Position numbers and translations under genes: made by a program
DNA from: Cognatundibacterium squillarum
GTDB taxonomy: Bacteria; Pseudomonadota; Gammaproteobacteria; Burkholderiales; Burkholderiaceae_D
NCBI RefSeq assembly: GCF_014652435.1
Contig: NZ_BMYU01000005.1
Span: 1 to 64,000 of the forward strand
Direction of reading: 5' to 3'
DNA: 64,000 nucleotides
Notes under the pieces: generated by a model
What the model was told of the DNA's origin: nothing
Seen by the model: only the letters and a program-made list of their open reading frames with translations
Databases searched by the model: none
Shown: positions 1-64,000 of the stretch, piece by piece
How positions within the stretch are numbered: the stretch's first letter is position 1
Layout: the number at the start of each line of letters is the position of its first letter

Positions 1-2
1 AT

Positions 3-1151
3 AGTCCGGTATATGTGCGTGCTGCCAGTGCAAGTGGCAGCGGTGCGACTGTAACTGTAGGGGCTGGGCGTTTCTCTGGCGCGGTGCAGCTGTTCAAGGA
101 TGGTGTAGATGGAGTGAACGGTCTGAACTCAGTGACAGTGAGTATTTATCAGCGCTCAGACAGCGCAACGCCGCCAGCGCTGCCCAGCCAGCAAGTGACA
201 TACACGTTTGCGACAGCAGAAGTATCCGGCCTTGACCGTGGTTGGTCGGCAACGATTCCTGCTGCGGGTGGCAAGTATCTGTATGTGTCGCAGAGTGTTG
301 CAATCAGTAAGGATGCGAGCGACACCATCCTGCCAAGCGAATGGAGCGCTGTAGTGCTGCACGCGAAAAACGGTGATAACGGACAGCCGGGACAAAGCGG
401 CGGCAACGGTGTGACTGCTGTTTATGCGCGCTGTTACTGCTGGGCGTTAAACGGGCCGCCGACAATTATCGGTACAGCAACGATGACGTTTTTGACCGGC
501 GCAATCTCTTCGATTCCGAATGGCTGGTTCGCATCGAGACCTGCGCCTCCGTCTAAGGGTGTAACTTTGTATGAGGCATCGGTCTTGGTGGTCGATGCAA
601 CAGGTGCAGCGACTAAGGATTTTGACTGGAGTATTGCCGCGATTAATGCGGTCGGATACATCGGTCTTGATGGTTCGGCTGGTCAAGATGGGGCAGTCGG
701 TGCGCAGGGGGCGTCGGCGGTAACGGCGTATGTGTTGATTGATGGCAGCACGTTAAATGGGTCGCCTGCGTTTTATTCGGTAGATGGCAATGCCTTGCCG
801 CCGCAGGGAGTGTGGGGTGAGGCGAGGCCGTGGCAAACGACGCCGCCTGTTCCGGTTGCCGGGCAATCTGTGATGCAGTCAAACGGGATTTACAACCCGG
901 CGACTAATAGGACGATCTGGAGTCTGCCGATACTTGCGCATTTTCGTGCTGCGTCGCTGTCAGCAATTTCAGCCAATTTCGGGAAGATGACAAGCGGTGA
1001 AATTCAGATTGGCGGTGACAGGTTTGTGGTTACTGAAGCGGGTGAGGTTCAGATTAAATCGACGCTCGCAAACGGCACATTTATTTTGAACAGTCGGGGG
1101 ATTTTTCTAATTGCAAGTAACGGTGTAACGGCTTTTGAAGCGAGTTTGTAA
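3..1151 (+). CDS. Phage tail-tip / host-specificity protein (J-like), C-terminal part
   Basis: The frame is open through the left edge (the apparent GTG start at 15 follows in-frame Ser-Pro-Val-Tyr codons), so this is the 3' part of a larger gene. The visible 380 or so residues hold two collagen-like Gly-X-Y stretches (around residues 120-130 and 218-232) separating beta-rich repeats, and end in a segment with the pattern SGEIQIGGDRF. This is how C-terminal regions of lambda J-type tail-tip proteins look, which bind the host receptor. Position before other tail genes and a tail fibre agrees. The family call is by resemblance and context only; the catalytic or conserved N-terminal domain is outside the window. 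Confidence 0.7.
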   Translation, partial: SPVYVRAASASGSGATVTVGAGRFSGAVQLFKDGVDGVNGLNSVTVSIYQRSDSATPPALPSQQVTYTFATAEVSGLDRGWSATIPAAGGKYLYVSQSVAISKDASDTILPSEWSAVVLHAKNGDNGQPGQSGGNGVTAVYARCYCWALNGPPTIIGTATMTFLTGAISSIPNGWFASRPAPPSKGVTLYEASVLVVDATGAATKDFDWSIAAINAVGYIGLDGSAGQDGAVGAQGASAVTAYVLIDGSTLNGSPAFYSVDGNALPPQGVWGEARPWQTTPPVPVAGQSVMQSNGIYNPATNRTIWSLPILAHFRAASLSAISANFGKMTSGEIQIGGDRFVVTEAGEVQIKSTLANGTFILNSRGIFLIASNGVTAFEASL

Positions 1152-1153
1152 AT

Positions 1154-1453
1154 ATGCAGGTTGTTATTCGTGATATAACTACGGGTAGAACGTTACTTGA
1201 TTCAAATTCACGGCTAGGCCGATTTCTCGGAAAGTTGGAAATAACAGGGTCAAGCGGTAACGGTCAGGTAGAAATAAATTCACTAGCGAACGGAAACCCG
1301 TTCGCTTTTTTTTTCAGTGATGGAACCGGGTCGATCATGGTGATGTGTGATGTGACTGTATCTGGAACCACGATTAAATGGGAGTTTAAAGGCAATGGTG
1401 CGAACACGGGTACGAACAATCCTTCTGGCTACATTATGTACGGCGTTTTTTAG
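1154..1453 (+). CDS. Small phage tail-region protein, function unknown
   Basis: This 99-residue protein starts 2 nt after the stop of the tail-tip gene. It has no signal peptide or membrane segment and looks like a small beta-rich protein (short alternating hydrophobic and polar stretches, many Gly, Ser, Thr). Similar short proteins that begin with a pattern like MQV.(I/V)RD follow J-like genes in other phages, but I do not recognise a named family. Its last 59 nt are shared with the start of the next gene in another frame. A structural or assembly role in the tail tip is inferred from position. Confidence 0.6.
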   Translation: MQVVIRDITTGRTLLDSNSRLGRFLGKLEITGSSGNGQVEINSLANGNPFAFFFSDGTGSIMVMCDVTVSGTTIKWEFKGNGANTGTNNPSGYIMYGVF

Positions 1454-2234
1454 CGCCTGTGGCGGTGGTTCCGGTGGTGATCAACAGACTGCGCAGCAGG
1501 TGCAGCCGGAGGTGCAAATTGATAATTCGTTGTTAGAAACGGTGAAAAATATGCCGCTGAATTTTGCGATCAGAAACGGAAATAATGGTGTTATTCAGAT
1601 CGGAATTGACTTCTTTAATCTGCAGATGGTGAATAAAGGCTTGCTGCAAATTCCGGCTAGTTCTTCTGATATGTCTTTTGTTGATGTCACAGTATCTGCT
1701 GAAAGTCCGATTATCTGTATCCGCCCTACGCAGCGTTATGTCGCGCTGGTGAAGGTGCAAAAAACAGGGAATCAGTACACCTATACTTTCGGCAGCTGGA
1801 GCCAGTCAGGGGTGGCAGCAGAGGCTGTGCAGTGGTATCTGTTCGACAGAGTGCCAGTCAATGCGCAGAAAGGGGTCGTGATGGTGCGCAATCCGAATAC
1901 TGGCGAACTGGTGTTTAACTCAAATTTCCCGGTGATGCGAGTTGCAGCAATTGCGCCGCTGCCAAGTGCCGCATTAACGCAGCAGGCAGCTTCGATTGAT
2001 GCTGGCGTAGGTGGCACTTATGCAGTCTGTATCAGTCAGGGGCGCATCGAGCATACGTCGCAAAGCAAGGGCGTCGGGTTGGGTTTTGATGGGCAGCTGT
2101 GGGTGGAGGGGGTCAAGATGTCCGGAAATGGCGCTGTGACGTCTGCGCTGCTTCGGCAGAGAGACAGTGCAGGGGTGCGGTTTGCTTCTGGTACTGGTGG
2201 GCAAATGATGCTGATCGACGTCGCGGGACTGTGA
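1395..2234 (+). CDS. Prophage-encoded putative lipoprotein
   Basis: 279 residues. The ATG at 1395 has an AAAGG sequence 3 nt upstream and lies inside the previous gene. The N-terminus is a textbook lipoprotein signal: basic RTRVRT, a hydrophobic ILLATLCTAFF stretch and a lipobox FSAC (Cys22), then a Gly/Ser linker. The mature part has about 250 residues without membrane segments. The stop TGA (2232-2234) overlaps the next ATG. Alternative: translation might start internally at 1551 (MPLNFAIRNG), giving a cytoplasmic tail protein, but no good Shine-Dalgarno is seen there. Prophage lipoproteins can block receptors against further infection; that role here is only inferred. Confidence 0.6.
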   Translation: MVRTRVRTILLATLCTAFFSACGGGSGGDQQTAQQVQPEVQIDNSLLETVKNMPLNFAIRNGNNGVIQIGIDFFNLQMVNKGLLQIPASSSDMSFVDVTVSAESPIICIRPTQRYVALVKVQKTGNQYTYTFGSWSQSGVAAEAVQWYLFDRVPVNAQKGVVMVRNPNTGELVFNSNFPVMRVAAIAPLPSAALTQQAASIDAGVGGTYAVCISQGRIEHTSQSKGVGLGFDGQLWVEGVKMSGNGAVTSALLRQRDSAGVRFASGTGGQMMLIDVAGL

Positions 2235-3058
2235 TGCCGAATCTGCGTATATCTTCATATAACGCAGCAGACGCCGCTGTGATCGCTGCATCGGCTTCTG
2301 CCGGTGCAATGTTGCCAGCGGCTTTGCAGACGTCTGCAAAAAGCGATGTATGGCGCTGCCCGTCTGTTGCAGGTTCGCTGACGCTAACGTGGCAGAGTGG
2401 CGTCTGGTTGGCGTGTGTCGCTGCCGCATTTTCCAATTTATCTTCCGGTGCGCTGATGCGTGCGCGGGTGTACGCAAATACAGCTGATGCCGTGCCGGTG
2501 CTGGATACGGGGTCGCAGCTTGCTTGCCCGCCGTTGCCGATTGAAAAAACAGACTTCGGGCGGGACCCGCTGGCAGATTATGCGTATGCGGACGGGGAGG
2601 CTGTTGGCGTGCTGTGGTTTGAGCCGACATTTGGCCGCAAGCTTGTCATTGATTTTTATGATGCCTACGGTGACGGGTTTATTGATATTGGCAGATTGTG
2701 GGCGGGCGACTACTGGGAGTCAGAAAGCAATTTTGATCGCGGCAGCACGATACGCATTGCGGATACTAGTAAGAGTTATCGCACAGATGGCGGTGATTCT
2801 CAGACTAGTGTCGGCGTGCGTTATCGCAAGCTGTCACTGTCTTTGTCTTTGATGGGTATGCGCGACCGGGACAAGGTCTGGAAAATACTGCAGAAAAACG
2901 GAACGTCGCAGCCGATGCTGATCAGTTGTTATCCGGGGGCAGCAGATACGATGTATGAGCAGATGTGTACGATGATCTGCAAATTAACAAACGAGGCGAA
3001 CATCAGTTCGCCTTTTTTTTCGCGGTTTAATGTGCCGCTTGAATTTGAAGAGGTGTAA
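2234..3058 (+). CDS. Phage tail-associated structural protein, unnamed family
   Basis: 274 residues starting at the ATG that overlaps the stop of the lipoprotein gene (TGATG), which implies coupled translation; an upstream in-frame start at 2099 would run back through the lipoprotein gene and is rejected. The protein is soluble, rich in aromatic and small residues (for example DAYGDGFIDIGRLWAGDYWES near residues 140-160), and resembles conserved proteins of unknown function between tail-tip and fibre genes of betaproteobacterial phages. It ends 2 nt before the tail fibre gene. A role in attaching or assembling the fibre is inference. Confidence 0.6.
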   Translation: MPNLRISSYNAADAAVIAASASAGAMLPAALQTSAKSDVWRCPSVAGSLTLTWQSGVWLACVAAAFSNLSSGALMRARVYANTADAVPVLDTGSQLACPPLPIEKTDFGRDPLADYAYADGEAVGVLWFEPTFGRKLVIDFYDAYGDGFIDIGRLWAGDYWESESNFDRGSTIRIADTSKSYRTDGGDSQTSVGVRYRKLSLSLSLMGMRDRDKVWKILQKNGTSQPMLISCYPGAADTMYEQMCTMICKLTNEANISSPFFSRFNVPLEFEEV

Positions 3059-3060
3059 GC

Positions 3061-4665
3061 ATGGCAGATGATTACTTTAAGCGCGGGCAGGCTGATGTAT
3101 TAGATCGGTTGAATTCTATTAAGACGTTGTTGCAAACATCTGGAAGTGCGGTAAATCCGATATTTCAAAGCTTTGGTGGGGCATGGCGTGTTCCAGACAT
3201 GCGTTATGTGGGCGCAAGAGCGCCGAATCAATATGCGCAAGAATCGGTTTCTCTTGAGTTTAACTCGCCGGGAAATTTGGGAAGCCCGCCGTTGGCTGGT
3301 GGTGCTGGGTTCGGCTACACGATGACTTTTGCGGGCTGGGCGCCGGATGGTAGCGGCGGGTTCCCAGTGCAGCTTAATTTCGGGGATGGTATGTCATACC
3401 GACGCGGAGCATCAGCTAGTGCGTGGAGTGGCTGGAAACGTGTGTCGAGTTATGACGATGGGGTAGCCCCGTTTCAAGGTGCAATCACATCAAAAAATGG
3501 ATATCTTAATAATGCTGTTGGGGGCGATCAACTTATTCAGACATCGTCAAATGGTGGGGCTAATGCTGTGGGGTTGTGGGCAGCCGGAGGTGGATCAACA
3601 ACGCTATATTCTACGGGAACTCTCGGCATCGTAACCAATGTTCAGGTCGTGCCAGCGGCGTTAGGGCAGGTGCCATCAGGTGGTTCATATGCTGCTACAT
3701 TTAACAGTTCTGTATCACAATTTTATTCAAGATTAACGGTAAATAATCTTATCTCTGCAAACGGTCAAAGTGAATTGTTACGTTTAGTAGATGACCAAGC
3801 TTGTATTTCATTTTTCCGCCCCGGCGAAGCCATTCGAACTGCTTATATTCAGAGCGTCGCGGGTGGGTCACTGAATATTGTGCCGGAGGCTAATAGCTTT
3901 ATGCGCTTGGGTAGTAATGGCAGTTTCGCTGCAGAAATTGATCTGAGTGGAAATTTTCGTCCGGTAGTTGATGGTGTTAAATATAACGGCGTGGCTGCAC
4001 TGCGCTGGGCTGCAATGTACTCTGTAACAGGCGCTATTCAAACATCTGATGAAAGAAAGAAAACGCCAGTATCAGCGCTGACGCCAGCAATGCGGGCAGC
4101 AGCGCGGGAAATGCTTCCGCTTCTCGGTACGTATCAATGGCTTGATTCTGTTAAGGAAAAAGGTGCGGACAAGGCGCGGCTGCATGTTGGTTTTACAGTT
4201 CAGCAAGCGATTGCAATTCTTGAAAAGCACGGCATTGATCCTTTCAGCATGGCGTTTATTTGTCACGACAAATGGGATGCTGAGTATGAAAATCGTCGTG
4301 TCAATGCCGGTGAAAAAGTCATAAAGCTGCGAATTGTGCAAAAGCAAAAAACACGCACAGTAAAGCAGCCGCAGGATATGGTCGAATTGATTAACGGAAA
4401 GCCGGTACTGGTACGCAAAATCGTCGAAGTTGCAGAACTGGTATTTGAAGAAATGCCAGTGCTGCATGAAGATGGATCGCAGGTCATGCTCGATGAGAAT
4501 ACGCCAATGCTGCATCGGGTCCCGGTGATGGAAACTGTGCAAGAGCCGTATGAGGCCGAAGCAGAGCCAAAGTATGAAAAAGTTCTGGTGCGTGAAGCCG
4601 GTGACTGCTTCGCATTCCGTTACGACCAGCTGACGCTGTTTATGTTGTCAGCGCTGGCTGAGTAA
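3061..4665 (+). CDS. Tail fibre protein with C-terminal S74 intramolecular chaperone
   Basis: 534 residues. The N-terminal 140 residues contain a knob-like region with the pattern WAPDGSGG..VQLNFG and W.GW.RV, the middle is a glycine/serine-rich fibre shaft, and from about residue 330 comes a peptidase S74 (endosialidase-type) chaperone domain: TSDERKK holds the Ser-Asp pair that in this family drives self-cleavage after trimer folding. After this the C-terminus has an acidic, repetitive insertion (VELINGKPV, EEMPVLHEDG) before ending in a typical RYDQLTLFMLSAL helix. The released chaperone would be about 200 residues. It likely forms the receptor-binding fibre. Two terminators follow directly. 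Confidence 0.85.
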   Translation: MADDYFKRGQADVLDRLNSIKTLLQTSGSAVNPIFQSFGGAWRVPDMRYVGARAPNQYAQESVSLEFNSPGNLGSPPLAGGAGFGYTMTFAGWAPDGSGGFPVQLNFGDGMSYRRGASASAWSGWKRVSSYDDGVAPFQGAITSKNGYLNNAVGGDQLIQTSSNGGANAVGLWAAGGGSTTLYSTGTLGIVTNVQVVPAALGQVPSGGSYAATFNSSVSQFYSRLTVNNLISANGQSELLRLVDDQACISFFRPGEAIRTAYIQSVAGGSLNIVPEANSFMRLGSNGSFAAEIDLSGNFRPVVDGVKYNGVAALRWAAMYSVTGAIQTSDERKKTPVSALTPAMRAAAREMLPLLGTYQWLDSVKEKGADKARLHVGFTVQQAIAILEKHGIDPFSMAFICHDKWDAEYENRRVNAGEKVIKLRIVQKQKTRTVKQPQDMVELINGKPVLVRKIVEVAELVFEEMPVLHEDGSQVMLDENTPMLHRVPVMETVQEPYEAEAEPKYEKVLVREAGDCFAFRYDQLTLFMLSALAE

Positions 4666-4692
4666 GCAAAAAGAAGCAAAGAAAAAACAGGG

Positions 4693-4711
4693 CCGCGAAA
4701 GCGGTTTTTTT
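4693..4711 (+). terminator. Rho-independent terminator after tail fibre gene
   Basis: CCGC, loop GAAA, GCGG, then seven T. Short stem, but the loop and T tract are typical. Confidence 0.65.
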
Positions 4712-4713
4712 AT

Positions 4714-4736
4714 GCCCGGATTCGTCCGGGCTTTTT
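4714..4736 (+). terminator. Second terminator in tandem, before lysis genes
   Basis: GCCCGGA, loop TTCG, TCCGGGC, then five T. With the preceding hairpin it separates the tail genes from the lysis cassette, whose first ATG is 18 nt downstream. Confidence 0.7.
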
Positions 4737-4753
4737 ATTTTGGGGAGGCGGTA

Positions 4754-4930
4754 ATGTCGGGCAAAGAACTGGCAGAAGCAGCGGGAAAAGACGCAGTAAA
4801 GCAAGCGCTGAAAGAGTGGCTGGATGAAAAACTGGCCGAATTCGGCTGGTGGAGCCTGAAGATGCTGGCGGCGGGTGCGCTGTTCGCTGGCGCGTATTTT
4901 TACTTGATTGCATCGGGTTGGCACAAATGA
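4754..4930 (+). CDS. Small one-TM phage protein, possible holin
   Basis: 58 residues from the ATG at 4754, which has GGGGAGG 6 nt upstream; an earlier start at 4712 lies in the terminator region and is rejected. The first 30 residues are a charged amphipathic helix, followed by one hydrophobic segment (about residues 36-54, MLAAGALFAGAYFYLIASG). The stop overlaps the lysozyme start (ATGA). A one-TM protein directly before a lysozyme without its own export signal is a candidate holin or lysis helper, but no family is recognised. Confidence 0.55.
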   Translation: MSGKELAEAAGKDAVKQALKEWLDEKLAEFGWWSLKMLAAGALFAGAYFYLIASGWHK

Positions 4931-5337
4931 ATACAACAGAACTGGCAAAGCAGCTGCGCATCGATGAAGGCGTGCGCAGCAGGATGTACAAAGACAGCGT
5001 CGGCAAGTGGACGGTCGGGGTTGGGCGCAATATTGAAGATAACGGCCTGCGTGACAATGAAATCGAACTGATGCTGCAGAACGATATTGCAGACGTCGAA
5101 AAGCAGCTGGATCGCGCGCTGCCGTGGTGGCGCAGTCTCTCGGACGTGCGGCAGCAGGCGCTGGCTAATATGTGTTTTAACTTGGGCATTGCGAAGCTGC
5201 TGACATTCAAAACAACGCTGAGCCATCTGCAGGCTGGCCGATACTCGCAGGCAGCAGATTCTGCGCTGGCCAGCTTGTGGGCGGTTCAGGTTGGCCAGCG
5301 CGCCCAGCGCATCGCAGAACAGATCAGAAAGGGTTAA
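4927..5337 (+). CDS. Phage endolysin, T4-type lysozyme (GH24)
   Basis: 136 residues. Hydrolyses the glycan of peptidoglycan to release phage. The T4 lysozyme catalytic triad is visible with exact spacing: Glu14 (DEG), eight residues, Asp23 (KDSVG), five residues, Thr29 (KWTVGVGRN). A helix with the pattern RQQALANMCFNLG is also typical. There is no signal peptide or signal-anchor helix at the N-terminus, so a holin should be needed to reach the wall; the flanking membrane proteins could supply it. The start overlaps the preceding stop. Confidence 0.9.
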   Translation: MNTTELAKQLRIDEGVRSRMYKDSVGKWTVGVGRNIEDNGLRDNEIELMLQNDIADVEKQLDRALPWWRSLSDVRQQALANMCFNLGIAKLLTFKTTLSHLQAGRYSQAADSALASLWAVQVGQRAQRIAEQIRKG

Positions 5338-5339
5338 TC

Positions 5340-5594
5340 ATGGAAAAGTTATTTGCGCTGATGCGCTTATTTGAAGCGGGGCAGGCAGTTGCTGATCCGG
5401 CGCTGTGGAAATCGCGGCAGGTGACTGCCACAGCGGTTGGCGGCGTCGTGATTGCCGGTGTCGGCGTCGCCCGCGCGTACGGCATCGAATTGCCGATTGA
5501 TGAAACAGCCGCAACAGCCATCGCAGGCGGAATCCTGGCGGTGGTCAATCTGGTGTTGACGGTTGTGACAAGTAAGAAAATCGGGCTGAAGTAA
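5340..5594 (+). CDS. Two-TM phage protein, candidate holin
   Basis: 84 residues from ATG 5340, preceded by AAAGGG and placed 2 nt after the lysozyme stop. Two hydrophobic segments are visible (about 31-48 and 57-79) joined by a short IELPIDETA loop, with a basic tail SKKIGLK. This topology fits class II holins, which form the pore for the lysozyme, and position in the lysis cassette agrees. No Rz/Rz1 spanin pair is seen after it. The precise role is inferred. Confidence 0.55.
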   Translation: MEKLFALMRLFEAGQAVADPALWKSRQVTATAVGGVVIAGVGVARAYGIELPIDETAATAIAGGILAVVNLVLTVVTSKKIGLK

Positions 5595-5610
5595 GTAGCC
5601 TGAAAACAAC

Positions 5611-5634
5611 AAAGCCCCGGAAGGGGCTTTTTTT
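5611..5634 (+). terminator. Terminator after lysis cassette
   Basis: AAAGCCCC, loop GGAA, GGGGCTTT followed by T; ends the lysis transcript. Confidence 0.8.
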
Positions 5635-5646
5635 ATGAGAGAGCGA

Positions 5647-5676
5647 CGCGCCGTGTTGCGCTAACAACGCGGCGCG
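5647..5676. repeat. GC-rich inverted repeat before phage methylase gene
   Basis: Arms of 12 nt (5647-5658 and 5665-5676) with one mismatch and a 6-nt loop. There is no T tract, so it is not a standard terminator. It may be a structural element or protein site in the gap in front of the methylase gene. Confidence 0.45.
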
Positions 5677-5775
5677 CCCTCAGTACACTGATTGGGCAGT
5701 GAACCAAGCAAGGCTCTGCCAGCTCGCGCGAGCGGGCGGAAGTCTAGCATAGATGAATAGAAATGGGTTTACTGT

Positions 5776-6564
5776 ATGGCAATGCCGATTTTTAAATGGT
5801 TAGGTGGAAAACGTCGTCTGGCTGATATTTTATTGCCGCGATTCCCGGCGCACACTTGCTATGTTGAGGTCTTTGCGGGCGGTGCTGCAATGTACTTTAT
5901 GCGGCCACCGGCAGACGTTGAGGTGATCAATGATATTAATGGTGAACTGACAAACCTTTACCGGGTTGTTCAGCATCATCTGGAAGAGTTTGTCCGGCAG
6001 TTTAAGTGGGCGATATCTTCGCGGCAGATGTATGAGTGGATGCAGGAATCGTCGCCAGCTGCGCTGACAGATATTCAGCGTGCGGCAAGATTTTTTTATT
6101 TGCAAAAGCTATCGTTCGGCGGCATGGTTGAAAATCAGCGATGGGGGAGCGCGACCACGACGCCCGCAATAAACTTCCTGCGTATTGAAGAAAACCTGTC
6201 AGCGGCGCATTTGCGCTTATCTGGGGCGCATATTGAAAATATGGACTGGGCGAAGCTGGTAGAGAAGTATGACCGCCCGCATACTTTCTTTTACATGGAC
6301 CCGCCGTACTGGGAAACTGAGGGTTACGGGGTAGATTTTGGCATCGAGCAGTATATAAAAATGGCAGCGATGCTTAAAAAGCTGAAGGGTAAAGCCATTA
6401 TCAGCCTGAATGACCATCCAGATATTCGCCGGATTTTTTCGGATTTCTATATAGAAACCGTGCCGATTAAATACTCAGTCGGTGGCGGGGCAAATACGGT
6501 AGACCGTCAGGAAGTCATTATTTATTCGTGGGATAAACAGGCGGAGCCTGCGGGATTGTTTTAA
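5776..6564 (+). CDS. Prophage DNA adenine methylase (Dam family)
   Basis: 262 residues. Transfers a methyl group from SAM to adenine N6. Family landmarks: KWLGGKRRL near the N-terminus (residues 7-15), the SAM-binding VEVFAGG (about 30-36), and the catalytic DPPY (about 176-179). Together this fits MT-A70-unrelated D12 class (Dam-like) enzymes. No restriction enzyme gene is adjacent, so it is probably an orphan phage methylase that protects phage DNA or affects its regulation. It is transcribed alone, between the lysis terminator and its own terminator, and is the last phage gene before ssrA. Target sequence cannot be read from the protein. Confidence 0.85.
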   Translation: MAMPIFKWLGGKRRLADILLPRFPAHTCYVEVFAGGAAMYFMRPPADVEVINDINGELTNLYRVVQHHLEEFVRQFKWAISSRQMYEWMQESSPAALTDIQRAARFFYLQKLSFGGMVENQRWGSATTTPAINFLRIEENLSAAHLRLSGAHIENMDWAKLVEKYDRPHTFFYMDPPYWETEGYGVDFGIEQYIKMAAMLKKLKGKAIISLNDHPDIRRIFSDFYIETVPIKYSVGGGANTVDRQEVIIYSWDKQAEPAGLF

Positions 6565-6575
6565 CCAGAAAACAA

Positions 6576-6599
6576 AAAAGCCCGGATAACCGGGCTTTT
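6576..6599 (+). terminator. Terminator after phage methylase gene
   Basis: AAAAGCCCGG, loop ATAA, CCGGGCTTTT. Symmetric, so it may work from both sides and insulate ssrA from the prophage. Confidence 0.8.
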
Positions 6600-6604
6600 C
6601 GTGC

Positions 6605-6718
6605 TGTCATTTTGTTGTCATTACGGAGCCTAATCAGCCCCAAATAACCCCAATTTAAGACAACCTTAAAAATCTAAGTTGTTGATTTTTAATGGTATTC
6701 TGGTGGAGTCGGCGGGAA
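6605..6718. other. Candidate prophage attachment region at the ssrA 3' end
   Basis: Between the last phage terminator and the tmRNA CCA end lie two copies of TGTCATT (6605-6611, 6616-6622; 11 bp apart) and two of CCCCAA (6638-6643, 6648-6653; 10 bp apart). Direct repeats one helical turn apart are typical of integrase arm sites. The ssrA 3' end (from 6701) is a well-known phage integration site and remains intact here. The exact core cannot be set without the left junction. Confidence 0.5.
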
Positions 6719-7060
6719 TTGAACCCGCGTCCAGAAGCCCTCTACAGACAGTTCTACATACTTAGTGTTGTCATTTGATTTAACCTGAACGACGCGGACA
6801 CACACGCTGCGGTCAGGCTAGTTACCTAAAGTTTAGTCATTAACCAGGTAACCCGGTAAATGACGATTTCCTATAAATTACCTTACTGCTGTTGCCAGCC
6901 CACCCTAGGAACAAAGTGGTGTAAGGAAAGCCGGATTTAAGCGGCTAATGCGTACGAAGAATCGTTTGCAGTTATATTTTTCAGACTGTATTTGCGAGGT
7001 GATCTGGCCTCGGTATGCCCTGCACTGCTTTGCAACCCCTGTCGAAACCAGGTCGACCCC
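6701..7060 (-). ncRNA. ssrA: Transfer-messenger RNA (tmRNA)
   Basis: 360 nt, one-piece tmRNA that rescues stalled ribosomes. The 5' end reads GGGGTCGACCTGG and the 3' end is a tRNA-Ala-like acceptor and T arm ending in CCA, with the loop sequence TTCAATTCCCG. The tag reading frame (6937-6969) reads GCA AAC GAT ... GCC GCT TAA and gives the tag (A)ANDSSYALAA, with the hydrophobic ALAA end recognised by proteases. It lies between the prophage end and gph, and its 3' end faces the prophage. Confidence 0.95.
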
Positions 7061-7073
7061 AAAGCAATTGCGA

Positions 7074-7103
7074 AGTATAACTGATTTAGCGTATTTGTGT
7101 TAA
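7074..7103 (-). promoter_or_regulatory. Predicted sigma-70 promoter of ssrA
   Basis: On the minus strand, TTAACA (7103-7098), 18 nt, TATACT (7079-7074), with the mature tmRNA 5' end 13 nt further on. The -35 overlaps the stop codon of gph. Confidence 0.55.
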
Positions 7104-7789
7104 TTCTGAGAGACGCGCCCTTGCAAATGTTTTGCGCGTATCAGTTCCAGTAATTCCAGCGGACTATCCACAATTGCATCGGCTTTCCAGTGCTGCGGTT
7201 CAGTCGCTCCGCAATACCCCCAGGCTGCGGCAATGCTGGTCATGCCAGCTGCTTCGGCGGCCTGAATGTCTCGTAAATCATCGCCGATGTACCAGCATTC
7301 TTCCGAGCGCACACCGAGCTGTCTTGCTGCTTCGAGTAACGGTGCCGGATGCGGTTTGGCGTGCGGTGTCGTGTCGCCGCAGACGACGCAGCGGGCTTGT
7401 TCTAAGTCGAGCAAGGGCACCAGCGGGCGGGTAAAGCGCTTTGCTTTATTGGTGACGATGCCCCACGGTAATTTCAGGCTGTCCAGTCCGTGTAACAGTG
7501 CCGGAACGTGCTCGAATAACTTGCTGTGGACAGCAATCGCTGATTCATACTGGTCCAGAAATTCAGTACGCATCGCTTCAAACTCACTGTCTTCCGGCTT
7601 AATTCCGAATCCGGCACCAATCAGTCCGCGTGCGCCGGCAGAGGCAAACGGGCGCAAACTCAGGTAGCTGGCTTCCGGTAAGTCACGGCGGGTGCGCATG
7701 GCATTGACTGCTGCGGCAAGATCAGGGGCGGTATCGGCGAGAGTGCCGTCAAGGTCGAACAGAACTGCTGTAGGTGTACGCATAGACAA
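7100..7789 (-). CDS. gph: Phosphoglycolate phosphatase (HAD family)
   Basis: 229 residues. Dephosphorylates 2-phosphoglycolate from DNA repair or oxygenase activity. HAD motifs in order: DLDGT with nucleophile Asp12 and acid Asp14, a Thr in GIVTNKAKR (about 111-119), a Lys in HAKPHP (about 143-148), and GDDLRD (about 168-173). The cap domain between motifs I and II is the small helical type. It follows ubiG with a 43-nt gap, the arrangement usual in Burkholderiales. Substrate is assigned by family and synteny; HAD phosphatases can be broad. Confidence 0.85.
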   Translation of the reverse strand: MSMRTPTAVLFDLDGTLADTAPDLAAAVNAMRTRRDLPEASYLSLRPFASAGARGLIGAGFGIKPEDSEFEAMRTEFLDQYESAIAVHSKLFEHVPALLHGLDSLKLPWGIVTNKAKRFTRPLVPLLDLEQARCVVCGDTTPHAKPHPAPLLEAARQLGVRSEECWYIGDDLRDIQAAEAAGMTSIAAAWGYCGATEPQHWKADAIVDSPLELLELIRAKHLQGRVSQN

Positions 7790-7832
7790 TCCGCTCCGGT
7801 TTGAAGCCGGAGCATTACAGACAAACGGTTAA

Positions 7833-8543
7833 TCAGGCAGGACGGCGGCAGGCCACCATGTAGTTGACGCTGGTATCGTCATTCAGGGAATACATTTTGG
7901 TCAGCGGGTTGTAGCCCAGACCTTTCATGCCCAGTACTTCCAGTCCTGCATTGCGGATATCCTGTGCCAGCTCAGAAGGTTTGATGAATTTGGCGTAATC
8001 GTGCGTGCCTTTTGGCAGCATTTGTAAGACGTATTCGGCACCGATAATCGCAAACAGATACGACTTCGGATTACGGTTCAGTGTGGAAAAAAATACGTGA
8101 CCACCTGGTTTGACGAGGCGGGTGCAGGCCTGAATGACGGAGGCCGGATCCGGTACATGCTCCAGCATTTCCATGCAGGTGACAACGTCGTATTGCCCGG
8201 TTTCTTCAGCTGCGATGTCTTCGACAGCGATGTGGCGGTAGCGCACCTGTACGCCGGACTCGAGACTGTGCAGATCGGCAACTTTCAGCGCTTTTTCAGA
8301 TAAATCGATACCTGTGACGTCCGCACCTTTGCGCGCCATAGATTCCGCCAGAATGCCGCCACCGCAACCGACATCAATCACCTTTTTACCAGTCAGCGAA
8401 GCGCGCTGGTGTATCCACTCAAGGCGGAGCGGATTGATTTCGTGGAGCGGGCGGAATTCCGATGTCGGATCCCACCAGCGGTGTGCGAGGTCGCTGAATT
8501 TCTGGATTTCTGCCGGATCGGCATTCAGATGAGTCGTAGTCAT
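7833..8543 (-). CDS. ubiG: Ubiquinone biosynthesis O-methyltransferase
   Basis: 236 residues, the standard length. Catalyses both O-methylations in ubiquinone synthesis using SAM. The N-terminal [16 protein letters not shown] is a strong UbiG signature, the SAM-binding motif I is VIDVGCGGG (residues 55-63), motif II is [10 protein letters not shown], and [11 protein letters not shown] follows. It sits upstream of gph in the same direction, so the two are probably cotranscribed. Confidence 0.95.
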
Positions 8544-8806
8544 GGCGATGGAAAGTCAGGTCTGCGATAAAAGGCCATATTGTAGGCGAAAGCAGGTCCG
8601 GATGCTTGGTTGTGGATCAAGCTGTGCAGGCGCATGTCACTTTCTGGTGGAATTTTCTGTGAATTGGAAAGTGGCGGCTGGTGCGCTGACAAGTGCCGTA
8701 TCGTGCGACGTTTTAGTCTGCTTTGCGCTGAGGAGTGAGCGCTATGGCGGTTACTTGAGGCAAAAAGCAAAACTGAAAACATAGTTGAAGCATAAATTCA
8801 AAAAAC

Positions 8807-8831
8807 AAAACCCCGCCGTAGCGGGGTTTTT
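8807..8831. terminator. Bidirectional terminator downstream of ompA-like gene
   Basis: AAAACCCCGC, loop CGTA, GCGGGGTTTT; perfectly symmetric, placed 23 nt after the ompA-like stop on the minus strand. It also separates that gene from ubiG. Confidence 0.8.
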
Positions 8832-8853
8832 GTCAGAACAATCTCAGCAGAGA

Positions 8854-9513
8854 TTATTTAACTGCGCGTGTACCAACAACTTCGATTTCAACGCGACGGT
8901 TTTTAGCACGGCCTTCAGCTGTTTTGTTATCAGCTACTGGCTGTTTCTTGCCTTTGCCTTCGGTGTAAACACGGTTAGCTTCGATACCTTTGCTTACCAG
9001 GTAAGCTTTAACTGCTTCTGCACGGCGTACAGACAGTTTTTGGTTGTATTCATCGGAACCAACGGAGTCAGTGTGACCAACAGCGATCACAACTTCCAGG
9101 TTGATCGATTTCAGTTTTGCTGCCATTTCGTCCAGATGGGATTTGCCTTCTGGTTTCAGAACAGCTTTGTCGAAGTCGAACAGTGCGCTGGCTGCGAAAG
9201 TAACTTTTTCAGAAGTTGGTGCTGGTGCAGGAGCTGGTTTTACCGGAGCTGGTGCAGCAACAGGTGCTGCAGGTGCAGGAGCTGCTTTTGGTTGTTCAAC
9301 AACCAGCGGTGCATCGCAACCTGGCACCGCGTCAGCTGGTGTCCAGTAGCCAGTGCGCCAGCACAGACCTGTGGAGTTACGTGCAACAACGCCACGGCCG
9401 TCCTGAACGTATGCGCTGTTTGGAGTTGCAGCTTTAATGTCTGTTACTTGAGCAGAAGCAGCAAAAGACGCAACTGCGGACGCTGCGATAACGAGCTTAA
9501 CTAAATTTTTCAT
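8854..9513 (-). CDS. OmpA family outer membrane / peptidoglycan-binding protein
   Basis: 219 residues. Signal peptide with cleavage after ASA (about residue 21), a short segment with two cysteines (LCWRTGYWTPADAVPGCDAP), a long Ala/Pro linker (about 75-100), and a C-terminal OmpA-like domain that binds peptidoglycan: FDFDKAVL, GHTDSVGSDEYNQKLSVRRA and a final NRRVEI. It lacks the eight-strand barrel of E. coli OmpA, so it is probably a periplasmic or surface-anchored linker protein. It carries its own terminator and a long upstream region, as for a highly expressed gene. The ompA-ubiG-gph order is typical of Burkholderiales. Confidence 0.85.
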   Translation of the reverse strand: MKNLVKLVIAASAVASFAASAQVTDIKAATPNSAYVQDGRGVVARNSTGLCWRTGYWTPADAVPGCDAPLVVEQPKAAPAPAAPVAAPAPVKPAPAPAPTSEKVTFAASALFDFDKAVLKPEGKSHLDEMAAKLKSINLEVVIAVGHTDSVGSDEYNQKLSVRRAEAVKAYLVSKGIEANRVYTEGKGKKQPVADNKTAEGRAKNRRVEIEVVGTRAVK

Positions 9514-10133
9514 ATTTCTCCTCTCGGGTGAGATTTAATTACCGCAGATAAACTGCGCAAAATACTGCATAAACCAGATGATACCACGCGGATGATGACA
9601 TTACTATTTCAGCAAACCACGCAAGTGCTAACTACCTCATTGTGCCACAGGCACCGGATGCCTGCGGTTAAACTTTGGCAACGCGGCAACCGTGTTGTTA
9701 GTTTGTCGCTGCTTAGCAACGATTTCGCATCAAATTAACGTTAGAAAACCGCTTTTACAGATTTGTTGGCAATTTTGGCAAGCAATTTATCTGCTGGCGC
9801 GGATTTTACCGCAAGCGCTTGCTGCATTGCGCAAAAAAATGACCTTCAATTGTGAAACATCGTGCAATTTTTGTGCATACGGGTTAATACGGAGTGAAAT
9901 CTGCACAAAATTGGACGAGTCAGGTAAAACGGGATGTGCTTCAGGTGATCCCGGTATTTTTGTGTGACCAATTGCGGGCGTCCTTTTTGCTACATTCGTT
10001 GCGACGGGCTGGTTTGCAAACGGCGCACAGCCTGATTTGCTGCCTAAGGCGGAGGATGGCATGTTAGAATCAAACGTTAAACGCTTGTAAAAGCGGCGTT
10101 ACTAATTAATAAGTTCTTAACCGCGGTCTGCCA
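9514..10133. other. 620-nt divergent intergenic region (ompA-like / gyrA)
   Basis: No convincing gene is present. It must hold the promoters of both flanking genes. A TGTTAGAAT extended -10 (10062-10070) is a candidate for gyrA but lacks a good -35 (TTGCTG is 22 nt away). A small open frame at 9692-9967 has no Shine-Dalgarno or recognisable family. Confidence 0.4.
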
Positions 10134-12785
10134 ATGGATCAATTCGCAAAAGAAACACTCCCGATTTCCCTCGAAGAAGAAATGCGCAAAAGCTACCTCG
10201 ATTACGCGATGAGCGTGATCGTCGGGCGTGCCTTGCCGGATGTGCGTGACGGCTTGAAGCCGGTGCATCGTCGCGTTCTGTACGCGATGCATGAAATGAA
10301 CAATGTCTATAACCGGCCTTACGTAAAGTGTGCGCGTGTGGTCGGTGATGTGATGGGTAAATATCACCCGCACGGCGATGCATCAATTTACGACACGCTG
10401 GTGCGTATGGCGCAGGACTTTTCGCTGCGTTACACCCTGGTCGATGGTCAGGGTAACTTTGGTTCTATCGACGGCGATAACGCCGCGGCGATGCGTTACA
10501 CCGAGTGCCGTCTCGATAAGATCGCTAATGAGTTATTGGCAGATATCGAGAAAGAAACGGTTGATTTCGTACCGAATTACGACGGTAAAGAAAAAGAACC
10601 GTCAGTATTGCCGACCCGCATTCCTAATCTGCTGATCAACGGTGCTTCCGGTATTGCGGTTGGTATGGCGACGAACATTCCACCGCACAATATTACTGAA
10701 ATCATCAACGGTTCCTTGCATTTGCTGCGCAATCCGTCCTGCACGGTGGATGAACTGATCGAAATGATTCCGGCGCCTGACTTTCCGACAGGCGGTATCA
10801 TTTACGGCGTCTCCGGCGTGCGTGAAGGATATCGCACTGGTCGTGGTCGTGTTGTGATGCGTGCGAAAACGCATTTTGAAGAATTCGGTAAAGATGGCCG
10901 CACAGCACTGATCATTGATGAACTGCCGTATCAGGTAAACAAAAAATCTCTGCTGGAGCGTATCGCAGAGCTGGTTCGCGACAAAAAGCTGGAAGGTATT
11001 TCGGATATTCGCGATGAATCCGATAAATCCGGTATGCGTGTTGTGATCGAACTCAAACGCGGTGAAGTGCCGGATGTTGTACTGAATAACCTGTACAAGC
11101 AAACCCAGTTGCAGGACACTTTCGGCATGAACATGGTAGCGCTGGTGAACGGTCAGCCTAAGCTGCTGAACCTGCGCGAAATGCTGGATTGCTTCCTGTC
11201 CCATCGTCGTGAAGTGGTGACACGCCGTACCGTATTCGAATTGCGCAAGGCGCGTGAGCGCGGCCATGTGCTCGAAGGTCTGGCGGTAGCGCTGGCGAAT
11301 ATCGATGACTTTATTGCCATCATCAAAGCAGCACCAACGCCACCGATCGCAAAACAAGAGCTGATGACCCGTGCGTGGGACAGCTCTCTGGTGCGCGAAA
11401 TGCTGACCCGTACTGCGGCAGATAACGCGGGTGGTATTAATGCTTTCCGCCCGGAAAATCTGCCTGCACACTATGGTATTCAGCCGGATGGTCTGTACAA
11501 GCTGTCTGAAGATCAGGCTCAGGAAATTCTGCAGATGCGTTTGCAGCGTCTGACTGGTCTGGAACAGGATAAGATTGTTAATGAATATAAAGAAGTGATG
11601 GCGGAAATCGCTGACCTGCTGGATATTCTGTCCCGTCCTGAGCGTGTAACTGCCATTATCGACACAGAACTGACAGATGCGCGTAATGAATACGGCGAAG
11701 GCAATAAAGACCAGCGCCGTTCAGAAATCGTTCATAACGCGACCGATCTGGAAACGGAAGACCTGATTGCACCACAGGATATGGTGGTGACACTGTCACA
11801 TTCCGGATACATGAAGTCTCAACCCTTGTCTGAATACCGTGCGCAAAAACGCGGTGGACGCGGCAAGCAGGCGACAGCAACGAAAGATGACGACTGGATT
11901 GAACAATTATTCGTCGCAAATACCCACGATTACATCCTGTGCTTCAGTAACCGCGGACGCCTGTACTGGCTGAAAGTATGGGAAGTTCCGCAAGGTTCAC
12001 GCGCTTCGCGCGGTAAGCCAATCGTGAATATGTTCCCGCTGCAGGACGGTGAGAAAATTACGGTCATTCTGCCGCTGTCCGGCGAGAACCGTACTTTCCC
12101 TGAAGATCGCTACGTGTTTATGTCGACCAGTCTCGGTACGGTGAAAAAGACTGCACTCAAGGAATTCAGCAATCCGCGTAAGGCAGGTATTATTGCAGTT
12201 GATCTGGATGATGGTGATTTCCTGATTGGCGCAGCGCTGACTGATGGCGCGCATGATGTCATGTTGTTCTCTGATGCCGGTAAAGCAGTCCGTTTCGACG
12301 AAAATGATGTACGTCCGATGGGACGTAATGCCCGTGGTGTGCGCGGCATGAACCTGGAAGAGGGACAGCAGGTTATTGCACTGCTGGTTGCCGAAAATGA
12401 GCAGCAATCAGTTCTGACTGCAACTGAAAACGGATTTGGCAAACGAACTCTGATTACCGAGTACACACGCCACGGCCGTGGTACCAAAGGTATGATCGCG
12501 ATCCAGACTTCTGAGCGTAATGGCAAGGTGGTTGCGGCGACGCTGGTCAGCAGTACAGATGAAATCATGCTGATTACGACCGGTGGTGTGCTGATTCGTA
12601 CCCGTGTTTCTGAAATTCGCGAGATGGGCCGTGCAACACAGGGCGTTACCCTGATTTCTGTGGATGACGGCACAAAACTGTCTGGTTTGCAGCGTATTGT
12701 TGAATCGGATGCTGACGTTGATGCGGAAACCGTCGCTGAGGACGATGCACCTGATGAGGCAGCAGACGGGACGCAGGCGGAGTAA
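10134..12785 (+). CDS. gyrA: DNA gyrase subunit A
   Basis: 883 residues, near the usual length. Breaks and rejoins DNA in the A2B2 gyrase that introduces negative supercoils. Catalytic Tyr122 lies in AAAMRYTE and the numbering matches E. coli. The quinolone-resistance region reads [11 protein letters not shown], so residue 83 is Ala (Ser in E. coli) and residue 87 is Asp. The GyrA box QKRGGRGK (about residues 567-574) needed for DNA wrapping is present, followed by the six-bladed C-terminal domain and an acidic tail. The ATG at 10134 has only a weak Shine-Dalgarno. serC starts 4 nt after the stop, so they may be cotranscribed. Confidence 0.98.
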
Positions 12786-12789
12786 TAAC

Positions 12790-13890
12790 ATGACTGACAT
12801 TTTCAATTTTTCTGCCGGCCCAGCAGTTTTACCGAAAGAAGTTTTACAGCAGGCAGCATCAGAAATGCTGGACTGGCATGGAAGCGGGATGTCAGTTATG
12901 GAAATGAGTCATCGTGGACCGGAGTTTATGTCAATCATGGACGCAGCTCAGCGTGATCTGCGTGAATTGCTCAGTGTGCCTGAGAATTATCAGATTTTGT
13001 TTTTGCAAGGCGGCGGACTGGGTGAAAACGCCATCGTTCCTATGAATCTGATGGGGCGCCGTCCTGATGCAACGATTGATATGGTGCATACCGGCAGCTG
13101 GAGTGGTAAGTCGATTCAGGAGGCAGCAAAATACGCGAAAGTCAACGTTGCCGCATCTGGCCAGAGTAGCGGATTCAGCCGGATTCCGGATGTCAGCGAA
13201 TGGAATCTGAGCGCATCCCCTGCTTATGTACACTTGTGTACCAACGAAACGATTGATGGCGTCGAGTTTCACAGCGTTCCCGGCATCGCAGAACGCACGT
13301 CTGGTGCGCCGATTATTGCAGACATGTCATCTCATATTTTGTCACGTGAAATTGACGTCTCTGCGTATGGCGTTATTTTCGCTGGTGCACAGAAGAATAT
13401 CGGTCCTGCCGGGTTGACGATCGCAATCGTACGTGAAGATCTGATCGGACATGCATTGCCGTGCTGTCCATCTGCTTTCGACTGGAAAAAAGTCGCAGAT
13501 AACGGATCGATGTATAACACGCCGCCAACCTATGCGATTTATATTGCCGGTCTGGTATTTCAGTGGCTGAAACGTCAGGGTGGTGTTGCTGCAATGGAGC
13601 AGCGAAACATTGAGAAGGCACAATTGCTCTATCAGTGCCTTGACTCGACGGATTTTTATGTAAGCAGGGTGGAGGCGCCTTTCCGCTCCCGAATGAATGT
13701 ACCTTTTTATCTGCGCGATGAAAGCCTGAACGCTGCATTCTTATCCGAAGCTCGCGAACACGGTTTAATTCAATTGAAAGGGCATAAGTCGGTTGGTGGG
13801 ATGCGTGCTTCGATTTATAACGCGATGCCTTTAGAGGGTGTCCAGGCTCTTGTTGCCTTTATGCAGGAATTCGCTTTGCAACATTCCTGA
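12790..13890 (+). CDS. serC: Phosphoserine aminotransferase
   Basis: 366 residues from ATG 12790 (an earlier in-frame start would lie inside gyrA). PLP enzyme converting 3-phosphohydroxypyruvate to phosphoserine in serine synthesis; it also serves pyridoxine synthesis. [11 protein letters not shown] at the N-terminus and the PLP lysine Lys202 in [11 protein letters not shown] are family hallmarks, and [16 protein letters not shown] near the end is conserved. It starts the serine/aromatic amino acid run that continues with pheA. Confidence 0.96.
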
Positions 13891-13908
13891 TCAGATTTCG
13901 ATTCTTTC

Positions 13909-13962
13909 GGCAGCACTGAAATCTCATGGTTCTCCCGATCACCTGAAAGCCGTGATGCTGCC
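13909..13962 (+). other. Inverted repeat in the serC-pheA gap
   Basis: GGCAGCA (13909-13915) and TGCTGCC (13956-13962) can form a stem, and a smaller ACCGGT/ACCGGT hairpin follows near 13965-13984. Neither has a T tract, so it may be a leader structure rather than a terminator. No Phe-rich leader peptide is seen. Confidence 0.3.
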
Positions 13963-14038
13963 GTACCGGTTCATAAGACCGGTTGAGTCAGTTTGCGCTG
14001 GTTAATGCCAGTGTATCAAGACGGTTTTTAGGTGAAAT

Positions 14039-15112
14039 ATGAGTGACGATAAACTCCTCCCTTTGCGTCAGAAAATTGATGCAATCGATGCGCAGATTCT
14101 GGATTTACTGAATCAGCGCGCACTTGTGGCCGAAGAAGTAGGTCATGTCAAAGCAGTAACGAATGCACCGGTTTTTCGTCCGGAACGCGAAGCGCAGGTA
14201 TTGCGCGGTGTTGCTGAAAGAAACCCCGGGCCACTGCTGAGTGCCGATGTGCAACTGATTTTCCGGGAAATCATGTCAGCCTGCCGTGCACTTGAGCGAC
14301 GGGTGGTTGTTGCTTTTCTGGGGCCGGTCGGTACATTTTCGGAACAGGCAGTTTACAAGCAATTCGGACATGCAATTCAGGCATTGCCATGCGTATCAAT
14401 TGACGAAGTCTTCCGAGCAACAGAGGCTGGAACGGCGGATTTTGGTGTGGTGCCTATCGAGAATTCCACGGAAGGTGCAATTAACAGAACACTGGATTTG
14501 TTGTTGCAGACCAGTCTGGTGATTAGTGGTGAGGTTGCAATTCCGGTACAGCATAGTCTCATGAGTCAGCGCGGCACAATGCAGGGGGTTACCCGCATCT
14601 GTGCACATTCTCAGGCATTAGCGCAGTGTCAGGCCTGGCTTAATCAGCATTATCCTCACATCGAACGTCATGCAGTCGCCTCAAATGCAGAAGCCGCAAG
14701 GATGGCGGGTGCTGATGCGTCAGTTGCTGCAATTGCAAGTGAAATCGCTGGGCATCAGTATCAGCTCGGTATTGTCAGCGCGCACATTCAGGATGATCCG
14801 CACAATCGCACCCGCTTTGCAGTGGTTGGACGTTTACATACCAGTCCGAGCGGTAAAGATCAGACCTCGATGGTACTGGCTACGCCCAATCGTGCCGGCG
14901 CGGTCTATCAGTTGCTGGCGCCTTTGTCCGGACACGGTGTATCGATGACGCGTTTCGAATCGCGTCCGGCACGTACCGGAAATTGGGAATATTACTTTTA
15001 TGTAGACGTAGAAGGCCACGTAAAAGATGAAAAGGTGGCTGCTGCTCTTCGCGAACTGGACGAAAAGGCTGCATTTTTTAAAATACTCGGCTCGTACCCA
15101 TGTACTGAATAA
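14039..15112 (+). CDS. pheA: Bifunctional chorismate mutase / prephenate dehydratase (P-protein)
   Basis: 357 residues. Makes phenylpyruvate from chorismate. An AroQ-type chorismate mutase helix domain covers about 1-90 (LRQKIDAIDAQILDLLNQRA), the prephenate dehydratase domain about 95-270 (VAFLGPVGTFSEQA; VPIENSTEGAINRT), and a C-terminal ACT domain about 280-357. The ESRP motif (FESRPARTGNWEYYFY), which binds phenylalanine for feedback inhibition, is present. It follows serC after 148 nt and precedes tyrA by 14 nt. Confidence 0.96.
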   Translation: MSDDKLLPLRQKIDAIDAQILDLLNQRALVAEEVGHVKAVTNAPVFRPEREAQVLRGVAERNPGPLLSADVQLIFREIMSACRALERRVVVAFLGPVGTFSEQAVYKQFGHAIQALPCVSIDEVFRATEAGTADFGVVPIENSTEGAINRTLDLLLQTSLVISGEVAIPVQHSLMSQRGTMQGVTRICAHSQALAQCQAWLNQHYPHIERHAVASNAEAARMAGADASVAAIASEIAGHQYQLGIVSAHIQDDPHNRTRFAVVGRLHTSPSGKDQTSMVLATPNRAGAVYQLLAPLSGHGVSMTRFESRPARTGNWEYYFYVDVEGHVKDEKVAAALRELDEKAAFFKILGSYPCTE

Positions 15113-15126
15113 GCAGGTCATTTGAC

Positions 15127-16032
15127 ATGGAACTGAACCTAAAAAAGATTACTATTGCCGGAGTTGGTTTGATCGGCGGCTCGTTTGCACTGGCACTACG
15201 AAGTGCAGGTGTAAAAGCAGAGCTGGTTGGAATTGGTCGTGATCCTGACGTAATGCAGCAGGCACTCGAGCTTGGTATCGTTGACCGAGTTGCTGAAAAC
15301 GCAGCAGATGCCTACAGCGGCGCAGATTTGATTCTGATTGCCGCGCCTGTAGCACAGACCAGCGTAATTCTCAGTCAGATTCTTCCGTTTCTGGGACCGG
15401 ATACAGTCATTACAGATGTCGGCAGCACCAAAGCGGATGGCGTAGCTGCAGCGCGATTGGTAATGGGGGAGCGAATCGGGCAGTTTGTGCCAGCTCATCC
15501 TATTGCTGGGCGCGAACTGAATGGGCCCGCTGCTGCTATTTCTGATTTGTATGCCGGCAAAAAACTTGTCATCACTGCTTTGCCGGAAAATCCAAAAGCA
15601 TCCGTGAGTTTGGTGGAAGACTTGTGGAAGATATGTGGCGCACAAATCCATTTTCTTACCCCTGAGGCTCATGACGCCGTATTTGCCAGCGTCAGTCATT
15701 TACCGCATTTACTGGCTTATGCGCTGGTTGATGAGGTGTCTCAGCGTGAAAATGCAGATATATTGTTCCAGTATGCAGCAAGCGGATTCAGAGACTTTAC
15801 GCGGATTGCCGGATCCTCTCCGGAAATGTGGCGTGACATAGCAATGGCAAATCGCGATGCTTTGTTGCATGAACTGGATGCCTATATTGCGAACGTTTCT
15901 GCCACCAGAACGGCCCTCGCAGAGCGGGATGCAGACAGTTTACTGAGAACTTTTTCGAGAGCACAGAGCGCGAGACAACGCTGGATAGAGGCGATTGAGG
16001 CAGCTGAAAAAGACAGACATGCTGCTGTTTAA
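15127..16032 (+). CDS. tyrA: Prephenate / arogenate dehydrogenase
   Basis: 301 residues. NAD(P)-dependent oxidative decarboxylation of prephenate (or arogenate) towards tyrosine. The nucleotide-binding fold starts at the N-terminus with GVGLIGGSFA (residues 12-21), TDVGSTK and the catalytic His in PAHPIAGRE follow, then the helical dimerisation domain (SHLPHLLAYAL; GFRDFTRIA). No fused chorismate mutase or ACT domain. It starts 14 nt after pheA with no hisC gene between, unlike several relatives, and aroA follows after 21 nt. Confidence 0.93.
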   Translation: MELNLKKITIAGVGLIGGSFALALRSAGVKAELVGIGRDPDVMQQALELGIVDRVAENAADAYSGADLILIAAPVAQTSVILSQILPFLGPDTVITDVGSTKADGVAAARLVMGERIGQFVPAHPIAGRELNGPAAAISDLYAGKKLVITALPENPKASVSLVEDLWKICGAQIHFLTPEAHDAVFASVSHLPHLLAYALVDEVSQRENADILFQYAASGFRDFTRIAGSSPEMWRDIAMANRDALLHELDAYIANVSATRTALAERDADSLLRTFSRAQSARQRWIEAIEAAEKDRHAAV

Positions 16033-16053
16033 ACCAGGAAGACAGATTTTGAT

Positions 16054-17391
16054 ATGAAAACAGCATTAAAGACTTATCCGCCGTTTATTGACCTGCACCC
16101 ATTAATGAAAGCCGAGGGCAGGATTCGTTTGCCTGGCTCGAAAAGTATATCAAACCGTACGCTATTGCTAGCTGCACTCTCACGTGGCACAACGGAAATT
16201 CATGATTTGCTCGCCTCAGACGATACGCTGGTGATGCTGAATGCGTTGCAAAAGCTGGGGGTACACTGGCGTCAGTGTCACGATACGCAAAAGTACACTG
16301 TAGAGGGCGTCGGAGGTAAATTTCCGGTTCGTCAGGCTGACTTATTTATGGGGAATGCAGGAACAGCTATCAGGCCTTTGGTTGCTGCTCTCGCTGTCCT
16401 CGGCGGAGATTACGCAATTCACGGCGTACCTCGTATGCACGAGCGCCCGATTGGCGATCTGGTTGATGCATTGAATGATGCTGGCGCATCAATTGATTAC
16501 ACTGGTAACGCAGGATACCCGCCTTTACATATCCATCAGGGAGCGTTTCACGCACATCGTTTGCAAGTCAGGGGTAATGTGTCAAGTCAGTTCCTGACAG
16601 CCTTGCTAATGGCGGCGCCTTTGATTGCGCAACAACATGACGTAACCATAGAGGTTGTCGGGGATCTGATTTCGAAGCCATACATCGAGATCACATTAAA
16701 TCTGATGGAGCGCTTCGGAGTGCAGGTTGAGCGTAATGGATGGCAGGCATTCACTGTCCGTCATGGTCAGCAATACCAATCACCCGGGACTATTTACGTG
16801 GAGGGCGATGCCTCGTCTGCCTCCTATTTTCTGGCTGCTGGCGCAATTGGCGGCGGACCGGTAAGAGTGGAGGGCGTCGGAGATAGCTCAATTCAGGGAG
16901 ACGTCCGTTTTGCCGATGCGCTTGCTCAAATGGGAGTGGAAATTCGCAAGGGCGACAACTGGATTGAGGCTGAATGTCATACGCCATTGCAGAGTATTGA
17001 TCTCGATTGCAATCATATTCCGGATGCAGCGATGACGCTGGCGGTCGCTGCATTGTATGCGAACGGAACAACAACGTTACGAAATATTGCCAGCTGGCGA
17101 GTGAAGGAAACGGATCGGCTCAATGCGATGGCGACAGAGTTGCGGAAGCTTGGTGCGACAATTGAAGAGGGCAGCGACTATATGTGTATTTCGCCACCAA
17201 CCCAAATTCAGTCTGCAGAAATCGCGACATATGATGACCACCGTATGGCGATGTGTTTTTCGCTTGCCAGTCTGGACGGGAAGCTCCGGCGCGGCGCAGC
17301 AATGCGTATTATGGAGCCGCAGTGTGTCGCAAAGACTTTTCCGGAATATTTTGATGTTTTTGCAAGCCTGAGGCACGAGGATTTGTTCTGA
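16054..17391 (+). CDS. aroA: 3-phosphoshikimate 1-carboxyvinyltransferase (EPSP synthase)
   Basis: 445 residues. Joins PEP to shikimate-3-phosphate in the shikimate pathway. Hallmarks: [17 protein letters not shown] (substrate binding, about 27-43), [10 protein letters not shown] (PEP site, about 99-108), and [11 protein letters not shown] near residue 349. The GNAGTA.R pattern is the glyphosate-sensitive class I type. Part of the tyrA-aroA-cmk run with short gaps. Confidence 0.97.
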
Positions 17392-17445
17392 ATCGAACTT
17401 TTGGCAAATGCAAAAGACAGGCAGTATCTGGTTGGAAAAGGAAAT

Positions 17446-18123
17446 ATGGAAAAAAATTGCAAAGTAATTACGATTGATGGTCCGACTGCTTCAGGGAAGG
17501 GAACCGTTGCGCACCGTGTCGCGAAGCATCTCGGATTTCAGTATCTCGATTCAGGTGCTTTGTATCGACTTACTGCACTGAGCGCAATCAATGCGCAGGT
17601 GGCACTGGATGATGAATTATCGATCGCGGCGATGGCAAGAGTACTGCCTTGCCATTTTAATCACGGACACGTTTACCTCGCAGATAAAGATGTAACGGAC
17701 GAAGTGCGGGCGGAGCAAATAGGCGTGGCAGCTTCCCGAATTGCTGTTTTGCCGCAGGTTCGTCAGGCACTGGTTGATCTTCAGCTATCATTTCGTACTG
17801 GCAACGGCTTAGTTGCGGATGGACGGGATATGGGGACTGTCATTTTTCCTGATGCAGTGCTTAAAGTCTTTCTGACAGCCTCAGCTGAAGCAAGAGCGTC
17901 GCGCCGTTATAAGCAATTGAAGGAAAAAGGAATTGCTGCTAATATGGAAGACTTGGTAAAAGATTTGATCGAACGTGATGCACGGGATAGCTCCCGGACT
18001 ACAGCGCCCCTCAAACCCGCACCAGATGCATACGTTCTGGATACATCTGCGATGACTGCAGAGCAGGCAGTGCAGCAAGTTCTTGACTGGTATGCGCAAG
18101 TCGCAACAAATGTTGCTGACTAA
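17446..18123 (+). CDS. cmk: Cytidylate kinase
   Basis: 225 residues from ATG 17446 with AAAAGG upstream; a TTG start at 17401 is less likely. Phosphorylates CMP and dCMP. The P-loop is [11 protein letters not shown] (residues 10-20), [13 protein letters not shown] follows, and [12 protein letters not shown] and [13 protein letters not shown] near the C-terminus are typical. It sits upstream of rpsA, a widely conserved pair. Confidence 0.96.
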
Positions 18124-18218
18124 TATTGTTTGGCCCCTGAGCAGAGGCAAGCTCGCCCAGGGTTGTTTAACTTAACCCCGTCTGACGCTCCGTGTTAGCC
18201 GGCTTACTCTCTATTATT

Positions 18219-19934
18219 ATGTCTACTGTATTCATGTCCCAAGATTTCGCAACCGGTCCAGACAGCTTCGCGGCACTGTTCGAAGAGTCCCTGTCCCGTC
18301 AGGATATGCGTTCCGGTGAAGTGATTTCTGCTGAAGTCGTTCGCATCGATCATAACTTTGTAATCGTAAATGCTGGCCTGAAATCCGAAGCATTTATCCC
18401 TGTTGAAGAATTCCGCAATGACCAGGGCGAACTCGAAGTGCAAATCGGCGATTTCGTTTCCGTTGCAATCGATTCCCTGGAAAATGGTTTCGGTGACACT
18501 ATCCTGTCCCGTGACAAAGCAAAACGTCTGGCTTCCTGGCTGGCACTGGAAAAAGCACTGGAATCCGGCGAGCTGGTTACCGGTACTGTTAACGGTAAAG
18601 TTAAAGGTGGTCTGACCGTTCTGACCAACGGTATCCGTGCGTTCCTGCCAGGTTCCCTGGTTGATACACGTCCAGTTAAAGATACAACTCCATACGAAGG
18701 TAAAACAATGGAGTTCAAAGTTATCAAGCTGGATCGCAAACGTAATAACGTAGTTCTGTCCCGTCGTGCAGTTGTTGAGGCATCTATGGGTGAAGAACGC
18801 GCTAAACTGATGGAAACCCTCAAAGAAGGCACAGTGGTTACCGGTGTTGTTAAAAACATCACTGACTACGGTGCATTCGTTGATCTGGGTGGTATCGATG
18901 GTCTGCTGCACATCACCGACCTAGCATGGCGCCGTGTACGTCACCCATCCGAGGTGCTGACAGTTGGTCAAGAGATCACTGCAAAAGTTCTGAAATTCGA
19001 TCAAGAGAAAAACCGCGTTTCTCTGGGCGTAAAACAACTGGGCGACGATCCATGGACAGGTCTGTCCCGTCGTTACCCAGCGAACACACGCCTGTTCGGT
19101 AAAGTGACTAATCTGACCGACTACGGTGCATTCGTTGAAATCGAACAAGGCATCGAAGGTCTGGTTCACGTTTCCGAAATGGACTGGACAAACAAAAACG
19201 TTGCTCCGAACAAAGTTGTTCAACTGGGTGACGAAGTTGAAGTTATGGTTCTGGAAATCGACGAAGAGCGTCGTCGTATCAGCCTGGGTATGAAACAGTG
19301 CAAAGCAAATCCATGGGATGACTTTGCAATGAATCACAAAAAAGGCGATAAAGTTAAAGGCGCGATCAAATCGATCACCGACTTCGGCGTATTCATCGGT
19401 CTGGCAGGCAACATCGATGGTCTGGTTCACCTGTCTGATCTGTCCTGGAACGAAGCTGGCGAAGAAGCTGTTCGCAAGTTCAAGAAAGGTGACGAGCTGG
19501 AAGCGGTTGTTCTGGCAATCGACGTTGAGCGTGAGCGCGTTTCTCTGGGCGTAAAACAACTGGAAGGTGATCCATTCACTAACTTCACTGCAATGAACGA
19601 CAAAGGTGCAGTTGTTACAGGTACAGTGAAGTCTGTTGAAGCGAAAGGTGCAGTTGTTCAACTGGCAGACGACGTAGAAGGCTATCTGCGTGCATCTGAA
19701 ATCTCCCGTGATCGCGTGGAAGATGCTGGTTCTCACCTGAAAGCAGGCGACACAGTTGAAGCGATGATTCTGAACATTGATCGTAAAGCACGTTCTATCC
19801 AGCTGTCGATCAAAGCAAAAGATTCCGCTGAAACTCAGGAAGCTATGCAAAAAATGTCTGCTGACGCAAGCGCATCTGCCGGTACAACCAGCCTGGGTGC
19901 ACTGCTGAAAGCAAAACTGGACAACAAAAACTAA
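18219..19934 (+). CDS. rpsA: 30S ribosomal protein S1
   Basis: 571 residues. Binds mRNA on the 30S subunit and helps start translation. Six S1 (OB-fold) repeats are visible, each with a pattern like TDYGAF(V/I).(L/I)....GL.H.(S/T)(D/E), and the linker [10 protein letters not shown] or [10 protein letters not shown] ends several. Start: ATG 18219 is used, but ATG 18234 (MSQDF) is also possible. Neither has a clear Shine-Dalgarno, which is usual for rpsA, whose translation is controlled by S1 itself. Synonymous codon choice is more uniform than in neighbours, as expected for high expression. Confidence 0.97.
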
Positions 19935-19960
19935 TCGTCACTGATTAAGGTTTTGTTGAT

Positions 19961-20266
19961 ATGACGAAGTCTGAGCTGATTGCTCGTCTGGCAGAACGAT
20001 ATCCACAGCTTGTTGCTAAAGATGTGGATGTCGCTGTCAAGACCATACTTGACGCAATGACCGATGCTCTTGCAACCGGTCAGCGTATTGAAATTCGTGG
20101 TTTTGGCAGTTTTGCCTTGAATTGTCGTCCTCCGCGTATCGGACGTAATCCAAAATCTGGGGATAAGGTGATGGTGCCTGAGAAAAGGGTGCCGCATTTT
20201 AAGCCCGGCAAGGAGTTGCGCGAGCGTGTGGATGCAATGGTGGGGCAGCCGATTCGAGACGATTGA
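19961..20266 (+). CDS. ihfB: Integration host factor subunit beta
   Basis: 101 residues. With IhfA it forms the DNA-bending IHF heterodimer used in transcription, replication and phage integration. The family signature [10 protein letters not shown] (about 67-76) and the beta arm with [13 protein letters not shown] are present, and the N-terminus [12 protein letters not shown] is typical of IhfB. It lies 26 nt after rpsA, the usual arrangement in proteobacteria. Confidence 0.96.
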
Positions 20267-20294
20267 ATCAGTGATACCTCGTTATGCCAGAATG

Positions 20295-20333
20295 AAAAAA
20301 CGGTATACCGGTTCGCGGTATACCGTTTTTTTT
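20295..20333 (+). terminator. Strong terminator after ihfB
   Basis: Six A, then CGGTATACCG, loop GTTCG, CGGTATACCG and eight T. The cleanest terminator in the window; it ends the cmk-rpsA-ihfB transcript. Confidence 0.92.
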
Positions 20334-20397
20334 CAGTACAATGCTTTCTATTGCGCAGAAACTAATTGTGCCGATCTCATTCTGTCGGGAAACTTTT

Positions 20398-20712
20398 ATG
20401 AAATATATCTCAAGGTTATTAACTCTGCTGTTATTCGTCGGCTTTTTTGGATTTGCCCTGAAGAACGATGAAATCGTTACTCTGAAATATTTCTTTGGTT
20501 TTCAACAGTCGGCACCTTTGGTAATTATGCTGCTGATTTTCTTTATTGCCGGTGCTGTTATCGGCGCAATGGCAATGGTACCGATGGTGTACAGACATCG
20601 CCGTGATCTGACGCATCACAGAAAAACACTTGCTGAAGTTGAAAAGGAGCGTGATGCCGCTCAGCAGGCGGCAACGCAGGCACCTCAGCCTGATAGTGTA
20701 CGCAACACATAA
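20398..20712 (+). CDS. lapA: Lipopolysaccharide assembly protein A (DUF1049)
   Basis: 104 residues from ATG 20398; an in-frame ATG at 20341 would add 19 residues without a Shine-Dalgarno. Two membrane segments (about 5-22 and 41-62) with the pattern NDE.V.L.YFFG between, then a charged coiled-coil tail with VEKERDAAQQAA. LapA works with LapB to control LPS amounts through LpxC turnover. It precedes lapB by 47 nt. Confidence 0.9.
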   Translation: MKYISRLLTLLLFVGFFGFALKNDEIVTLKYFFGFQQSAPLVIMLLIFFIAGAVIGAMAMVPMVYRHRRDLTHHRKTLAEVEKERDAAQQAATQAPQPDSVRNT

Positions 20713-20759
20713 ATTTATTTGTCTGACAAAGACAGTCACATTTTAAACAGATAACGTAT

Positions 20760-21935
20760 ATGGAATTTGAAGTCTGGTGGTTGCTGGGTATTCCGCTCTT
20801 TTTCAGCCTGGGCTGGATTGCGGCGCGTGTTGACATCCGGCAACTTATCTCGGATACAAGGACTTTGCCCAGAGGATATTTCAAAGGATTGAATTTCCTT
20901 CTGAATGATCAGGATGATAAGGCGATCGATGCATTTATTGAAATTGTTCAGTTAGATCCTGAAGCCATCGAGTTACATTTTGCACTTGGTAATTTGTTCC
21001 GTCGAAGAGGGGAAACAGAGCGAGCAATCCGTGTTCACCAGAGTTTGTTAGCAAGACCGGATTTGCCAGATGATCAGAAGGTTCAGGCTCAATACGAACT
21101 GGGTCAGGATTTTTTTAAAGCCGGTTTGCTAGACAGAGCAGAGGAAGCTTTCCAGCAGCTGATCGGAGGTATATACGAGCCTCAGGCCCGGAAATCACTG
21201 TTGGAAATTTATCAACGTGAAAAAGAATGGGCGCGTGCGATTGATGCCGCCGGTTCACTTCAGGAATCCGGTGCCGGTAGCCGTCAGAAAGAGATTGCGC
21301 AGTTTTACTGTGAGCTGGCGCAGGATGAATTAGTACAAAACCGATTTGACCACGCATTGGAAATGCTTGAAAAAGCAGTTGCAACGGATCGCAGCAATGT
21401 ACGTGCTTCGATTCTTACCGGCGATGTATTCCTTAAACAGGGAAATCCCGAAAAGGCGATTAATGCATGGGTAAAAGTTGAGCAGCAAAGTGTGCCACAT
21501 GTCGCATTAGTCGCACAGCGACTTATGGATGCTTACCGGCAATTAGGAAAGCTGAAGGAGGGGCTCGATTTACTGAAATCATTTCTTGAGCAGGCGCCGT
21601 CAGTTGATTTACTGGAGGTCGCATATAAAGCTGCACTTGAGCTTGGCCTGACGCAAGAGGCTAATCAGATGGTGAAGGACGAGCTGAAAAGAACACCAAC
21701 TTTGCTTGGTCTGGATAAATTGCTGGACGTCCGCATGATGGAAGCACCCGCTGAACTGCGTCCTGAGCTGGGAGTCGTCAAAAATCTGGTCAGTGGATAT
21801 GCTCATAAATTTGCCCGATATCAATGTGCGCATTGCGGATTTAAAGCTCGCCAGTATTACTGGCATTGTCCGGGCTGCAATGGATGGGATACCTACTCCC
21901 CTCGCCGTACAGAAGAATTAAGTGTTATGAATTAA
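20760..21935 (+). CDS. lapB: Lipopolysaccharide assembly protein B (TPR + rubredoxin-type metal site)
   Basis: 391 residues. One N-terminal membrane helix (about 5-20), a series of TPR repeats (about 55-330) and a C-terminal rubredoxin-like domain with CAHCG and CPGC (last 40 residues) that binds iron. In E. coli LapB (YciM) promotes FtsH degradation of LpxC and organises LPS assembly at the inner membrane. All expected elements are present. Starts at the ATG right after ACGTAT with a poor Shine-Dalgarno; likely cotranscribed with lapA. Confidence 0.94.
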
Positions 21936-21993
21936 ACCAGTGGGCGGATATGTTTTTATACCTGCTATCACTATTTTAGATTGTGGTTGCCAA

Positions 21994-23367
21994 ATGAAAA
22001 TTACAATTATCGGAACCGGTTATGTCGGTTTAGTTACGGGTGCGTGCCTTGCTGAGCTGGGCAACGATGTATTCTGCCTTGATGTCGATCAGCGAAAAAT
22101 TGACATCCTTAACGCTGGTGGTATCCCTATTCATGAGCCGGGTCTTGAGGAAGTTGTGCGCAGGAACAGTGCGGCTGGCCGGTTAAAGTTTTCAACCAAT
22201 GTTGAGGCGAGTGTTGCGCACGGTGATATCCAGTTTATTGCAGTCGGAACGCCACCAGATGAAGATGGTTCTGCCGACTTACAGTATGTACTCGCTGCTG
22301 CACGCAACATCGGCAAGTACATGACAGGATTTAAAGTGGTTGTTGATAAGTCAACAGTGCCTGTCGGGACGGCTGACAAAGTCCGGACTGTTATTGCTCA
22401 GGAATTGTCGTCGCGTCAACAAGAGTTACCATTCTCGGTGGTTTCCAACCCAGAATTTTTGAAAGAGGGGGCCGCAGTTGAAGACTTTATGCGACCTGAT
22501 CGCATTGTGATTGGTTGCGACAGTACTTCGGAAGGCGAACGTGCTCGCGATCTGATGCGAAAGCTGTACGCTCCATTCAACCGGAATCATGAACGCACAT
22601 ACTGGATGGATGTCAGATCTGCCGAATTCACTAAATATGCAGCAAATGCAATGCTTGCGACGCGCATTTCATTCATGAACGAACTGGCAAATCTGGCTGA
22701 TCATGTCGGTGCAGACATTGATGCAGTCCGTCATGGCATCGGATCTGATCCACGCATCGGACACAGCTTCTTATACGCAGGATGTGGCTATGGTGGCTCG
22801 TGCTTCCCGAAAGATGTACAGGCTCTGGAAAGAACTGCGCAGGAGTACAGTCTGAATCTGCAAATTTTGCAGGCAGTGGAAGCTGTGAATAACCAGCAAA
22901 AGCAAGTTTTGGGCAATAAAATTACGCAGCGCTTCGGAAAAAATCTGACTGGCCGACATTTTGCAGTTTGGGGACTTGCATTCAAACCGAATACCGACGA
23001 TATGCGTGCTGCACCTTCTCGCGTGTTGCTGGGGGAGTTGCTGAGGGCGGGTGCAACAGTTGCTGTGTACGACCCAGTCGCAATTGATGAAGCAAAACGT
23101 GTGCTTGAGCTTGATTTTTACGATGCACCCGAATTACTGACAGCGGTTCGTTATGCGAATAATCCTATGGATGCTCTGGATGGTGCTGATGCATTAGCAA
23201 TCGTTACAGAATGGAAGGCATTCCGCAGCCCTGACTTCGACAAAGTAAAAAGCAGTTTGAAACAACCGGTCATTTTTGACGGACGTAATTTGTATGATCC
23301 GTCAGTGATGAGAGAAATCGGTGTCGAATATTATGGTATTGGCCGCTCTGTTCTCGCAAAAGCGTGA
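21994..23367 (+). CDS. ugd: UDP-glucose 6-dehydrogenase
   Basis: 457 residues from ATG 21994 (MKITIIG); the upstream in-frame start at 21940 adds an unlikely leader. Oxidises UDP-glucose to UDP-glucuronate for surface polysaccharide or aminoarabinose-type LPS changes. NAD-binding GTGYVG (residues 7-12), PEFLKEG and the catalytic Cys in [10 protein letters not shown] (about 260-269) are clear. Its stop overlaps the start of the heptose kinase gene (GTGATG), implying coupling. Confidence 0.95.
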
Positions 23368-24296
23368 TGACGATGGAAGTAACTGAAAAGCGCTTGCTGG
23401 TTGCAGGGGATATTATGCTGGATCGTTACTGGTTCGGTGATGTCAACAGGATTTCCCCTGAAGCTCCTGTGCCAGTCGTTCGTGTCAGCAAGAAAGAAGA
23501 TAGATTGGGAGGTGCGGCTAACGTCGCAGTTAATGCTGCAGCACTCGGTGTGGAGGTTGGTCTTATTGGCGTGGTTGGTGATGACGAGGCTGCCAGTACG
23601 ATCGAAGAACTGCTGACAAAAAAGCAAATTGATGCGAAGCTTAGCCATGATCCGTCGATTTCGACAATTATTAAGCTTCGTGTGATCGGGCGTCAGCAAC
23701 AACTGGTTCGCATTGATTTTGAGGAGCCACCCAGCGAGATTGTCTTGCAGACAAAACTCACGGCATTCACTTCCGAAGTTGCCAGTGCAGATCTGGTTAT
23801 CCTGTCTGATTATGCTAAGGGGAGCCTGACAAATGTTCGCGATATGATTTCTGTTGCGAGGGGGGCAGGCAAGCCTGTGCTGGTAGATCCAAAAGGTACT
23901 GATTTTGAGCGTTATTCAGGAGCTACGATACTAACCCCAAACAAGTCAGAACTCAGACAGGTGATTGGTGACTGGCGCACTGAGGCAGAGTTGACTGAAA
24001 AGGCGCAGAATCTGAGGGCTTCTTTGAATCTTGGAGGATTACTCCTGACGCGGTCCGAAGAGGGAATGAGTCTGTTCACTGAAGACGCGATTCTGCATAT
24101 TCCGGCAATGGCGCGTGAAGTGTATGACGTTTCCGGCGCTGGTGATACGGTGATTGCAACGCTGGCAGTGATGCTGATGCAAGGTAAGTCTTTACCGGAA
24201 TCTGTCATGATTGCAAATCGTGCAGGCGGTATCGTGGTCGGTAAGCTGGGAACGGCAACCGTTTCAAGGGAAGAGTTGTTCGCGAGTTCTACCTGA
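23367..24296 (+). CDS. hldA: D-glycero-beta-D-manno-heptose-7-phosphate kinase (HldA / RfaE domain I)
   Basis: 309 residues, PfkB sugar kinase fold. Phosphorylates heptose-7-phosphate on the way to ADP-heptose for LPS inner core. GDIMLDRYWFGDVNRISPEAPVPVV near the N-terminus is diagnostic of RfaE domain I, and DVSGAGDTVIATLA (about 252-265) is the PfkB signature with catalytic Asp. There is no C-terminal adenylyltransferase domain, so it is the split form. Possible starts are GTG 23364, ATG 23367 and ATG 23373. hldD, which often follows, is not here. Confidence 0.92.
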   Translation: MTMEVTEKRLLVAGDIMLDRYWFGDVNRISPEAPVPVVRVSKKEDRLGGAANVAVNAAALGVEVGLIGVVGDDEAASTIEELLTKKQIDAKLSHDPSISTIIKLRVIGRQQQLVRIDFEEPPSEIVLQTKLTAFTSEVASADLVILSDYAKGSLTNVRDMISVARGAGKPVLVDPKGTDFERYSGATILTPNKSELRQVIGDWRTEAELTEKAQNLRASLNLGGLLLTRSEEGMSLFTEDAILHIPAMAREVYDVSGAGDTVIATLAVMLMQGKSLPESVMIANRAGGIVVGKLGTATVSREELFASST

Positions 24297-24404
24297 TAAA
24301 AACGATAGTTTTGCAATAATTGTAATTTTGATATTCTTGGTGTGCCTCCTTTTTTCGGAGGAATGCAGTTCTTGTTCAATCAGAGATTTTTCAGGAGAAC
24401 GAAT

Positions 24405-24788
24405 ATGTGGAAAAAATGGATTGTTGCAGTTATCGGATTTGTCGCATTAATGAGTACCGCATTTGCAGATGTTGATGCGAACAAAGCAGATCAGGTTGCT
24501 CTGGATGGATTGCGTGGGCTGGGACCTGCAAAATCGAAGGCGATTATCGAAGAGCGTACCAAAAATGGCCCGTTCAAAGACTGGCCTGATTTCCAAAAAC
24601 GTGTCAAAGGTATTGGTGATGTTACATCCACTCGTTTGTCCGAAGCTGGCCTGACTATCAATGGTCAGGCAAAGCCCGGGGCAGATAAAGCTTCTGACGC
24701 ACCGAAAAAATCATCTGAAAAGCAGGAAAAACTGAAGGCGGAAGCGAAGGAAAAGCCTAAAACTGAACCGGCTAAAGAACCCAAGTAA
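24405..24788 (+). CDS. ComEA-like helix-hairpin-helix DNA-binding protein
   Basis: 127 residues from ATG 24405, which has CAGGAG 8 nt upstream. A signal peptide (cleavage after AFA, about residue 21) is followed by a ComEA helix-hairpin-helix domain: ANKADQVALDGLRGLGP and FQKRVKGIGDV. The tail (about 85-127) is a Lys/Glu/Pro-rich disordered stretch, longer than in short ComEA proteins. ComEA binds incoming DNA in the periplasm during natural transformation; such single-domain proteins in Burkholderiales lie between LPS genes and cysM, as here. Confidence 0.85.
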   Translation: MWKKWIVAVIGFVALMSTAFADVDANKADQVALDGLRGLGPAKSKAIIEERTKNGPFKDWPDFQKRVKGIGDVTSTRLSEAGLTINGQAKPGADKASDAPKKSSEKQEKLKAEAKEKPKTEPAKEPK

Positions 24789-24806
24789 GTTACGAACTAT
24801 TTCGAG

Positions 24807-24835
24807 AAACCCGGTCAATCGAGGCCGGGTTTTTT
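24807..24835 (+). terminator. Terminator after comEA-like gene
   Basis: AAACCCGG, 9-nt loop, CCGGGTTT followed by T. Ends the lap/ugd/hldA/comEA region. Confidence 0.78.
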
Positions 24836-25026
24836 GTTATTAGCTTATTCGAAAAATATATGTTCCTTATAAGCTCTGTAGAGACTTGATTTTAAAGGCG
24901 CAATTTTTATCCCGAGATATAAAACGTCCGTATCTGCTTAAATCAATGTGAATTGACCGGCATTATGAATGCAGTATGTCTTGATGGGGATTAGAATAGG
25001 TCAATATTTATCTTCGACATAATCAT

Positions 25027-25929
25027 ATGAAATTTCTGACCATAGAAGACACTATCGGTAATACGCCGCTGGTACGTCTGCAACGCATTCCGGGTATCGA
25101 AAACGAACGTCGCAATAATATTATTCTGGGCAAGCTCGAGGGTAACAATCCTGCCGGTTCGGTTAAAGACAGACCGGCAATTTCCATGATTAAGCGTGCT
25201 GAAGCTAAAGGCCTGATTAAGCCCGGTGATACGCTGATTGAAGCGACAAGCGGAAACACGGGAATCGCTCTGGCAATGGCAGCATCAATGCGTGGTTATA
25301 AAATGGTGCTGATCATGCCGGAAAACCTGAGTGTTGAACGTCGCCAGAGTATGGCTGCCTATGGTGCGCAAATTATCCTGACGCCGAAATCCGGGGGGAT
25401 GGAGTACGCACGAGATCTTGCAGAGGCGATGCAAAAAGAAGGCAAGGGCGTTATCCTGGATCAGTTTGCAAATCAGGATAATCCTCTGGCGCATTATGAG
25501 GGCACAGGCCCGGAAATCTGGCGTGATACGAATGGCAGAGTTACGCATTTTGTCAGTGCAATGGGCACTACCGGAACAATTATGGGGGTTTCTTCATTTT
25601 TGAAAGAACAAAACCCTGCTGTGCAGATTATTGGTGCGCAACCGGAGGATGGCTCATCTATTCCGGGAATTCGTAAATGGCCAGAGGCTTATTTGCCCAA
25701 GATTTTTGACCGGAGCCGTATAGATCAGGTTCTGTCAGTCAGTCAGGCTGATGCGGAGCATATGGCGCGCAGAATGGCGGTGGAAGAAGGTATTTTCTGC
25801 GGTATTTCAGCTGCAGGTGCTTGCGAAGTTGCGTTGCGGGTTGCTGAAACTGTCGAGAATGCAGTGATTGTATTCGTTGTTTGCGACCGTGGTGACCGCT
25901 ATCTTTCTACTGGCGTATTTCCTGCCTGA
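25027..25929 (+). CDS. cysM: Cysteine synthase B (O-acetylserine sulfhydrylase B)
   Basis: 300 residues. PLP enzyme making cysteine from O-acetylserine and sulfide or thiosulfate. IGNTPLVRLQ, the PLP lysine Lys47 in NPAGSVKDR, the substrate loop EATSGNTGIALA, and GTTGT for the phosphate are all present. Length and the ERRNN insertion near residue 28 favour CysM over CysK. It has its own 238-nt upstream region. Confidence 0.94.
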   Translation: MKFLTIEDTIGNTPLVRLQRIPGIENERRNNIILGKLEGNNPAGSVKDRPAISMIKRAEAKGLIKPGDTLIEATSGNTGIALAMAASMRGYKMVLIMPENLSVERRQSMAAYGAQIILTPKSGGMEYARDLAEAMQKEGKGVILDQFANQDNPLAHYEGTGPEIWRDTNGRVTHFVSAMGTTGTIMGVSSFLKEQNPAVQIIGAQPEDGSSIPGIRKWPEAYLPKIFDRSRIDQVLSVSQADAEHMARRMAVEEGIFCGISAAGACEVALRVAETVENAVIVFVVCDRGDRYLSTGVFPA

Positions 25930-25945
25930 GCCGGCTTAAAGAAAG

Positions 25946-25984
25946 CCCGTCAATAAGCAGTTTTACTTTCTGACGGGCATTCTT
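25946..25984 (+). terminator. Possible terminator after cysM
   Basis: GCCCGTCA and TGACGGGC form an 8-bp stem around an 18-nt loop; the tail ATTCTTC is only partly T-rich. Confidence 0.45.
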
Positions 25985-26019
25985 CTTGTGGTGCATGAAT
26001 AATACAGCTTCAGAAAATA

Positions 26020-26058
26020 AAAATACCGAAAGTGCATAAAATGCAATTTCGGTATTTT
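26020..26058 (-). terminator. Terminator for the small HTH gene
   Basis: AAAATACCGAAA stem with TTTCGGTATTTT, inner TGCA/TGCA pairing; on the minus strand it follows the HTH gene by 36 nt and ends in T. Confidence 0.7.
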
Positions 26059-26093
26059 ATCTTTGCCCGTTAATAGCGGGCAGAGACCAAAGA

Positions 26094-26396
26094 TTAAGCT
26101 GCTTTATCTTTTGGTTTAAACTGTTTGTCACTGATGCGGAATTTCGCACGACGGTCACCCATCAGTTCACGCAGTTCTTTGATGCTGATGTCGCTGATTT
26201 CGTGCATGCGGATCAGCAAGGACGCACCAACCGGCAGGCGGCGATGACGGATTTTACTGATTACAGGTGGTGCAACTTCCAGTGCACGGGAGAGTGCTGC
26301 GTCATTTTTTAAATGCAGATGTTTAATCAGTGTATCCAAAAGATTATTTGGATCGTAGTCGATTTCATCCGATTCAAGCTGAGTCAGATTTGCCAT
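26094..26396 (-). CDS. Small helix-turn-helix protein, function unknown
   Basis: 100 residues. The middle (about 28-60) reads as a Cro/C1-like helix-turn-helix: LKNDAALSRALEVAPPVISKIRHRR, where the turn and recognition helix follow the XRE pattern. The N-terminus is acidic (ESDEIDYDPNN) and the tail basic (KPKDKAA). I recall near-identical small proteins in other Oxalobacteraceae, but no assigned function. It stands alone with its own terminator and an AT-rich upstream region of about 350 nt, which suggests a regulator with autonomous control. Confidence 0.8.
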   Translation of the reverse strand: MANLTQLESDEIDYDPNNLLDTLIKHLHLKNDAALSRALEVAPPVISKIRHRRLPVGASLLIRMHEISDISIKELRELMGDRRAKFRISDKQFKPKDKAA

Positions 26397-26753
26397 AATT
26401 ACCTCGCTATTGTCTATTGATGCTGGTCTTAGCGCTTCAATGAGAATTAACCAATCGGTAATATTGTAGCTTTAAAATCTAATTCACTTTGCATAAAAAG
26501 AGCAAAACATTGTTAAATGTATTGACACAATTTCGCAAAAATTATGACATTGTGATAATGCTTAAATATTACCATTTATTATGGAAAACCGCAAAGAAGC
26601 TCCTGGTTGTGTGACGAAAAGAACATAGAGAATCATTTGTTTCTTGCCGGGAATTCGTTTCCCGCATGACTAGTATTGGATAAAAAGTGCCTAAGATCAA
26701 TTAGTAAGAACGAAAGATATTGTTAAAAGAAATTTGGAAAACGTTAAAAATAA
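26397..26753. other. 357-nt AT-rich intergenic region
   Basis: Lies between the divergent-looking HTH promoter and the end of the mltB-like gene. It contains a CACAAT (26526-26531) / ATTGTG (26549-26554) inverted pair and a TTGACA on the plus strand (26522-26527) without a well-placed -10. No gene is seen. Confidence 0.35.
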
Positions 26754-27881
26754 TCACTTTTCTTTTGTAATCCTGATGATTCTTCCAAGCTCATACACCG
26801 ACATGGCATAAAAGTAGCTGCGGTTATACTGAGTGATCGCGTAAAAGTTATCGGTACCCACCCAGAACTCATCTTGTGCTGCACCGTTCTGAAGGTCGAT
26901 CAGGCCATAAGAAATATGTACAGGAATATTGTCACTGGAAATACCGGCAAGTGCGCTGATTTGCTCGTAGCTGAATGTCGCTTTTAAACCCCGGTCAATT
27001 GCTTCGCGTACTGAGGGGTGATCAGCTGGTAAGAGCAGGGTTGCAGGGTACGCGACGGGCAGTGCTCTCTTCCAGCCGTGTTTTGAAAGATAGTTTGCAA
27101 CGCTGCCGATGGCATCTGCCGGTGAGTTTGCTAAGTCAATTTTTCCGTCACGATCATAATCGACCGCGTAACGCAAAATACTGCCGGGCATGAATTGCGG
27201 CAAACCGATTGCACCGGCATAAGAGCCTTTATATGCAAACGGGTCGCTATGTGAATTCTTTGCGATGACAAGCAGTGCTTCCAGCTCATCTCTGAAAAAA
27301 CGCTGGCGCGACTCGCGATTCGGTGTGTCAGGGTAATCAAATGCCAGCGTCGCCAGTGCATCAGCCACTCTGAACTGGCCTGTATTTTTGCCGTACATCG
27401 TTTCAATGCCGATCAGACCGACGATGATTTCCGGCGGAATGCCGAACTCTGCTTCTGCACGTTGCAGCGTAGAAGCATTCTCTTCCCAGAACTGCAGACC
27501 TTTGTTGATGCGAACAGCTTCAATGAAGCGGCTTCTGTACGCTTGCCAGTTCTTTGGTTTGCCGGGTGGTGCGGGTTTAATCAGTTGCTTTACTTTTTCC
27601 AGATGGACTGCTTCAGCAAAAAATCTGGATGCAGCAGCTTCATCCATAATCTGCTTTGCCTGGATCTCCTGAATAAACGCTTTTACGTCACTGAATTCAC
27701 TGAACTGTACGTGGCTGACAGCCGTTGCGGCAGGTGGGGCAGTCGCGACTTTTGTTCCCGCTTTTTTTGTTTTTGCTGCGACTGCAGGCGTGGATACTGA
27801 AATCATAGCTGCAAAGAAGAGAGCGCCGGCTTTCAGTATTTTGCAGGAGTTGTGAGATAACAGATTGAAGTTACTTGTCAT
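26754..27881 (-). CDS. mltB: Membrane-bound lytic murein transglycosylase B-like
   Basis: 375 residues. Cleaves peptidoglycan glycan with formation of 1,6-anhydromuramic acid. N-terminal export signal (hydrophobic GALFFAAMISVSTPAVA, about 19-35, ending AVAA; no lipobox, so soluble periplasmic rather than lipidated), then SLT family 3 domain with catalytic Glu in IGIETMYGKNTG (about 158) and AIGLPQFMPGS. Near the end PVHISYGLIDL and DNFYAITQYNRSYFYAM are typical. Its first 11 nt overlap the end of the transglutaminase gene, so the two are cotranslated. Symbol is by family. Confidence 0.88.
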   Translation of the reverse strand: MTSNFNLLSHNSCKILKAGALFFAAMISVSTPAVAAKTKKAGTKVATAPPAATAVSHVQFSEFSDVKAFIQEIQAKQIMDEAAASRFFAEAVHLEKVKQLIKPAPPGKPKNWQAYRSRFIEAVRINKGLQFWEENASTLQRAEAEFGIPPEIIVGLIGIETMYGKNTGQFRVADALATLAFDYPDTPNRESRQRFFRDELEALLVIAKNSHSDPFAYKGSYAGAIGLPQFMPGSILRYAVDYDRDGKIDLANSPADAIGSVANYLSKHGWKRALPVAYPATLLLPADHPSVREAIDRGLKATFSYEQISALAGISSDNIPVHISYGLIDLQNGAAQDEFWVGTDNFYAITQYNRSYFYAMSVYELGRIIRITKEK

Positions 27882-29874
27882 GTTGAATCCGGTAAAGAAT
27901 GCTTCTTAATTGTTTACAAATGATCTGCTCGGAGCTGGTGTTCTCGGTGTAGCAATACTGCGCATAACAGATCAGAAATTCTTTAATATCTTGAAATTTT
28001 TTCGGAGGCGTATGTTGCTCCAGTCTCGCCAGAAAGTGCATGGGACTTTCACTGAGTTCTTTTCGTAAGCCTTGTTTTGCCATGTGCTGACAAAATTTTT
28101 CGTAGTAAAAGTCGGCATTCTTCAATTTACGCCTGCCACGAAGTGAAATGATGCCGGCAATACCGAAAACGCCACATGCAAGCGAAGTTGCGACAATCGC
28201 AGATTTCTCAAAATCGAGATTGGAGAAATCAAATGAGCGCAGCAAACTTTCTTGTTTTTGCTGACCATATCCGAGAATCCACTGGTTCCATTCGTTATTT
28301 GTCGCATCCCAGTACATTTGCAAATACTGCGGCCAGCTCTGATTCTGGAAAACCGAAGATACAACCGCGGCAAATCCGCGCACCCCATTGGATTGATAAA
28401 AATTCTGGTGGATGCGCTCGGGTGCAATCGTCGCAGTCGGATCGATTCGCGTCCATCCGGTAGCCGGCAGCCAGATTTCCGTCCATGCGTGCGCATCCGA
28501 TTGACGTACTTCGAAATATTCGTCAATCGGATTTTGCATACCGCCTTGATAGCCGGTCACGATTCTTGCCGGAATTCCGGCCTCGCGCATCATGAAAGCA
28601 AATGCACTTGCATAATGCTCACAAAAGCCTTTCTTGCCCTTAAATAAGAATTCGTCGATCGCGTGCGGACCGGCTTTGGCCGGATGCAGGGTGTATTCGA
28701 ACCCCTGATTGGTGAAGTATGCAAGAACGGACTGGATATAACGAACATCGTTCGTACTTTGCTTGCGTAACTGTCTGGCAAAAATGCGTGTCTGCGGATT
28801 ACTGCCACCGGGCAGCAGGAGATTCTGTTGCTTTTCGGCAGGATCGATATTCTTCGCAAAGTGATATGCGGTAAACGAACGCAGGCTGTATTTCTGGCGA
28901 CTGACGACAGGCAAGCCTGAGCGCAATTCCATATTCATACTGATGTATGAAGGATTCCCCTGAATGCGCGGTGCAGTATCCGGAATATCCAGCGCAAATA
29001 ACCATTTCTTCTGATGAGGTTCCAGCGTTACGTCGTAGCTGATCATATTGCCACGCGAGGTCAGGCCGGAACTTGTCTGTCCTGAAGCGGTTTTACTTTG
29101 TGCAGACGCTTTCCAGCTGCGTCCGTCAAACTCATCCAGTACGATGCCGCGCCAGTACAGAACGGATTTATCTTTCGGGAAATTATGAAATTTGACCCGG
29201 AATGCAATATCTTCATTCAGAACCAGATCACTGATGTTGCCCGGGTTCAGCGTGTCAGACAAGCCGGATTTTCCGTGACTTTCGTCGCCGGGTAATCCCC
29301 ACAGCGGACCGGGAATGCGCGGGAAAAGAAAAAATCCGATCAGCATCACAGGAATGGCTGCCAGCAACAGCTTTGCGCTGGAACGAAGCCGTTGTGCCAA
29401 TGGTGGTATGGCGGATGTGTACTGAAAAGTACTCAGTGATGCTGTCAGCAATAAAATCGACAGTATGCTGAGTATGCCGGTGAATATCGTCTGATTGTAT
29501 AAATATCCTGTTAACAGCAAAAAATAAGCGAGAAATACCGCGACATACAAGTCACGCTTTGCATGCATTTCCAGCAGTTTGCAGCTGATCAGTAAAATCA
29601 GCATGGTCACGCCGGCATCTTTTCCCAGGAATGTGTGAAATGCATTCCACACGCCGGCCATCATCAGACAGACGTATGGCAACAGAAACACTGGCGACGG
29701 TAATTTGCGGCCGGACATGACGAGCCACAGTCGCCAGATCAGCGCAATGCTGCTACCGGCAATTACCCATGCTGCACTGTGGAAAAAATGCGGCAGGACA
29801 GCGGTAAAACACGAAACGGTCAGCAGTACGGAGTTGCTTTTATCCTGCGTCATCCTGAATGAAAAAAGACTCAT
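27871..29874 (-). CDS. TgpA-like transglutaminase membrane protein (DUF3488 / DUF4129)
   Basis: 667 residues. About six membrane segments in the first 190 residues (DUF3488), a periplasmic part with the transglutaminase-like core holding the Cys-His-Asp triad (Cys in GFCEHYASAFAFMMR, His in DAHAWTEIW, Asp in RIDPTA), one more membrane helix (about 562-580) and a cytoplasmic tail (DUF4129-like). In Pseudomonas TgpA is essential and linked to the wall; that function is inferred. Start overlaps the stop of the DUF58 gene (ATGA). Confidence 0.88.
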   Translation of the reverse strand: MSLFSFRMTQDKSNSVLLTVSCFTAVLPHFFHSAAWVIAGSSIALIWRLWLVMSGRKLPSPVFLLPYVCLMMAGVWNAFHTFLGKDAGVTMLILLISCKLLEMHAKRDLYVAVFLAYFLLLTGYLYNQTIFTGILSILSILLLTASLSTFQYTSAIPPLAQRLRSSAKLLLAAIPVMLIGFFLFPRIPGPLWGLPGDESHGKSGLSDTLNPGNISDLVLNEDIAFRVKFHNFPKDKSVLYWRGIVLDEFDGRSWKASAQSKTASGQTSSGLTSRGNMISYDVTLEPHQKKWLFALDIPDTAPRIQGNPSYISMNMELRSGLPVVSRQKYSLRSFTAYHFAKNIDPAEKQQNLLLPGGSNPQTRIFARQLRKQSTNDVRYIQSVLAYFTNQGFEYTLHPAKAGPHAIDEFLFKGKKGFCEHYASAFAFMMREAGIPARIVTGYQGGMQNPIDEYFEVRQSDAHAWTEIWLPATGWTRIDPTATIAPERIHQNFYQSNGVRGFAAVVSSVFQNQSWPQYLQMYWDATNNEWNQWILGYGQQKQESLLRSFDFSNLDFEKSAIVATSLACGVFGIAGIISLRGRRKLKNADFYYEKFCQHMAKQGLRKELSESPMHFLARLEQHTPPKKFQDIKEFLICYAQYCYTENTSSEQIICKQLRSILYRIQHDK

Positions 29875-30872
29875 GAGCGCTCACCATATAAAGCCAGTAT
29901 TTCAAGGCAGCGGCGCGCATGTTCCTGACCGGACGATGCCGGAATACGCAGGTCGCCGGTGTGCAAACCATAGTCGGTGTGCCGTTGCTCCAGTTGCAAT
30001 ATCCACGCAGTTACTCTGGAAAGTGCCTGCTCTAACGGAAGCTGGTGCAGCAGGTGCTGCAGATCGAGCACGGTTTCGCCACCGCCGCGCTGCGTATATT
30101 CTTTGGTCAGCAATTCATTGCTGCCATCCGGATCCAGACGTGCGATTTGTTTCCAGGCCAGTTGTTTCAGGGAGTCTCCCTGACGATAGGGGCGAATACC
30201 GGAAAACTCACCGCCACCTGCGTTGCCCGCAGTTTCATCCTCGCCTTCACCGGACAAGGGAATGTGCGGCGCGGTCTGTTCCGGTTTCGGATACACGATG
30301 GCTTGCATATCCGGATACCAGTAACTCCATGCGCGCAGCAATCCTAACGGAAACCAGGTATGCAGAGTGATGATCGGTACCTGACAGCGACCGCGCTGCG
30401 TGGTCATCAGGGGCAGCTGTATGATGATTTCGCTTTCCGGTGCGATATCGTATGCCTGCTTTTGTTCCGGCGCATGCTTCCAGCCTATCCAGATGGCATA
30501 GCGCGCACGCTTGCCCGGATTGCGGATTTTCAGCCGGATATTACTGGCATCCTCGGCAAACGTGTTTTCTGCTGCCACCGGTTCCAGTTCCAGATTCACC
30601 AGATTAGAAAATCCCTGAAACACACTCACAAAGGCAATGCCCGCAATGGTGAATGTCAGGATAAAACCGAGATTCAGGTTGTAATTGGTTGAAGTGATGA
30701 ACAGGATCAGCAAAACCAGCAGCAGCATCCAGCCGCTCCGTGACGGTACGGTGTAGATGCGTTTCTGATTCAGTCTGACGATGCCTGATTCGGGCCTGCG
30801 CCGGATCCAGAAAAATTGCGCCGGCAAATCGCTGATAACACGCCGCAGTGCGCTGAATGGCGGGAAGCGCAT
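29871..30872 (-). CDS. DUF58 domain protein
   Basis: 333 residues. Two adjacent membrane helices near residues 50-90 (LLLVLLILFITSTNYN, LGFILTFTIAGIAFVSVF) and a C-terminal DUF58 domain with the signature RPYRQGDSLKQLAWKQIAR (about 236-254). DUF58 proteins are partners of MoxR ATPases and have a von Willebrand-like fold. It starts 1 nt after the MoxR stop and overlaps the transglutaminase gene, forming a classic moxR-DUF58-tgpA operon. Confidence 0.88.
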   Translation of the reverse strand: MRFPPFSALRRVISDLPAQFFWIRRRPESGIVRLNQKRIYTVPSRSGWMLLLVLLILFITSTNYNLNLGFILTFTIAGIAFVSVFQGFSNLVNLELEPVAAENTFAEDASNIRLKIRNPGKRARYAIWIGWKHAPEQKQAYDIAPESEIIIQLPLMTTQRGRCQVPIITLHTWFPLGLLRAWSYWYPDMQAIVYPKPEQTAPHIPLSGEGEDETAGNAGGGEFSGIRPYRQGDSLKQLAWKQIARLDPDGSNELLTKEYTQRGGGETVLDLQHLLHQLPLEQALSRVTAWILQLEQRHTDYGLHTGDLRIPASSGQEHARRCLEILALYGERS

Positions 30873-30873
30873 A

Positions 30874-31794
30874 TCAGACGGCGGTTTCCTGCAGAATTTT
30901 GCGCAGCAGTGTGGCGCTGGTTTCTGTCCTTCCCTGCGATGTGTTCGCGACTCTCAGACGATGCGCAACAACAGGAATAAACACGGCTTGCACATCTTCC
31001 GGCAAGACATGATCGCGACCTTCAGTCAGCGCCCAGGCGCGGGCTGCCTGCACCAGTGCCAGCGATGCACGCGGACTCATACCTTCTGCGAACAGACCGG
31101 AATGGCGTGTCGCGGCAGCAAGCGTAAGTATGTAATCGACCAGCTTGTCCGACACAAAAATGCGGCCGGTCTGCTGCTGCAGCGTCAGGAAGGCGTCCAG
31201 CGACATCGCGGTTCCCATCGTATTCATCAGCGTTCTGCGGTCATCACCTTTCAGTAACGCGCGCTCGGCCTCACGGTCGGGATAACCGAGCGAAATACGC
31301 ATCAGAAAGCGGTCAAGCTGAGATTCCGGCAACGGGTGTGTGCCCAGCTGGTGCGACGGATTCTGCGTGGCGATCACAAAAAACGGTAGCGGCAGGCGAT
31401 GACTGACCCCGTCTGCTGAAATCTGGCCTTCCTCCATCGCTTCCAGCAGCGCAGACTGGGATTTTGGTGTGGCGCGGTTAATTTCATCGGCCAGCAATAC
31501 CTGACTGAAGACCGGACCGGGATGAAACTCGAATTGCTGGCGCTCACGGTTAAACACAGAAATACCGGTGATATCCGCGGGCAGCAGATCGCTGGTGAAT
31601 TGCACGCGGGTAAATTTCAGTCCCAGCGACATCGCCAGCGCATGGGACAGCGTTGTTTTCCCGACACCGGGTAAGTCTTCAATCAGCAAATGCCCGCCTG
31701 CAATCAGACAAACGACGGCCAGCTTAACCTGAGGTTCTTTGCCGATAATGATGGAATTTAACTGCTCGGAAAGGCGTTGAATGTTCCTGTGCAT
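30874..31794 (-). CDS. MoxR family AAA+ ATPase
   Basis: 306 residues from ATG 31794; a TTG at 31845 would add 17 residues. Walker A is DLPGVGKTTLSHAL (about 43-56), Walker B is LLADEINRATPKSQSALLEAMEE, and the sensor region ATQNPSHQLGTHPLPESQLDRFLMR is typical of MoxR chaperone ATPases. MoxR proteins with DUF58 partners help assemble or activate protein complexes. First gene of the operon that ends with mltB. Confidence 0.9.
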   Translation of the reverse strand: MHRNIQRLSEQLNSIIIGKEPQVKLAVVCLIAGGHLLIEDLPGVGKTTLSHALAMSLGLKFTRVQFTSDLLPADITGISVFNRERQQFEFHPGPVFSQVLLADEINRATPKSQSALLEAMEEGQISADGVSHRLPLPFFVIATQNPSHQLGTHPLPESQLDRFLMRISLGYPDREAERALLKGDDRRTLMNTMGTAMSLDAFLTLQQQTGRIFVSDKLVDYILTLAAATRHSGLFAEGMSPRASLALVQAARAWALTEGRDHVLPEDVQAVFIPVVAHRLRVANTSQGRTETSATLLRKILQETAV

Positions 31795-32016
31795 GACGGA
31801 TGGAGTTGAAATACGGCAAAGTTGATCGGTGAATTGCTGCGACAATTGTAACTTTTAATTCCCTGCCGGATGTATTGCCAGCCGCCGACTGGTTTAAACT
31901 GATTTGTTTCTGTCGCGATCAGCGGCAGAACGGCACAGTGCGTTGTGCAGACACCATTGTGGCTGCATGGCATTCAGTTACGCAGGAAAGCCGCATTTTG
32001 TTAGATAGCATTGGAC

Positions 32017-32955
32017 ATGAAGACTGCATTTTTCAGCCACGACGACTGTAAATTACACGAAATGGGTGCATGGCATCCTGAGGCACCATCACGTTTGCAG
32101 GCGATTGAAGACGCGGTCAGGCAAAGCGCTGTGGCGGCTGCGCTGGACTGGCGCTCGGGCTCGCTGGCAACCGAAGCAGATCTGGCGCGTGTGCATACGG
32201 CAGATGCGATTTACCGCATCCGCGAAAACTGCCCGTCGCGGCAATCTGAATATGCGCATTTTCCGCTGGATGCAGACACCGGTCTGAATGCGCACAGCTG
32301 GCAGGCAGCACTGCGCGCCGCAGGTTTAGCGATGGCCGCAGTGGATGCGGTAATGCAGGGCGAGGCAGATAACGCCTTTTGCGCGATTCGTCCGCCCGGT
32401 CATCACGCCAGTGCATCGCAATCCATGGGTTTTTGCCTTTTCAATAATGTGGCAATTGCCGCGCGCTATGCGCAGGAGCGTTACGGCCTGAAGCGTATTG
32501 CGATTGTGGATTTTGATGTGCATCACGGTAATGGCACCGAGGATATTTTCAGCGGCGATAACAGTATTCTGATGACGGGCTTTTTTCAGCACCCGTTTTA
32601 CCCGTATTGCGGTACGGAATTTCCGGCAGAAAATATGCTAAACACCCCAGTCGATGCAAGCACGGATGGCGAAGTGATACGCCGTATCGTGAATCAAAGC
32701 TGGTTGCCGGCGATGCAGCGATTCAAGCCGGAGCTGGTATTGATTTCCGCCGGCTTTGACGCCCATCGTGACGACGAAATGGCGCAAATGCGTCTGACGG
32801 AAGCAGATTACGCGTGGATGACGCAACAGATTCTGCAGGTGGCACAAAAGCATGCATCAGGTCGCATCGTCAGTTGTCTGGAAGGCGGCTATAACCTGAA
32901 TGCGCTGAGTAAAAGTGTAATCGCCCATCTGTCTGTACTGACCGGACTGACCTGA
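32017..32955 (+). CDS. Histone deacetylase family hydrolase
   Basis: 312 residues from ATG 32017 (a TTG at 32011 is the alternative). Zn-dependent deacetylase fold: RPPGHHAS (His pair), DFDVHHGNGT (Zn ligands Asp and His), and SAGFDAHRDD (Zn Asp) in order, with LEGGYN near the C-terminus holding the conserved glycines. Bacterial members act on acetylated polyamines or small amides, so the substrate is not known. It stands alone with about 170 nt upstream. Confidence 0.88.
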   Translation: MKTAFFSHDDCKLHEMGAWHPEAPSRLQAIEDAVRQSAVAAALDWRSGSLATEADLARVHTADAIYRIRENCPSRQSEYAHFPLDADTGLNAHSWQAALRAAGLAMAAVDAVMQGEADNAFCAIRPPGHHASASQSMGFCLFNNVAIAARYAQERYGLKRIAIVDFDVHHGNGTEDIFSGDNSILMTGFFQHPFYPYCGTEFPAENMLNTPVDASTDGEVIRRIVNQSWLPAMQRFKPELVLISAGFDAHRDDEMAQMRLTEADYAWMTQQILQVAQKHASGRIVSCLEGGYNLNALSKSVIAHLSVLTGLT

Positions 32956-32993
32956 ATTTCCTGAATTCCCGCAGACTGAAAGAGCCTGACACT

Positions 32994-33539
32994 ATGCAAA
33001 AAATACATCTGATAATCGCACTGAGCGCAGCCACGATGAGCCTGTCTCCGTTTGCGCTGGCAGACGCTGCCACACCTGCCGCTGCGCCGCTTGCGACAAC
33101 TGCAAAGCAGAATGCAAACAAAGCAGAAAAAGCCATTCATGCATTGCTCGATCAGTGGCACAACGATGCGGCCCGCGCTGACCGCGCATATTTTGACAAA
33201 ATGACCGGAAACGCCGTGTTTATCGGCACCGACCCTGATGAGCGCTGGACCCGCGCCGAATTCATCAAATGGTCGGAACCGTTTTTTCAGCGCGGCAAGG
33301 CCTGGACTTTCCATGTGCGTGAGCGGCATCTGAAACCGGATTTGTCCGGCAAATGGGCATGGTTTGATGAACAGCTGGATACCGATCTGGGTTTGTGTCA
33401 GGCCAGCGGCGTGGTGGTGCTGACTGCACAGGGCTGGAAGATTGACCATTACCAGTTATCGATCAGCGTTAAAAATGAACTGATTGAACCGCTGAAAAAA
33501 CTGACTGCAGATTTGCCTGCGACTAAAAAAGCGCCTTAG
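32994..33539 (+). CDS. Exported NTF2-like (SnoaL/DUF4440-type) protein
   Basis: 181 residues. Signal peptide with cleavage after ALA (about residue 23), an Ala/Pro linker, then an NTF2-like fold: RADRAYFDKMTGNAVFIGTDP, W...EF.KW..PFF, WAWFDEQLD, and VVVLTAQGWKIDHYQLS. In the family this cavity fold binds small molecules; no catalytic residue is obvious. It lies 38 nt after the deacetylase gene on the same strand, so cotranscription is possible. The dispersed repeat follows its 3' end. Confidence 0.75.
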   Translation: MQKIHLIIALSAATMSLSPFALADAATPAAAPLATTAKQNANKAEKAIHALLDQWHNDAARADRAYFDKMTGNAVFIGTDPDERWTRAEFIKWSEPFFQRGKAWTFHVRERHLKPDLSGKWAWFDEQLDTDLGLCQASGVVVLTAQGWKIDHYQLSISVKNELIEPLKKLTADLPATKKAP

Positions 33540-33977
33540 CAGCATTGTCAGCCTGTGCTGTCTGGATTTCCGGCATCCTTCCGCAGCATCGCGTGATCGT
33601 CCTCTGCGGCGTCTCCTGCAACGAATTTCAGGCATTTTCAGGCCCAAATGCGGTGTTCTGCATAGCGACCCCGCTGTCGTCGGCGGAAAGTCCGGGCCTT
33701 CGGAAATGCGTGATGACGATAGCTGCACAATAGCGATGCATTTCCGGCACGGTTTAGCATCGCAATCCTGCTGGCTTGGGTTTGAAACTCCGGATCGCTG
33801 AACGGCCTGATCGCTGCAATAAAATCCCTGAAGATCACCGGAATGGTGATTTTGTATATCCATACCGCTCACAATCAGCGGATTTCACGGTTTTTATCGG
33901 TCGCCGCGTCCGGTGCAGGTCGTCATTCGGCCAGACTCTCCCGTACAATAGCGGTTTGAATAAGTTTGACGAAAAAT
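33540..33977. other. 438-nt gap holding repeat copy A
   Basis: No supported gene. It contains the dispersed repeat (33645-33727) and, just before it, two near-copies of TTTCAGGCA (around 33627-33645). A frame on the plus strand (33545-33733) and one on the minus strand both run through the repeat but lack a Shine-Dalgarno or conserved family; they are treated as chance. Confidence 0.5.
33645..33727. repeat. Dispersed 83-bp intergenic repeat, copy A
   Basis: Aligned by hand without gaps to 40486-40568: 71 of 83 positions match, with the first 10 and the last 13 or so identical. Both copies share AAAGTCCGGGCC and end in GACGATAGCTGCA. On the minus strand both can be read as a peptide with the shared pattern GPDF.PTTAGSLCR, but this need not be coding. 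See findings. Confidence 0.8.
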
Positions 33978-34925
33978 ATGTCGATACAATGGTTTCCCGG
34001 GCATATGAATGCCGCCCGGAAGAAAGCTGCCGAGGCGATGGAAAGCACCGATCTGGTGATCGAAGTGCTGGATTCCCGCATTCCTCAGGCCAGCTGTAAT
34101 CCCATGGTGGAGCAAATCCGGGCAGCACGTCAGCGTCCTTGTCTGAAGATTCTGAATAAAGCGGATCTGTCTGATCCGGCAGCGACCAAAGCCTGGCTTG
34201 ATTTTTACAATGCGCAGAAAAACGTGCATGCGGTAGCACTCAGCTGTAAAAAGCCGGCTGACGTGGCGAGAATCCCTTTGCTGGCGCAGAAAATCTGCCC
34301 GCATCGTGCGGTGCCGACCAAGCCTTTGCGCATGATGATCATGGGCATTCCGAACGTCGGAAAATCCACGCTGATGAATGCCTTGCTGAAAAAGCGGGTA
34401 GCCAATGTCGGTGATGAACCGGCTGTTACCAAAACCCAGCAGCGCCTGTATCTGGGCAAAAACATGATCCTGACGGATACGCCGGGGATGCTGTGGCCAA
34501 AAATTGAACATCCTACCGATGGTCTGATGCTTGCTGCCTGCCATGCAGTCGGCGTGAATGCAGTGATTGAAGAAGAAGTCGCGGTGTTTCTGGCCGGGCA
34601 GTTGCTGGATAAATATCCTGCAGCGATCAGCGCACGTTATAAGTTTTCACTGGACGGGCTGGATGCGGTCGGGGTGGTCGAAAATATCGCGAAACAACGT
34701 GGTTTCCGAATCAAGGGCGGTGATCTGGATTTTGAAAAAGCGTCGCACACGCTGTTGCTGGACTTCCGCAGCGGTGCGCTGGGCCGTATGAGTCTGGAAA
34801 CGCCAGACAGCCGCGCTCATCTGCTGGCAAACTATGTTGAAGAACCTTCACTGGGCTTAAGTCGCAGCGTGCAGGAATTCCTGAAGACGGAAGAGGGTGG
34901 CGAGCCACAGGAAGACGAAGACTGA
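33978..34925 (+). CDS. Ribosome biogenesis GTPase (RbgA/YlqF family)
   Basis: 315 residues from ATG 33978 (an upstream TTG at 33966 is possible). Circularly permuted GTPase: the G4 motif NKAD comes first (about 61-64), then G1 GIPNVGKST (about 124-132) and G3 DTPG (about 170-173). The N-terminal WFPGHMNAARKKA is diagnostic of RbgA/YlqF, which helps late assembly of the 50S subunit. The acidic tail EEGGEPQEDED is unusual but fits such proteins. A terminator follows. Confidence 0.9.
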   Translation: MSIQWFPGHMNAARKKAAEAMESTDLVIEVLDSRIPQASCNPMVEQIRAARQRPCLKILNKADLSDPAATKAWLDFYNAQKNVHAVALSCKKPADVARIPLLAQKICPHRAVPTKPLRMMIMGIPNVGKSTLMNALLKKRVANVGDEPAVTKTQQRLYLGKNMILTDTPGMLWPKIEHPTDGLMLAACHAVGVNAVIEEEVAVFLAGQLLDKYPAAISARYKFSLDGLDAVGVVENIAKQRGFRIKGGDLDFEKASHTLLLDFRSGALGRMSLETPDSRAHLLANYVEEPSLGLSRSVQEFLKTEEGGEPQEDED

Positions 34926-35010
34926 TTTCGGTCCTGCATCGTTCGCAGTCAGTGTTGACCGCAGACGACGCAACGGACCGGACTGACTGAGCAAATCAGC
35001 GATATCAGGC

Positions 35011-35039
35011 AAAACGGGGCAATTTGATTGCCCCGTTTT
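35011..35039 (+). terminator. Terminator after GTPase gene
   Basis: AAAACGGGGCAA, loop TTTGA, TTGCCCCGTTTT; symmetric and also usable by the GntR gene coming from the other side. Confidence 0.85.
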
Positions 35040-35079
35040 ATTTCTGAATCGCGCTTTTGTCTGAAGACAGAGGATGCGG

Positions 35080-35748
35080 TCAGCCGATCACTTTACGGGC
35101 GAATGACTCCAGATAATCCATCAGACCATCGGATGCTTTCATCGCCAGATCTTCATTGCCTTTGGAAATCGCTTTCGCGACCAGCATATGGTTACGCGCA
35201 CCTTCTTCCACATCGCCTTCGTGCTGGAATGCATACCAGAAGCGGCGGCATTTTATAATCATCGGAATCACCGCCTGCACCGCAGACGGGTTGCGGCAGG
35301 CTTCGTGGACTACGTAATCGAATTCCTGATCCGCTGCCATGTATTCATTCAGATCGTGGCGTTTGGCGGCAATCAGCATCTTTTCAGCACATTCCACCAT
35401 CGCTTTGCGTTGCTGCGGATTGGCGCGACGCGCAGCACTTTGCGCAATCAGTCTTTCCACAACGCGACGGGTTTCCACCAGTGTCATGTGTTCAGCTGGC
35501 TCAATATCGCTGATGATCAGGCCGCGGCGCGGCATCTGAATGATCAGACCATTGGATGACATACGCATCAGCGCTTCGCGCAGTGGCGTGCGGCCCAGTC
35601 CGGTACGTTCAACAAGTTCAGATTCCACAATCGGTGCGCCCGGTTTCAGATCCAGGCTGACGATCATGCTCTCAATCGCATCATAGGCGATATCTGCAGC
35701 ACGCTTCTTGGGCGCGCTAGGTGTGGTCGCTTCGACTTTGGTAAGCAT
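35080..35748 (-). CDS. GntR family regulator, FadR subgroup (FCD domain)
   Basis: 222 residues. N-terminal winged helix (about 16-80) with SELVERTGLGRTPLREALMRM, and a C-terminal all-helical FCD domain (about 90-215) with conserved E, D and H residues (VETRRVVE; DQEFDYVVHEACRN) that usually bind a metal and a small organic acid. Divergent across a 502-nt gap from a PAS-AraC gene and near a hydroxyproline epimerase, so it may control amino acid or organic acid use; the ligand cannot be read here. Confidence 0.88.
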   Translation of the reverse strand: MLTKVEATTPSAPKKRAADIAYDAIESMIVSLDLKPGAPIVESELVERTGLGRTPLREALMRMSSNGLIIQMPRRGLIISDIEPAEHMTLVETRRVVERLIAQSAARRANPQQRKAMVECAEKMLIAAKRHDLNEYMAADQEFDYVVHEACRNPSAVQAVIPMIIKCRRFWYAFQHEGDVEEGARNHMLVAKAISKGNEDLAMKASDGLMDYLESFARKVIG

Positions 35749-36250
35749 CTTTATTCCCTGAATATTCCAATATTTTTTGTATATATTACTGCTTTTTCTT
35801 GAATTTTACGCTGAATAAGTTCATTCAGCATATTATGCATTTTGAAAGTAACTTGAAAGCTTTGACACGGCCTTGCGCTGAAGGTTCACGCTGGTAATAT
35901 AAAACTGAAAATCCCCGGTTTCAGGGAATTTAATTTCACAGATGTTCAGTAATGCTATTCTGATTTCATGTTTTGTGCAGGAGGTGATGTAGATTTCTGC
36001 ACAGTGTGTATCGCAGTTACGTTATGATTCAGCGTTTAAAATGCAGTTAGTATATTTAAAAACGCTGATTTTTTTCCTTGTGGCAAATACTTATTGACGA
36101 GAAATCGTTTGCGCCAACTTTTGTAGGTTCATAAGCACATTTCGCACACGTTTATGATGAAAAGTTAAGCCTTTTTATCCGGAATCAGGTATGCTCTCAT
36201 CCTTAATATATTAGATAAATATATTAAGCTCATCTTGTGAAAGTGATCCG
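35749..36250. other. 502-nt AT-rich divergent regulatory region
   Basis: Lies between the divergent GntR and PAS-AraC regulator genes, with no gene. AT-rich motifs with AATATT (35761-35774) and GTATATATTAC (35779-35789) lie close to the GntR start, and a perfect palindrome (36202-36228) lies close to the AraC start. Likely to hold operators for one or both regulators. Confidence 0.55.
36202..36228. promoter_or_regulatory. Perfect AT-rich palindrome in front of the PAS-AraC gene
   Basis: CTTAATATATT, spacer AGATA, AATATATTAAG: two perfect 11-bp arms ending 22 nt before the ATG at 36251. A symmetric site like this fits a dimeric regulator such as a GntR-type protein better than AraC direct half-sites. 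Confidence 0.6.
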
Positions 36251-37018
36251 ATGGAAAAACATGCAATTTTCTCAGCTGTAGAGAAGCGTCATAATCTCGC
36301 AAACCAGCTTAGTGATGTATTTTTTGCTGAACAATTGTTCGACACCATGTCTGATATCGTCTTTTTCGTAAAAGACACGGAAGGGCGTTATGTCGTTGTG
36401 AACCAAACCCTGGTGCGCCGCTGTGGTTTGCGTGAAAAAAATGCATTGATTGGTCGTAAGGCAGAAGATGTATTCCCCAGCTCGCTGGCAATCAGCTATG
36501 CCGCGCAGGATGCCATAGTGCTGCGCGGTTCGCGTGAGTTGCGCGATCAGCTGGAATTGCATCTGTATCCGAACCGTTCTCCGGGCTGGTGCCTGACGCA
36601 GAAAAATCCACTGCGCGATGAACGTGGTCACATCGTGGGTATGTGCGGCATTTCGCGTGATCTGGCGACGCCGGATCAGCATCATCCGGTATATGCAAAA
36701 ATCGCCGCTGCCGTGAAGTATCTGCACCAGAATTATGCGCAGACAGTCACAATGGCAGAACTGGTGAAACTGACCGGCTTATCGATTGCGCAGCTGGAAC
36801 GGAATTTCCACAAAATCTTTTCGCTGACACCACGTCAGATGATGGTCAAGATTCGTCTGGATGCGGCATCGATTATGCTGGCAGAAACCAATACCAGTAT
36901 TACGGAAATTGCACTGGCATGCGGCTATCAGGATCACAGCGCATTTTCCCGCGTATTTAAAGCGACAGTGGGAATGACGCCGAGTGAATACCGTGAAGTG
37001 ATTCGCAAAAAAGTCTGA
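36251..37018 (+). CDS. AraC family regulator with N-terminal PAS domain
   Basis: 255 residues. A PAS domain covers about 28-140 (FDTMSDIVFFVKDTEGRYVVVN; GRKAEDVFP; GHIVGMCGISRD), followed by a two-helix-turn-helix AraC DNA-binding domain (about 155-252) with MAELVKLTGLS and ITEIALACGYQDHSAFSRVFKATVGMTPSEYR. PAS-AraC proteins next to 4-hydroxyproline epimerase genes usually regulate hydroxyproline use, which fits the convergent gene 264 nt downstream. The PAS ligand is unknown. A shared terminator lies between them. Confidence 0.9.
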   Translation: MEKHAIFSAVEKRHNLANQLSDVFFAEQLFDTMSDIVFFVKDTEGRYVVVNQTLVRRCGLREKNALIGRKAEDVFPSSLAISYAAQDAIVLRGSRELRDQLELHLYPNRSPGWCLTQKNPLRDERGHIVGMCGISRDLATPDQHHPVYAKIAAAVKYLHQNYAQTVTMAELVKLTGLSIAQLERNFHKIFSLTPRQMMVKIRLDAASIMLAETNTSITEIALACGYQDHSAFSRVFKATVGMTPSEYREVIRKKV

Positions 37019-37040
37019 TTCCGCTTGCCGGATTCAGGCA

Positions 37041-37070
37041 AAAAAAGCACCGCAGTTGCGGTGCTTTTTT
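37041..37070 (+). terminator. Terminator after PAS-AraC gene
   Basis: AAAAAAGCACCGCA, GT, TGCGGTGCTTTTTT; long symmetric stem. Confidence 0.88.
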
Positions 37071-37281
37071 ATTTGTTGTGTAGCGAATTGCCGTTCGTGA
37101 TCAGTGTGTTTGCGGAGATTGCTGCAGGCTGAACCTGATGGTGATACGGATAGGTTTGCGCTTTAGTTTGCGCGGACAGGTTACCGCTTGAGGTAAGGAA
37201 ATGTGGCGGGAATAAAAAAAACCTGCTGCGCGCGCGAGGGGGATGGGGTGCGGGGCAGCAGGGCGGAAAGGATATCGCCGG

Positions 37282-38226
37282 TTAGCGGATACCCCAGATG
37301 AAAGGGTCACGTTCGTTCAGAATCAGCTGGCTGTCGGCATTCACGAAGGCTGTGCCGCGCAGCGTTGGCAGAATTTTGTGTTTTTCAGCATCGGTAAAGC
37401 GATACGAAGCATGGAATACGCTGCCGAGTATGCTTTCCTGATGCCAGATACTGTCTTCCTGCAGTTTGCCATCAGCGGCCAGACAGGCCAGCTTGGCGCT
37501 GGTGCCGGTGCCGCAAGGAGAGCGGTCATAGGCTTTGCCCGGGCACAGTACAAAACTCTTGCTGTGATTTTCAGCGGACTGCGGCTTGCCGAATAATTCG
37601 ATGTGATCAATCAGACCGCCGTTTTCGCCGGTGATGCCTTGTGCTTCGAGTGCTTGTCTGACCTTCCATGCGTACTCGGTCAGGCGTTCAGTATTTTTCA
37701 GCGATAAATCCTGACCGTGATCGTTGATCAGGAAGAACCAGTTGCCGCCCCATGCGATATCGCCGGTCACGACGCCTTCGCCCGGTACTTGAACACGTAC
37801 AGCTGCCTGATAGCGGTAAGAGGGAACGTTGCGGACAGTGACGCTGAAATCTTCGTTCAGTTCCGCCTCAACGATACCTACTGGCGTTTCGACTTTGTGT
37901 ATGCCGGGCTGAATTTTGCCCAGATACGCCAGCGTGACGATGTAACCGATCATGCCGTGACCGCACATGCCGAGATAGCCGACGTTATTGAAAAAAATCA
38001 CACCGGAAACGCAGTCCGGATGGCTGGTTTCGCAGTGCAGTGCACCGACAATCACGTCCGAACCGCGTGGCTCGCAGACGGTAGCGCTGCGGTAGTGATC
38101 GAACTGTTCGCGAAATACGTGCAGGCGCTGTTCCATGCTGCCGTTACCGAGTTCTGGTCCGCCGCCAATAATGACGCGGGTGGGTTCTCCGCCGGTGTGG
38201 GAGTCGATAATGTGAATCTTCTTCAT
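37282..38226 (-). CDS. 4-hydroxyproline 2-epimerase (proline racemase family)
   Basis: 314 residues. Interconverts trans-4-hydroxy-L-proline and cis-4-hydroxy-D-proline. The N-terminal [11 protein letters not shown] is the family signature. Both catalytic cysteines are visible, in [10 protein letters not shown] (about residue 90) and in [14 protein letters not shown] (about 238), which supports an epimerase rather than the dehydratase forms that lack one Cys. It is next to a PAS-AraC regulator, but no hydroxyproline oxidase or deaminase gene is nearby, so the rest of the pathway must be elsewhere. Confidence 0.85.
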
Positions 38227-38515
38227 CTGCGACCTCGTTATAGTTTGATACGGAGAGAGAATACTGAGCTGTGTGTGCAGCGTCTTGATATGAAATTTGC
38301 TTATGCTGCTTTAAATGTGCATAGCAATTTTTGCATTAGTGTGGCTGTTTTGGTAGTTTCATCGCTGCAAATCTGTCGGTCTGCCGGAAATATGGCAGAC
38401 TCCTGCACTGCGTCACCGTGCGCCAGTGTCAGATTGTGGCCGACAGGCGACAAGCAGCCTCCGCGCAGCGGTATGATCAAATGTGTCAGAGATTGAGTAC
38501 CGGACCAGATAAACA

Positions 38516-40432
38516 ATGAGTGTGTTGCAGTTGACGGAATCAAAGCAGACGAACCAGTCAGACCTCAGTCGCTTGCGGCTGGGGCTGTTGTTGTCATTGC
38601 TGGTGCATGTGTTGCTGTTGTCGCTGCAGTTTGGCGGGGACAGCAGGGAAGCTGCGGATGCGTCCGAAGCGGGCAAAGCGGCGGAGCTGGTGCCGCCCCC
38701 TTTGCAGGTTCGCCTGCAGACAGCTGAACCGGTGGCGCAGGAAGAGAAAACTGCATACTCAGTGACACCGCAACCACCGGCACCGCAGTCCGCAATTAAG
38801 GCACCGGAACAAGCTGCTGACGCGGCACCGTCAGCGCCGCGTACCGGCATACAACTGGTGGAGTTGCCAAAAACGGTAAGGTCAGCTGCGACTGCGGAAC
38901 CGGCACAGAAAACAGTGACGCAGCCGCGTAAATCCGTCAAAAAAGCGCCTGTCTCAATAAAAAAAGGTGCGCCTGATGCTGCACCGCTGATCATCGCGCA
39001 GGATCGTTTTCGGGTTGACAGTTTTTTAGTGGCGAATCCGCATCCCGATGATCCGGTCAAAGTGTCCGGCACGACCGAGCAAAGCAGCGAACCTGCGCAA
39101 AAAGTTGCTGTCGCTGAAGAGTCGCCGAAAACCGTGACGGAACCGGAAACCGAACAAGAACCTGCGCCAGCGCCGGCAAAGTATGTTCCGGCGCCGGAAA
39201 AAGTGCAGGCTCGTCAGAAAACGCTGGCACCGGAAGCGTTGTTGTTCGCGACACCGGCATCCGGCGCCGAGCTGACAAAATCTATGCAGTCCGATGTGAA
39301 AGTCCAGGCAGAGGCAATTCGTGCACAAATCAGTGCGGAACAACAGCAGTTGCGTGAGCAGGAGGCAGCTAAGGCAAGAGAGGCACAGCGACTGGCGGAG
39401 CAGCAACTGGCCGAACAGCGTCTGGCTGAGCAGAAAAAAGCCGAAGCGCAGCGCTTACAGCAAAGTCTGGCAAGTCTTGATCAGATGGCGACTACCGCAC
39501 TGCAAGCACGTCCTGCCGAGCCGGTGCAGGATGCCGTAGCGCAGCGTTTGCAGGAGCAGGCAGCGGCGGAACGGGAGCTGCGACGTCAGCGCGCCCGTGA
39601 ACAGGCGAATTTCAGAGTGACGGACCGCGAACAGCAGGAGCAAGTCAGTGCGCTTGCGAAAGCACAGGAGCAAGCGAAGCGTGAAGCCGAATCCGTGCAG
39701 TCGCAGCTGGATCAGCAAGCGGCGGCCAGCCGTCAGCAGCAAAAAGAGGAGATGCGGCGTGCCACCGAAAGCCGGCTGGCGCAGATGGCCGCAGCGCAGG
39801 CGGAAGCGGGGCGTTTGCAAAGTAAGGCTGCGACGTCCGGGGCTGGCACTGAAGGCAAGGGCAGCGGTGCGCGTCAGGATGGCAGTGCAGCGACACCAAA
39901 GGCGGGTGTTACGCAGGGTGGCGGCAATGATCCGCTGGCGACAGGCACCAGCAAGGGCAATGAAGCGATTTCTTCCGGCCCCGGCGATTTTGCGAGCCGT
40001 CTGCGCGATCAGGCACGCGGGCTGAATTTACTGAAGGGGGCGCCGCCCACCAATATGTTGACCGAGGGCGGTCGCCGTAAGCTGTATCTGGGTGCAACGG
40101 AGCGTAACGTGCATTTGCGGATGTATGCAGACAGTATCGCGCAGAAGTGGGAGCGTAACGGCAATCTGAATTACTCCGACAGCGCCCGCAATAAGTCGCG
40201 CGGCGATGCGGTGGTGACCGTGGTGATCCGGAAAGACGGCAGTGTGGAGGAAGTGGTGATTCACCGTTCCAGCGGCAGTAATGAGCTGGATCAGGCGATC
40301 CGGAATATTGCGAAGCTGAATGCCCGCTATGCCATTTTTCCGGAGGCAATCAGTGCTGATTACGATGTGCTGGAAATCCGTAAAGTCTGGCGTTTTGATG
40401 AGCGTCTGAGTATCGGCGAAGAGTGGCGCTGA
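38516..40432 (+). CDS. Large TonB/TolA-like energy transducer
   Basis: 638 residues. One N-terminal membrane anchor (about 21-40, LRLGLLLSLLVHVLLLSLQF; the buried SxxxH pattern is used by TonB to couple to ExbBD), a Pro/Ala-rich region (about 55-240), a long charged coiled coil of Gln/Ala/Glu/Arg repeats (about 265-440), a Gly/Ser linker, and a C-terminal TonB-type domain (about 540-632, RKDGSVEEVVIHRSSGS). The long coiled coil makes it more TolA-like and could span the whole periplasm. No exbB/exbD genes are adjacent. ATG 38516 has a weak Shine-Dalgarno. Confidence 0.75.
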   Translation: MSVLQLTESKQTNQSDLSRLRLGLLLSLLVHVLLLSLQFGGDSREAADASEAGKAAELVPPPLQVRLQTAEPVAQEEKTAYSVTPQPPAPQSAIKAPEQAADAAPSAPRTGIQLVELPKTVRSAATAEPAQKTVTQPRKSVKKAPVSIKKGAPDAAPLIIAQDRFRVDSFLVANPHPDDPVKVSGTTEQSSEPAQKVAVAEESPKTVTEPETEQEPAPAPAKYVPAPEKVQARQKTLAPEALLFATPASGAELTKSMQSDVKVQAEAIRAQISAEQQQLREQEAAKAREAQRLAEQQLAEQRLAEQKKAEAQRLQQSLASLDQMATTALQARPAEPVQDAVAQRLQEQAAAERELRRQRAREQANFRVTDREQQEQVSALAKAQEQAKREAESVQSQLDQQAAASRQQQKEEMRRATESRLAQMAAAQAEAGRLQSKAATSGAGTEGKGSGARQDGSAATPKAGVTQGGGNDPLATGTSKGNEAISSGPGDFASRLRDQARGLNLLKGAPPTNMLTEGGRRKLYLGATERNVHLRMYADSIAQKWERNGNLNYSDSARNKSRGDAVVTVVIRKDGSVEEVVIHRSSGSNELDQAIRNIAKLNARYAIFPEAISADYDVLEIRKVWRFDERLSIGEEWR

Positions 40433-40744
40433 GCCAGTGCTAGCCGTGCAGGCTGGAAAATGCCTGAAATTGCCCGAAATTGCCTCAAATGCGGTTTTCT
40501 GCACAGCGATCCGGCGGTCGTCGGCAGAAAGTCCGGGCCTCGGGAAATGTCGAATGACGATAGCTGCATAGCTGGTGCTGCTGTCGCTGTGTTTCAGCGC
40601 CGGAAAAGCATGTGTCAGACAGGAAATGCCGCACGGGTGTAAGCTTGCATTTTTGTGATCAGCGATCAGGGCAGGGCATGACAGCTGCTGATTCGCGCCG
40701 CCCGTTTAACCGGAGTTAATCAGGGTTCTTCAGGATCCATCAGT
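40433..40744. other. 312-nt gap holding repeat copy B
   Basis: No supported gene. Three tandem 10-bp near-repeats TGCCTGAAAT, TGCCCGAAAT, TGCCTCAAAT (40461-40490) run into the dispersed repeat (40486-40568). Small frames on both strands run through it and are treated as chance. Confidence 0.5.
40486..40568. repeat. Dispersed 83-bp intergenic repeat, copy B
   Basis: Same orientation as copy A at 33645-33727 and about 6.8 kb away; same length with no gaps, 12 substitutions. It is preceded by three tandem 10-bp units, whereas copy A is preceded by two units in the reverse-complement sense. Confidence 0.8.
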
Positions 40745-41656
40745 ATGAATATTTTGATGACAGGCGGCACCGGTCTGATCGGCCGCCGACTATGTGCAGA
40801 TCTTCTTCGTCAGGGACATCAGCTGACTGTTCTGAGCCGTCAGCCGGCTACGGTGGCGCGGCTTTGCGGGCAGGGTGTCAGCGCAATGGACAGTCTGGAT
40901 GCGTACACACCGGACCGCGTTTTTGATGCGGTGATTAATCTGGCCGGCGAACCTATCATCGGCGCACGCTGGACGGCAGCGCGCAAAGCCAGACTGCGGG
41001 AAAGCCGGATTTTTCTGACTGAGTGTCTGGTGCAGAAAATGCGCGAAGCGCGTGTCAAACCTGCTGTTTTCCTGAGTGGTTCCGCGATCGGTGTGTACGG
41101 TGATACCGGTGCAGACCGGATTGATGAAACCCGTGCCGCAGGCGGCGATTTCGGTGCGCAGCTGTGTGTGGACTGGGAAGCTGCAGCATTGTCGGCTGCG
41201 CGTGATGGTATTCGTGTGGTGTTATTGCGTACCGGTGTGGTGCTGGATACGGCGGGTGGCGCACTGACCAAAATGCTGCTGCCTTTCCGTCTGGGGCTGG
41301 GTGGCAAAATCGGTGATGGCCAGCAATGGATGAGCTGGATTCATTATCAGGACTATGTCGGGCTGATCAGCCTGCTGTTGCAGGATCAGCGCATCAGCGG
41401 CAGCGTGAATATGGTCGCGCCGGGCGCCGTTACCAACGCGGAGTTCACGCAGGCACTGGCCGCTCAGCTGCACCGGCCAGCGCTGCTGACCACGCCGGCA
41501 TGGGCGCTGAAACTGGCAATGGGTGAAATGGCGATGCTGCTGACTGGCGGGCAGCGTGTGTTGCCTGTACGGGCGCAGCGCGCCGGTTTTCAGTTCATGT
41601 ATCCGAAAATTGACGGTGCGCTGGCGGCATTATTGTCCGCCGCGCCGGATGCTTAA
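40745..41656 (+). CDS. SDR-family nucleoside-diphosphate-sugar epimerase (TIGR01777-like)
   Basis: 303 residues. NAD(P)-binding MTGGTGLIGRRL at the N-terminus (residues 5-16), INLAGEPIIGARWTAARKA, which is diagnostic of the TIGR01777/YfcH group, and SGSAIGVYG. A C-terminal DUF1731 segment is seen (ALKLAMGEMAMLLTGGQRVLP). The substrate is unknown. Its stop codon shares a TTAA with the stop of the next, convergent gene. Confidence 0.88.
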   Translation: MNILMTGGTGLIGRRLCADLLRQGHQLTVLSRQPATVARLCGQGVSAMDSLDAYTPDRVFDAVINLAGEPIIGARWTAARKARLRESRIFLTECLVQKMREARVKPAVFLSGSAIGVYGDTGADRIDETRAAGGDFGAQLCVDWEAAALSAARDGIRVVLLRTGVVLDTAGGALTKMLLPFRLGLGGKIGDGQQWMSWIHYQDYVGLISLLLQDQRISGSVNMVAPGAVTNAEFTQALAAQLHRPALLTTPAWALKLAMGEMAMLLTGGQRVLPVRAQRAGFQFMYPKIDGALAALLSAAPDA

Positions 41657-42891
41657 GGCAGCGCCGTCGGATTGGCGAGATAGCTGGTGCTCAGAGTTTT
41701 AAACTGTCCGCCATCGGTGTTAATGCTGGTCTGATTGACTTCACCGGTACTGAACACCACGCCCAGCCCGCCAGCGGCGACCATTTCAGCGGTGTGGGTC
41801 AGGAAGTAGCTGGCGCGGTTGTCGCGGTAACGTCCGGCAACGCCGCCTGGTGTCGATGAAGGTACACCCAGCGGTGTTTGCCACCAGATGACAGGCAATT
41901 GCAGGCCGGTGTTGTAGCTCTTGGTCAGTGCAAAATGCTCGGTGAAGTTCGGCGATGTTTTATTCGTCGCATCCCAGTACCAGCCTGTTCCGGCACGCTG
42001 GCAATACGATGGTTGCGGGCTGACTTCAAAGCAGCCGGAATCGCGGTCCAGTGTCTGCATCACAATGAAATCGGCTTTATCTGCCCCCAGTTTTTGCATA
42101 TAACCGAGCGCAGTCGAGTACAGATCACCGAACAGCGCAGGCGGAAAACCGACATAGGCATTATTCGGCGCATATTTTCGCGCGATCTGAATCAGGCACT
42201 GGGCGATACCGGTGACGTTGTCCGGCTGATTCGTGCAATCCTGATCAAAGCTGACCAGCGCTTTCACGGTGGACGGGTCGGCATTCACCGACAGCCTTTG
42301 GGTATAACCCCAGAAATCCGGTTCAAAATTCACCAGCACCGGTTTGCCGTAAGTCGCGATTTGCTGAAATAACAAACGGACATTATTCCAGTAGCCGGTC
42401 ATGAACGTCTGATTCGTCAGACCGGACAGATTGCCATCGCCGTTGCTGGCCATCTGATACAGCGTGAACATCGGCACTGCACCGAGCGTATCAGCATTTT
42501 TCGCGACGACCTGCACATACGCACCGGACGGACTGTTCCATGTTGGCCATGAACCAGCACCGACGCCATTCAGGTACTGATCATAAATATCAATACGGAT
42601 GCTTTGCTTCTGGATGTCGGCCACGCTGGTGGTGCCCAGTCCGACCAGAAAACGGCTGCTTTTACCGAGCTTGGCTGCCAGCGCGGCTGCTTTTTTCTCC
42701 AGTGTGACGGCTGTGCCACCGCCGGTTCCGCCACCTGTACCACCACCGGAAGTACCGCCAGAACCACTGCCTGATCCCGAACCGGAACCGGATGTGCTGG
42801 TTGCAGAATCCGCGGAGCTGCTGCCCCCGCCACCTCCGCAGGCTGCTGCAAGAAGGACAATCAGGGAGATAAGTATGGCAGGTGTTTTCAT
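41653..42891 (-). CDS. Putative secreted lipoprotein with TIM-barrel glycosidase-like domain
   Basis: 412 residues. Lipoprotein signal with lipobox LAAAC (Cys18), then a Gly/Ser/Thr linker of about 40 residues (CGGGGGSSS, repeats of SG and GGGT), a helical part, and a domain with strand-like segments that suggest a TIM barrel: RFLVGLGTT, PVLVNFEPDFWGYTQRL, NAYVGFPPALFGDL, DFIVMQTLDRD, LPVIWWQTPLG, GLGVVFSTGEVNQT. The E in NFEPDFW is a candidate acid. It resembles glycoside-hydrolase-like lipoproteins but I cannot name a family. Probably anchored at the outer membrane. Alone, convergent with the SDR gene. Confidence 0.6.
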   Translation of the reverse strand: MKTPAILISLIVLLAAACGGGGGSSSADSATSTSGSGSGSGSGSGGTSGGGTGGGTGGGTAVTLEKKAAALAAKLGKSSRFLVGLGTTSVADIQKQSIRIDIYDQYLNGVGAGSWPTWNSPSGAYVQVVAKNADTLGAVPMFTLYQMASNGDGNLSGLTNQTFMTGYWNNVRLLFQQIATYGKPVLVNFEPDFWGYTQRLSVNADPSTVKALVSFDQDCTNQPDNVTGIAQCLIQIARKYAPNNAYVGFPPALFGDLYSTALGYMQKLGADKADFIVMQTLDRDSGCFEVSPQPSYCQRAGTGWYWDATNKTSPNFTEHFALTKSYNTGLQLPVIWWQTPLGVPSSTPGGVAGRYRDNRASYFLTHTAEMVAAGGLGVVFSTGEVNQTSINTDGGQFKTLSTSYLANPTALP

Positions 42892-42978
42892 GATCTGAAT
42901 CTGGGTGCGGCGAATGAAATTTTCTCTGACTGTACAATAGCAGACTTTCAGGTGGTCTACTTGCGAGAGCGTAAAACA

Positions 42979-43614
42979 ATGTCAGTCAAACGAATGCCGT
43001 GTCAGCGGTGCCTGCGTATGCAGTGTCTGTGTCATCGCGTGGTGCAGATCAGTAACAGCATTCCTTTGCTGATCATCCAGCATCCGCTTGAACTGACGCA
43101 TCCAAAAGGCAGCGGTAAATTACTGCATCTGAGTCTGCAGCAGTCAACCCTGATCAGTGGCGAAACATTTGATGAAAATGACTTACGCGCGGCACTTTTC
43201 GCTGACGATGCAGAAGCGGCGCTTGCGGAGACAGTTTTGCTGTATCCCGATACCAGTCTGGATCAGTCGGAAGATGCAGTGCAGGAACCCCTGCATTTTT
43301 GGCCGGATGACTGCCGCCCGCAGCGTCTGGTGGTGATAGATGCGACCTGGCGTAAGAGTCGCAAAATACTGTATGCCAATCCTTTGCTGCAGAAGTTACC
43401 GCGACTGAGTCTGACAGATGTTGAGACCGGCAGTTACCGGATTCGCAAAGCACACCGGGAGGGGCAGTTATCGACACTGGAAGCCAGTGTGCTGGCATTA
43501 TCGCGCTGGGACGGTGCTGCGGTGTACGCGCCTTTGCTCAGCGCATTCAGTGGTCTGATGCAGGATTACGAAGATAATCTGCTGGCGCAGAAAAACAAAA
43601 AAGCCCTGACGTAA
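42979..43614 (+). CDS. DTW domain protein (tRNA-uridine aminocarboxypropyltransferase)
   Basis: 211 residues from ATG 42979 (in-frame start at 42952 is less likely). The N-terminal Cys cluster MPCQRCLRMQCLC is a zinc site, and the DTW motif appears as IDATWRKSRKI (about 115-125), with IRKAH..GQLSTLEA after it. TapT/DTWD enzymes transfer the aminocarboxypropyl group from SAM to uridine 47 in tRNA (acp3U). The terminator overlaps the stop codon. A 60-odd-nt gap separates it from the divergent lipoprotein gene. Confidence 0.85.
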   Translation: MSVKRMPCQRCLRMQCLCHRVVQISNSIPLLIIQHPLELTHPKGSGKLLHLSLQQSTLISGETFDENDLRAALFADDAEAALAETVLLYPDTSLDQSEDAVQEPLHFWPDDCRPQRLVVIDATWRKSRKILYANPLLQKLPRLSLTDVETGSYRIRKAHREGQLSTLEASVLALSRWDGAAVYAPLLSAFSGLMQDYEDNLLAQKNKKALT

Positions 43615-43629
43615 GCGACAGGGCTTTTT
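43597..43629 (+). terminator. Terminator overlapping the DTW gene stop
   Basis: AAAAAGCCCTG, 10-nt loop containing the TAA stop, CAGGGCTTTTT. Confidence 0.8.
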
Positions 43630-43692
43630 GCATCCGGTCCGGCTTGTTTGTCCTGACTGTTGTGACAGGCAGGACAACACCGGCGCAGATGA

Positions 43693-45672
43693 TCAGAGCA
43701 GTACGTTAATGATCGCGTTACCGATACCCATCAGTGCAGCACCGGAAATCAGGCCGGCACAGATTGGTTCGCAACCTTCCACCCAGAACTGGTGACCGGA
43801 AGATTTCGGGTCAGGGTGTTTGCGACCCATCCACCAGAACAGTGCTGCACCAATCCACATTGCCAGACAGGAATCCGGTGGCAGTACCACGCCCAGACCG
43901 ATCGATACTGCTGACAGCGGGAATTTACCCTTGGTCACAATACGGCTGACTTCGATCACGATTGCCGCGATCGCCGCCACTACCATGGCGATAATCGCTG
44001 ATGCTGGCAGGCTGCTGACACCTTTCGCGATCAGTTCTGCCACGCCTTTCCATTGCATTGCTGCAGGGAACGCGAACTTCTCAGAAATGATGGTCGCGGT
44101 AGAGCGCAAGCCCTCTGCATCCGGCGGCAGGAACAACAGGTAATACAGCGGGATACAGGCGATCGCGCCGGAGAAAATACCGATCACGTGGCCGATTGCC
44201 TGCTGACGTGGCTTCGCGCCCAGCATGTAGCCCGGTTTAATATCGGACAGCAGATTGGAGGCATTCGATGCGACTTCTGCAGTCATACCGGCTGGAATCA
44301 GGTTGCTGGCCGGATTGGTGGAGTCAATCGCACCCATGCTGAACTGCGTGATTTTCGACAGTGCGCCGGTCGGTGTCCAGGACGTCAGTGCCATTGCATT
44401 CGCGCAAATCACGGTCAGGATGAAAATCAGCGGCAGACTGATGAAAGACAGCAGCCAGGGTACGTTGAAGAATTCATGGGTTGTCCACGCAGCCAGCACA
44501 CTGAAAATCGGGATGCCGATATAAGACACCATCAGTGGCAGTTCGATATGCGCGACCGGATCAGGACCGGTTTGCTTTTCTTTTTTGCCGAAGCCTTTGA
44601 ACAGGCCGGTGAACAGTTCCGGTTTTGCCAGCAGACCGACAATCGAACCAACCACCATGATTGCGACCGCCCACCACAGACCCCACTGGTTCACGATTTC
44701 AACGCGGGAAATCGGAACGACTTTGCCGCTCGGTGCAATACGTTCGATGATATCGCCACGCTGAATCATCCACGGTGCGAGGAACACAAAGTTGATGATG
44801 GAGCCAAGCAGAATACTGTTCGCAACGCGGATACCCATCAGGCCGCCGACACCAACCATCGCCAGATCAGCATTGAAGCGCAGACCCAGTGCACGGAAAT
44901 CGGTACCGAGAATTTTCGGGATCAGCAAATCGGCTTTTGCGGCATACATATAGTAATAATCGTCAAAACGCTCATGCAAATGCCACGGTTCAACCAGACC
45001 AGCCCATTTATCCATCATCAGCAGTTTAAACTGGATCAGTTTCATCCAGCCATCGCTGACAATGGCCTGAAATGCCGCAGTCCACAGAGCAGTTTTTGCC
45101 AGCAGTTTGGCCTGACGCATACCGGTGTCGCCATCATCAGAATACAGCGTATCCAGTACCACGCCGCAGGCGCGGCCTTCAGGGAAAGGCAACTGATCTT
45201 CATTGATGAAGCGGCGTTTCAGCGGGAACGCAACCAGCACGCCGAGGATAGAGCAGGTGCTCATCCAGATCATCATCTGCCACCACGGAATAATTTTTCC
45301 GGTAATCAGCATATAGGCTGACAGCGCAGAAATCATCGGCATGACCATGTAACCGGCAGCGGTAGCGATGGATTGCGAGCAGTTGTTTTCCAGAATGGTG
45401 AAATCTTTTGCCAGACCGGAACTGGCCAGTAAGCGGAAAATCGCGAATGCCAGAATGACGGAAGTCAGACCGACCCCGATAGAAATACCGGTTTTGCCGC
45501 CGATATACAGCGCTGTACCGGACAGGATGCCGCCGAGTAAGAAGCCAGTCAGAGCGGAGCGCAGTGTCAGCTGCGCCATATCGCCGCGATAGACGTTTTT
45601 TAACCACCATTCGTCTTTTTGCGTTCGCGACCAGGTGCGGATCTGCTCTTCAGATAGTTGCTGCAGGGCCAT
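43693..45672 (-). CDS. OPT family oligopeptide (or metal-chelate) transporter
   Basis: 659 residues with about 14-16 membrane segments. OPT family members couple uptake of short peptides or metal-peptide chelates to the proton gradient. The N-terminal LTLRSALTGFLLGGILSGTALYIGGKTG, the motif FPEGRACG, SNLLSDIKPGYMLGAKPRQQ and the C-terminal VGGLMGIRVANSILLGS are seen. The substrate cannot be told from sequence. Located between DTW and groEL, alone, and start at ATG 45672. Confidence 0.85.
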   Translation of the reverse strand: MALQQLSEEQIRTWSRTQKDEWWLKNVYRGDMAQLTLRSALTGFLLGGILSGTALYIGGKTGISIGVGLTSVILAFAIFRLLASSGLAKDFTILENNCSQSIATAAGYMVMPMISALSAYMLITGKIIPWWQMMIWMSTCSILGVLVAFPLKRRFINEDQLPFPEGRACGVVLDTLYSDDGDTGMRQAKLLAKTALWTAAFQAIVSDGWMKLIQFKLLMMDKWAGLVEPWHLHERFDDYYYMYAAKADLLIPKILGTDFRALGLRFNADLAMVGVGGLMGIRVANSILLGSIINFVFLAPWMIQRGDIIERIAPSGKVVPISRVEIVNQWGLWWAVAIMVVGSIVGLLAKPELFTGLFKGFGKKEKQTGPDPVAHIELPLMVSYIGIPIFSVLAAWTTHEFFNVPWLLSFISLPLIFILTVICANAMALTSWTPTGALSKITQFSMGAIDSTNPASNLIPAGMTAEVASNASNLLSDIKPGYMLGAKPRQQAIGHVIGIFSGAIACIPLYYLLFLPPDAEGLRSTATIISEKFAFPAAMQWKGVAELIAKGVSSLPASAIIAMVVAAIAAIVIEVSRIVTKGKFPLSAVSIGLGVVLPPDSCLAMWIGAALFWWMGRKHPDPKSSGHQFWVEGCEPICAGLISGAALMGIGNAIINVLL

Positions 45673-45896
45673 TGTGTCTCCAGAACAAATTGAAAATCGG
45701 ATTGCTTTTGACTGAAACGATTTGCTGCAATATGCAGTAATACGTTACAAAAGCTGAAAATATACTTACAGGTGCGGCAGTATCTAAGTGCCGGTTTTCT
45801 CTGTCAAGTCGCATTGCGGGAAAAACGCTGCTGTGTGTCGCAGTGTTGCGTTTTGATGGAATTCCAGTCATGGAGTTCTCGGAATCCGGAAAAATA

Positions 45897-45924
45897 AAAA
45901 GCCCCGTGAAACTCACGGGGCTTT
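45897..45924 (-). terminator. Terminator after groEL
   Basis: AAAGCCCCGTGA, loop AAC, TCACGGGGCTTT; follows the groEL stop by about 25 nt on the minus strand. Confidence 0.88.
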
Positions 45925-45948
45925 GACTCAGCTGACTGAGAGGGATGA

Positions 45949-47607
<1,659 letters not shown>

Positions 47608-47631
47608 TTAATTCAGTACGGGAAGCGCAGA

Positions 47632-47922
47632 TTACTTCTGAATGATCGCGAAGATGTCTTCTTCACGCATTACCAGGTATTCCTGACCATCCATTTTTAC
47701 TGCCTGACCAGAGTATTTGCCGAACAGTACGCGGTCGCCGACTTTGACTTCCAGCGCGCGAACGGAACCGTTATCCAGTTGCTTACCTGCGCCAACGGCC
47801 AATACTTCACCTTGGTCTGGTTTTTCAGCTGCAGCGTCAGGCAGAACGATACCGGAAGCGGTTTTTGTTTCTTGATCCAGACGTTTAACGATCAGACGAT
47901 CGTGCAGGGGACGAAGGTTCAT
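47632..47922 (-). CDS. groES: Co-chaperonin GroES
   Basis: 96 residues from MNLRPLHDR at 47922; an upstream in-frame start at 47994 would translate through the CIRCE region and is rejected. Seven-subunit lid for Gro[32 protein letters not shown] (mobile loop and roof) and the C-terminal [12 protein letters not shown] are typical. First gene of the operon. Confidence 0.97.
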
Positions 47923-47987
47923 ACGAGCTCCTTTAATTAACGAGTCATTACCAGAAATTGATTTTAAGGCTGGGGAGTGAGTCATTG

Positions 47988-48014
47988 TTAGCACTCTATC
48001 CCAACGAGTGCTAA
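47988..48014 (-). promoter_or_regulatory. CIRCE operator (HrcA site) of groES-groEL
   Basis: TTAGCACTC, nine-nt spacer, GAGTGCTAA: a perfect match to the consensus inverted repeat bound by the heat-shock repressor HrcA. It lies immediately downstream of the -10, so bound HrcA would block the promoter. Confidence 0.95.
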
Positions 48015-48042
48015 TTATATGGGCGACCTATAGGCATTTCAA
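48014..48042 (-). promoter_or_regulatory. Sigma-70-type promoter of groES-groEL
   Basis: On the minus strand TTGAAA (48042-48037), 17 nt, TATAAT (48019-48014). The -10 is perfect and overlaps the last base of the CIRCE. A vegetative promoter with HrcA control rather than a pure heat-shock sigma promoter is thus indicated. Confidence 0.8.
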
Positions 48043-48402
48043 GGAAGAAAAAAGAAGGAAATTTTCATGTGCAGCCGTATTTCATTCGGCAGGCTGGCGA
48101 AAACAGCTTTGACAGCGGCGATTGGACTTCATTTTTTTCTGACTGGTATTGCCATAACCGTCGAAGGATCGTTTTTTTTGACGCTGTCCTACCTGCTTAA
48201 ACAAACACTGAAGAAATCAGGCTGGACGGCAGTGAAGATCGTTGCCTCAGAATGTGAGTTATTGTCAATAGTGAGCGCAATTCGCAGAAAATATATGAAA
48301 ATGATGCATATCAGAAGGCTGTTTGCAGCAAACTGGTGCGTCGCTCTGCCTGCACTGCGGCTGCGCCGGATTGCGCACAGGGAATAAAGCGAGCGGGAGA
48401 CG
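48015..48402. other. 388-nt region between the groES promoter and the binding-protein gene
   Basis: Holds the groES promoter on its left side. Only one doubtful frame (48067-48387) is seen. No clear promoter for the plus-strand gene was found. Confidence 0.4.
48067..48387 (+). CDS. Doubtful small membrane-like protein
   Basis: 106 residues. The ATG has a good Shine-Dalgarno (AAGGAA, 7 nt upstream), and the first 45 residues contain two hydrophobic stretches, but the rest is Arg-rich without a recognisable pattern. It ends 15 nt before the binding-protein gene, so it could be a short leading gene of that unit. It may equally be chance. Confidence 0.25.
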   Translation: MCSRISFGRLAKTALTAAIGLHFFLTGIAITVEGSFFLTLSYLLKQTLKKSGWTAVKIVASECELLSIVSAIRRKYMKMMHIRRLFAANWCVALPALRLRRIAHRE

Positions 48403-49524
48403 GTGGTGAAACGAGTATGCAAGGTAATTTTCTTATGTCTGGCGCTGATGCCGGCATGGTGCCTTGCTATGTCAGTGGTATTCATCAACCCCGGAAAAAA
48501 AGATGAAATTTTCTGGCTGACCGCAGCCCGCAGTATGGAGGCAGCTGCCAGTGATCTCGGTATCAGGCTGGAAGTGATGTATGCCGAGCGTAACCATCTG
48601 AACGCGCTGTTGTTCGCACGTCAGCTGGCCGAACGTCCACGCAGTCTGCGGCCGGATTATCTGATTCTCAGCAATGACTACGGCGTCGGACCGGAAGTTT
48701 TGCGCCTGCTGGAAGGAACCGGCATCCGGACTTTTTTTGCCTACAGCGGGATCACCGATCCGCGTGACCGGCAGAAAGTACAGGCGCCACGCAAAGTCTA
48801 TAAAAACTGGATCGGCGTGCTGGAGCCGAATTCAGAGGAGGCAGGCTATCTGACTGCCTCAGTGCTGATCAGCAAGGCACGCGCTCAGGGTTTATTTGGC
48901 AGCGATCACAAGTTACATATGATTGCGATTGCTGGCGACCGCTCCACAACAACTTCGCTTAAACGCAATCAGGGCATGCTGCGCGCCGTCACTGAACAAA
49001 AAGATGTGGTGCTCGAGCAGCAGGTTTATGGTGAATGGAACCGCGCGAAAGCCCGTGAACAAAGCGAATGGTTGTATCAGCGCTATCCTCAGGTCAGACT
49101 GGTCTGGGCGGGTAACGATCTGATGGCCTTCGGTGCGATGGAAAGCTGGGCAGAGCGCGGCGGCAAACCGGGTGGTGATGCCCTGTTCAGCGGCATCAAT
49201 ACCTCGGAAGAAGCAATGACAAAACTCCGTACCGGCAGTCTGGCTTCACTGGCCGGCGGGCATTTTATTGCCGGTGCGTATGCGCTGGTAATGCTGTACG
49301 ACTATCACAACGGCCATGATTTTGCTGATGAGGGTATGGAACTGGAACGCTCAATGTTCGTCCTGTTTTCTGCAGACGATGCGAAGCGTTTTCAGAGTCA
49401 GTACGGCGATCTGGATTTTCACAAAGTGGATTTTCGTCGTTTCAGTAAAGCCCTGAATCCGGCTGTTCGCCAGTATCAGTTCAGTTTTCGTCAGATACTT
49501 TCTCCGGGCAAGGGGCGCACATGA
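48403..49524 (+). CDS. Periplasmic binding protein of the sugar-binding type
   Basis: 373 residues; GTG at 48403 with GGGAGA a few nt upstream (GTG 48406 is an alternative). Signal peptide VCKVIFLCLALMPAWCLA, then a type I periplasmic binding fold (about 25-330): SVVFINPGKKDEIFWLTAARSMEAAASDLGI at the N-terminus, ILSNDYGVG, VWAGNDLMAFGA and GGHFIAGAYALVML. No ABC permease or ATPase genes are near. Instead its stop overlaps the start of a diguanylate cyclase gene (ATGA), so it probably senses a ligand for that enzyme rather than feeding a transporter. Confidence 0.8.
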   Translation: MVKRVCKVIFLCLALMPAWCLAMSVVFINPGKKDEIFWLTAARSMEAAASDLGIRLEVMYAERNHLNALLFARQLAERPRSLRPDYLILSNDYGVGPEVLRLLEGTGIRTFFAYSGITDPRDRQKVQAPRKVYKNWIGVLEPNSEEAGYLTASVLISKARAQGLFGSDHKLHMIAIAGDRSTTTSLKRNQGMLRAVTEQKDVVLEQQVYGEWNRAKAREQSEWLYQRYPQVRLVWAGNDLMAFGAMESWAERGGKPGGDALFSGINTSEEAMTKLRTGSLASLAGGHFIAGAYALVMLYDYHNGHDFADEGMELERSMFVLFSADDAKRFQSQYGDLDFHKVDFRRFSKALNPAVRQYQFSFRQILSPGKGRT

Positions 49525-50849
49525 GCAGGTTTGTGCAGGAACCCATCGCTTCGGTACTGTTGCGGCAGTTATTCAAATGGGTCATCTTATGCGTTGTACT
49601 GTTCAGTACTTTGCAGGGCTGGCTGAACTACCGTGCCGGAGAGCAGAAGTTTGAGACCGCGGTCCGCAGCGTGGCGGAAACGCATTTGCCACTGCTGTCC
49701 GTCGCGATCTGGGATATCGAACCGCAAACCATCGAAAAACAAATGGGCTTGTTACTGAACAGCCCGGACGTGGCCTGGGTGGCGATTTACACGAGTACCG
49801 GAAAAGTATTCACACAGGGTAGCAAGGAAAATGTTTCACAGTCGCAGACACTGCGCATGGATATCCCGGCACCGATGGCTAGCAATGGCAGTGTCGGCAC
49901 GCTGGAGCTGGTGCTGGATAAAAGCAGTCTGCGTTCTGAGCTGATCCGGAATCTGATTATTGCCATTCTGGAAATTTTGGTGCTGGCGCTGGTGTTATTG
50001 TTTGCCGTGGCAAAAGTTCTCAAACGTGATCTGGAGCAGCCTTTGCATGAACTGGCAGACTACGTGCGCAAGCTGGAGGCGAATCAGCTCGGGGCAGTGT
50101 TCAGTCTGCACCGGCGCAAGCGGCGTGGTTATAACGAAATTGATCTGGTGGTTGATGGTTTCCGGGAAATGCAAAGCAGTCTGCAGCGGCATATCCGTGA
50201 TCAGGATCAGCTGGTGCTGGAGCGCACGCAGCAACTGGAAACAGCACTGGCGACGCTGAAAACTTTATCGAATACTGACGCACTGACGCAAGTCTTTAAC
50301 CGGCAGTATTTTAATGAGCAGATGCCTGCAGAACTGACCCGCGCGCTGCGCTACGGACGCCCGGTGGCAGTGGTGTTTTGTGACATTGATTTTTTCAAGC
50401 AGGTCAACGACACCTATGGTCATGCGATTGGCGACCGCGTTCTGATTACGTTTGCCAGTCTGGTCAGGCAAAGTTTATATGCGGACCGCGACTGGCTGGC
50501 GCGTTACGGCGGCGAGGAATTTGTTATCGTGCTGCCGGAAACCGATCTGAATGCCGCGCTGGAACGTGCTGAGCAAATCCGCAAAAAAGTGGAAAGCGAC
50601 TTACAGTTTTTTCTGGAAGACGGCCGCCATTTCAGTGTCACCACCAGCTTCGGGGTGGCTGTGATGGAAAGCTCAGACAGTGTCGATACCCTGATGAAAC
50701 GGGCGGATCTCTGCCTGTATGAAGCAAAACAAAACGGCCGCAATCAGGTACGTCCTGCATTGCTGCGCCGGACCGCAGCACCGGTATTTCAGGTGCATGC
50801 ACCCCAGGTAGATGGCTGGCAGAACAGCCGTGGCGGCTCGGATCGCTGA
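49521..50849 (+). CDS. Membrane diguanylate cyclase (GGDEF) with periplasmic domain
   Basis: 442 residues. Makes cyclic di-GMP. Two membrane segments (about 16-36 and 143-170) flank a periplasmic domain of about 110 residues; a HAMP-like linker and coiled coil follow (about 170-250), then a GGDEF domain with TDALTQVFNR, DIDFFKQVNDTYGH and the active-site RYGGEEF (about 328-334). The product-inhibition site RxxD five residues before GGEEF is missing (ADRD there), so feedback control is probably absent. No EAL domain. It is coupled to the binding protein gene, likely its sensor. Confidence 0.9.
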   Translation: MSRFVQEPIASVLLRQLFKWVILCVVLFSTLQGWLNYRAGEQKFETAVRSVAETHLPLLSVAIWDIEPQTIEKQMGLLLNSPDVAWVAIYTSTGKVFTQGSKENVSQSQTLRMDIPAPMASNGSVGTLELVLDKSSLRSELIRNLIIAILEILVLALVLLFAVAKVLKRDLEQPLHELADYVRKLEANQLGAVFSLHRRKRRGYNEIDLVVDGFREMQSSLQRHIRDQDQLVLERTQQLETALATLKTLSNTDALTQVFNRQYFNEQMPAELTRALRYGRPVAVVFCDIDFFKQVNDTYGHAIGDRVLITFASLVRQSLYADRDWLARYGGEEFVIVLPETDLNAALERAEQIRKKVESDLQFFLEDGRHFSVTTSFGVAVMESSDSVDTLMKRADLCLYEAKQNGRNQVRPALLRRTAAPVFQVHAPQVDGWQNSRGGSDR

Positions 50850-50870
50850 TAAAGCCTGTGGGGCAATGGC

Positions 50871-51284
50871 ATGAATTGTGATAAGGTTGCGCCCATGCCG
50901 ATTTCTTTCCGACAATTGCTGCTGTGCCTGATGATACTGGTTTTGCCTTTGCAAAGCCTGCTGGCACTTGCGCACGCCAGTTGTCTGCCGCTTGCAGAAC
51001 CTGTGACCCACACGGCAACAATGGCGCAGTCGCATCATTGCGATGAGATGCAGGACGACAGCGCGACGCTGAAGCCGGATACATCTGCTACGCACACCAC
51101 AAAAGCCCATCCGAAAAGTGCGGGCTGCCATCAGTTGTCACCATGCTGCTCGGCACTCGCATTTCTGACCTCACCTGTTACTGCGCTGCCGCAAGCGCCG
51201 GCAGGATTCTTACCGCTGCTGCTTGTTGAGCAAGCGCAGTCTGTCACATTATCGGTTCCTGTACCGCCGCCACGGCGTGGCTGA
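50871..51284 (+). CDS. Small exported Cys/His-rich protein of a copper gene cluster
   Basis: 137 residues; start at 50871 or at ATG 50895 (MPISFRQLLL). Hydrophobic signal (LLLCLMILVLPLQSLLALAHA), then His, Met and Cys spaced as in metal-binding proteins (TMAQSHHCDEM; GCHQLSPCCS), and a second hydrophobic stretch near residue 100. Short proteins of this type sit before efflux and copper-oxidase genes. The family is not certain. It is 22 nt after the diguanylate cyclase and 97 nt before a TolC-type gene. Confidence 0.55.
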   Translation: MNCDKVAPMPISFRQLLLCLMILVLPLQSLLALAHASCLPLAEPVTHTATMAQSHHCDEMQDDSATLKPDTSATHTTKAHPKSAGCHQLSPCCSALAFLTSPVTALPQAPAGFLPLLLVEQAQSVTLSVPVPPPRRG

Positions 51285-51380
51285 ACTGCGGCATATTGCC
51301 GCGCAACTGACCAATTTCAACTCTGACAGTCTCTGCTTCCGTTTCCGGGGCGGCTGTTGCGTTTGTACAGGAAATTTTCA

Positions 51381-52718
51381 ATGAAACCGATGTTACTCAC
51401 CGGCAGCCTGCTGTTACTCAGCGGTTGTGCCGGTATCTCTTCTGCGCCGCTGACGGATGCGGCTTATCTGCCGGTCAGCGTGCAGAGTCATGCGACCGGG
51501 ACATCCTCCCGTTTTCAGATACCTGCCGGGCAAGTCCTGCAGCAAAGTGATGCCGTGCAAATGGCTTTGCACCAGCATCCCGCTATCCGTGCACTGTTTG
51601 CAGATGCGGAATCCGGCGCTGCGCTGCGCGCCAAAGCGGCTGCGCTGCCGGTGCCCGTATTCGGCTTCGAGCGGGTGCATGCACCTGAGCTGGAAATTGT
51701 GCGCAGCCTTAGTCTCGGGCTGTGGGAACTGTTGCTGTGGCCGCAGCGCCGTCAGCAAGAGCAGGCATTGCAGTCGCAGGCGCGTTTGCAGCTGACCAGC
51801 GAACTGGTGCAGAAAATTGCTGCGGTACGCATGGCCTGGGTCGATGCGGTGGCGGCGCAGGAACAATGGCGTTACGCGATACAGGTGGAGCAGGCAGCGG
51901 CGGCGGCATCTGAACTGGCAGAAGCGATGAAAGCCAGAGGTAATCTGAATGCGCTGAAAACCCTGCGCCATCAGCAAACGGCGGCGGAAGCACGTCTGTT
52001 ACGCACACAGGCAGAATTGCGTGCGCTGGCAACACGCGAAGCCTTGTTGCAGGCTATCGGCGCAGATGCAGAAACCAGAATCCAGTTGCCTGATCGCCTG
52101 CCGGATCTGCCGCAACAGGCGATCAGTACAGATCAGTTGCAAGGTACTGAGCGGCCACAGCGACTGGATGTGCGGCTGGCACAGGAACGCTGGCAGGCGG
52201 CGCGTTTACAGGCCGGACTCAGCCGGGTTGAAAGCATTGCCGACATCGGCTTGCAGGCCAGGCGCGGCAGCAGTCAGGGCTGGGAAGTGGATATTGCACT
52301 GCCTTTGTGGGACGGTGGCGCATTGCAACGTAAAGCGGCAGAAGCCAGCGTGGAAGCAGCGCGTCAGCAGGCACTGGCAGTCACCCTGCAGGCGGCATCG
52401 GAACAGCGCGTGACGTATGCGGCCTATTTACAAAGTTATGACGCTGCGCGTCAGCACCGTGATGTACTGATCCCGGCACGTCGCAAAATCTCGGATGAAA
52501 TGCTGTTGCGCTATAACGCAATGCAGATTTCCGTCTTTGAGCTGCTGGCAGATGCCCGTGAACAAAGGATGGCGGTAACGGCAGCAATTGATGCACTGGC
52601 CGCATTCTGGCGCGCCGATGCTGCATTGCAGGCCAGTCTGACCGGCGTGCCGTTGCAAGCCGTGCAGACGATCAGACCGCTGGCGGGTACAAGCACAGCC
52701 AGCGAAGCCATCCACTGA
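51381..52718 (+). CDS. TolC-family outer membrane lipoprotein (heavy-metal efflux type)
   Basis: 445 residues from ATG 51381 with CAGGAA upstream; the track of an earlier start lacks a signal. Lipoprotein signal with lipobox LLSGC (Cys15). The body is long alpha-helical with two repeated halves, as in the CzcC/CusC/TolC group: HPAIRALFADAESGAALRAKAAALPVP, later IADIGLQARRG and WDVGGAL-like WDGGALQRKAAEASVEAAR, and VFELLADAREQRMAV. It would form an outer membrane exit duct. No RND pump or adaptor gene is adjacent; the multicopper oxidase gene follows after 11 nt. Confidence 0.82.
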   Translation: MKPMLLTGSLLLLSGCAGISSAPLTDAAYLPVSVQSHATGTSSRFQIPAGQVLQQSDAVQMALHQHPAIRALFADAESGAALRAKAAALPVPVFGFERVHAPELEIVRSLSLGLWELLLWPQRRQQEQALQSQARLQLTSELVQKIAAVRMAWVDAVAAQEQWRYAIQVEQAAAAASELAEAMKARGNLNALKTLRHQQTAAEARLLRTQAELRALATREALLQAIGADAETRIQLPDRLPDLPQQAISTDQLQGTERPQRLDVRLAQERWQAARLQAGLSRVESIADIGLQARRGSSQGWEVDIALPLWDGGALQRKAAEASVEAARQQALAVTLQAASEQRVTYAAYLQSYDAARQHRDVLIPARRKISDEMLLRYNAMQISVFELLADAREQRMAVTAAIDALAAFWRADAALQASLTGVPLQAVQTIRPLAGTSTASEAIH

Positions 52719-52729
52719 ATACGGAGAAC

Positions 52730-54187
52730 ATGATGAATCAACGCAGACAATTTTTTAAACTGGCTGGCCTGACGGGTGCCGCCGTTGCGAGTGCTGCCGT
52801 CAGCCGTGTGGCCATGGCCGGACTGCCGGAACCGGTAATCCGTTCCGGCCCCGAAACCGCCGCACCGTATCTGCCGCCGGACGGACGTCCGTATCGGCCA
52901 GTGGTGACGCTGAATGGCTGGACCTTGCCGTGGCGTATGAACAAAGGCGTGAAAGAGTTTCATCTGATTGCTGAACCGGTGATGCGTGAATTTGCGCCGG
53001 GCATGACGGTGCAGTTGTGGGGGTATAACGGACAAAGTCCGGGTCCGACCATCGAAGTCGTGGAAGGCGATCAGGTCAGGATTTTTGTGACCAACCGTTT
53101 ACCGGAACACACCAGTATGCACTGGCATGGTCAGCGTTTGCCGAATGGGATGGATGGCGTTTCCGGCCTCACGCAGCCACCGATACCTCCGGGAAAAACC
53201 TTTGTGTATGAATTCACCGCGCGGCGTCCGGGCACGTTTATGTACCATCCGCATGCGGATGAAATGACGCAAATGGCAATGGGGATGATGGGCGCATGGG
53301 TGACCCATCCTAAACATCCGCATCCGCAGATTGATCAGGTAGACCGCGACTTCATCTTTCTGATCAATGCCTATGATGTGGAGCCCGGTGCATCGGTACC
53401 GAATATCATGACCATGAATGATTTCAATCTCTGGTCATGGAACAGCCGCGTGTTTCCGGGGATAGACAGCCTGCCGGTGCGGCAGGGCGATAAAGTACGT
53501 ATCCGGGTCGGTAATCTGACCATGACGAATCACCCGATTCATATTCACGGACATGAGTTCACGGTGACCGGAACCGATGGTGGTCCTGTACCGAAAACAG
53601 CGCGCTGGCCGGAGGTAACGACGGATGTCGGTGTCGGGCAAATGCGCCAGATTGAATTCATCGCCGATGAACCAGGCGACTGGGCGTTCCACTGCCATAA
53701 GAGCCATCACACCATGAATGCGATGGGACATAATCTGCCGACCATGATTGGTGTTGATCAGCGTGCAGTCGCCAGAAAAATCCATCAGCTGATTCCGGGT
53801 TACATGGCGATGGGCAGTAATGGTATGGCGGAAATGGGCATGATGGAAATGCCGCTGCCTGAAAACACGCTGCCGATGATGACCGGTGAAGGGCCGTTCG
53901 GTTCACTGGAAATGGGCGGCATGTTTACTGTGCTGAAGGTGCGCAAAGATCAGAAGCCGGGTGACTACACCGATCCCGGCTGGTATGAAGCACCGGCAAA
54001 TACCCGGGCGCGTTTGTATGAAGGGCCTTTACCGGAATCGCTGCGCCAGAAATCCGTTCAGAAATCTGTGAAGGATGCAGGTAAAGCTGCAGATGTACAC
54101 AGCGGACATCAGGGACATGTGATGCCGGAAAAAGCCAGTGAGGATGCAGCGCTGAAAGTGGTGAAGCCGCGTCAGCATCAGCACTGA
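52730..54187 (+). CDS. Periplasmic multicopper oxidase (copper resistance type)
   Basis: 485 residues. Tat signal (NQRRQFFKLAGL; exported folded). Three cupredoxin domains with all four copper motifs: HWHG (about 137), HPHADEM, HPIHIHGH and the type 1 motif HCHKSHHTMNAM, which matches HCHxxxHxxxxM. A Met-rich stretch after the last motif (about 362-400, MGMMEM, MMTGEG, MGGMF) and a His-rich tail (HSGHQGHVM) resemble copper-tolerance oxidases, which turn toxic Cu(I) into Cu(II). Follows the TolC-type gene at 11 nt. Confidence 0.92.
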   Translation: MMNQRRQFFKLAGLTGAAVASAAVSRVAMAGLPEPVIRSGPETAAPYLPPDGRPYRPVVTLNGWTLPWRMNKGVKEFHLIAEPVMREFAPGMTVQLWGYNGQSPGPTIEVVEGDQVRIFVTNRLPEHTSMHWHGQRLPNGMDGVSGLTQPPIPPGKTFVYEFTARRPGTFMYHPHADEMTQMAMGMMGAWVTHPKHPHPQIDQVDRDFIFLINAYDVEPGASVPNIMTMNDFNLWSWNSRVFPGIDSLPVRQGDKVRIRVGNLTMTNHPIHIHGHEFTVTGTDGGPVPKTARWPEVTTDVGVGQMRQIEFIADEPGDWAFHCHKSHHTMNAMGHNLPTMIGVDQRAVARKIHQLIPGYMAMGSNGMAEMGMMEMPLPENTLPMMTGEGPFGSLEMGGMFTVLKVRKDQKPGDYTDPGWYEAPANTRARLYEGPLPESLRQKSVQKSVKDAGKAADVHSGHQGHVMPEKASEDAALKVVKPRQHQH

Positions 54188-54637
54188 TCAGCGTACTGCC
54201 GGCGGTTCCGGTGGCGGCAGCATTGCTTCCAGTTCCGCCACGCTGCTGAGAATTTCTGTGGTTGTCCAGTTGCGTGTCAGCCAGATCGTCAGGGCACTGA
54301 CGGCCAGCTGGCGCGCAGCCGGATTAATCGCTGATCCGTTCTGGCGAAAGTGGTGCGCGGCAATCCGGCCGGCAAACAGCGTCATCGGTTCCGGCATCTG
54401 ATCCGCCGTCAGGATATAGCTGACCGGATTCAGTTTCTGATCCTGCGGTGCGCCCTGAAAACCGGCCTTATCCCACAGCGCCTGCTGGTCGCGTATCGAG
54501 ATCAGTCTGGCCGGTTTATCCGGCATTTTGCTGAAGCTGCTCAGCCCGAACTGATACAGACTCCACGGGATGCCGTGTACCAGTAACAGCAAAAAGCCAA
54601 TCGTCAGGCTGATGCGTTTTACCCATCGTAAATTCAT
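54188..54637 (-). CDS. Small one-TM protein, function unknown
   Basis: 149 residues from ATG 54637, which overlaps the stop of gluQ (ATGA); an in-frame start at 54664 is less likely. An N-terminal hydrophobic segment ([17 protein letters not shown], about 9-25) anchors or exports it. The rest is soluble, with [22 protein letters not shown] and [26 protein letters not shown] do not recognise it. Convergent with the multicopper oxidase gene; the Pro-rich C-terminus ([11 protein letters not shown]) ends 1 nt away from it. Confidence 0.6.
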
Positions 54638-55527
54638 AAATCCCCCGGATATTGTGCTGCCCATGCAGCGGTGGCTGCTTGCCAGAATTGTTCTGATGTT
54701 TGTATGCCGGACGGTAATGTCAGTCCGAGAAAGGCGGCAGCCGGTTTCAGTGCTTCGGATAACAAATCATTATCGCCGCGGTCAAATGCGATTGCACCGG
54801 TTTGTTTGGATAATTTTTCGCCATCCGGATTATTCACAACAGGTACATGGAGATAATGTGGTGCAGGTAAGCCCAGACATTCCTGCAGATACAATTGTCT
54901 TGCCGTGGAATCGGTCAGATCTGCACCGCGCACGATGTGCGTAATACCCTGCGCACCGTCATCCACCACCACAGCCAGCTGATAAGCCCAGAAGCCATCG
55001 GCGCGTTTTAACACGAAGTCGCCGACCTCAGTCGATAAATCCTGTTGCAAAGGTCCGAGTAAGCGATCTGTGAAATGCCGGATCGCGGTTTCGCCGTCCG
55101 GCACCCCCAAGCGCCATGCGCGCGGGCTGCGGCCCGCTGCCAGACCGTTGCGGCAAGTGCCCGGATAGACAAGGCTGGCAGTGTCGCCGAGCCGCAGACG
55201 CGAATCGGCAATTTCACGGCGCGAACATCCGCACGGATACACCAGCGTCCCCAGTTGCTGCAAAGCGGCTTCGTACAAAGGCTGGCGCTGACTTTGCCAG
55301 ACCACATCACCATCCCAGTGCATGCCGCAGCGCTGCAGCGTCTGCAGAATGGCGTGATCGGCACCGGCGACATTGCGGTCAAAATCCAGATCTTCAATGC
55401 GCACCAACCAGCGTCCATGATGGGCGCGTGCGTCCAGATAACTGGCCATCGCCGCGACCAGTGATCCCAGATGTAAGGGGCCGGTAGGCGAGGGCGCGAA
55501 CCGGCCGGTATAAGCAGTAACAGTCAT
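54634..55527 (-). CDS. gluQ: Glutamyl-Q tRNA(Asp) synthetase
   Basis: 297 residues. Attaches glutamate to queuosine in tRNA(Asp). The HIGH-type motif is [19 protein letters not shown] (about 8-26) and the KMSKS-type motif is EKLSKQTG (about 236-243). The zinc site CGCSRRE is present, and the anticodon-binding domain of full GluRS is missing, which defines GluQ. Between a LysR gene (5-nt gap) and a small gene that it overlaps. Confidence 0.93.
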
Positions 55528-55532
55528 GTTTT

Positions 55533-56453
55533 TTATTGATAGCCGAGCAAATGCTGTTGCACTGCCGGGTCACTCAGTTTATCGACAAACCAGCGCAGAG
55601 CTTTACCCCGGTGGCTGCTGCGCCAGACTAAGCGGTTGCTGCCGGTGGGTTTGCTGTTGACGGTTTGTTTTTCGATCAGCCGCCGGTTTTGCAGATACGG
55701 CATCGCCAGCCGGCGCGGTAAATGACCGCATCCCAGCCCCGCCAGTTGCGCGGCCAGTTTGGCTTCCAGCGTTGGTACGGTCAGCACATCCTGTCCGCTG
55801 AACAAGCCTGCCGTCATCGACGGCAGTTCGCGGCCAGTGTCGCCGACCGCAATCGCACGATGTGCCTGTATCACGCTGGCGGGTAAGGGATCGGGAATCG
55901 CGGCCAGCGGATGCCCGGGCGCAACGGCAAATACCCAGTCGATATCGCCCAGCAATTTCGTCTGAAACTCACCCTGCATGCGTATGGTTTCCGGCCCGTC
56001 GTAGGCGGCACCAATTGCCAGATCGGCACGGCCCGAGGCCATGGCTTCCCAGACGCCGGACAGCACTTCCTGCGAAATCCGCAGGCGGGTGCCGCATTCC
56101 TGTTGCTCAAATTCACGGATCAGCGGAATCAGATCATCAAAACGGATAATGCCGTCGATCACGATACGGAATTCGGCTTCCCAGCCTTTGGCGGTGCGCC
56201 GCACCTGATTTTCCAGTTGCTGCGCCGCTTGCAGCAAATGCCGCCCCTGCAGCAGCAATTCTTCGCCGGCCTCGGTCAGCCGCGCTTTATGTCCGCGCCG
56301 GTCAAACAGCAGTACATCCAGATCATCTTCCAGCTTGCGCACGCTGTAAGTGATGGCGGAAGGCACTTTATCCAGTGCTTCAGCAGCGGCCGCAAAGCTG
56401 CCTTTACGGGCAATGGCGTCCACAATCTGCAGGGATTCCAGCGTCAGATTCAT
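55533..56453 (-). CDS. LysR family transcription regulator
   Basis: 306 residues from ATG 56453 (an upstream start at 56513 would cross the intergenic palindrome). N-terminal winged helix [47 protein letters not shown], then a two-subdomain effector-binding region (about 90-300). Divergent from a pirin gene and a flavodoxin-like gene. LysR proteins of this type often control an adjacent quinone or stress gene, so pirin and the reductase are likely targets. Confidence 0.88.
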
Positions 56454-56457
56454 AGAG

Positions 56458-56472
56458 TTCAAAAAATTTGAA
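56458..56472. promoter_or_regulatory. Palindrome at the LysR gene start
   Basis: TTCAAA, AAA, TTTGAA, 5 nt in front of the LysR ATG. Perfect 6-bp arms. Such a place suits autoregulation, and the same TTTGAA pattern appears near 56545 in front of pirin. Confidence 0.45.
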
Positions 56473-56559
56473 TGATTTCGTGCAAATTTACCCCTCAACT
56501 CCGCAGACGACAAGAGCTATAGTGCATCTCAGCAATCAATTTTTTTGAACAGGTGACGT

Positions 56560-57267
56560 ATGAAAGCAATCAGATTAGCGCAGGACCGTGGTTACGCCGA
56601 GCATGGCTGGCTGAAATCCTTCCACAGTTTTTCGTTTGCGGAGTACTACGATCCGCGTTTCATGGGCTTTGGCCCGCTGCGGGTGATTAACGATGACTGG
56701 ATCGCGCCGGGTATGGGTTTCGGTACCCATCCGCATCAGAACATGGAAATCATTACCTATGTGCTGGACGGCGCAATTGCGCACAAAGACAGCATGGGCA
56801 ATGGCAGCACGATTCTGCCGGGCAATGTGCAGTACATGAGTGCCGGCACCGGTGTGCGTCACTCAGAATTCAATCCGGATACCAGACAGGCCACCCGCCT
56901 GCTGCAAATCTGGATACAGCCGGATGTGACCGGCGTGGCGCCGCGCTATGACGAAAAAACCTTCAGCCGCGAAAGTAAGGACGGCAAGCTGGCGCTGGTG
57001 GTATCGCCGGACGGGCAGGATGGTTCGATCGCGATTCGTCAGAATGCCCGCTTGCTGATCGGTATGTTCGACGGTGCGCAAAGCCAGCAGCTGCCGCTGC
57101 AGGCAAATCGCCTGACTTACGTGCATCTGGCACGCGGTACGCTGGAAGTGAACGGTGTCAGCATGAAAGAAGGGGATGCGCTGATGTTGTCCGAAGAAAA
57201 TCTGCTGGAGATCAGCGCCGGTCAGCAGGCAGAAGTCCTGGTGTTTGATTTACCGCGTCTGGGCTGA
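56560..57267 (+). CDS. Pirin family protein
   Basis: 235 residues with AGGTGA upstream of the ATG. Two-cupin fold: the metal-binding N-terminal cupin reads HPHQNMEIITYVLDG with His and Glu ligands and GTGVRHSEFNPD, and the second cupin domain is at the C-terminus. Bacterial pirins act as quercetinases or as redox regulators; substrate is not decidable. It is first in a unit with the flavodoxin-like gene 119 nt downstream. Confidence 0.9.
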   Translation: MKAIRLAQDRGYAEHGWLKSFHSFSFAEYYDPRFMGFGPLRVINDDWIAPGMGFGTHPHQNMEIITYVLDGAIAHKDSMGNGSTILPGNVQYMSAGTGVRHSEFNPDTRQATRLLQIWIQPDVTGVAPRYDEKTFSRESKDGKLALVVSPDGQDGSIAIRQNARLLIGMFDGAQSQQLPLQANRLTYVHLARGTLEVNGVSMKEGDALMLSEENLLEISAGQQAEVLVFDLPRLG

Positions 57268-57386
57268 GTGGTCACAGTTCCGCAGTGAATGTTTTGTAAC
57301 CCGTGCGGCAACACATTGCCGCTCAGACATACCGGACGTATCAGATGTATGTCGTTTCTTATTGAATATTGTAAAAGGAATCCATC

Positions 57387-57962
57387 ATGAAAAAAGTCGC
57401 TATCGTATTTCACTCTGGTTATGGCCACACTGTGAAAGCTGCTGAAGCCGTGCAGGCAGGCGTGATTGCAGGTCAGGCAGAAGCGCATCTGGTTGCTATC
57501 GGCGCCGAAGGCACACTGACCGACGAGCAATGGGCAACGCTGAATACCGCGGATGCCATCGTGTTCGGCAGCCCGACATACATGGGTATGGCTTCGTGGC
57601 AGTTTAAGAAATTTGCCGATGCCACATCCCGCATCTGGTTCACACAGGGCTGGAAAAACAAACTGGCAGCAGGCTTCACCAATTCGGCAACCATGAACGG
57701 TGATAAAGCTTCCACCATCAATTACCTGTTCACGCTGGCACAACAGCACGGTATGTTGTGGGTAGGTACCGGTTTGCTGCCATCCAACAGCAAAGCAGCG
57801 CAGCGTAATGACATCAACTACATCGGCGCATCGGCTGGCCTGATGACCGTTTCGCCTTCTGATTCCACACCGGAAGAAGGCCCGCTGCCGGGTGATCTGG
57901 AAACGGCGAAACTGTTTGGTCAGCGCATTGCAGAAACAGCAGCACGTTTGCTGCCAGCCTGA
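57387..57962 (+). CDS. Flavodoxin-like NAD(P)H quinone reductase
   Basis: 191 residues with AAAGGA upstream. FMN-binding fold: HSGYGHT at the phosphate loop (about 9-15), FGSPTYMGMASWQFKKFAD (about 66-84), and NSATMNGDKASTI; the family is the WrbA-like group that reduces quinones by two electrons. It has the pirin gene upstream and a terminator after; both may answer quinone or phenolic stress sensed by the LysR protein. Confidence 0.88.
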   Translation: MKKVAIVFHSGYGHTVKAAEAVQAGVIAGQAEAHLVAIGAEGTLTDEQWATLNTADAIVFGSPTYMGMASWQFKKFADATSRIWFTQGWKNKLAAGFTNSATMNGDKASTINYLFTLAQQHGMLWVGTGLLPSNSKAAQRNDINYIGASAGLMTVSPSDSTPEEGPLPGDLETAKLFGQRIAETAARLLPA

Positions 57963-57980
57963 GCCGCATCGCTGTAAAAC

Positions 57981-58014
57981 AAAACCGGCATGCTGTGAAG
58001 CCTGCCGGTTTTTT
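57981..58014 (+). terminator. Terminator after quinone reductase gene
   Basis: AAAACCGGCA, 12-nt loop, TGCCGGTTTTTT. Confidence 0.8.
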
Positions 58015-58016
58015 CT

Positions 58017-58856
58017 TTATTTACGCTCCGGCATGCCGCCGTCTATTTCCAGAGTGTTTTCGGTCAGCGCATGTTCCCACATGAATTGCTGCACGGATTC
58101 CACTGTGACAGTTGCAATTTTTCCTGCCATACGATCACCGAAAGGATGATCATCAAAGCGGATGTTGGCGCGAAACATCCTTGCACCGAGTCGTGTCATG
58201 GCGGGAACATCAATCACATCCGGTTTGTATTGCATGGCTCTCAGCCAGCGCTGGGCTTCGCTGCGCTTGTGTACACGCGGATCGGCTGCCGTGGCCAGCA
58301 ATTCCAGTCCCCACTGATTCGAATTCTGGTAGCGGGTGCTGAAGGCATATGACAGCATATTGTATTGAGGTTCATGTAAAGCCAGCGCAGTACCGTCGCT
58401 GATTCTTGCCAGCATTGCCTGCTGCAGTGGCTGTGGCGGAATCAGGATCAGGCTGCGGAAGCGGAACATATCATCCAGAAAAAAATTACCCAGTCCTTCT
58501 TCGAACAAGCCGGAGCCGGATGTGCCGCAATGATTCAGTTCATGCAGTACAAACCAGCGTCCGTCCGGCATTTTGCGGATCACACCCAGATGGGAATACA
58601 CCAGATGATACTGACTCAGATCCTGACCGGCGCGGGCAATGATGGCGAGTTCAGCACCGCTGTCATTCAGCGCTTCCTGCACTTTCAGCGCGAAATTCAT
58701 AGCCTGCATGATTTTACGCGCGTCAGGCGGAGCATCATCACACGCAGTGCCGGCGTGCGCTGGCAGCGTTTGCCAGCACAGCAGCAGACAACTCAGAAAG
58801 ACGATCAGCCGGAAAAAGCGCAGGCCGGTTTCCGGCAGGACAGGGCGGACAGGCAT
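58017..58856 (-). CDS. Exported DUF2145 family protein
   Basis: 279 residues. Signal peptide ending AHA (about 35), then the conserved DUF2145 region: SYHLGVIRKMPDGRW-type segments, FVLHELNHCGTSGSGLFEEGLGNFFLDDMF (Cys and His in HELNHCG), and SNQWGLELLATAA. HCGT with a His ahead could be a catalytic Cys-His pair, as in a NlpC-like or thiol-hydrolase fold, but the function is not established. It starts 2 nt after the preceding gene and is probably cotranscribed with it. Confidence 0.8.
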   Translation of the reverse strand: MPVRPVLPETGLRFFRLIVFLSCLLLCWQTLPAHAGTACDDAPPDARKIMQAMNFALKVQEALNDSGAELAIIARAGQDLSQYHLVYSHLGVIRKMPDGRWFVLHELNHCGTSGSGLFEEGLGNFFLDDMFRFRSLILIPPQPLQQAMLARISDGTALALHEPQYNMLSYAFSTRYQNSNQWGLELLATAADPRVHKRSEAQRWLRAMQYKPDVIDVPAMTRLGARMFRANIRFDDHPFGDRMAGKIATVTVESVQQFMWEHALTENTLEIDGGMPERK

Positions 58857-58858
58857 GA

Positions 58859-59278
58859 TTACTGTACACGGCGATGATGCAGTAAAGCTTCACCGGCTTC
58901 GTTCGGAATAAATGCCAGTGCCTCGCCCGAAACCACCAGCAGATAGCCGGAAGCGACCACGGTCACTTCGATAATGGTGCCGCTGGTAATGGCTGCTTCT
59001 TTGATCGCATTACCGGATAACTTCAGCGTCACGCTGGCAGCATCGCCTGATGCTTTGGCAACGACAACCACGCTGTCACCGGTTTTTTGCGCAGTTTGTA
59101 CCACCAGATAGCCGGAGGCTTTCAGGATAGTCAGGCTGCCCGCTACCACCAGAGCCGTACCAAATGAAGCGGCTTGCGATGATTGCCCTGAAGCTTCAGA
59201 TAAGCGGTCGGCTGCGACTGCTGATGTACTGATGGCGATGGCGGTGATGAGGGAAACGATGCGAACGGAAAAGACCAT
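58859..59278 (-). CDS. Exported hydrophobic small protein next to DUF2145
   Basis: 139 residues. Signal peptide (cleavage after VAA, about 23), then alternating Gly/Ala/Val/Ser-rich segments (LVVAGSLTILKASGYLVV; VVVVAKASGDAASVTLKL; IIEVTVVASGYLLVVSGEAL) in which ASGYL(L/V)V and ASG recur like an internal repeat. No named family. It precedes DUF2145 on the same strand by 2 nt; similar pairs are known, but neither role is. Confidence 0.6.
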   Translation of the reverse strand: MVFSVRIVSLITAIAISTSAVAADRLSEASGQSSQAASFGTALVVAGSLTILKASGYLVVQTAQKTGDSVVVVAKASGDAASVTLKLSGNAIKEAAITSGTIIEVTVVASGYLLVVSGEALAFIPNEAGEALLHHRRVQ

Positions 59279-59416
59279 GACAAACTCCTGTGAAGCATGT
59301 CATCCGGTGGATCACATGGCTGAGCTTACGTTGTAGCACAGTGTTTTGTGATCCACACCGCGTATCCGGTAAGCGCCTGAAAAGGCTACTGTCAGGCGAC
59401 TTTTGCGCTGCTTTTT

Positions 59417-60799
59417 TCAGTCAGCCAGTTTCTTGCCGGGAATGCGCTGACCATTTTGCTGTAAAGTCAGCTGGCTGATAACACCGTTGGCATCACGCTG
59501 AAAGGTGATGACAGCGCCGACTTCCGCGATTTCAAAACTGTCTTCCGCAATGACTGCCGCACGGAATGCAGGCTGGCCAGTTGCCTGTATCGTCAGGCTG
59601 TTGTTACCGGGAACCACGCTGATGATGAAAGCCGGGGTCAGTGCGTAGCGACCTGTATATTGCTGCAAGGCTTCAGCTGATAAACGTATCGCCTTGCGTT
59701 CAGGAATCTGCTGCGGAAACAGGGCGGCAATGCCAAGGGATTCCGGCGAACGTGCAGTATTGGTCAGTACGATCACCCCCAGTTTTCCGTCCGCACTGAA
59801 ACCGGCAAAGCTGGCGTAGCCGCCGGTCATCCCGTTATGCCAGACCAGCTCACCGCCATGCATATTGCTCAGATGCCAGCCGAGCGCAATCCGCGTTTTT
59901 GGCATTGTGGTATCCCGTTGCGCAGTCTGCACCAGCTTTTCTGCTGACGGCTGATCACTGCGTGCTGCCGCCATCAACACCTCCAGATAACGCAGCATGT
60001 CAGTGGCATCGGAACGCACTGCACCGGCTGCTGCCATTGCATCAAAATCCCATCCGGAAACTGGCTTGCCGCTGGCATCGTGTCCGCCCTGCAAGCGTTT
60101 TTGCAGATCAGCGCTGAGTTGTATGCCTGTGGAAGGCATGCCGAACGGTTTGATGATTTCGTCTTGAATCAGTTGCTCAAACGGCTTGCCGGATACAGCA
60201 GCAAGCGCGCAGCCCAGCATGCCGTAGCCAAGATTGGAGTAAGCGTATTTACCTTTTTCCGGCAGGCTTTTTATTGTATTAAGATAAGTATTGAGATGTT
60301 TCTGCATATAGTCCGCATAGGGATTTGCCATGTTTTTGGGTTGCAAATTTTCCGGCAGCCTTGGCAAGCCGGAAGTATGGGTTGCCAGATCCAGCCAGCT
60401 GATATGCAGGTCGGAAGTTGCCGGTGGCATGCATTCAGGCGCGAGCTCTGCTACGGGCTGTGCTGCTGGTATACGGCCCTGATGAATTTGCTTCGCCAGT
60501 ATCAGCGCCGTCATGGTTTTGGTCAGTGAACCGATTTCGTAAATGCTGTTCTTATCCGGTACAGCCTGGCCTTTGGCACTGAATCCGGCAAACTGATGGC
60601 GCTGACCATCGGTGATTCCGATGACGACGCTGGCGAATTCTCCGTCTTCCACTTTCTGACGGATCAACTGTTGTACTTTGTCGTGCAGCAGTGTTTGTGG
60701 TGCTTCCGGTGTTTCAGCATATGCAAAGCAACAGACTGCAGAAATGAAAGCAGTTGCTGCTGCAGATTTCAGAAGTGACAGATGACGAGGACGATACAT
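59417..60799 (-). CDS. Class C beta-lactamase-like serine hydrolase
   Basis: 460 residues. Signal peptide ending AYA (about 28). The penicillin-binding fold motifs are visible: SLTK (nucleophile Ser91, Lys94), YSN (187-189) and HNG (321-323) in place of KTG. A long C-terminal extension (about 365-460) with beta-rich lipocalin-like repeats is seen, as in esterase or peptidase members, so true beta-lactamase activity is doubtful. It lies 11 nt after the membrane protein of the sigma-factor operon. Confidence 0.85.
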   Translation of the reverse strand: MYRPRHLSLLKSAAATAFISAVCCFAYAETPEAPQTLLHDKVQQLIRQKVEDGEFASVVIGITDGQRHQFAGFSAKGQAVPDKNSIYEIGSLTKTMTALILAKQIHQGRIPAAQPVAELAPECMPPATSDLHISWLDLATHTSGLPRLPENLQPKNMANPYADYMQKHLNTYLNTIKSLPEKGKYAYSNLGYGMLGCALAAVSGKPFEQLIQDEIIKPFGMPSTGIQLSADLQKRLQGGHDASGKPVSGWDFDAMAAAGAVRSDATDMLRYLEVLMAAARSDQPSAEKLVQTAQRDTTMPKTRIALGWHLSNMHGGELVWHNGMTGGYASFAGFSADGKLGVIVLTNTARSPESLGIAALFPQQIPERKAIRLSAEALQQYTGRYALTPAFIISVVPGNNSLTIQATGQPAFRAAVIAEDSFEIAEVGAVITFQRDANGVISQLTLQQNGQRIPGKKLAD

Positions 60800-60810
60800 G
60801 ATCGCTTTCC

Positions 60811-61386
60811 TTACTCAGAAACAGAATGTTGATCGAGACGCTGAATTTCTTTTTGCACACGGCGTGCTGCAAGCCAGTTGGCGAGCAAAACCAGTGCGAA
60901 GATCAGGGCAATCGCCAGATTGGCCAGCAAGCCGCGGGCAAATGGTGCACCGGCGCTGAGTTCCGTTTCCACACCCCAGCGAAATACCACAGTACCGGGA
61001 ATCAGCGGGCCCAGATACCATAACCAGACTGCACGTAATGCGTCACGCTGCCGTACCAATTGCTGACGGTAAAACTGACTGCAGCCTTGTTGCGCGAGTT
61101 GCTGCGGTAAGGTCGCTGCCGATGCACGGCGGTGCAATTGCCACGCGACGGTACATGTTCCCAGAATGACCAGTACGCTGCCACTGCGCATCAGCGGTGT
61201 GGCAAAACTGAACCAGTAGCCGGTAAATACCCCGATCACCAGCACACAGGCAGCATATTCGAGCAGGTTCCGGAACAGCACACTGCGTTCCAGTCCGCGC
61301 GCTTTTTTTCTCAGATCATCCACTGTCCAGTGCAATTCAGGCACTGGCTGGTTTTGCCATAAAGACTGAATATCATCATGACTCAT
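60811..61386 (-). CDS. Membrane protein coupled to ECF sigma factor (candidate anti-sigma)
   Basis: 191 residues. Its ATG overlaps the sigma gene stop (ATGA). Four membrane segments (about 42-58, 64-80, 118-136, 150-168) follow an N-terminal soluble region of about 40 residues starting SHDDIQSLWQNQPV. Position directly after an ECF sigma gene points to an anti-sigma factor, but no zinc-type His-X3-Cys-X2-Cys motif is found, so the inhibition mechanism would differ. Confidence 0.65.
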   Translation of the reverse strand: MSHDDIQSLWQNQPVPELHWTVDDLRKKARGLERSVLFRNLLEYAACVLVIGVFTGYWFSFATPLMRSGSVLVILGTCTVAWQLHRRASAATLPQQLAQQGCSQFYRQQLVRQRDALRAVWLWYLGPLIPGTVVFRWGVETELSAGAPFARGLLANLAIALIFALVLLANWLAARRVQKEIQRLDQHSVSE

Positions 61387-61937
61387 GCTGCAACTCCTTT
61401 TGCCTGCAAGCGGCTGCTTAATAAAGATTTGATACGGTGAATTTTGGTAGCGACATTGCGTGCCGATAAACCTGTGACTTCAGCAATACTGGCGGCGTCG
61501 ATACCTTCCAGATACATCAGCATCACTTCGCGGTCAGGCGGCCCCATCTGATAAATCAGACGAAACAGGCGTTGCAGATCCAGTTGTCTGTCGGTGTTTT
61601 CCATGTCGCTGTGCTCACAGATAAGATCTTCTGCATCTTCCAGCGGCACATAATGCTGCTCTGTCGTGCGCAGACTTTTTTGTACATGACTGACGCCGAC
61701 GTTATGGGCTACCCGGTACACCCAGGTGCGCACAGAACACTGTTCCTGAAATCCGGCAAAGCTTTGCCAGAGCGCCAGATGCACCTCCTGCAGTAATTCC
61801 TGCTGCCGCGCAGTGTCACGCTCGTAGCCAGCGGTTAATCGCGCAATACTGGGACCGAATTCGCGTATGGCGGCGAGGTAACGCTGCTCCTGCAACTGTT
61901 CGCCACTTCGCGTTTTTTGATGAAATAGTCTCAGCAT
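61383..61937 (-). CDS. RNA polymerase ECF sigma factor
   Basis: 184 residues. Sigma region 2 (about 26-92, with LHALWQSFAGFQEQCSVRTWVYRVAHNV) and region 4 (about 125-178, with GPPDREVMLMYLEGIDAASIAEVTGLSARNVATKIHRIK) with no region 3, as in ECF sigmas. First gene of an operon with the membrane protein and the class C hydrolase. No clear own promoter could be named upstream. Confidence 0.9.
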   Translation of the reverse strand: MLRLFHQKTRSGEQLQEQRYLAAIREFGPSIARLTAGYERDTARQQELLQEVHLALWQSFAGFQEQCSVRTWVYRVAHNVGVSHVQKSLRTTEQHYVPLEDAEDLICEHSDMENTDRQLDLQRLFRLIYQMGPPDREVMLMYLEGIDAASIAEVTGLSARNVATKIHRIKSLLSSRLQAKGVAA

Positions 61938-62045
61938 GTTTTGAAAATTGTTGTCATGTGATGTTGTGTGTACAGAGATAGTCAGCGGCTGCCGGACTTT
62001 CTTACACCGTGACGCAAAATTTTTTTACACAAGCTACACAAAACA

Positions 62046-62079
62046 AAACAGCTGAATCCGGATAAAGGATTCAGCTGTT
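62046..62079 (-). terminator. Terminator of M13 peptidase gene
   Basis: AACAGCTGAATCC, loop with GGATAAA, GGATTCAGCTGTT; 13-bp arms, followed on the minus strand by TTTTGTTTTGT. Confidence 0.75.
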
Positions 62080-62105
62080 CGGGGCTTGCCTGAACTGGTC
62101 AGGAA

Positions 62106-64000
62106 TTACCAGAGTTTGACGCGCTGTTCCGGAGGCAGATACATATTGTCGCCCGGCTTCACATCAAATGCTGAATAGAATTCCGGTGTGTTCCGCAGGC
62201 TGCCGTTCACACGGAATTCCCCCGGCGAATGCGGGTCGGTTTTCACCAGCATAATTGCGCGGGACTCGCGGGCTTTGAAGCGGCGTGCCTGCGCCAGACC
62301 GAAGAACAGTCGCTGTTCAGCGCTGTAACCATCAATCACCGGAGCAGGTTTGCCTTCCAGTGACAAATGATAGGCTTTGATCGCCATCACCAGACCGGCA
62401 TTGTCAGCAATGTTTTCACCCAGTGTCAGTTTGCCATTCAGGAAATAACCGGCAACAGGACTGTACTTATTGTATTGCTCTACCAGAATGCCGGTGCGTT
62501 GTTCAAACTTCTGACGGTCCTGCTCAGTCCACCAGTTACGCAGATTGCCATCGCCGTCATATTGCGAGCCGGAATCATCAAATGCATGGCTGATTTCATG
62601 GCCAATCGAAATGCCGAGGGCGCCGTAGTTGAAAGCATCATCAGCTTGCGGATTGACCAGAGGCGCCTGCAGACGCGCTGCCGGGAACACGATTTCATTC
62701 ATTTCCGGGCTGTAGTAGGCATTCACGGTTTGCGGCGTCATATGCCAGACACTGCGCTCAACCGGTTTGCCCAGATGGGCGATTTCACGCGCATGATCTG
62801 CGGCGCGGATGCGGCGGATATTGCCGATCAGATCGTCTGCTTTAATTTGCAGGGAACTGTAATCACGCCACTGATCCGGATAGCCGACTTTAACGCTGAT
62901 TTTGGAGAGTTTGATTTTGGCCTGTTTTCTGGTTTCTTCACTCATCCAGTCCAGCGTATCAATACTCTGGTCAAAGGCTTTCAGGAAGTAATCCACCATC
63001 TTACGGACACGGGCTTTGCGTTCCGCAGGGAAATGATTTTCCACATACAGTTTGCCAACGGCTTCGCCGAGCATCTGGTCCGTCAGTTCGACGCCGCGTT
63101 TTTCGCGGCTGCGGTTTCTCTCAATGCCGGACAATACTTTGCCACGGAAGGCGAAATGCGCATCTGTATAAGCATCGGTCAGATACGGTGCGTAAGCATC
63201 CAGTAACTGTGTAGTCAGATAGGCTTGCCAGACTTCGGTACTGAACTGGCCAATAATCTGCTGCAAACCTTGCAGATACGAGGGTTGCATGACCTGCACT
63301 TCTTTGATTGTAACGCCGGCGTGCTGGGCTTTCAGCCATGCCTGCCACTGAATGGACGGTGTCAGTTTTTGCAGTTCAGTAACAGAGAGTTTGTTGTAGA
63401 CCTTCACCGGATCGCGGTTTTCCACATTGCTCCATTGCGCTTTGGCAATCGCTGTTTCCAGTTCCAGTACCTGCGCTGCGTGCTGTTCTGCTGCTTTGTC
63501 ACCGCTCTGCGACAGCAGGGTTTGCACGTATTGCAGATAGGCGGCGCGCGCCTGTGTCATGCGGGCATCGTCCTGCTTCAGATAGTAGTCACGGTTTGGC
63601 AATCCCAGGCCTGCCTGCGACAACACCAGCAGATAAGCACTGGATTGACGCGCATCCTGTTCGACTGCTGCTGCAAACGGTGTGCGCACTCCGGCTTGCT
63701 GCATTTGTGCAAACAAAGCGGCTAATTGCTTTTTGTCTTTCAGTGCGGCAATGGCTTTCAAATCGGCTTGTAATGGTTGCAGGCCCAGTTCGGCCAGCTT
63801 GCCGGTATTCATAAAGCTGTTGTACAGATCACCGATTTTCTGCGCATTGCTGCCTTTGGTGCTGGCTGCATTCGCTGCGGCTTGTTCGACGATGGCTTTT
63901 AACTGTTGCTGCACCAGTTCGCGTGCCTGAATGAAACCACCCCAGTCCGAACGGTCAGCCGGAATCTCCGTTGCTTTCAGCCATCCGCCTTGCGCATGGC
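62106..64000 (-). CDS. M13 family zinc metallopeptidase (neprilysin / PepO-like), 5' end cut
   Basis: At least 630 residues are inside the window and the frame stays open to the edge, so the true start and any signal peptide are outside. The N-terminal visible part GGWLKATEIPADRSDWGGF belongs to the typical M13 N-domain, which has a GxWLK.TEIPAD pattern. The zinc motif HEISHAFDDSG is at 62,580-62,610, and the third ligand and helper residues lie in GENIADNAG. A C-terminal Trp (RVKLW) and V.NVP-like V..SL..TPEF precede it. Probably a secreted or membrane peptidase. Minus strand, terminator follows. Confidence 0.92.
   Translation of the reverse strand, partial: HAQGGWLKATEIPADRSDWGGFIQARELVQQQLKAIVEQAAANAASTKGSNAQKIGDLYNSFMNTGKLAELGLQPLQADLKAIAALKDKKQLAALFAQMQQAGVRTPFAAAVEQDARQSSAYLLVLSQAGLGLPNRDYYLKQDDARMTQARAAYLQYVQTLLSQSGDKAAEQHAAQVLELETAIAKAQWSNVENRDPVKVYNKLSVTELQKLTPSIQWQAWLKAQHAGVTIKEVQVMQPSYLQGLQQIIGQFSTEVWQAYLTTQLLDAYAPYLTDAYTDAHFAFRGKVLSGIERNRSREKRGVELTDQMLGEAVGKLYVENHFPAERKARVRKMVDYFLKAFDQSIDTLDWMSEETRKQAKIKLSKISVKVGYPDQWRDYSSLQIKADDLIGNIRRIRAADHAREIAHLGKPVERSVWHMTPQTVNAYYSPEMNEIVFPAARLQAPLVNPQADDAFNYGALGISIGHEISHAFDDSGSQYDGDGNLRNWWTEQDRQKFEQRTGILVEQYNKYSPVAGYFLNGKLTLGENIADNAGLVMAIKAYHLSLEGKPAPVIDGYSAEQRLFFGLAQARRFKARESRAIMLVKTDPHSPGEFRVNGSLRNTPEFYSAFDVKPGDNMYLPPEQRVKLW

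Follow-up and report, generated by a model that had tools for sequence, protein, structure and literature searches.

The two similar sequences that the first-pass annotation matched within the window (the whole 64,000-nucleotide stretch analysed) are two members of a family of about 300 short intergenic repeats in one Undibacterium species. Structurally, the element has four parts, a curved 5′ arm followed by a palindromic box, the central motif GTCGGCAGAAA and a second copy of the box in the same direction, and the exact helical spacing of these parts suggests a protein complex that wraps DNA, rather than an RNA. We posit, at roughly even odds (a probability of about 0.5), that the copies would be docking sites for such a DNA-wrapping complex and would have spread between genes by being copied into curved DNA.

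Anatomy and helical spacing of the element

The two window copies (A, 33645–33727; B, 40486–40568) are identical at 71 of 83 positions without gaps, with coordinates and orientation exactly as first described, and their identical 3′ end covers the last 15 positions (the earlier count was about 13). When the window was replaced by order-1 Markov sequences (20 versions), the best match to copy A ranged from 38 to 44 of 83. Both copies do sit in intergenic gaps, copy A about 107 bp past a gene with a SnoaL-like domain (32994–33539) and copy B about 55 bp past a TonB_C gene (38516–40432). Copy A, which is of the 65-bp form, has a copied unit of 84 bp (AAATG...TGCACA; 33646–33729, + strand), made up of box 1, the imperfect dyad AAATGCGGnnTTCTGCAyAG (33646–33665, +), the central motif GTCGGCrGAAA at +33 (33679–33689, +), and box 2, a direct repeat of box 1 lying 65 bp downstream (33712–33729, +). 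Copy B has the same form and an 84-bp copied unit (40487–40570, +), with box 1 at 40487–40506 (+), the central motif GTCGGCAGAAA at +33 (40520–40530, +) and box 2 at 40553–40570 (+).

Across 845 kb of contiguous sequence, we found 83 direct box pairs less than 150 bp apart, against one for a control pattern, with 62 pairs at 65 bp, 10 at 86 bp, eight at 63, 64, 84, 85, 94 or 104 bp, and three at 29–39 bp; changes of box spacing are thus rare. The second, 86-bp form carries 10 bp more before the centre and 11 bp more after it, which is one helical turn on each side, and the central motif accordingly lies at +33 in 61 of 62 copies of the 65-bp form and at +43 in 9 of 10 of the 86-bp form. Unpaired intergenic boxes are few, and include a box-like site at C2 226054 and dyads at C5 123777 and C4 210686. 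The results on spacing, on gene context and on selection in the central region come from these block copies only.

The short 9–10-bp units that had been noticed ahead of both copies are real and, by reading, consist of AAA or TTT tracts with a 10-bp period; those of copy A, described as reversed, share the phases of copy B. Tracts start as AAA at −10 (40477), −20 (40467) and −30 (40457) in the copy B arm (40447–40486, +), and as TTT at −10 (33636) and −20 (33626) in the copy A arm (33606–33645, +). In 62 copies, AAA or TTT starts at 0 in 89%, at −10 in 84%, at −20 in 60% and at −30 in 16% (19% at −29), compared with a far-flank background of 5.6%, and out-of-phase tracts (within 1 bp of −5, −15, −25 or −35) occur in 0–1% of 89 copies. 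The tracts are strand-independent, A and T being interchangeable: position −10 reads AAA, TTT or other in 50, 25 and 12 of 87 copies. A/T tracts and GCC alternate every 10 bp, and clear phasing is confined to the 5′ side (best period 10.0–10.25), the 3′ half of the 65-bp form being without clear 10-bp phasing. A wedge model predicts a bend of 57 for the arms taken as a group, against 25 for random intergenic DNA, and of 14–18 for the core against 24. The arm does not appear to be a stand-alone signal, since the arm pattern WWWNNGCCNNWWWNNGCCNNWWW occurs 11 times at elements, against once elsewhere in intergenic DNA and twice in genes (reversed control, 2). A stricter AAA/SSS pattern has 14 occurrences, all at elements; because it is unchanged by reversal, the 14 counted for its control are uninformative.

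Copy number, distribution and gene context

The 4.19-Mb genome holds 293 core sites, compared with 3 for a control pattern, and 260 sites of the box-pair pattern (control, 0). The first-pass annotation had taken further copies in the genome and in relatives as what would separate a family from a chance or local duplication; copies abound in the genome and are nearly absent from relatives. Together with the 71 of 83 matching positions, far from the random level, the roughly 300 copies rule out chance or local duplication. A search of 391 further genomes sampled across the family with the box-pair pattern gave two real copies, one apiece in two congeners, so that 2 of 42 other Undibacterium carry the element, singly; the pattern recovers 56 block sites where 78 pairs lie at 63–86 bp, and diverged copies in other genomes can therefore be missed. 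Since nearly all sampled congeners are without sites, any function would be dispensable at the genus level. A plasmid or phage origin was rejected: blastn with copy A matched none of 72,556 plasmid or 50,697 phage records, and the exact core is absent from IMG/VR. No such element has been described for Undibacterium among the literature matches listed, which cover few subscription journals.

Gene overlap is at most 30 bp in 75 of 78 box pairs, and the three pairs inside genes, one of them at 65-bp spacing, may be chance. Gaps of the 75 pairs are convergent in 37 cases, tandem in 31 and divergent in 7 (gene calls from a home-made codon-usage ORF finder), whereas convergent, tandem and divergent gaps make up 18, 52 and 29% of intergenic length. 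About half of the sites thus lie between convergent genes, an enrichment that could merely reflect loss of promoter-damaging copies. Along the genome, sites are clustered and unevenly spaced. Orientation by replication strand was considered and rejected, the element direction being without consistent GC-skew agreement over four blocks.

What is copied and how copies are constrained

Among 100 copies (76 block copies plus 24 whose loci came from BLAST or pattern searches), 22 pairs are at least 93% identical, 21 of them with unrelated far flanks. In these 21 pairs, which share copies and so are not independent, identity is 0.95–1.0 over the unit's first bases but 0.52 at −1, and on the other side it drops to background within 2–3 bp past TGCACA. 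The arms of 35 near-identical pairs, which likewise share copies, are 0.43 alike against 0.36 (sd 0.025) when shuffled, with 0.57 against 0.45 (sd 0.05) from −11 to −1 and 0.38 against 0.33 (sd 0.02) from −40 to −12. Judging from these comparisons, the copied unit is a discrete 84-bp core, with the arm hardly common to near-identical copies; on the same grounds, the arm is not wholly free of co-copying.

Evolutionarily, the copies look selected in place, as the differences within the closest pairs lie nearly all at variable positions: the 49 differences among the 11 closest pairs include 2 in columns at least 93% conserved, where 24 would be expected if they were uniform, and in the central region of block copies, which was not used for finding them, none of 31 differences falls in conserved columns against 12.5 expected. 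Gene conversion between copies could also confine differences to columns that are already variable.

Possible function and competing explanations

Mechanistically, a putative complex would bind the two dyad boxes and the central motif on fixed helical faces and engage the curved 5′ arm with its A/T phasing. Its assembly would wrap or bend the DNA, and at gene ends the sites may influence chromosome architecture or topology. A copying process would have spread the 84-bp core into places with pre-existing phased A/T tracts, often no more than a few kb away and with the orientation kept. More tentatively, and with rather less confidence than in docking itself, the roughly 300 copies might make up a set of three-point nucleoprotein sites that is peculiar to this species and spans its chromosome, in which the complex itself would copy the core into intrinsically curved DNA at gene ends and selection would keep the copies. 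If true, such a set would amount to an accessory system of chromosome architecture, distinct from REP/BIME, from known nucleoid-protein sites and from known transposons. The role and spread of short bacterial intergenic repeats has long been an open question. Sequence alone already largely separates the copied part (84 bp) from a curved arm that is chosen or required at the site, and the two forms, one turn apart on each side, are a natural experiment in helical phasing. Against docking count the near-absence of sites from sampled congeners, the other possible sources of convergent-gap enrichment and of differences at variable columns, the clustering of sites, the lack of clear phasing in the 3′ half of the 65-bp form and a minus-strand fold below that of shuffles.

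That fold belongs to the case for a small RNA family or structured mRNA 3′ ends, a reading that we consider barely credible. The copies do lie downstream of genes, mild stability is seen when A and B are folded singly with their flanks (116 nt, + strand; z −2.1 and −2.2), and the minus-strand consensus fold, two small hairpins without covariation, is below all 20 column shuffles (−3.3 kcal/mol; shuffle minimum, −1.5). The consensus of 89 copies, though, folds weakly on either strand (−2.1 and −3.3 kcal/mol) and earns no covariation bonus, and the compensatory changes that the first-pass annotation suggested seeking in the hairpin did not emerge, long-range covarying pairs being not above null. 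No Rfam family matches at the copies (the sole Rfam match in the window is the tmRNA), and AAA/TTT interchange is hard to explain in an RNA. Strand indifference of A and T, absence of RNA covariation and rarity of spacing changes point to DNA, as does the combination of AAA/TTT interchange with whole-helical-turn spacing. The similar minus-strand peptide read earlier in A and B exists, but seems incidental to conservation of the DNA: information is equal in all three codon phases (1.359, 1.386 and 1.376 bits), which rejects a protein-coding repeat, and none of the frames of either strand stays open in every one of 87 copies, the best being open in 76. Of the identities first offered, a mobile or repeat element gains from the discrete, dispersed 84-bp unit, and a small RNA loses through weak folds and missing covariation.

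A non-autonomous mobile element is possible, though we favour it less than docking sites. Here an 84/105-bp unit with direct dyad ends would be mobilised in trans and insert next to curved DNA that bears phased A/T tracts, leaving no target duplication, and its conservation would reflect requirements of the transposition complex rather than host needs. The sharp drop in identity at the unit edges fits this, as do the little-alike arms of near-identical pairs, as if the arm were target, and the failure to find a target-site duplication (the best flank–flank match, z 3.82, was reached by 16 of 60 shuffles). Adjacent copies less than 6 kb apart share orientation in 18 of 21 cases, against 21 of 37 further apart (p 0.04), and 18 same-orientation pairs within 5 kb are 0.833 alike against 0.737, a proximity comparison that includes the C4 cluster, two of whose copies share their upstream flank. 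However, no transposase is linked: the only Y1 transposase-like (PF01797) gene above the Pfam cut-off (L141, 38 bits) has no box closer than 1.5 kb, even with up to 6 mismatches allowed, and 42 of 43 Undibacterium carry the Y1 family. IS200/IS605 elements have subterminal imperfect palindromes and make no target duplication, and miniature derivatives of them would resemble our element in both respects, its two palindromes having the same orientation; unlike them, it shows rare spacing changes, whole-turn forms and a curved arm, and no Y1 TnpA with matching ends was found in the genome. MITEs and Correia-type repeats are likewise about 100 bp, intergenic and of high copy number, but the element lacks target-site duplication and, by reading, visible terminal inverted repeats, its ends carrying direct boxes. 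Mobilisation of REP/BIME-type palindromes by a RAYT (Y1) transposase is very unlikely, despite some 300 short, imperfect intergenic palindromes favouring gene 3′ ends and one RAYT-like gene, which Pfam assigns to Y1_Tnp. REPs form inverted pairs with variable spacers, also occur singly, and flank their RAYT gene, whereas here direct dyads are paired at a fixed 65 or 86 bp around a conserved centre (by a count of direct pairs), few boxes are unpaired, a curved arm is present, the Y1 gene is unflanked, and Y1 genes occur in genomes without the element.

Strong DNA gyrase sites, akin to E. coli BIME-2 and the Mu site, are an improbable identity, though likelier than REPs. The phased arm would then wrap on the GyrA C-terminal domain, and positive supercoils would be relaxed at gene ends. 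Similarities to the Mu SGS and the E. coli motif are a helically phased A/T and G/C arm of about 3–4 turns, seen here as A/T tracts alternating with GCC, and a gene-end location, with convergent ends favoured. The published E. coli motif spans 130 bp, has periodic (10.75 bp) GC arms with AT phases thought to face the enzyme, and is symmetric and degenerate (PMC6379681). Unlike that motif, the element has a single clearly phased arm and a specific, conserved core with two dyads, a conserved centre and two discrete spacings. Gyrase sites would have A/T–G/C arms with a 10.5–10.75-bp period flanking a cleavage centre on both sides; the best period of the element's 5′ arm, where phasing is clear, is 10.0–10.25.

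Rare spacing changes, the sparing of conserved columns and a minority of low scorers are unlike dead transposon copies. Low-scoring copies are a minority in 454 kb, where 28 of 46 matches score at least 55 bits and some of the others are long-form or partial.

A repeat family nearly confined to one species

The intergenic, plus-strand repeats reported by the first-pass annotation at 33645-33727 and 40486-40568, here refined to 84-bp units as copy A (33646..33729) and copy B (40487..40570), are indeed exact at 71 of 83 ungapped positions, and their shared 3' end is identical over the last 15. Across 20 order-1 Markov versions of the window, the best match to copy A was 38 to 44 of 83; elsewhere in the real window, neither strand exceeded 40. 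Copies A and B are flanked by genes for a SnoaL-like domain protein, an MMR_HSR1 GTPase, a TonB_C protein and an epimerase; the GTPase's ten best relatives in genome_contigs, which may omit records of this or very near genomes, are 77-80% identical and mostly named Undibacterium, which places this genome in that genus. A tmRNA gene (Rfam RF00023) lies at 6701-7060 on the minus strand.

The annotation had proposed a whole-genome search, and a 20-bp core pattern with up to three mismatches found 293 sites (156 + 137) in 4,185,104 bases, or one per 14 kb, against 3 for a control pattern. The best 40 of 250 BLASTN candidates for copy A, self aside, were 82-90% identical, and a box-pair pattern with the middle left free gave 260 sites against 0 for its control. 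With at most two mismatches, the core matched 267 times in this genome and once or twice in 15 of 391 other sampled family genomes, every time with two mismatches, where the control likewise gave scattered single matches. The box-pair pattern, whose recall is incomplete even in this genome, occurred in 3 of the 391 and in 5 of 398 other genomes sampled from the order, the latter one match apiece and unlike the element; of the three family matches, the one in G320 has a different spacing and looks like chance. Plasmids, phages and IMG/VR gave no match. Judged from these sequences, the repeats are a real family of DNA-level elements, nearly confined to one species.

Among relatives, 2 of 42 other Undibacterium genomes (G218 and G247) have the box-pair pattern. 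Both matches are, by their sequence, real copies that retain two boxes 65 bp apart and part of the centre (GAAAGT). These two, the sole copies detected beyond this species, occupy one orthologous site adjoining an aminotransferase gene (around 1470-1660 in loci L173 of G247 and L174 of G218), are 83% identical over 131 bp, and have no credible second copy in either genome in a DNA search with one of the two. The site is a junction between this conserved gene and a variable region with genes resembling those for toxins and immunity proteins. Farther downstream, the two genomes are far more similar than the ~83% of the element region.

Anatomy of the element

Within four contiguous blocks of this genome (845,026 bases), we found 83 direct box pairs at most 150 bp apart, and 1 in the reversed control. 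Spacing was 65 bp in 62 pairs and 86 bp in 10, with minor classes at 84 (2), 85 (1), 63 (2) and 64 bp (1); the remaining five (29, 30, 39, 94 and 104 bp) arise from the arms of three copies. Box 1 (AAATGCGGnnTTCnGCAyAG) and box 2 (AATGnSGAnnnCTGCAyA) are imperfect dyads in direct orientation to one another, and between them the centre, GTCGGCAGAAA, begins at +33 in 61 of 62 65-form copies and at +43 in 9 of 10 86-form copies, so that the long form adds 10 bp before the centre and 11 bp after it. Judging by these spacings, the long form is one with an extra helical turn on either side of the centre. Two further tracts mark this form, one of A near +20 and one of T near +31.

Upstream of box 1, the 5' arm is a phased series of tracts. 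AAA or TTT starts at 0, -10 and -20 in 89%, 84% and 60% of 62 copies, falling to 16% at -30 and 19% at -29 against a far-flank background of 5.6%, and off-phase tracts (within 1 bp of -5, -15, -25 or -35) occur in 0-1% of 89 copies. The short preceding units noted earlier are present; those read as reversed in copy A are TTT tracts that keep phase with copy B's AAA tracts. Of 87 copies, 50 have AAA at -10, 25 have TTT and 12 another sequence; at -20 the corresponding counts are 39, 13 and 35. The intervening GCC is mostly retained, less so next to TTT. A simple wedge model predicts no curvature in the core and a strongly curved arm (57 versus 25 for random intergenic DNA and 21 for shuffled arms), with 62% of arms above the intergenic 95th percentile.

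Proposed copying of the core into curved sites

A set of 100 copies contains 22 pairs with identity of 93% or more, and in 21 of these the far flanks are unrelated. In those 21, identity is 0.95-1.0 over the unit's first eight positions and 0.52 at -1; past TGCACA it declines to background within 2-3 bp. In 35 pairs with identity of 92% or more, the arms resemble each other only a little more than shuffled ones do (0.43 versus 0.36, sd 0.025), while 90% of 65-form copies have a tract at -10 and 78% at -20. The arm thus belongs mainly to the site itself, whether it was picked at insertion or favoured by selection afterwards. The excess likeness falls chiefly at -10 to -8, -13 and -5, and the arm's last 11 bp may to some extent be co-copied. 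No target-site duplication was evident, the best flank-flank match being equalled in 16 of 60 shuffles.

Orientation is shared by 18 of 21 adjacent pairs of copies less than 6 kb apart, versus 21 of 37 other adjacent pairs, and 18 same-orientation pairs less than 5 kb apart, including a cluster at C4 223-227 kb that partly shares flank, average 0.833 identity versus 0.737 for distant ones (0/5000 permutations). By eye, the genes that separate such neighbours mostly show no relation to one another. In the C4 cluster, three consecutive copies (223849, 225098, 226619) are each 94-96% identical to the next; two share an upstream flank (83%), and the small intervening genes, judged by eye, read like immunity genes. 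On contig C2, two 86-form pairs with differing arms and unrelated flanks (163205 and 177663, 99% identical, about 14 kb apart; 180818 and 187482, 94%, about 7 kb) are probably young copying events.

Constraint and candidate functions

In the 11 closest pairs (at most six differences, each copy entered once), columns with conservation of 93% or more hold only 2 of the 49 differences, versus 24 expected. In the central region, which played no part in finding block copies, the figures are 0 of 31 versus 12.5, and 10 of 136 versus 55.5 for pairs with up to 10 differences. Copies depart from the consensus at a mean of 14.5 of 84 positions, yet spacing changes are rare. Of 46 profile matches in 454 kb, 38 have E <1e-3 and 28 reach at least 55 bits, so low scorers, part of them long form, are a minority. 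Dead transposon copies should not show this pattern, as read from the sequences; gene conversion between copies is a caveat to reading it as selection.

The small RNA family suggested earlier fares poorly and was rejected. RNAalifold gave -2.1 (plus) and -3.3 kcal/mol (minus) for 89 copies, with no covariation bonus; the minus-strand fold, two small hairpins, is lower than 20 of 20 column shuffles (minimum -1.5). Folded singly with their flanks, copies A and B give mildly stable structures (z -2.1 and -2.2) unlike one another. No long-range covariation rose above the null: the 45 top mutual-information pairs all lie within 7 bp, in a list that ends below the null maxima (0.15-0.19); the top score is the arm's AAA/TTT interchange, followed by two adjacent box 2 positions. 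A coding repeat was also rejected, conservation being equal over three codon phases.

The best-supported reading is that the element would be a docking site for a putative DNA-wrapping complex, spread by copying of the 84-bp core into curved intergenic DNA, and we infer a binding protein, a copying enzyme and a physiological role. We found no such element described in the literature searched. A search covering the Y1 transposase family linked no agent to the repeat: all but one of 43 Undibacterium genomes contain the family (42 genomes, 1-12 matches each), and the single gene here that passes the Pfam threshold as Y1 transposase-like (L141, C11 113908-114231), which we take to be RAYT-like, has no boxes within 1.5 kb.

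In gene context, 75 of 78 candidate box pairs extend no more than 30 bp into genes. Their gaps are convergent in 37 cases, tandem in 31 and divergent in 7, versus 18%, 52% and 29% of intergenic length (p 9e-10 convergent, 6e-5 divergent), a gene-end bias that may reflect function there or removal from promoters. Of the 31 elements in tandem gaps, 22 run antisense to the neighbouring genes (p 0.03).
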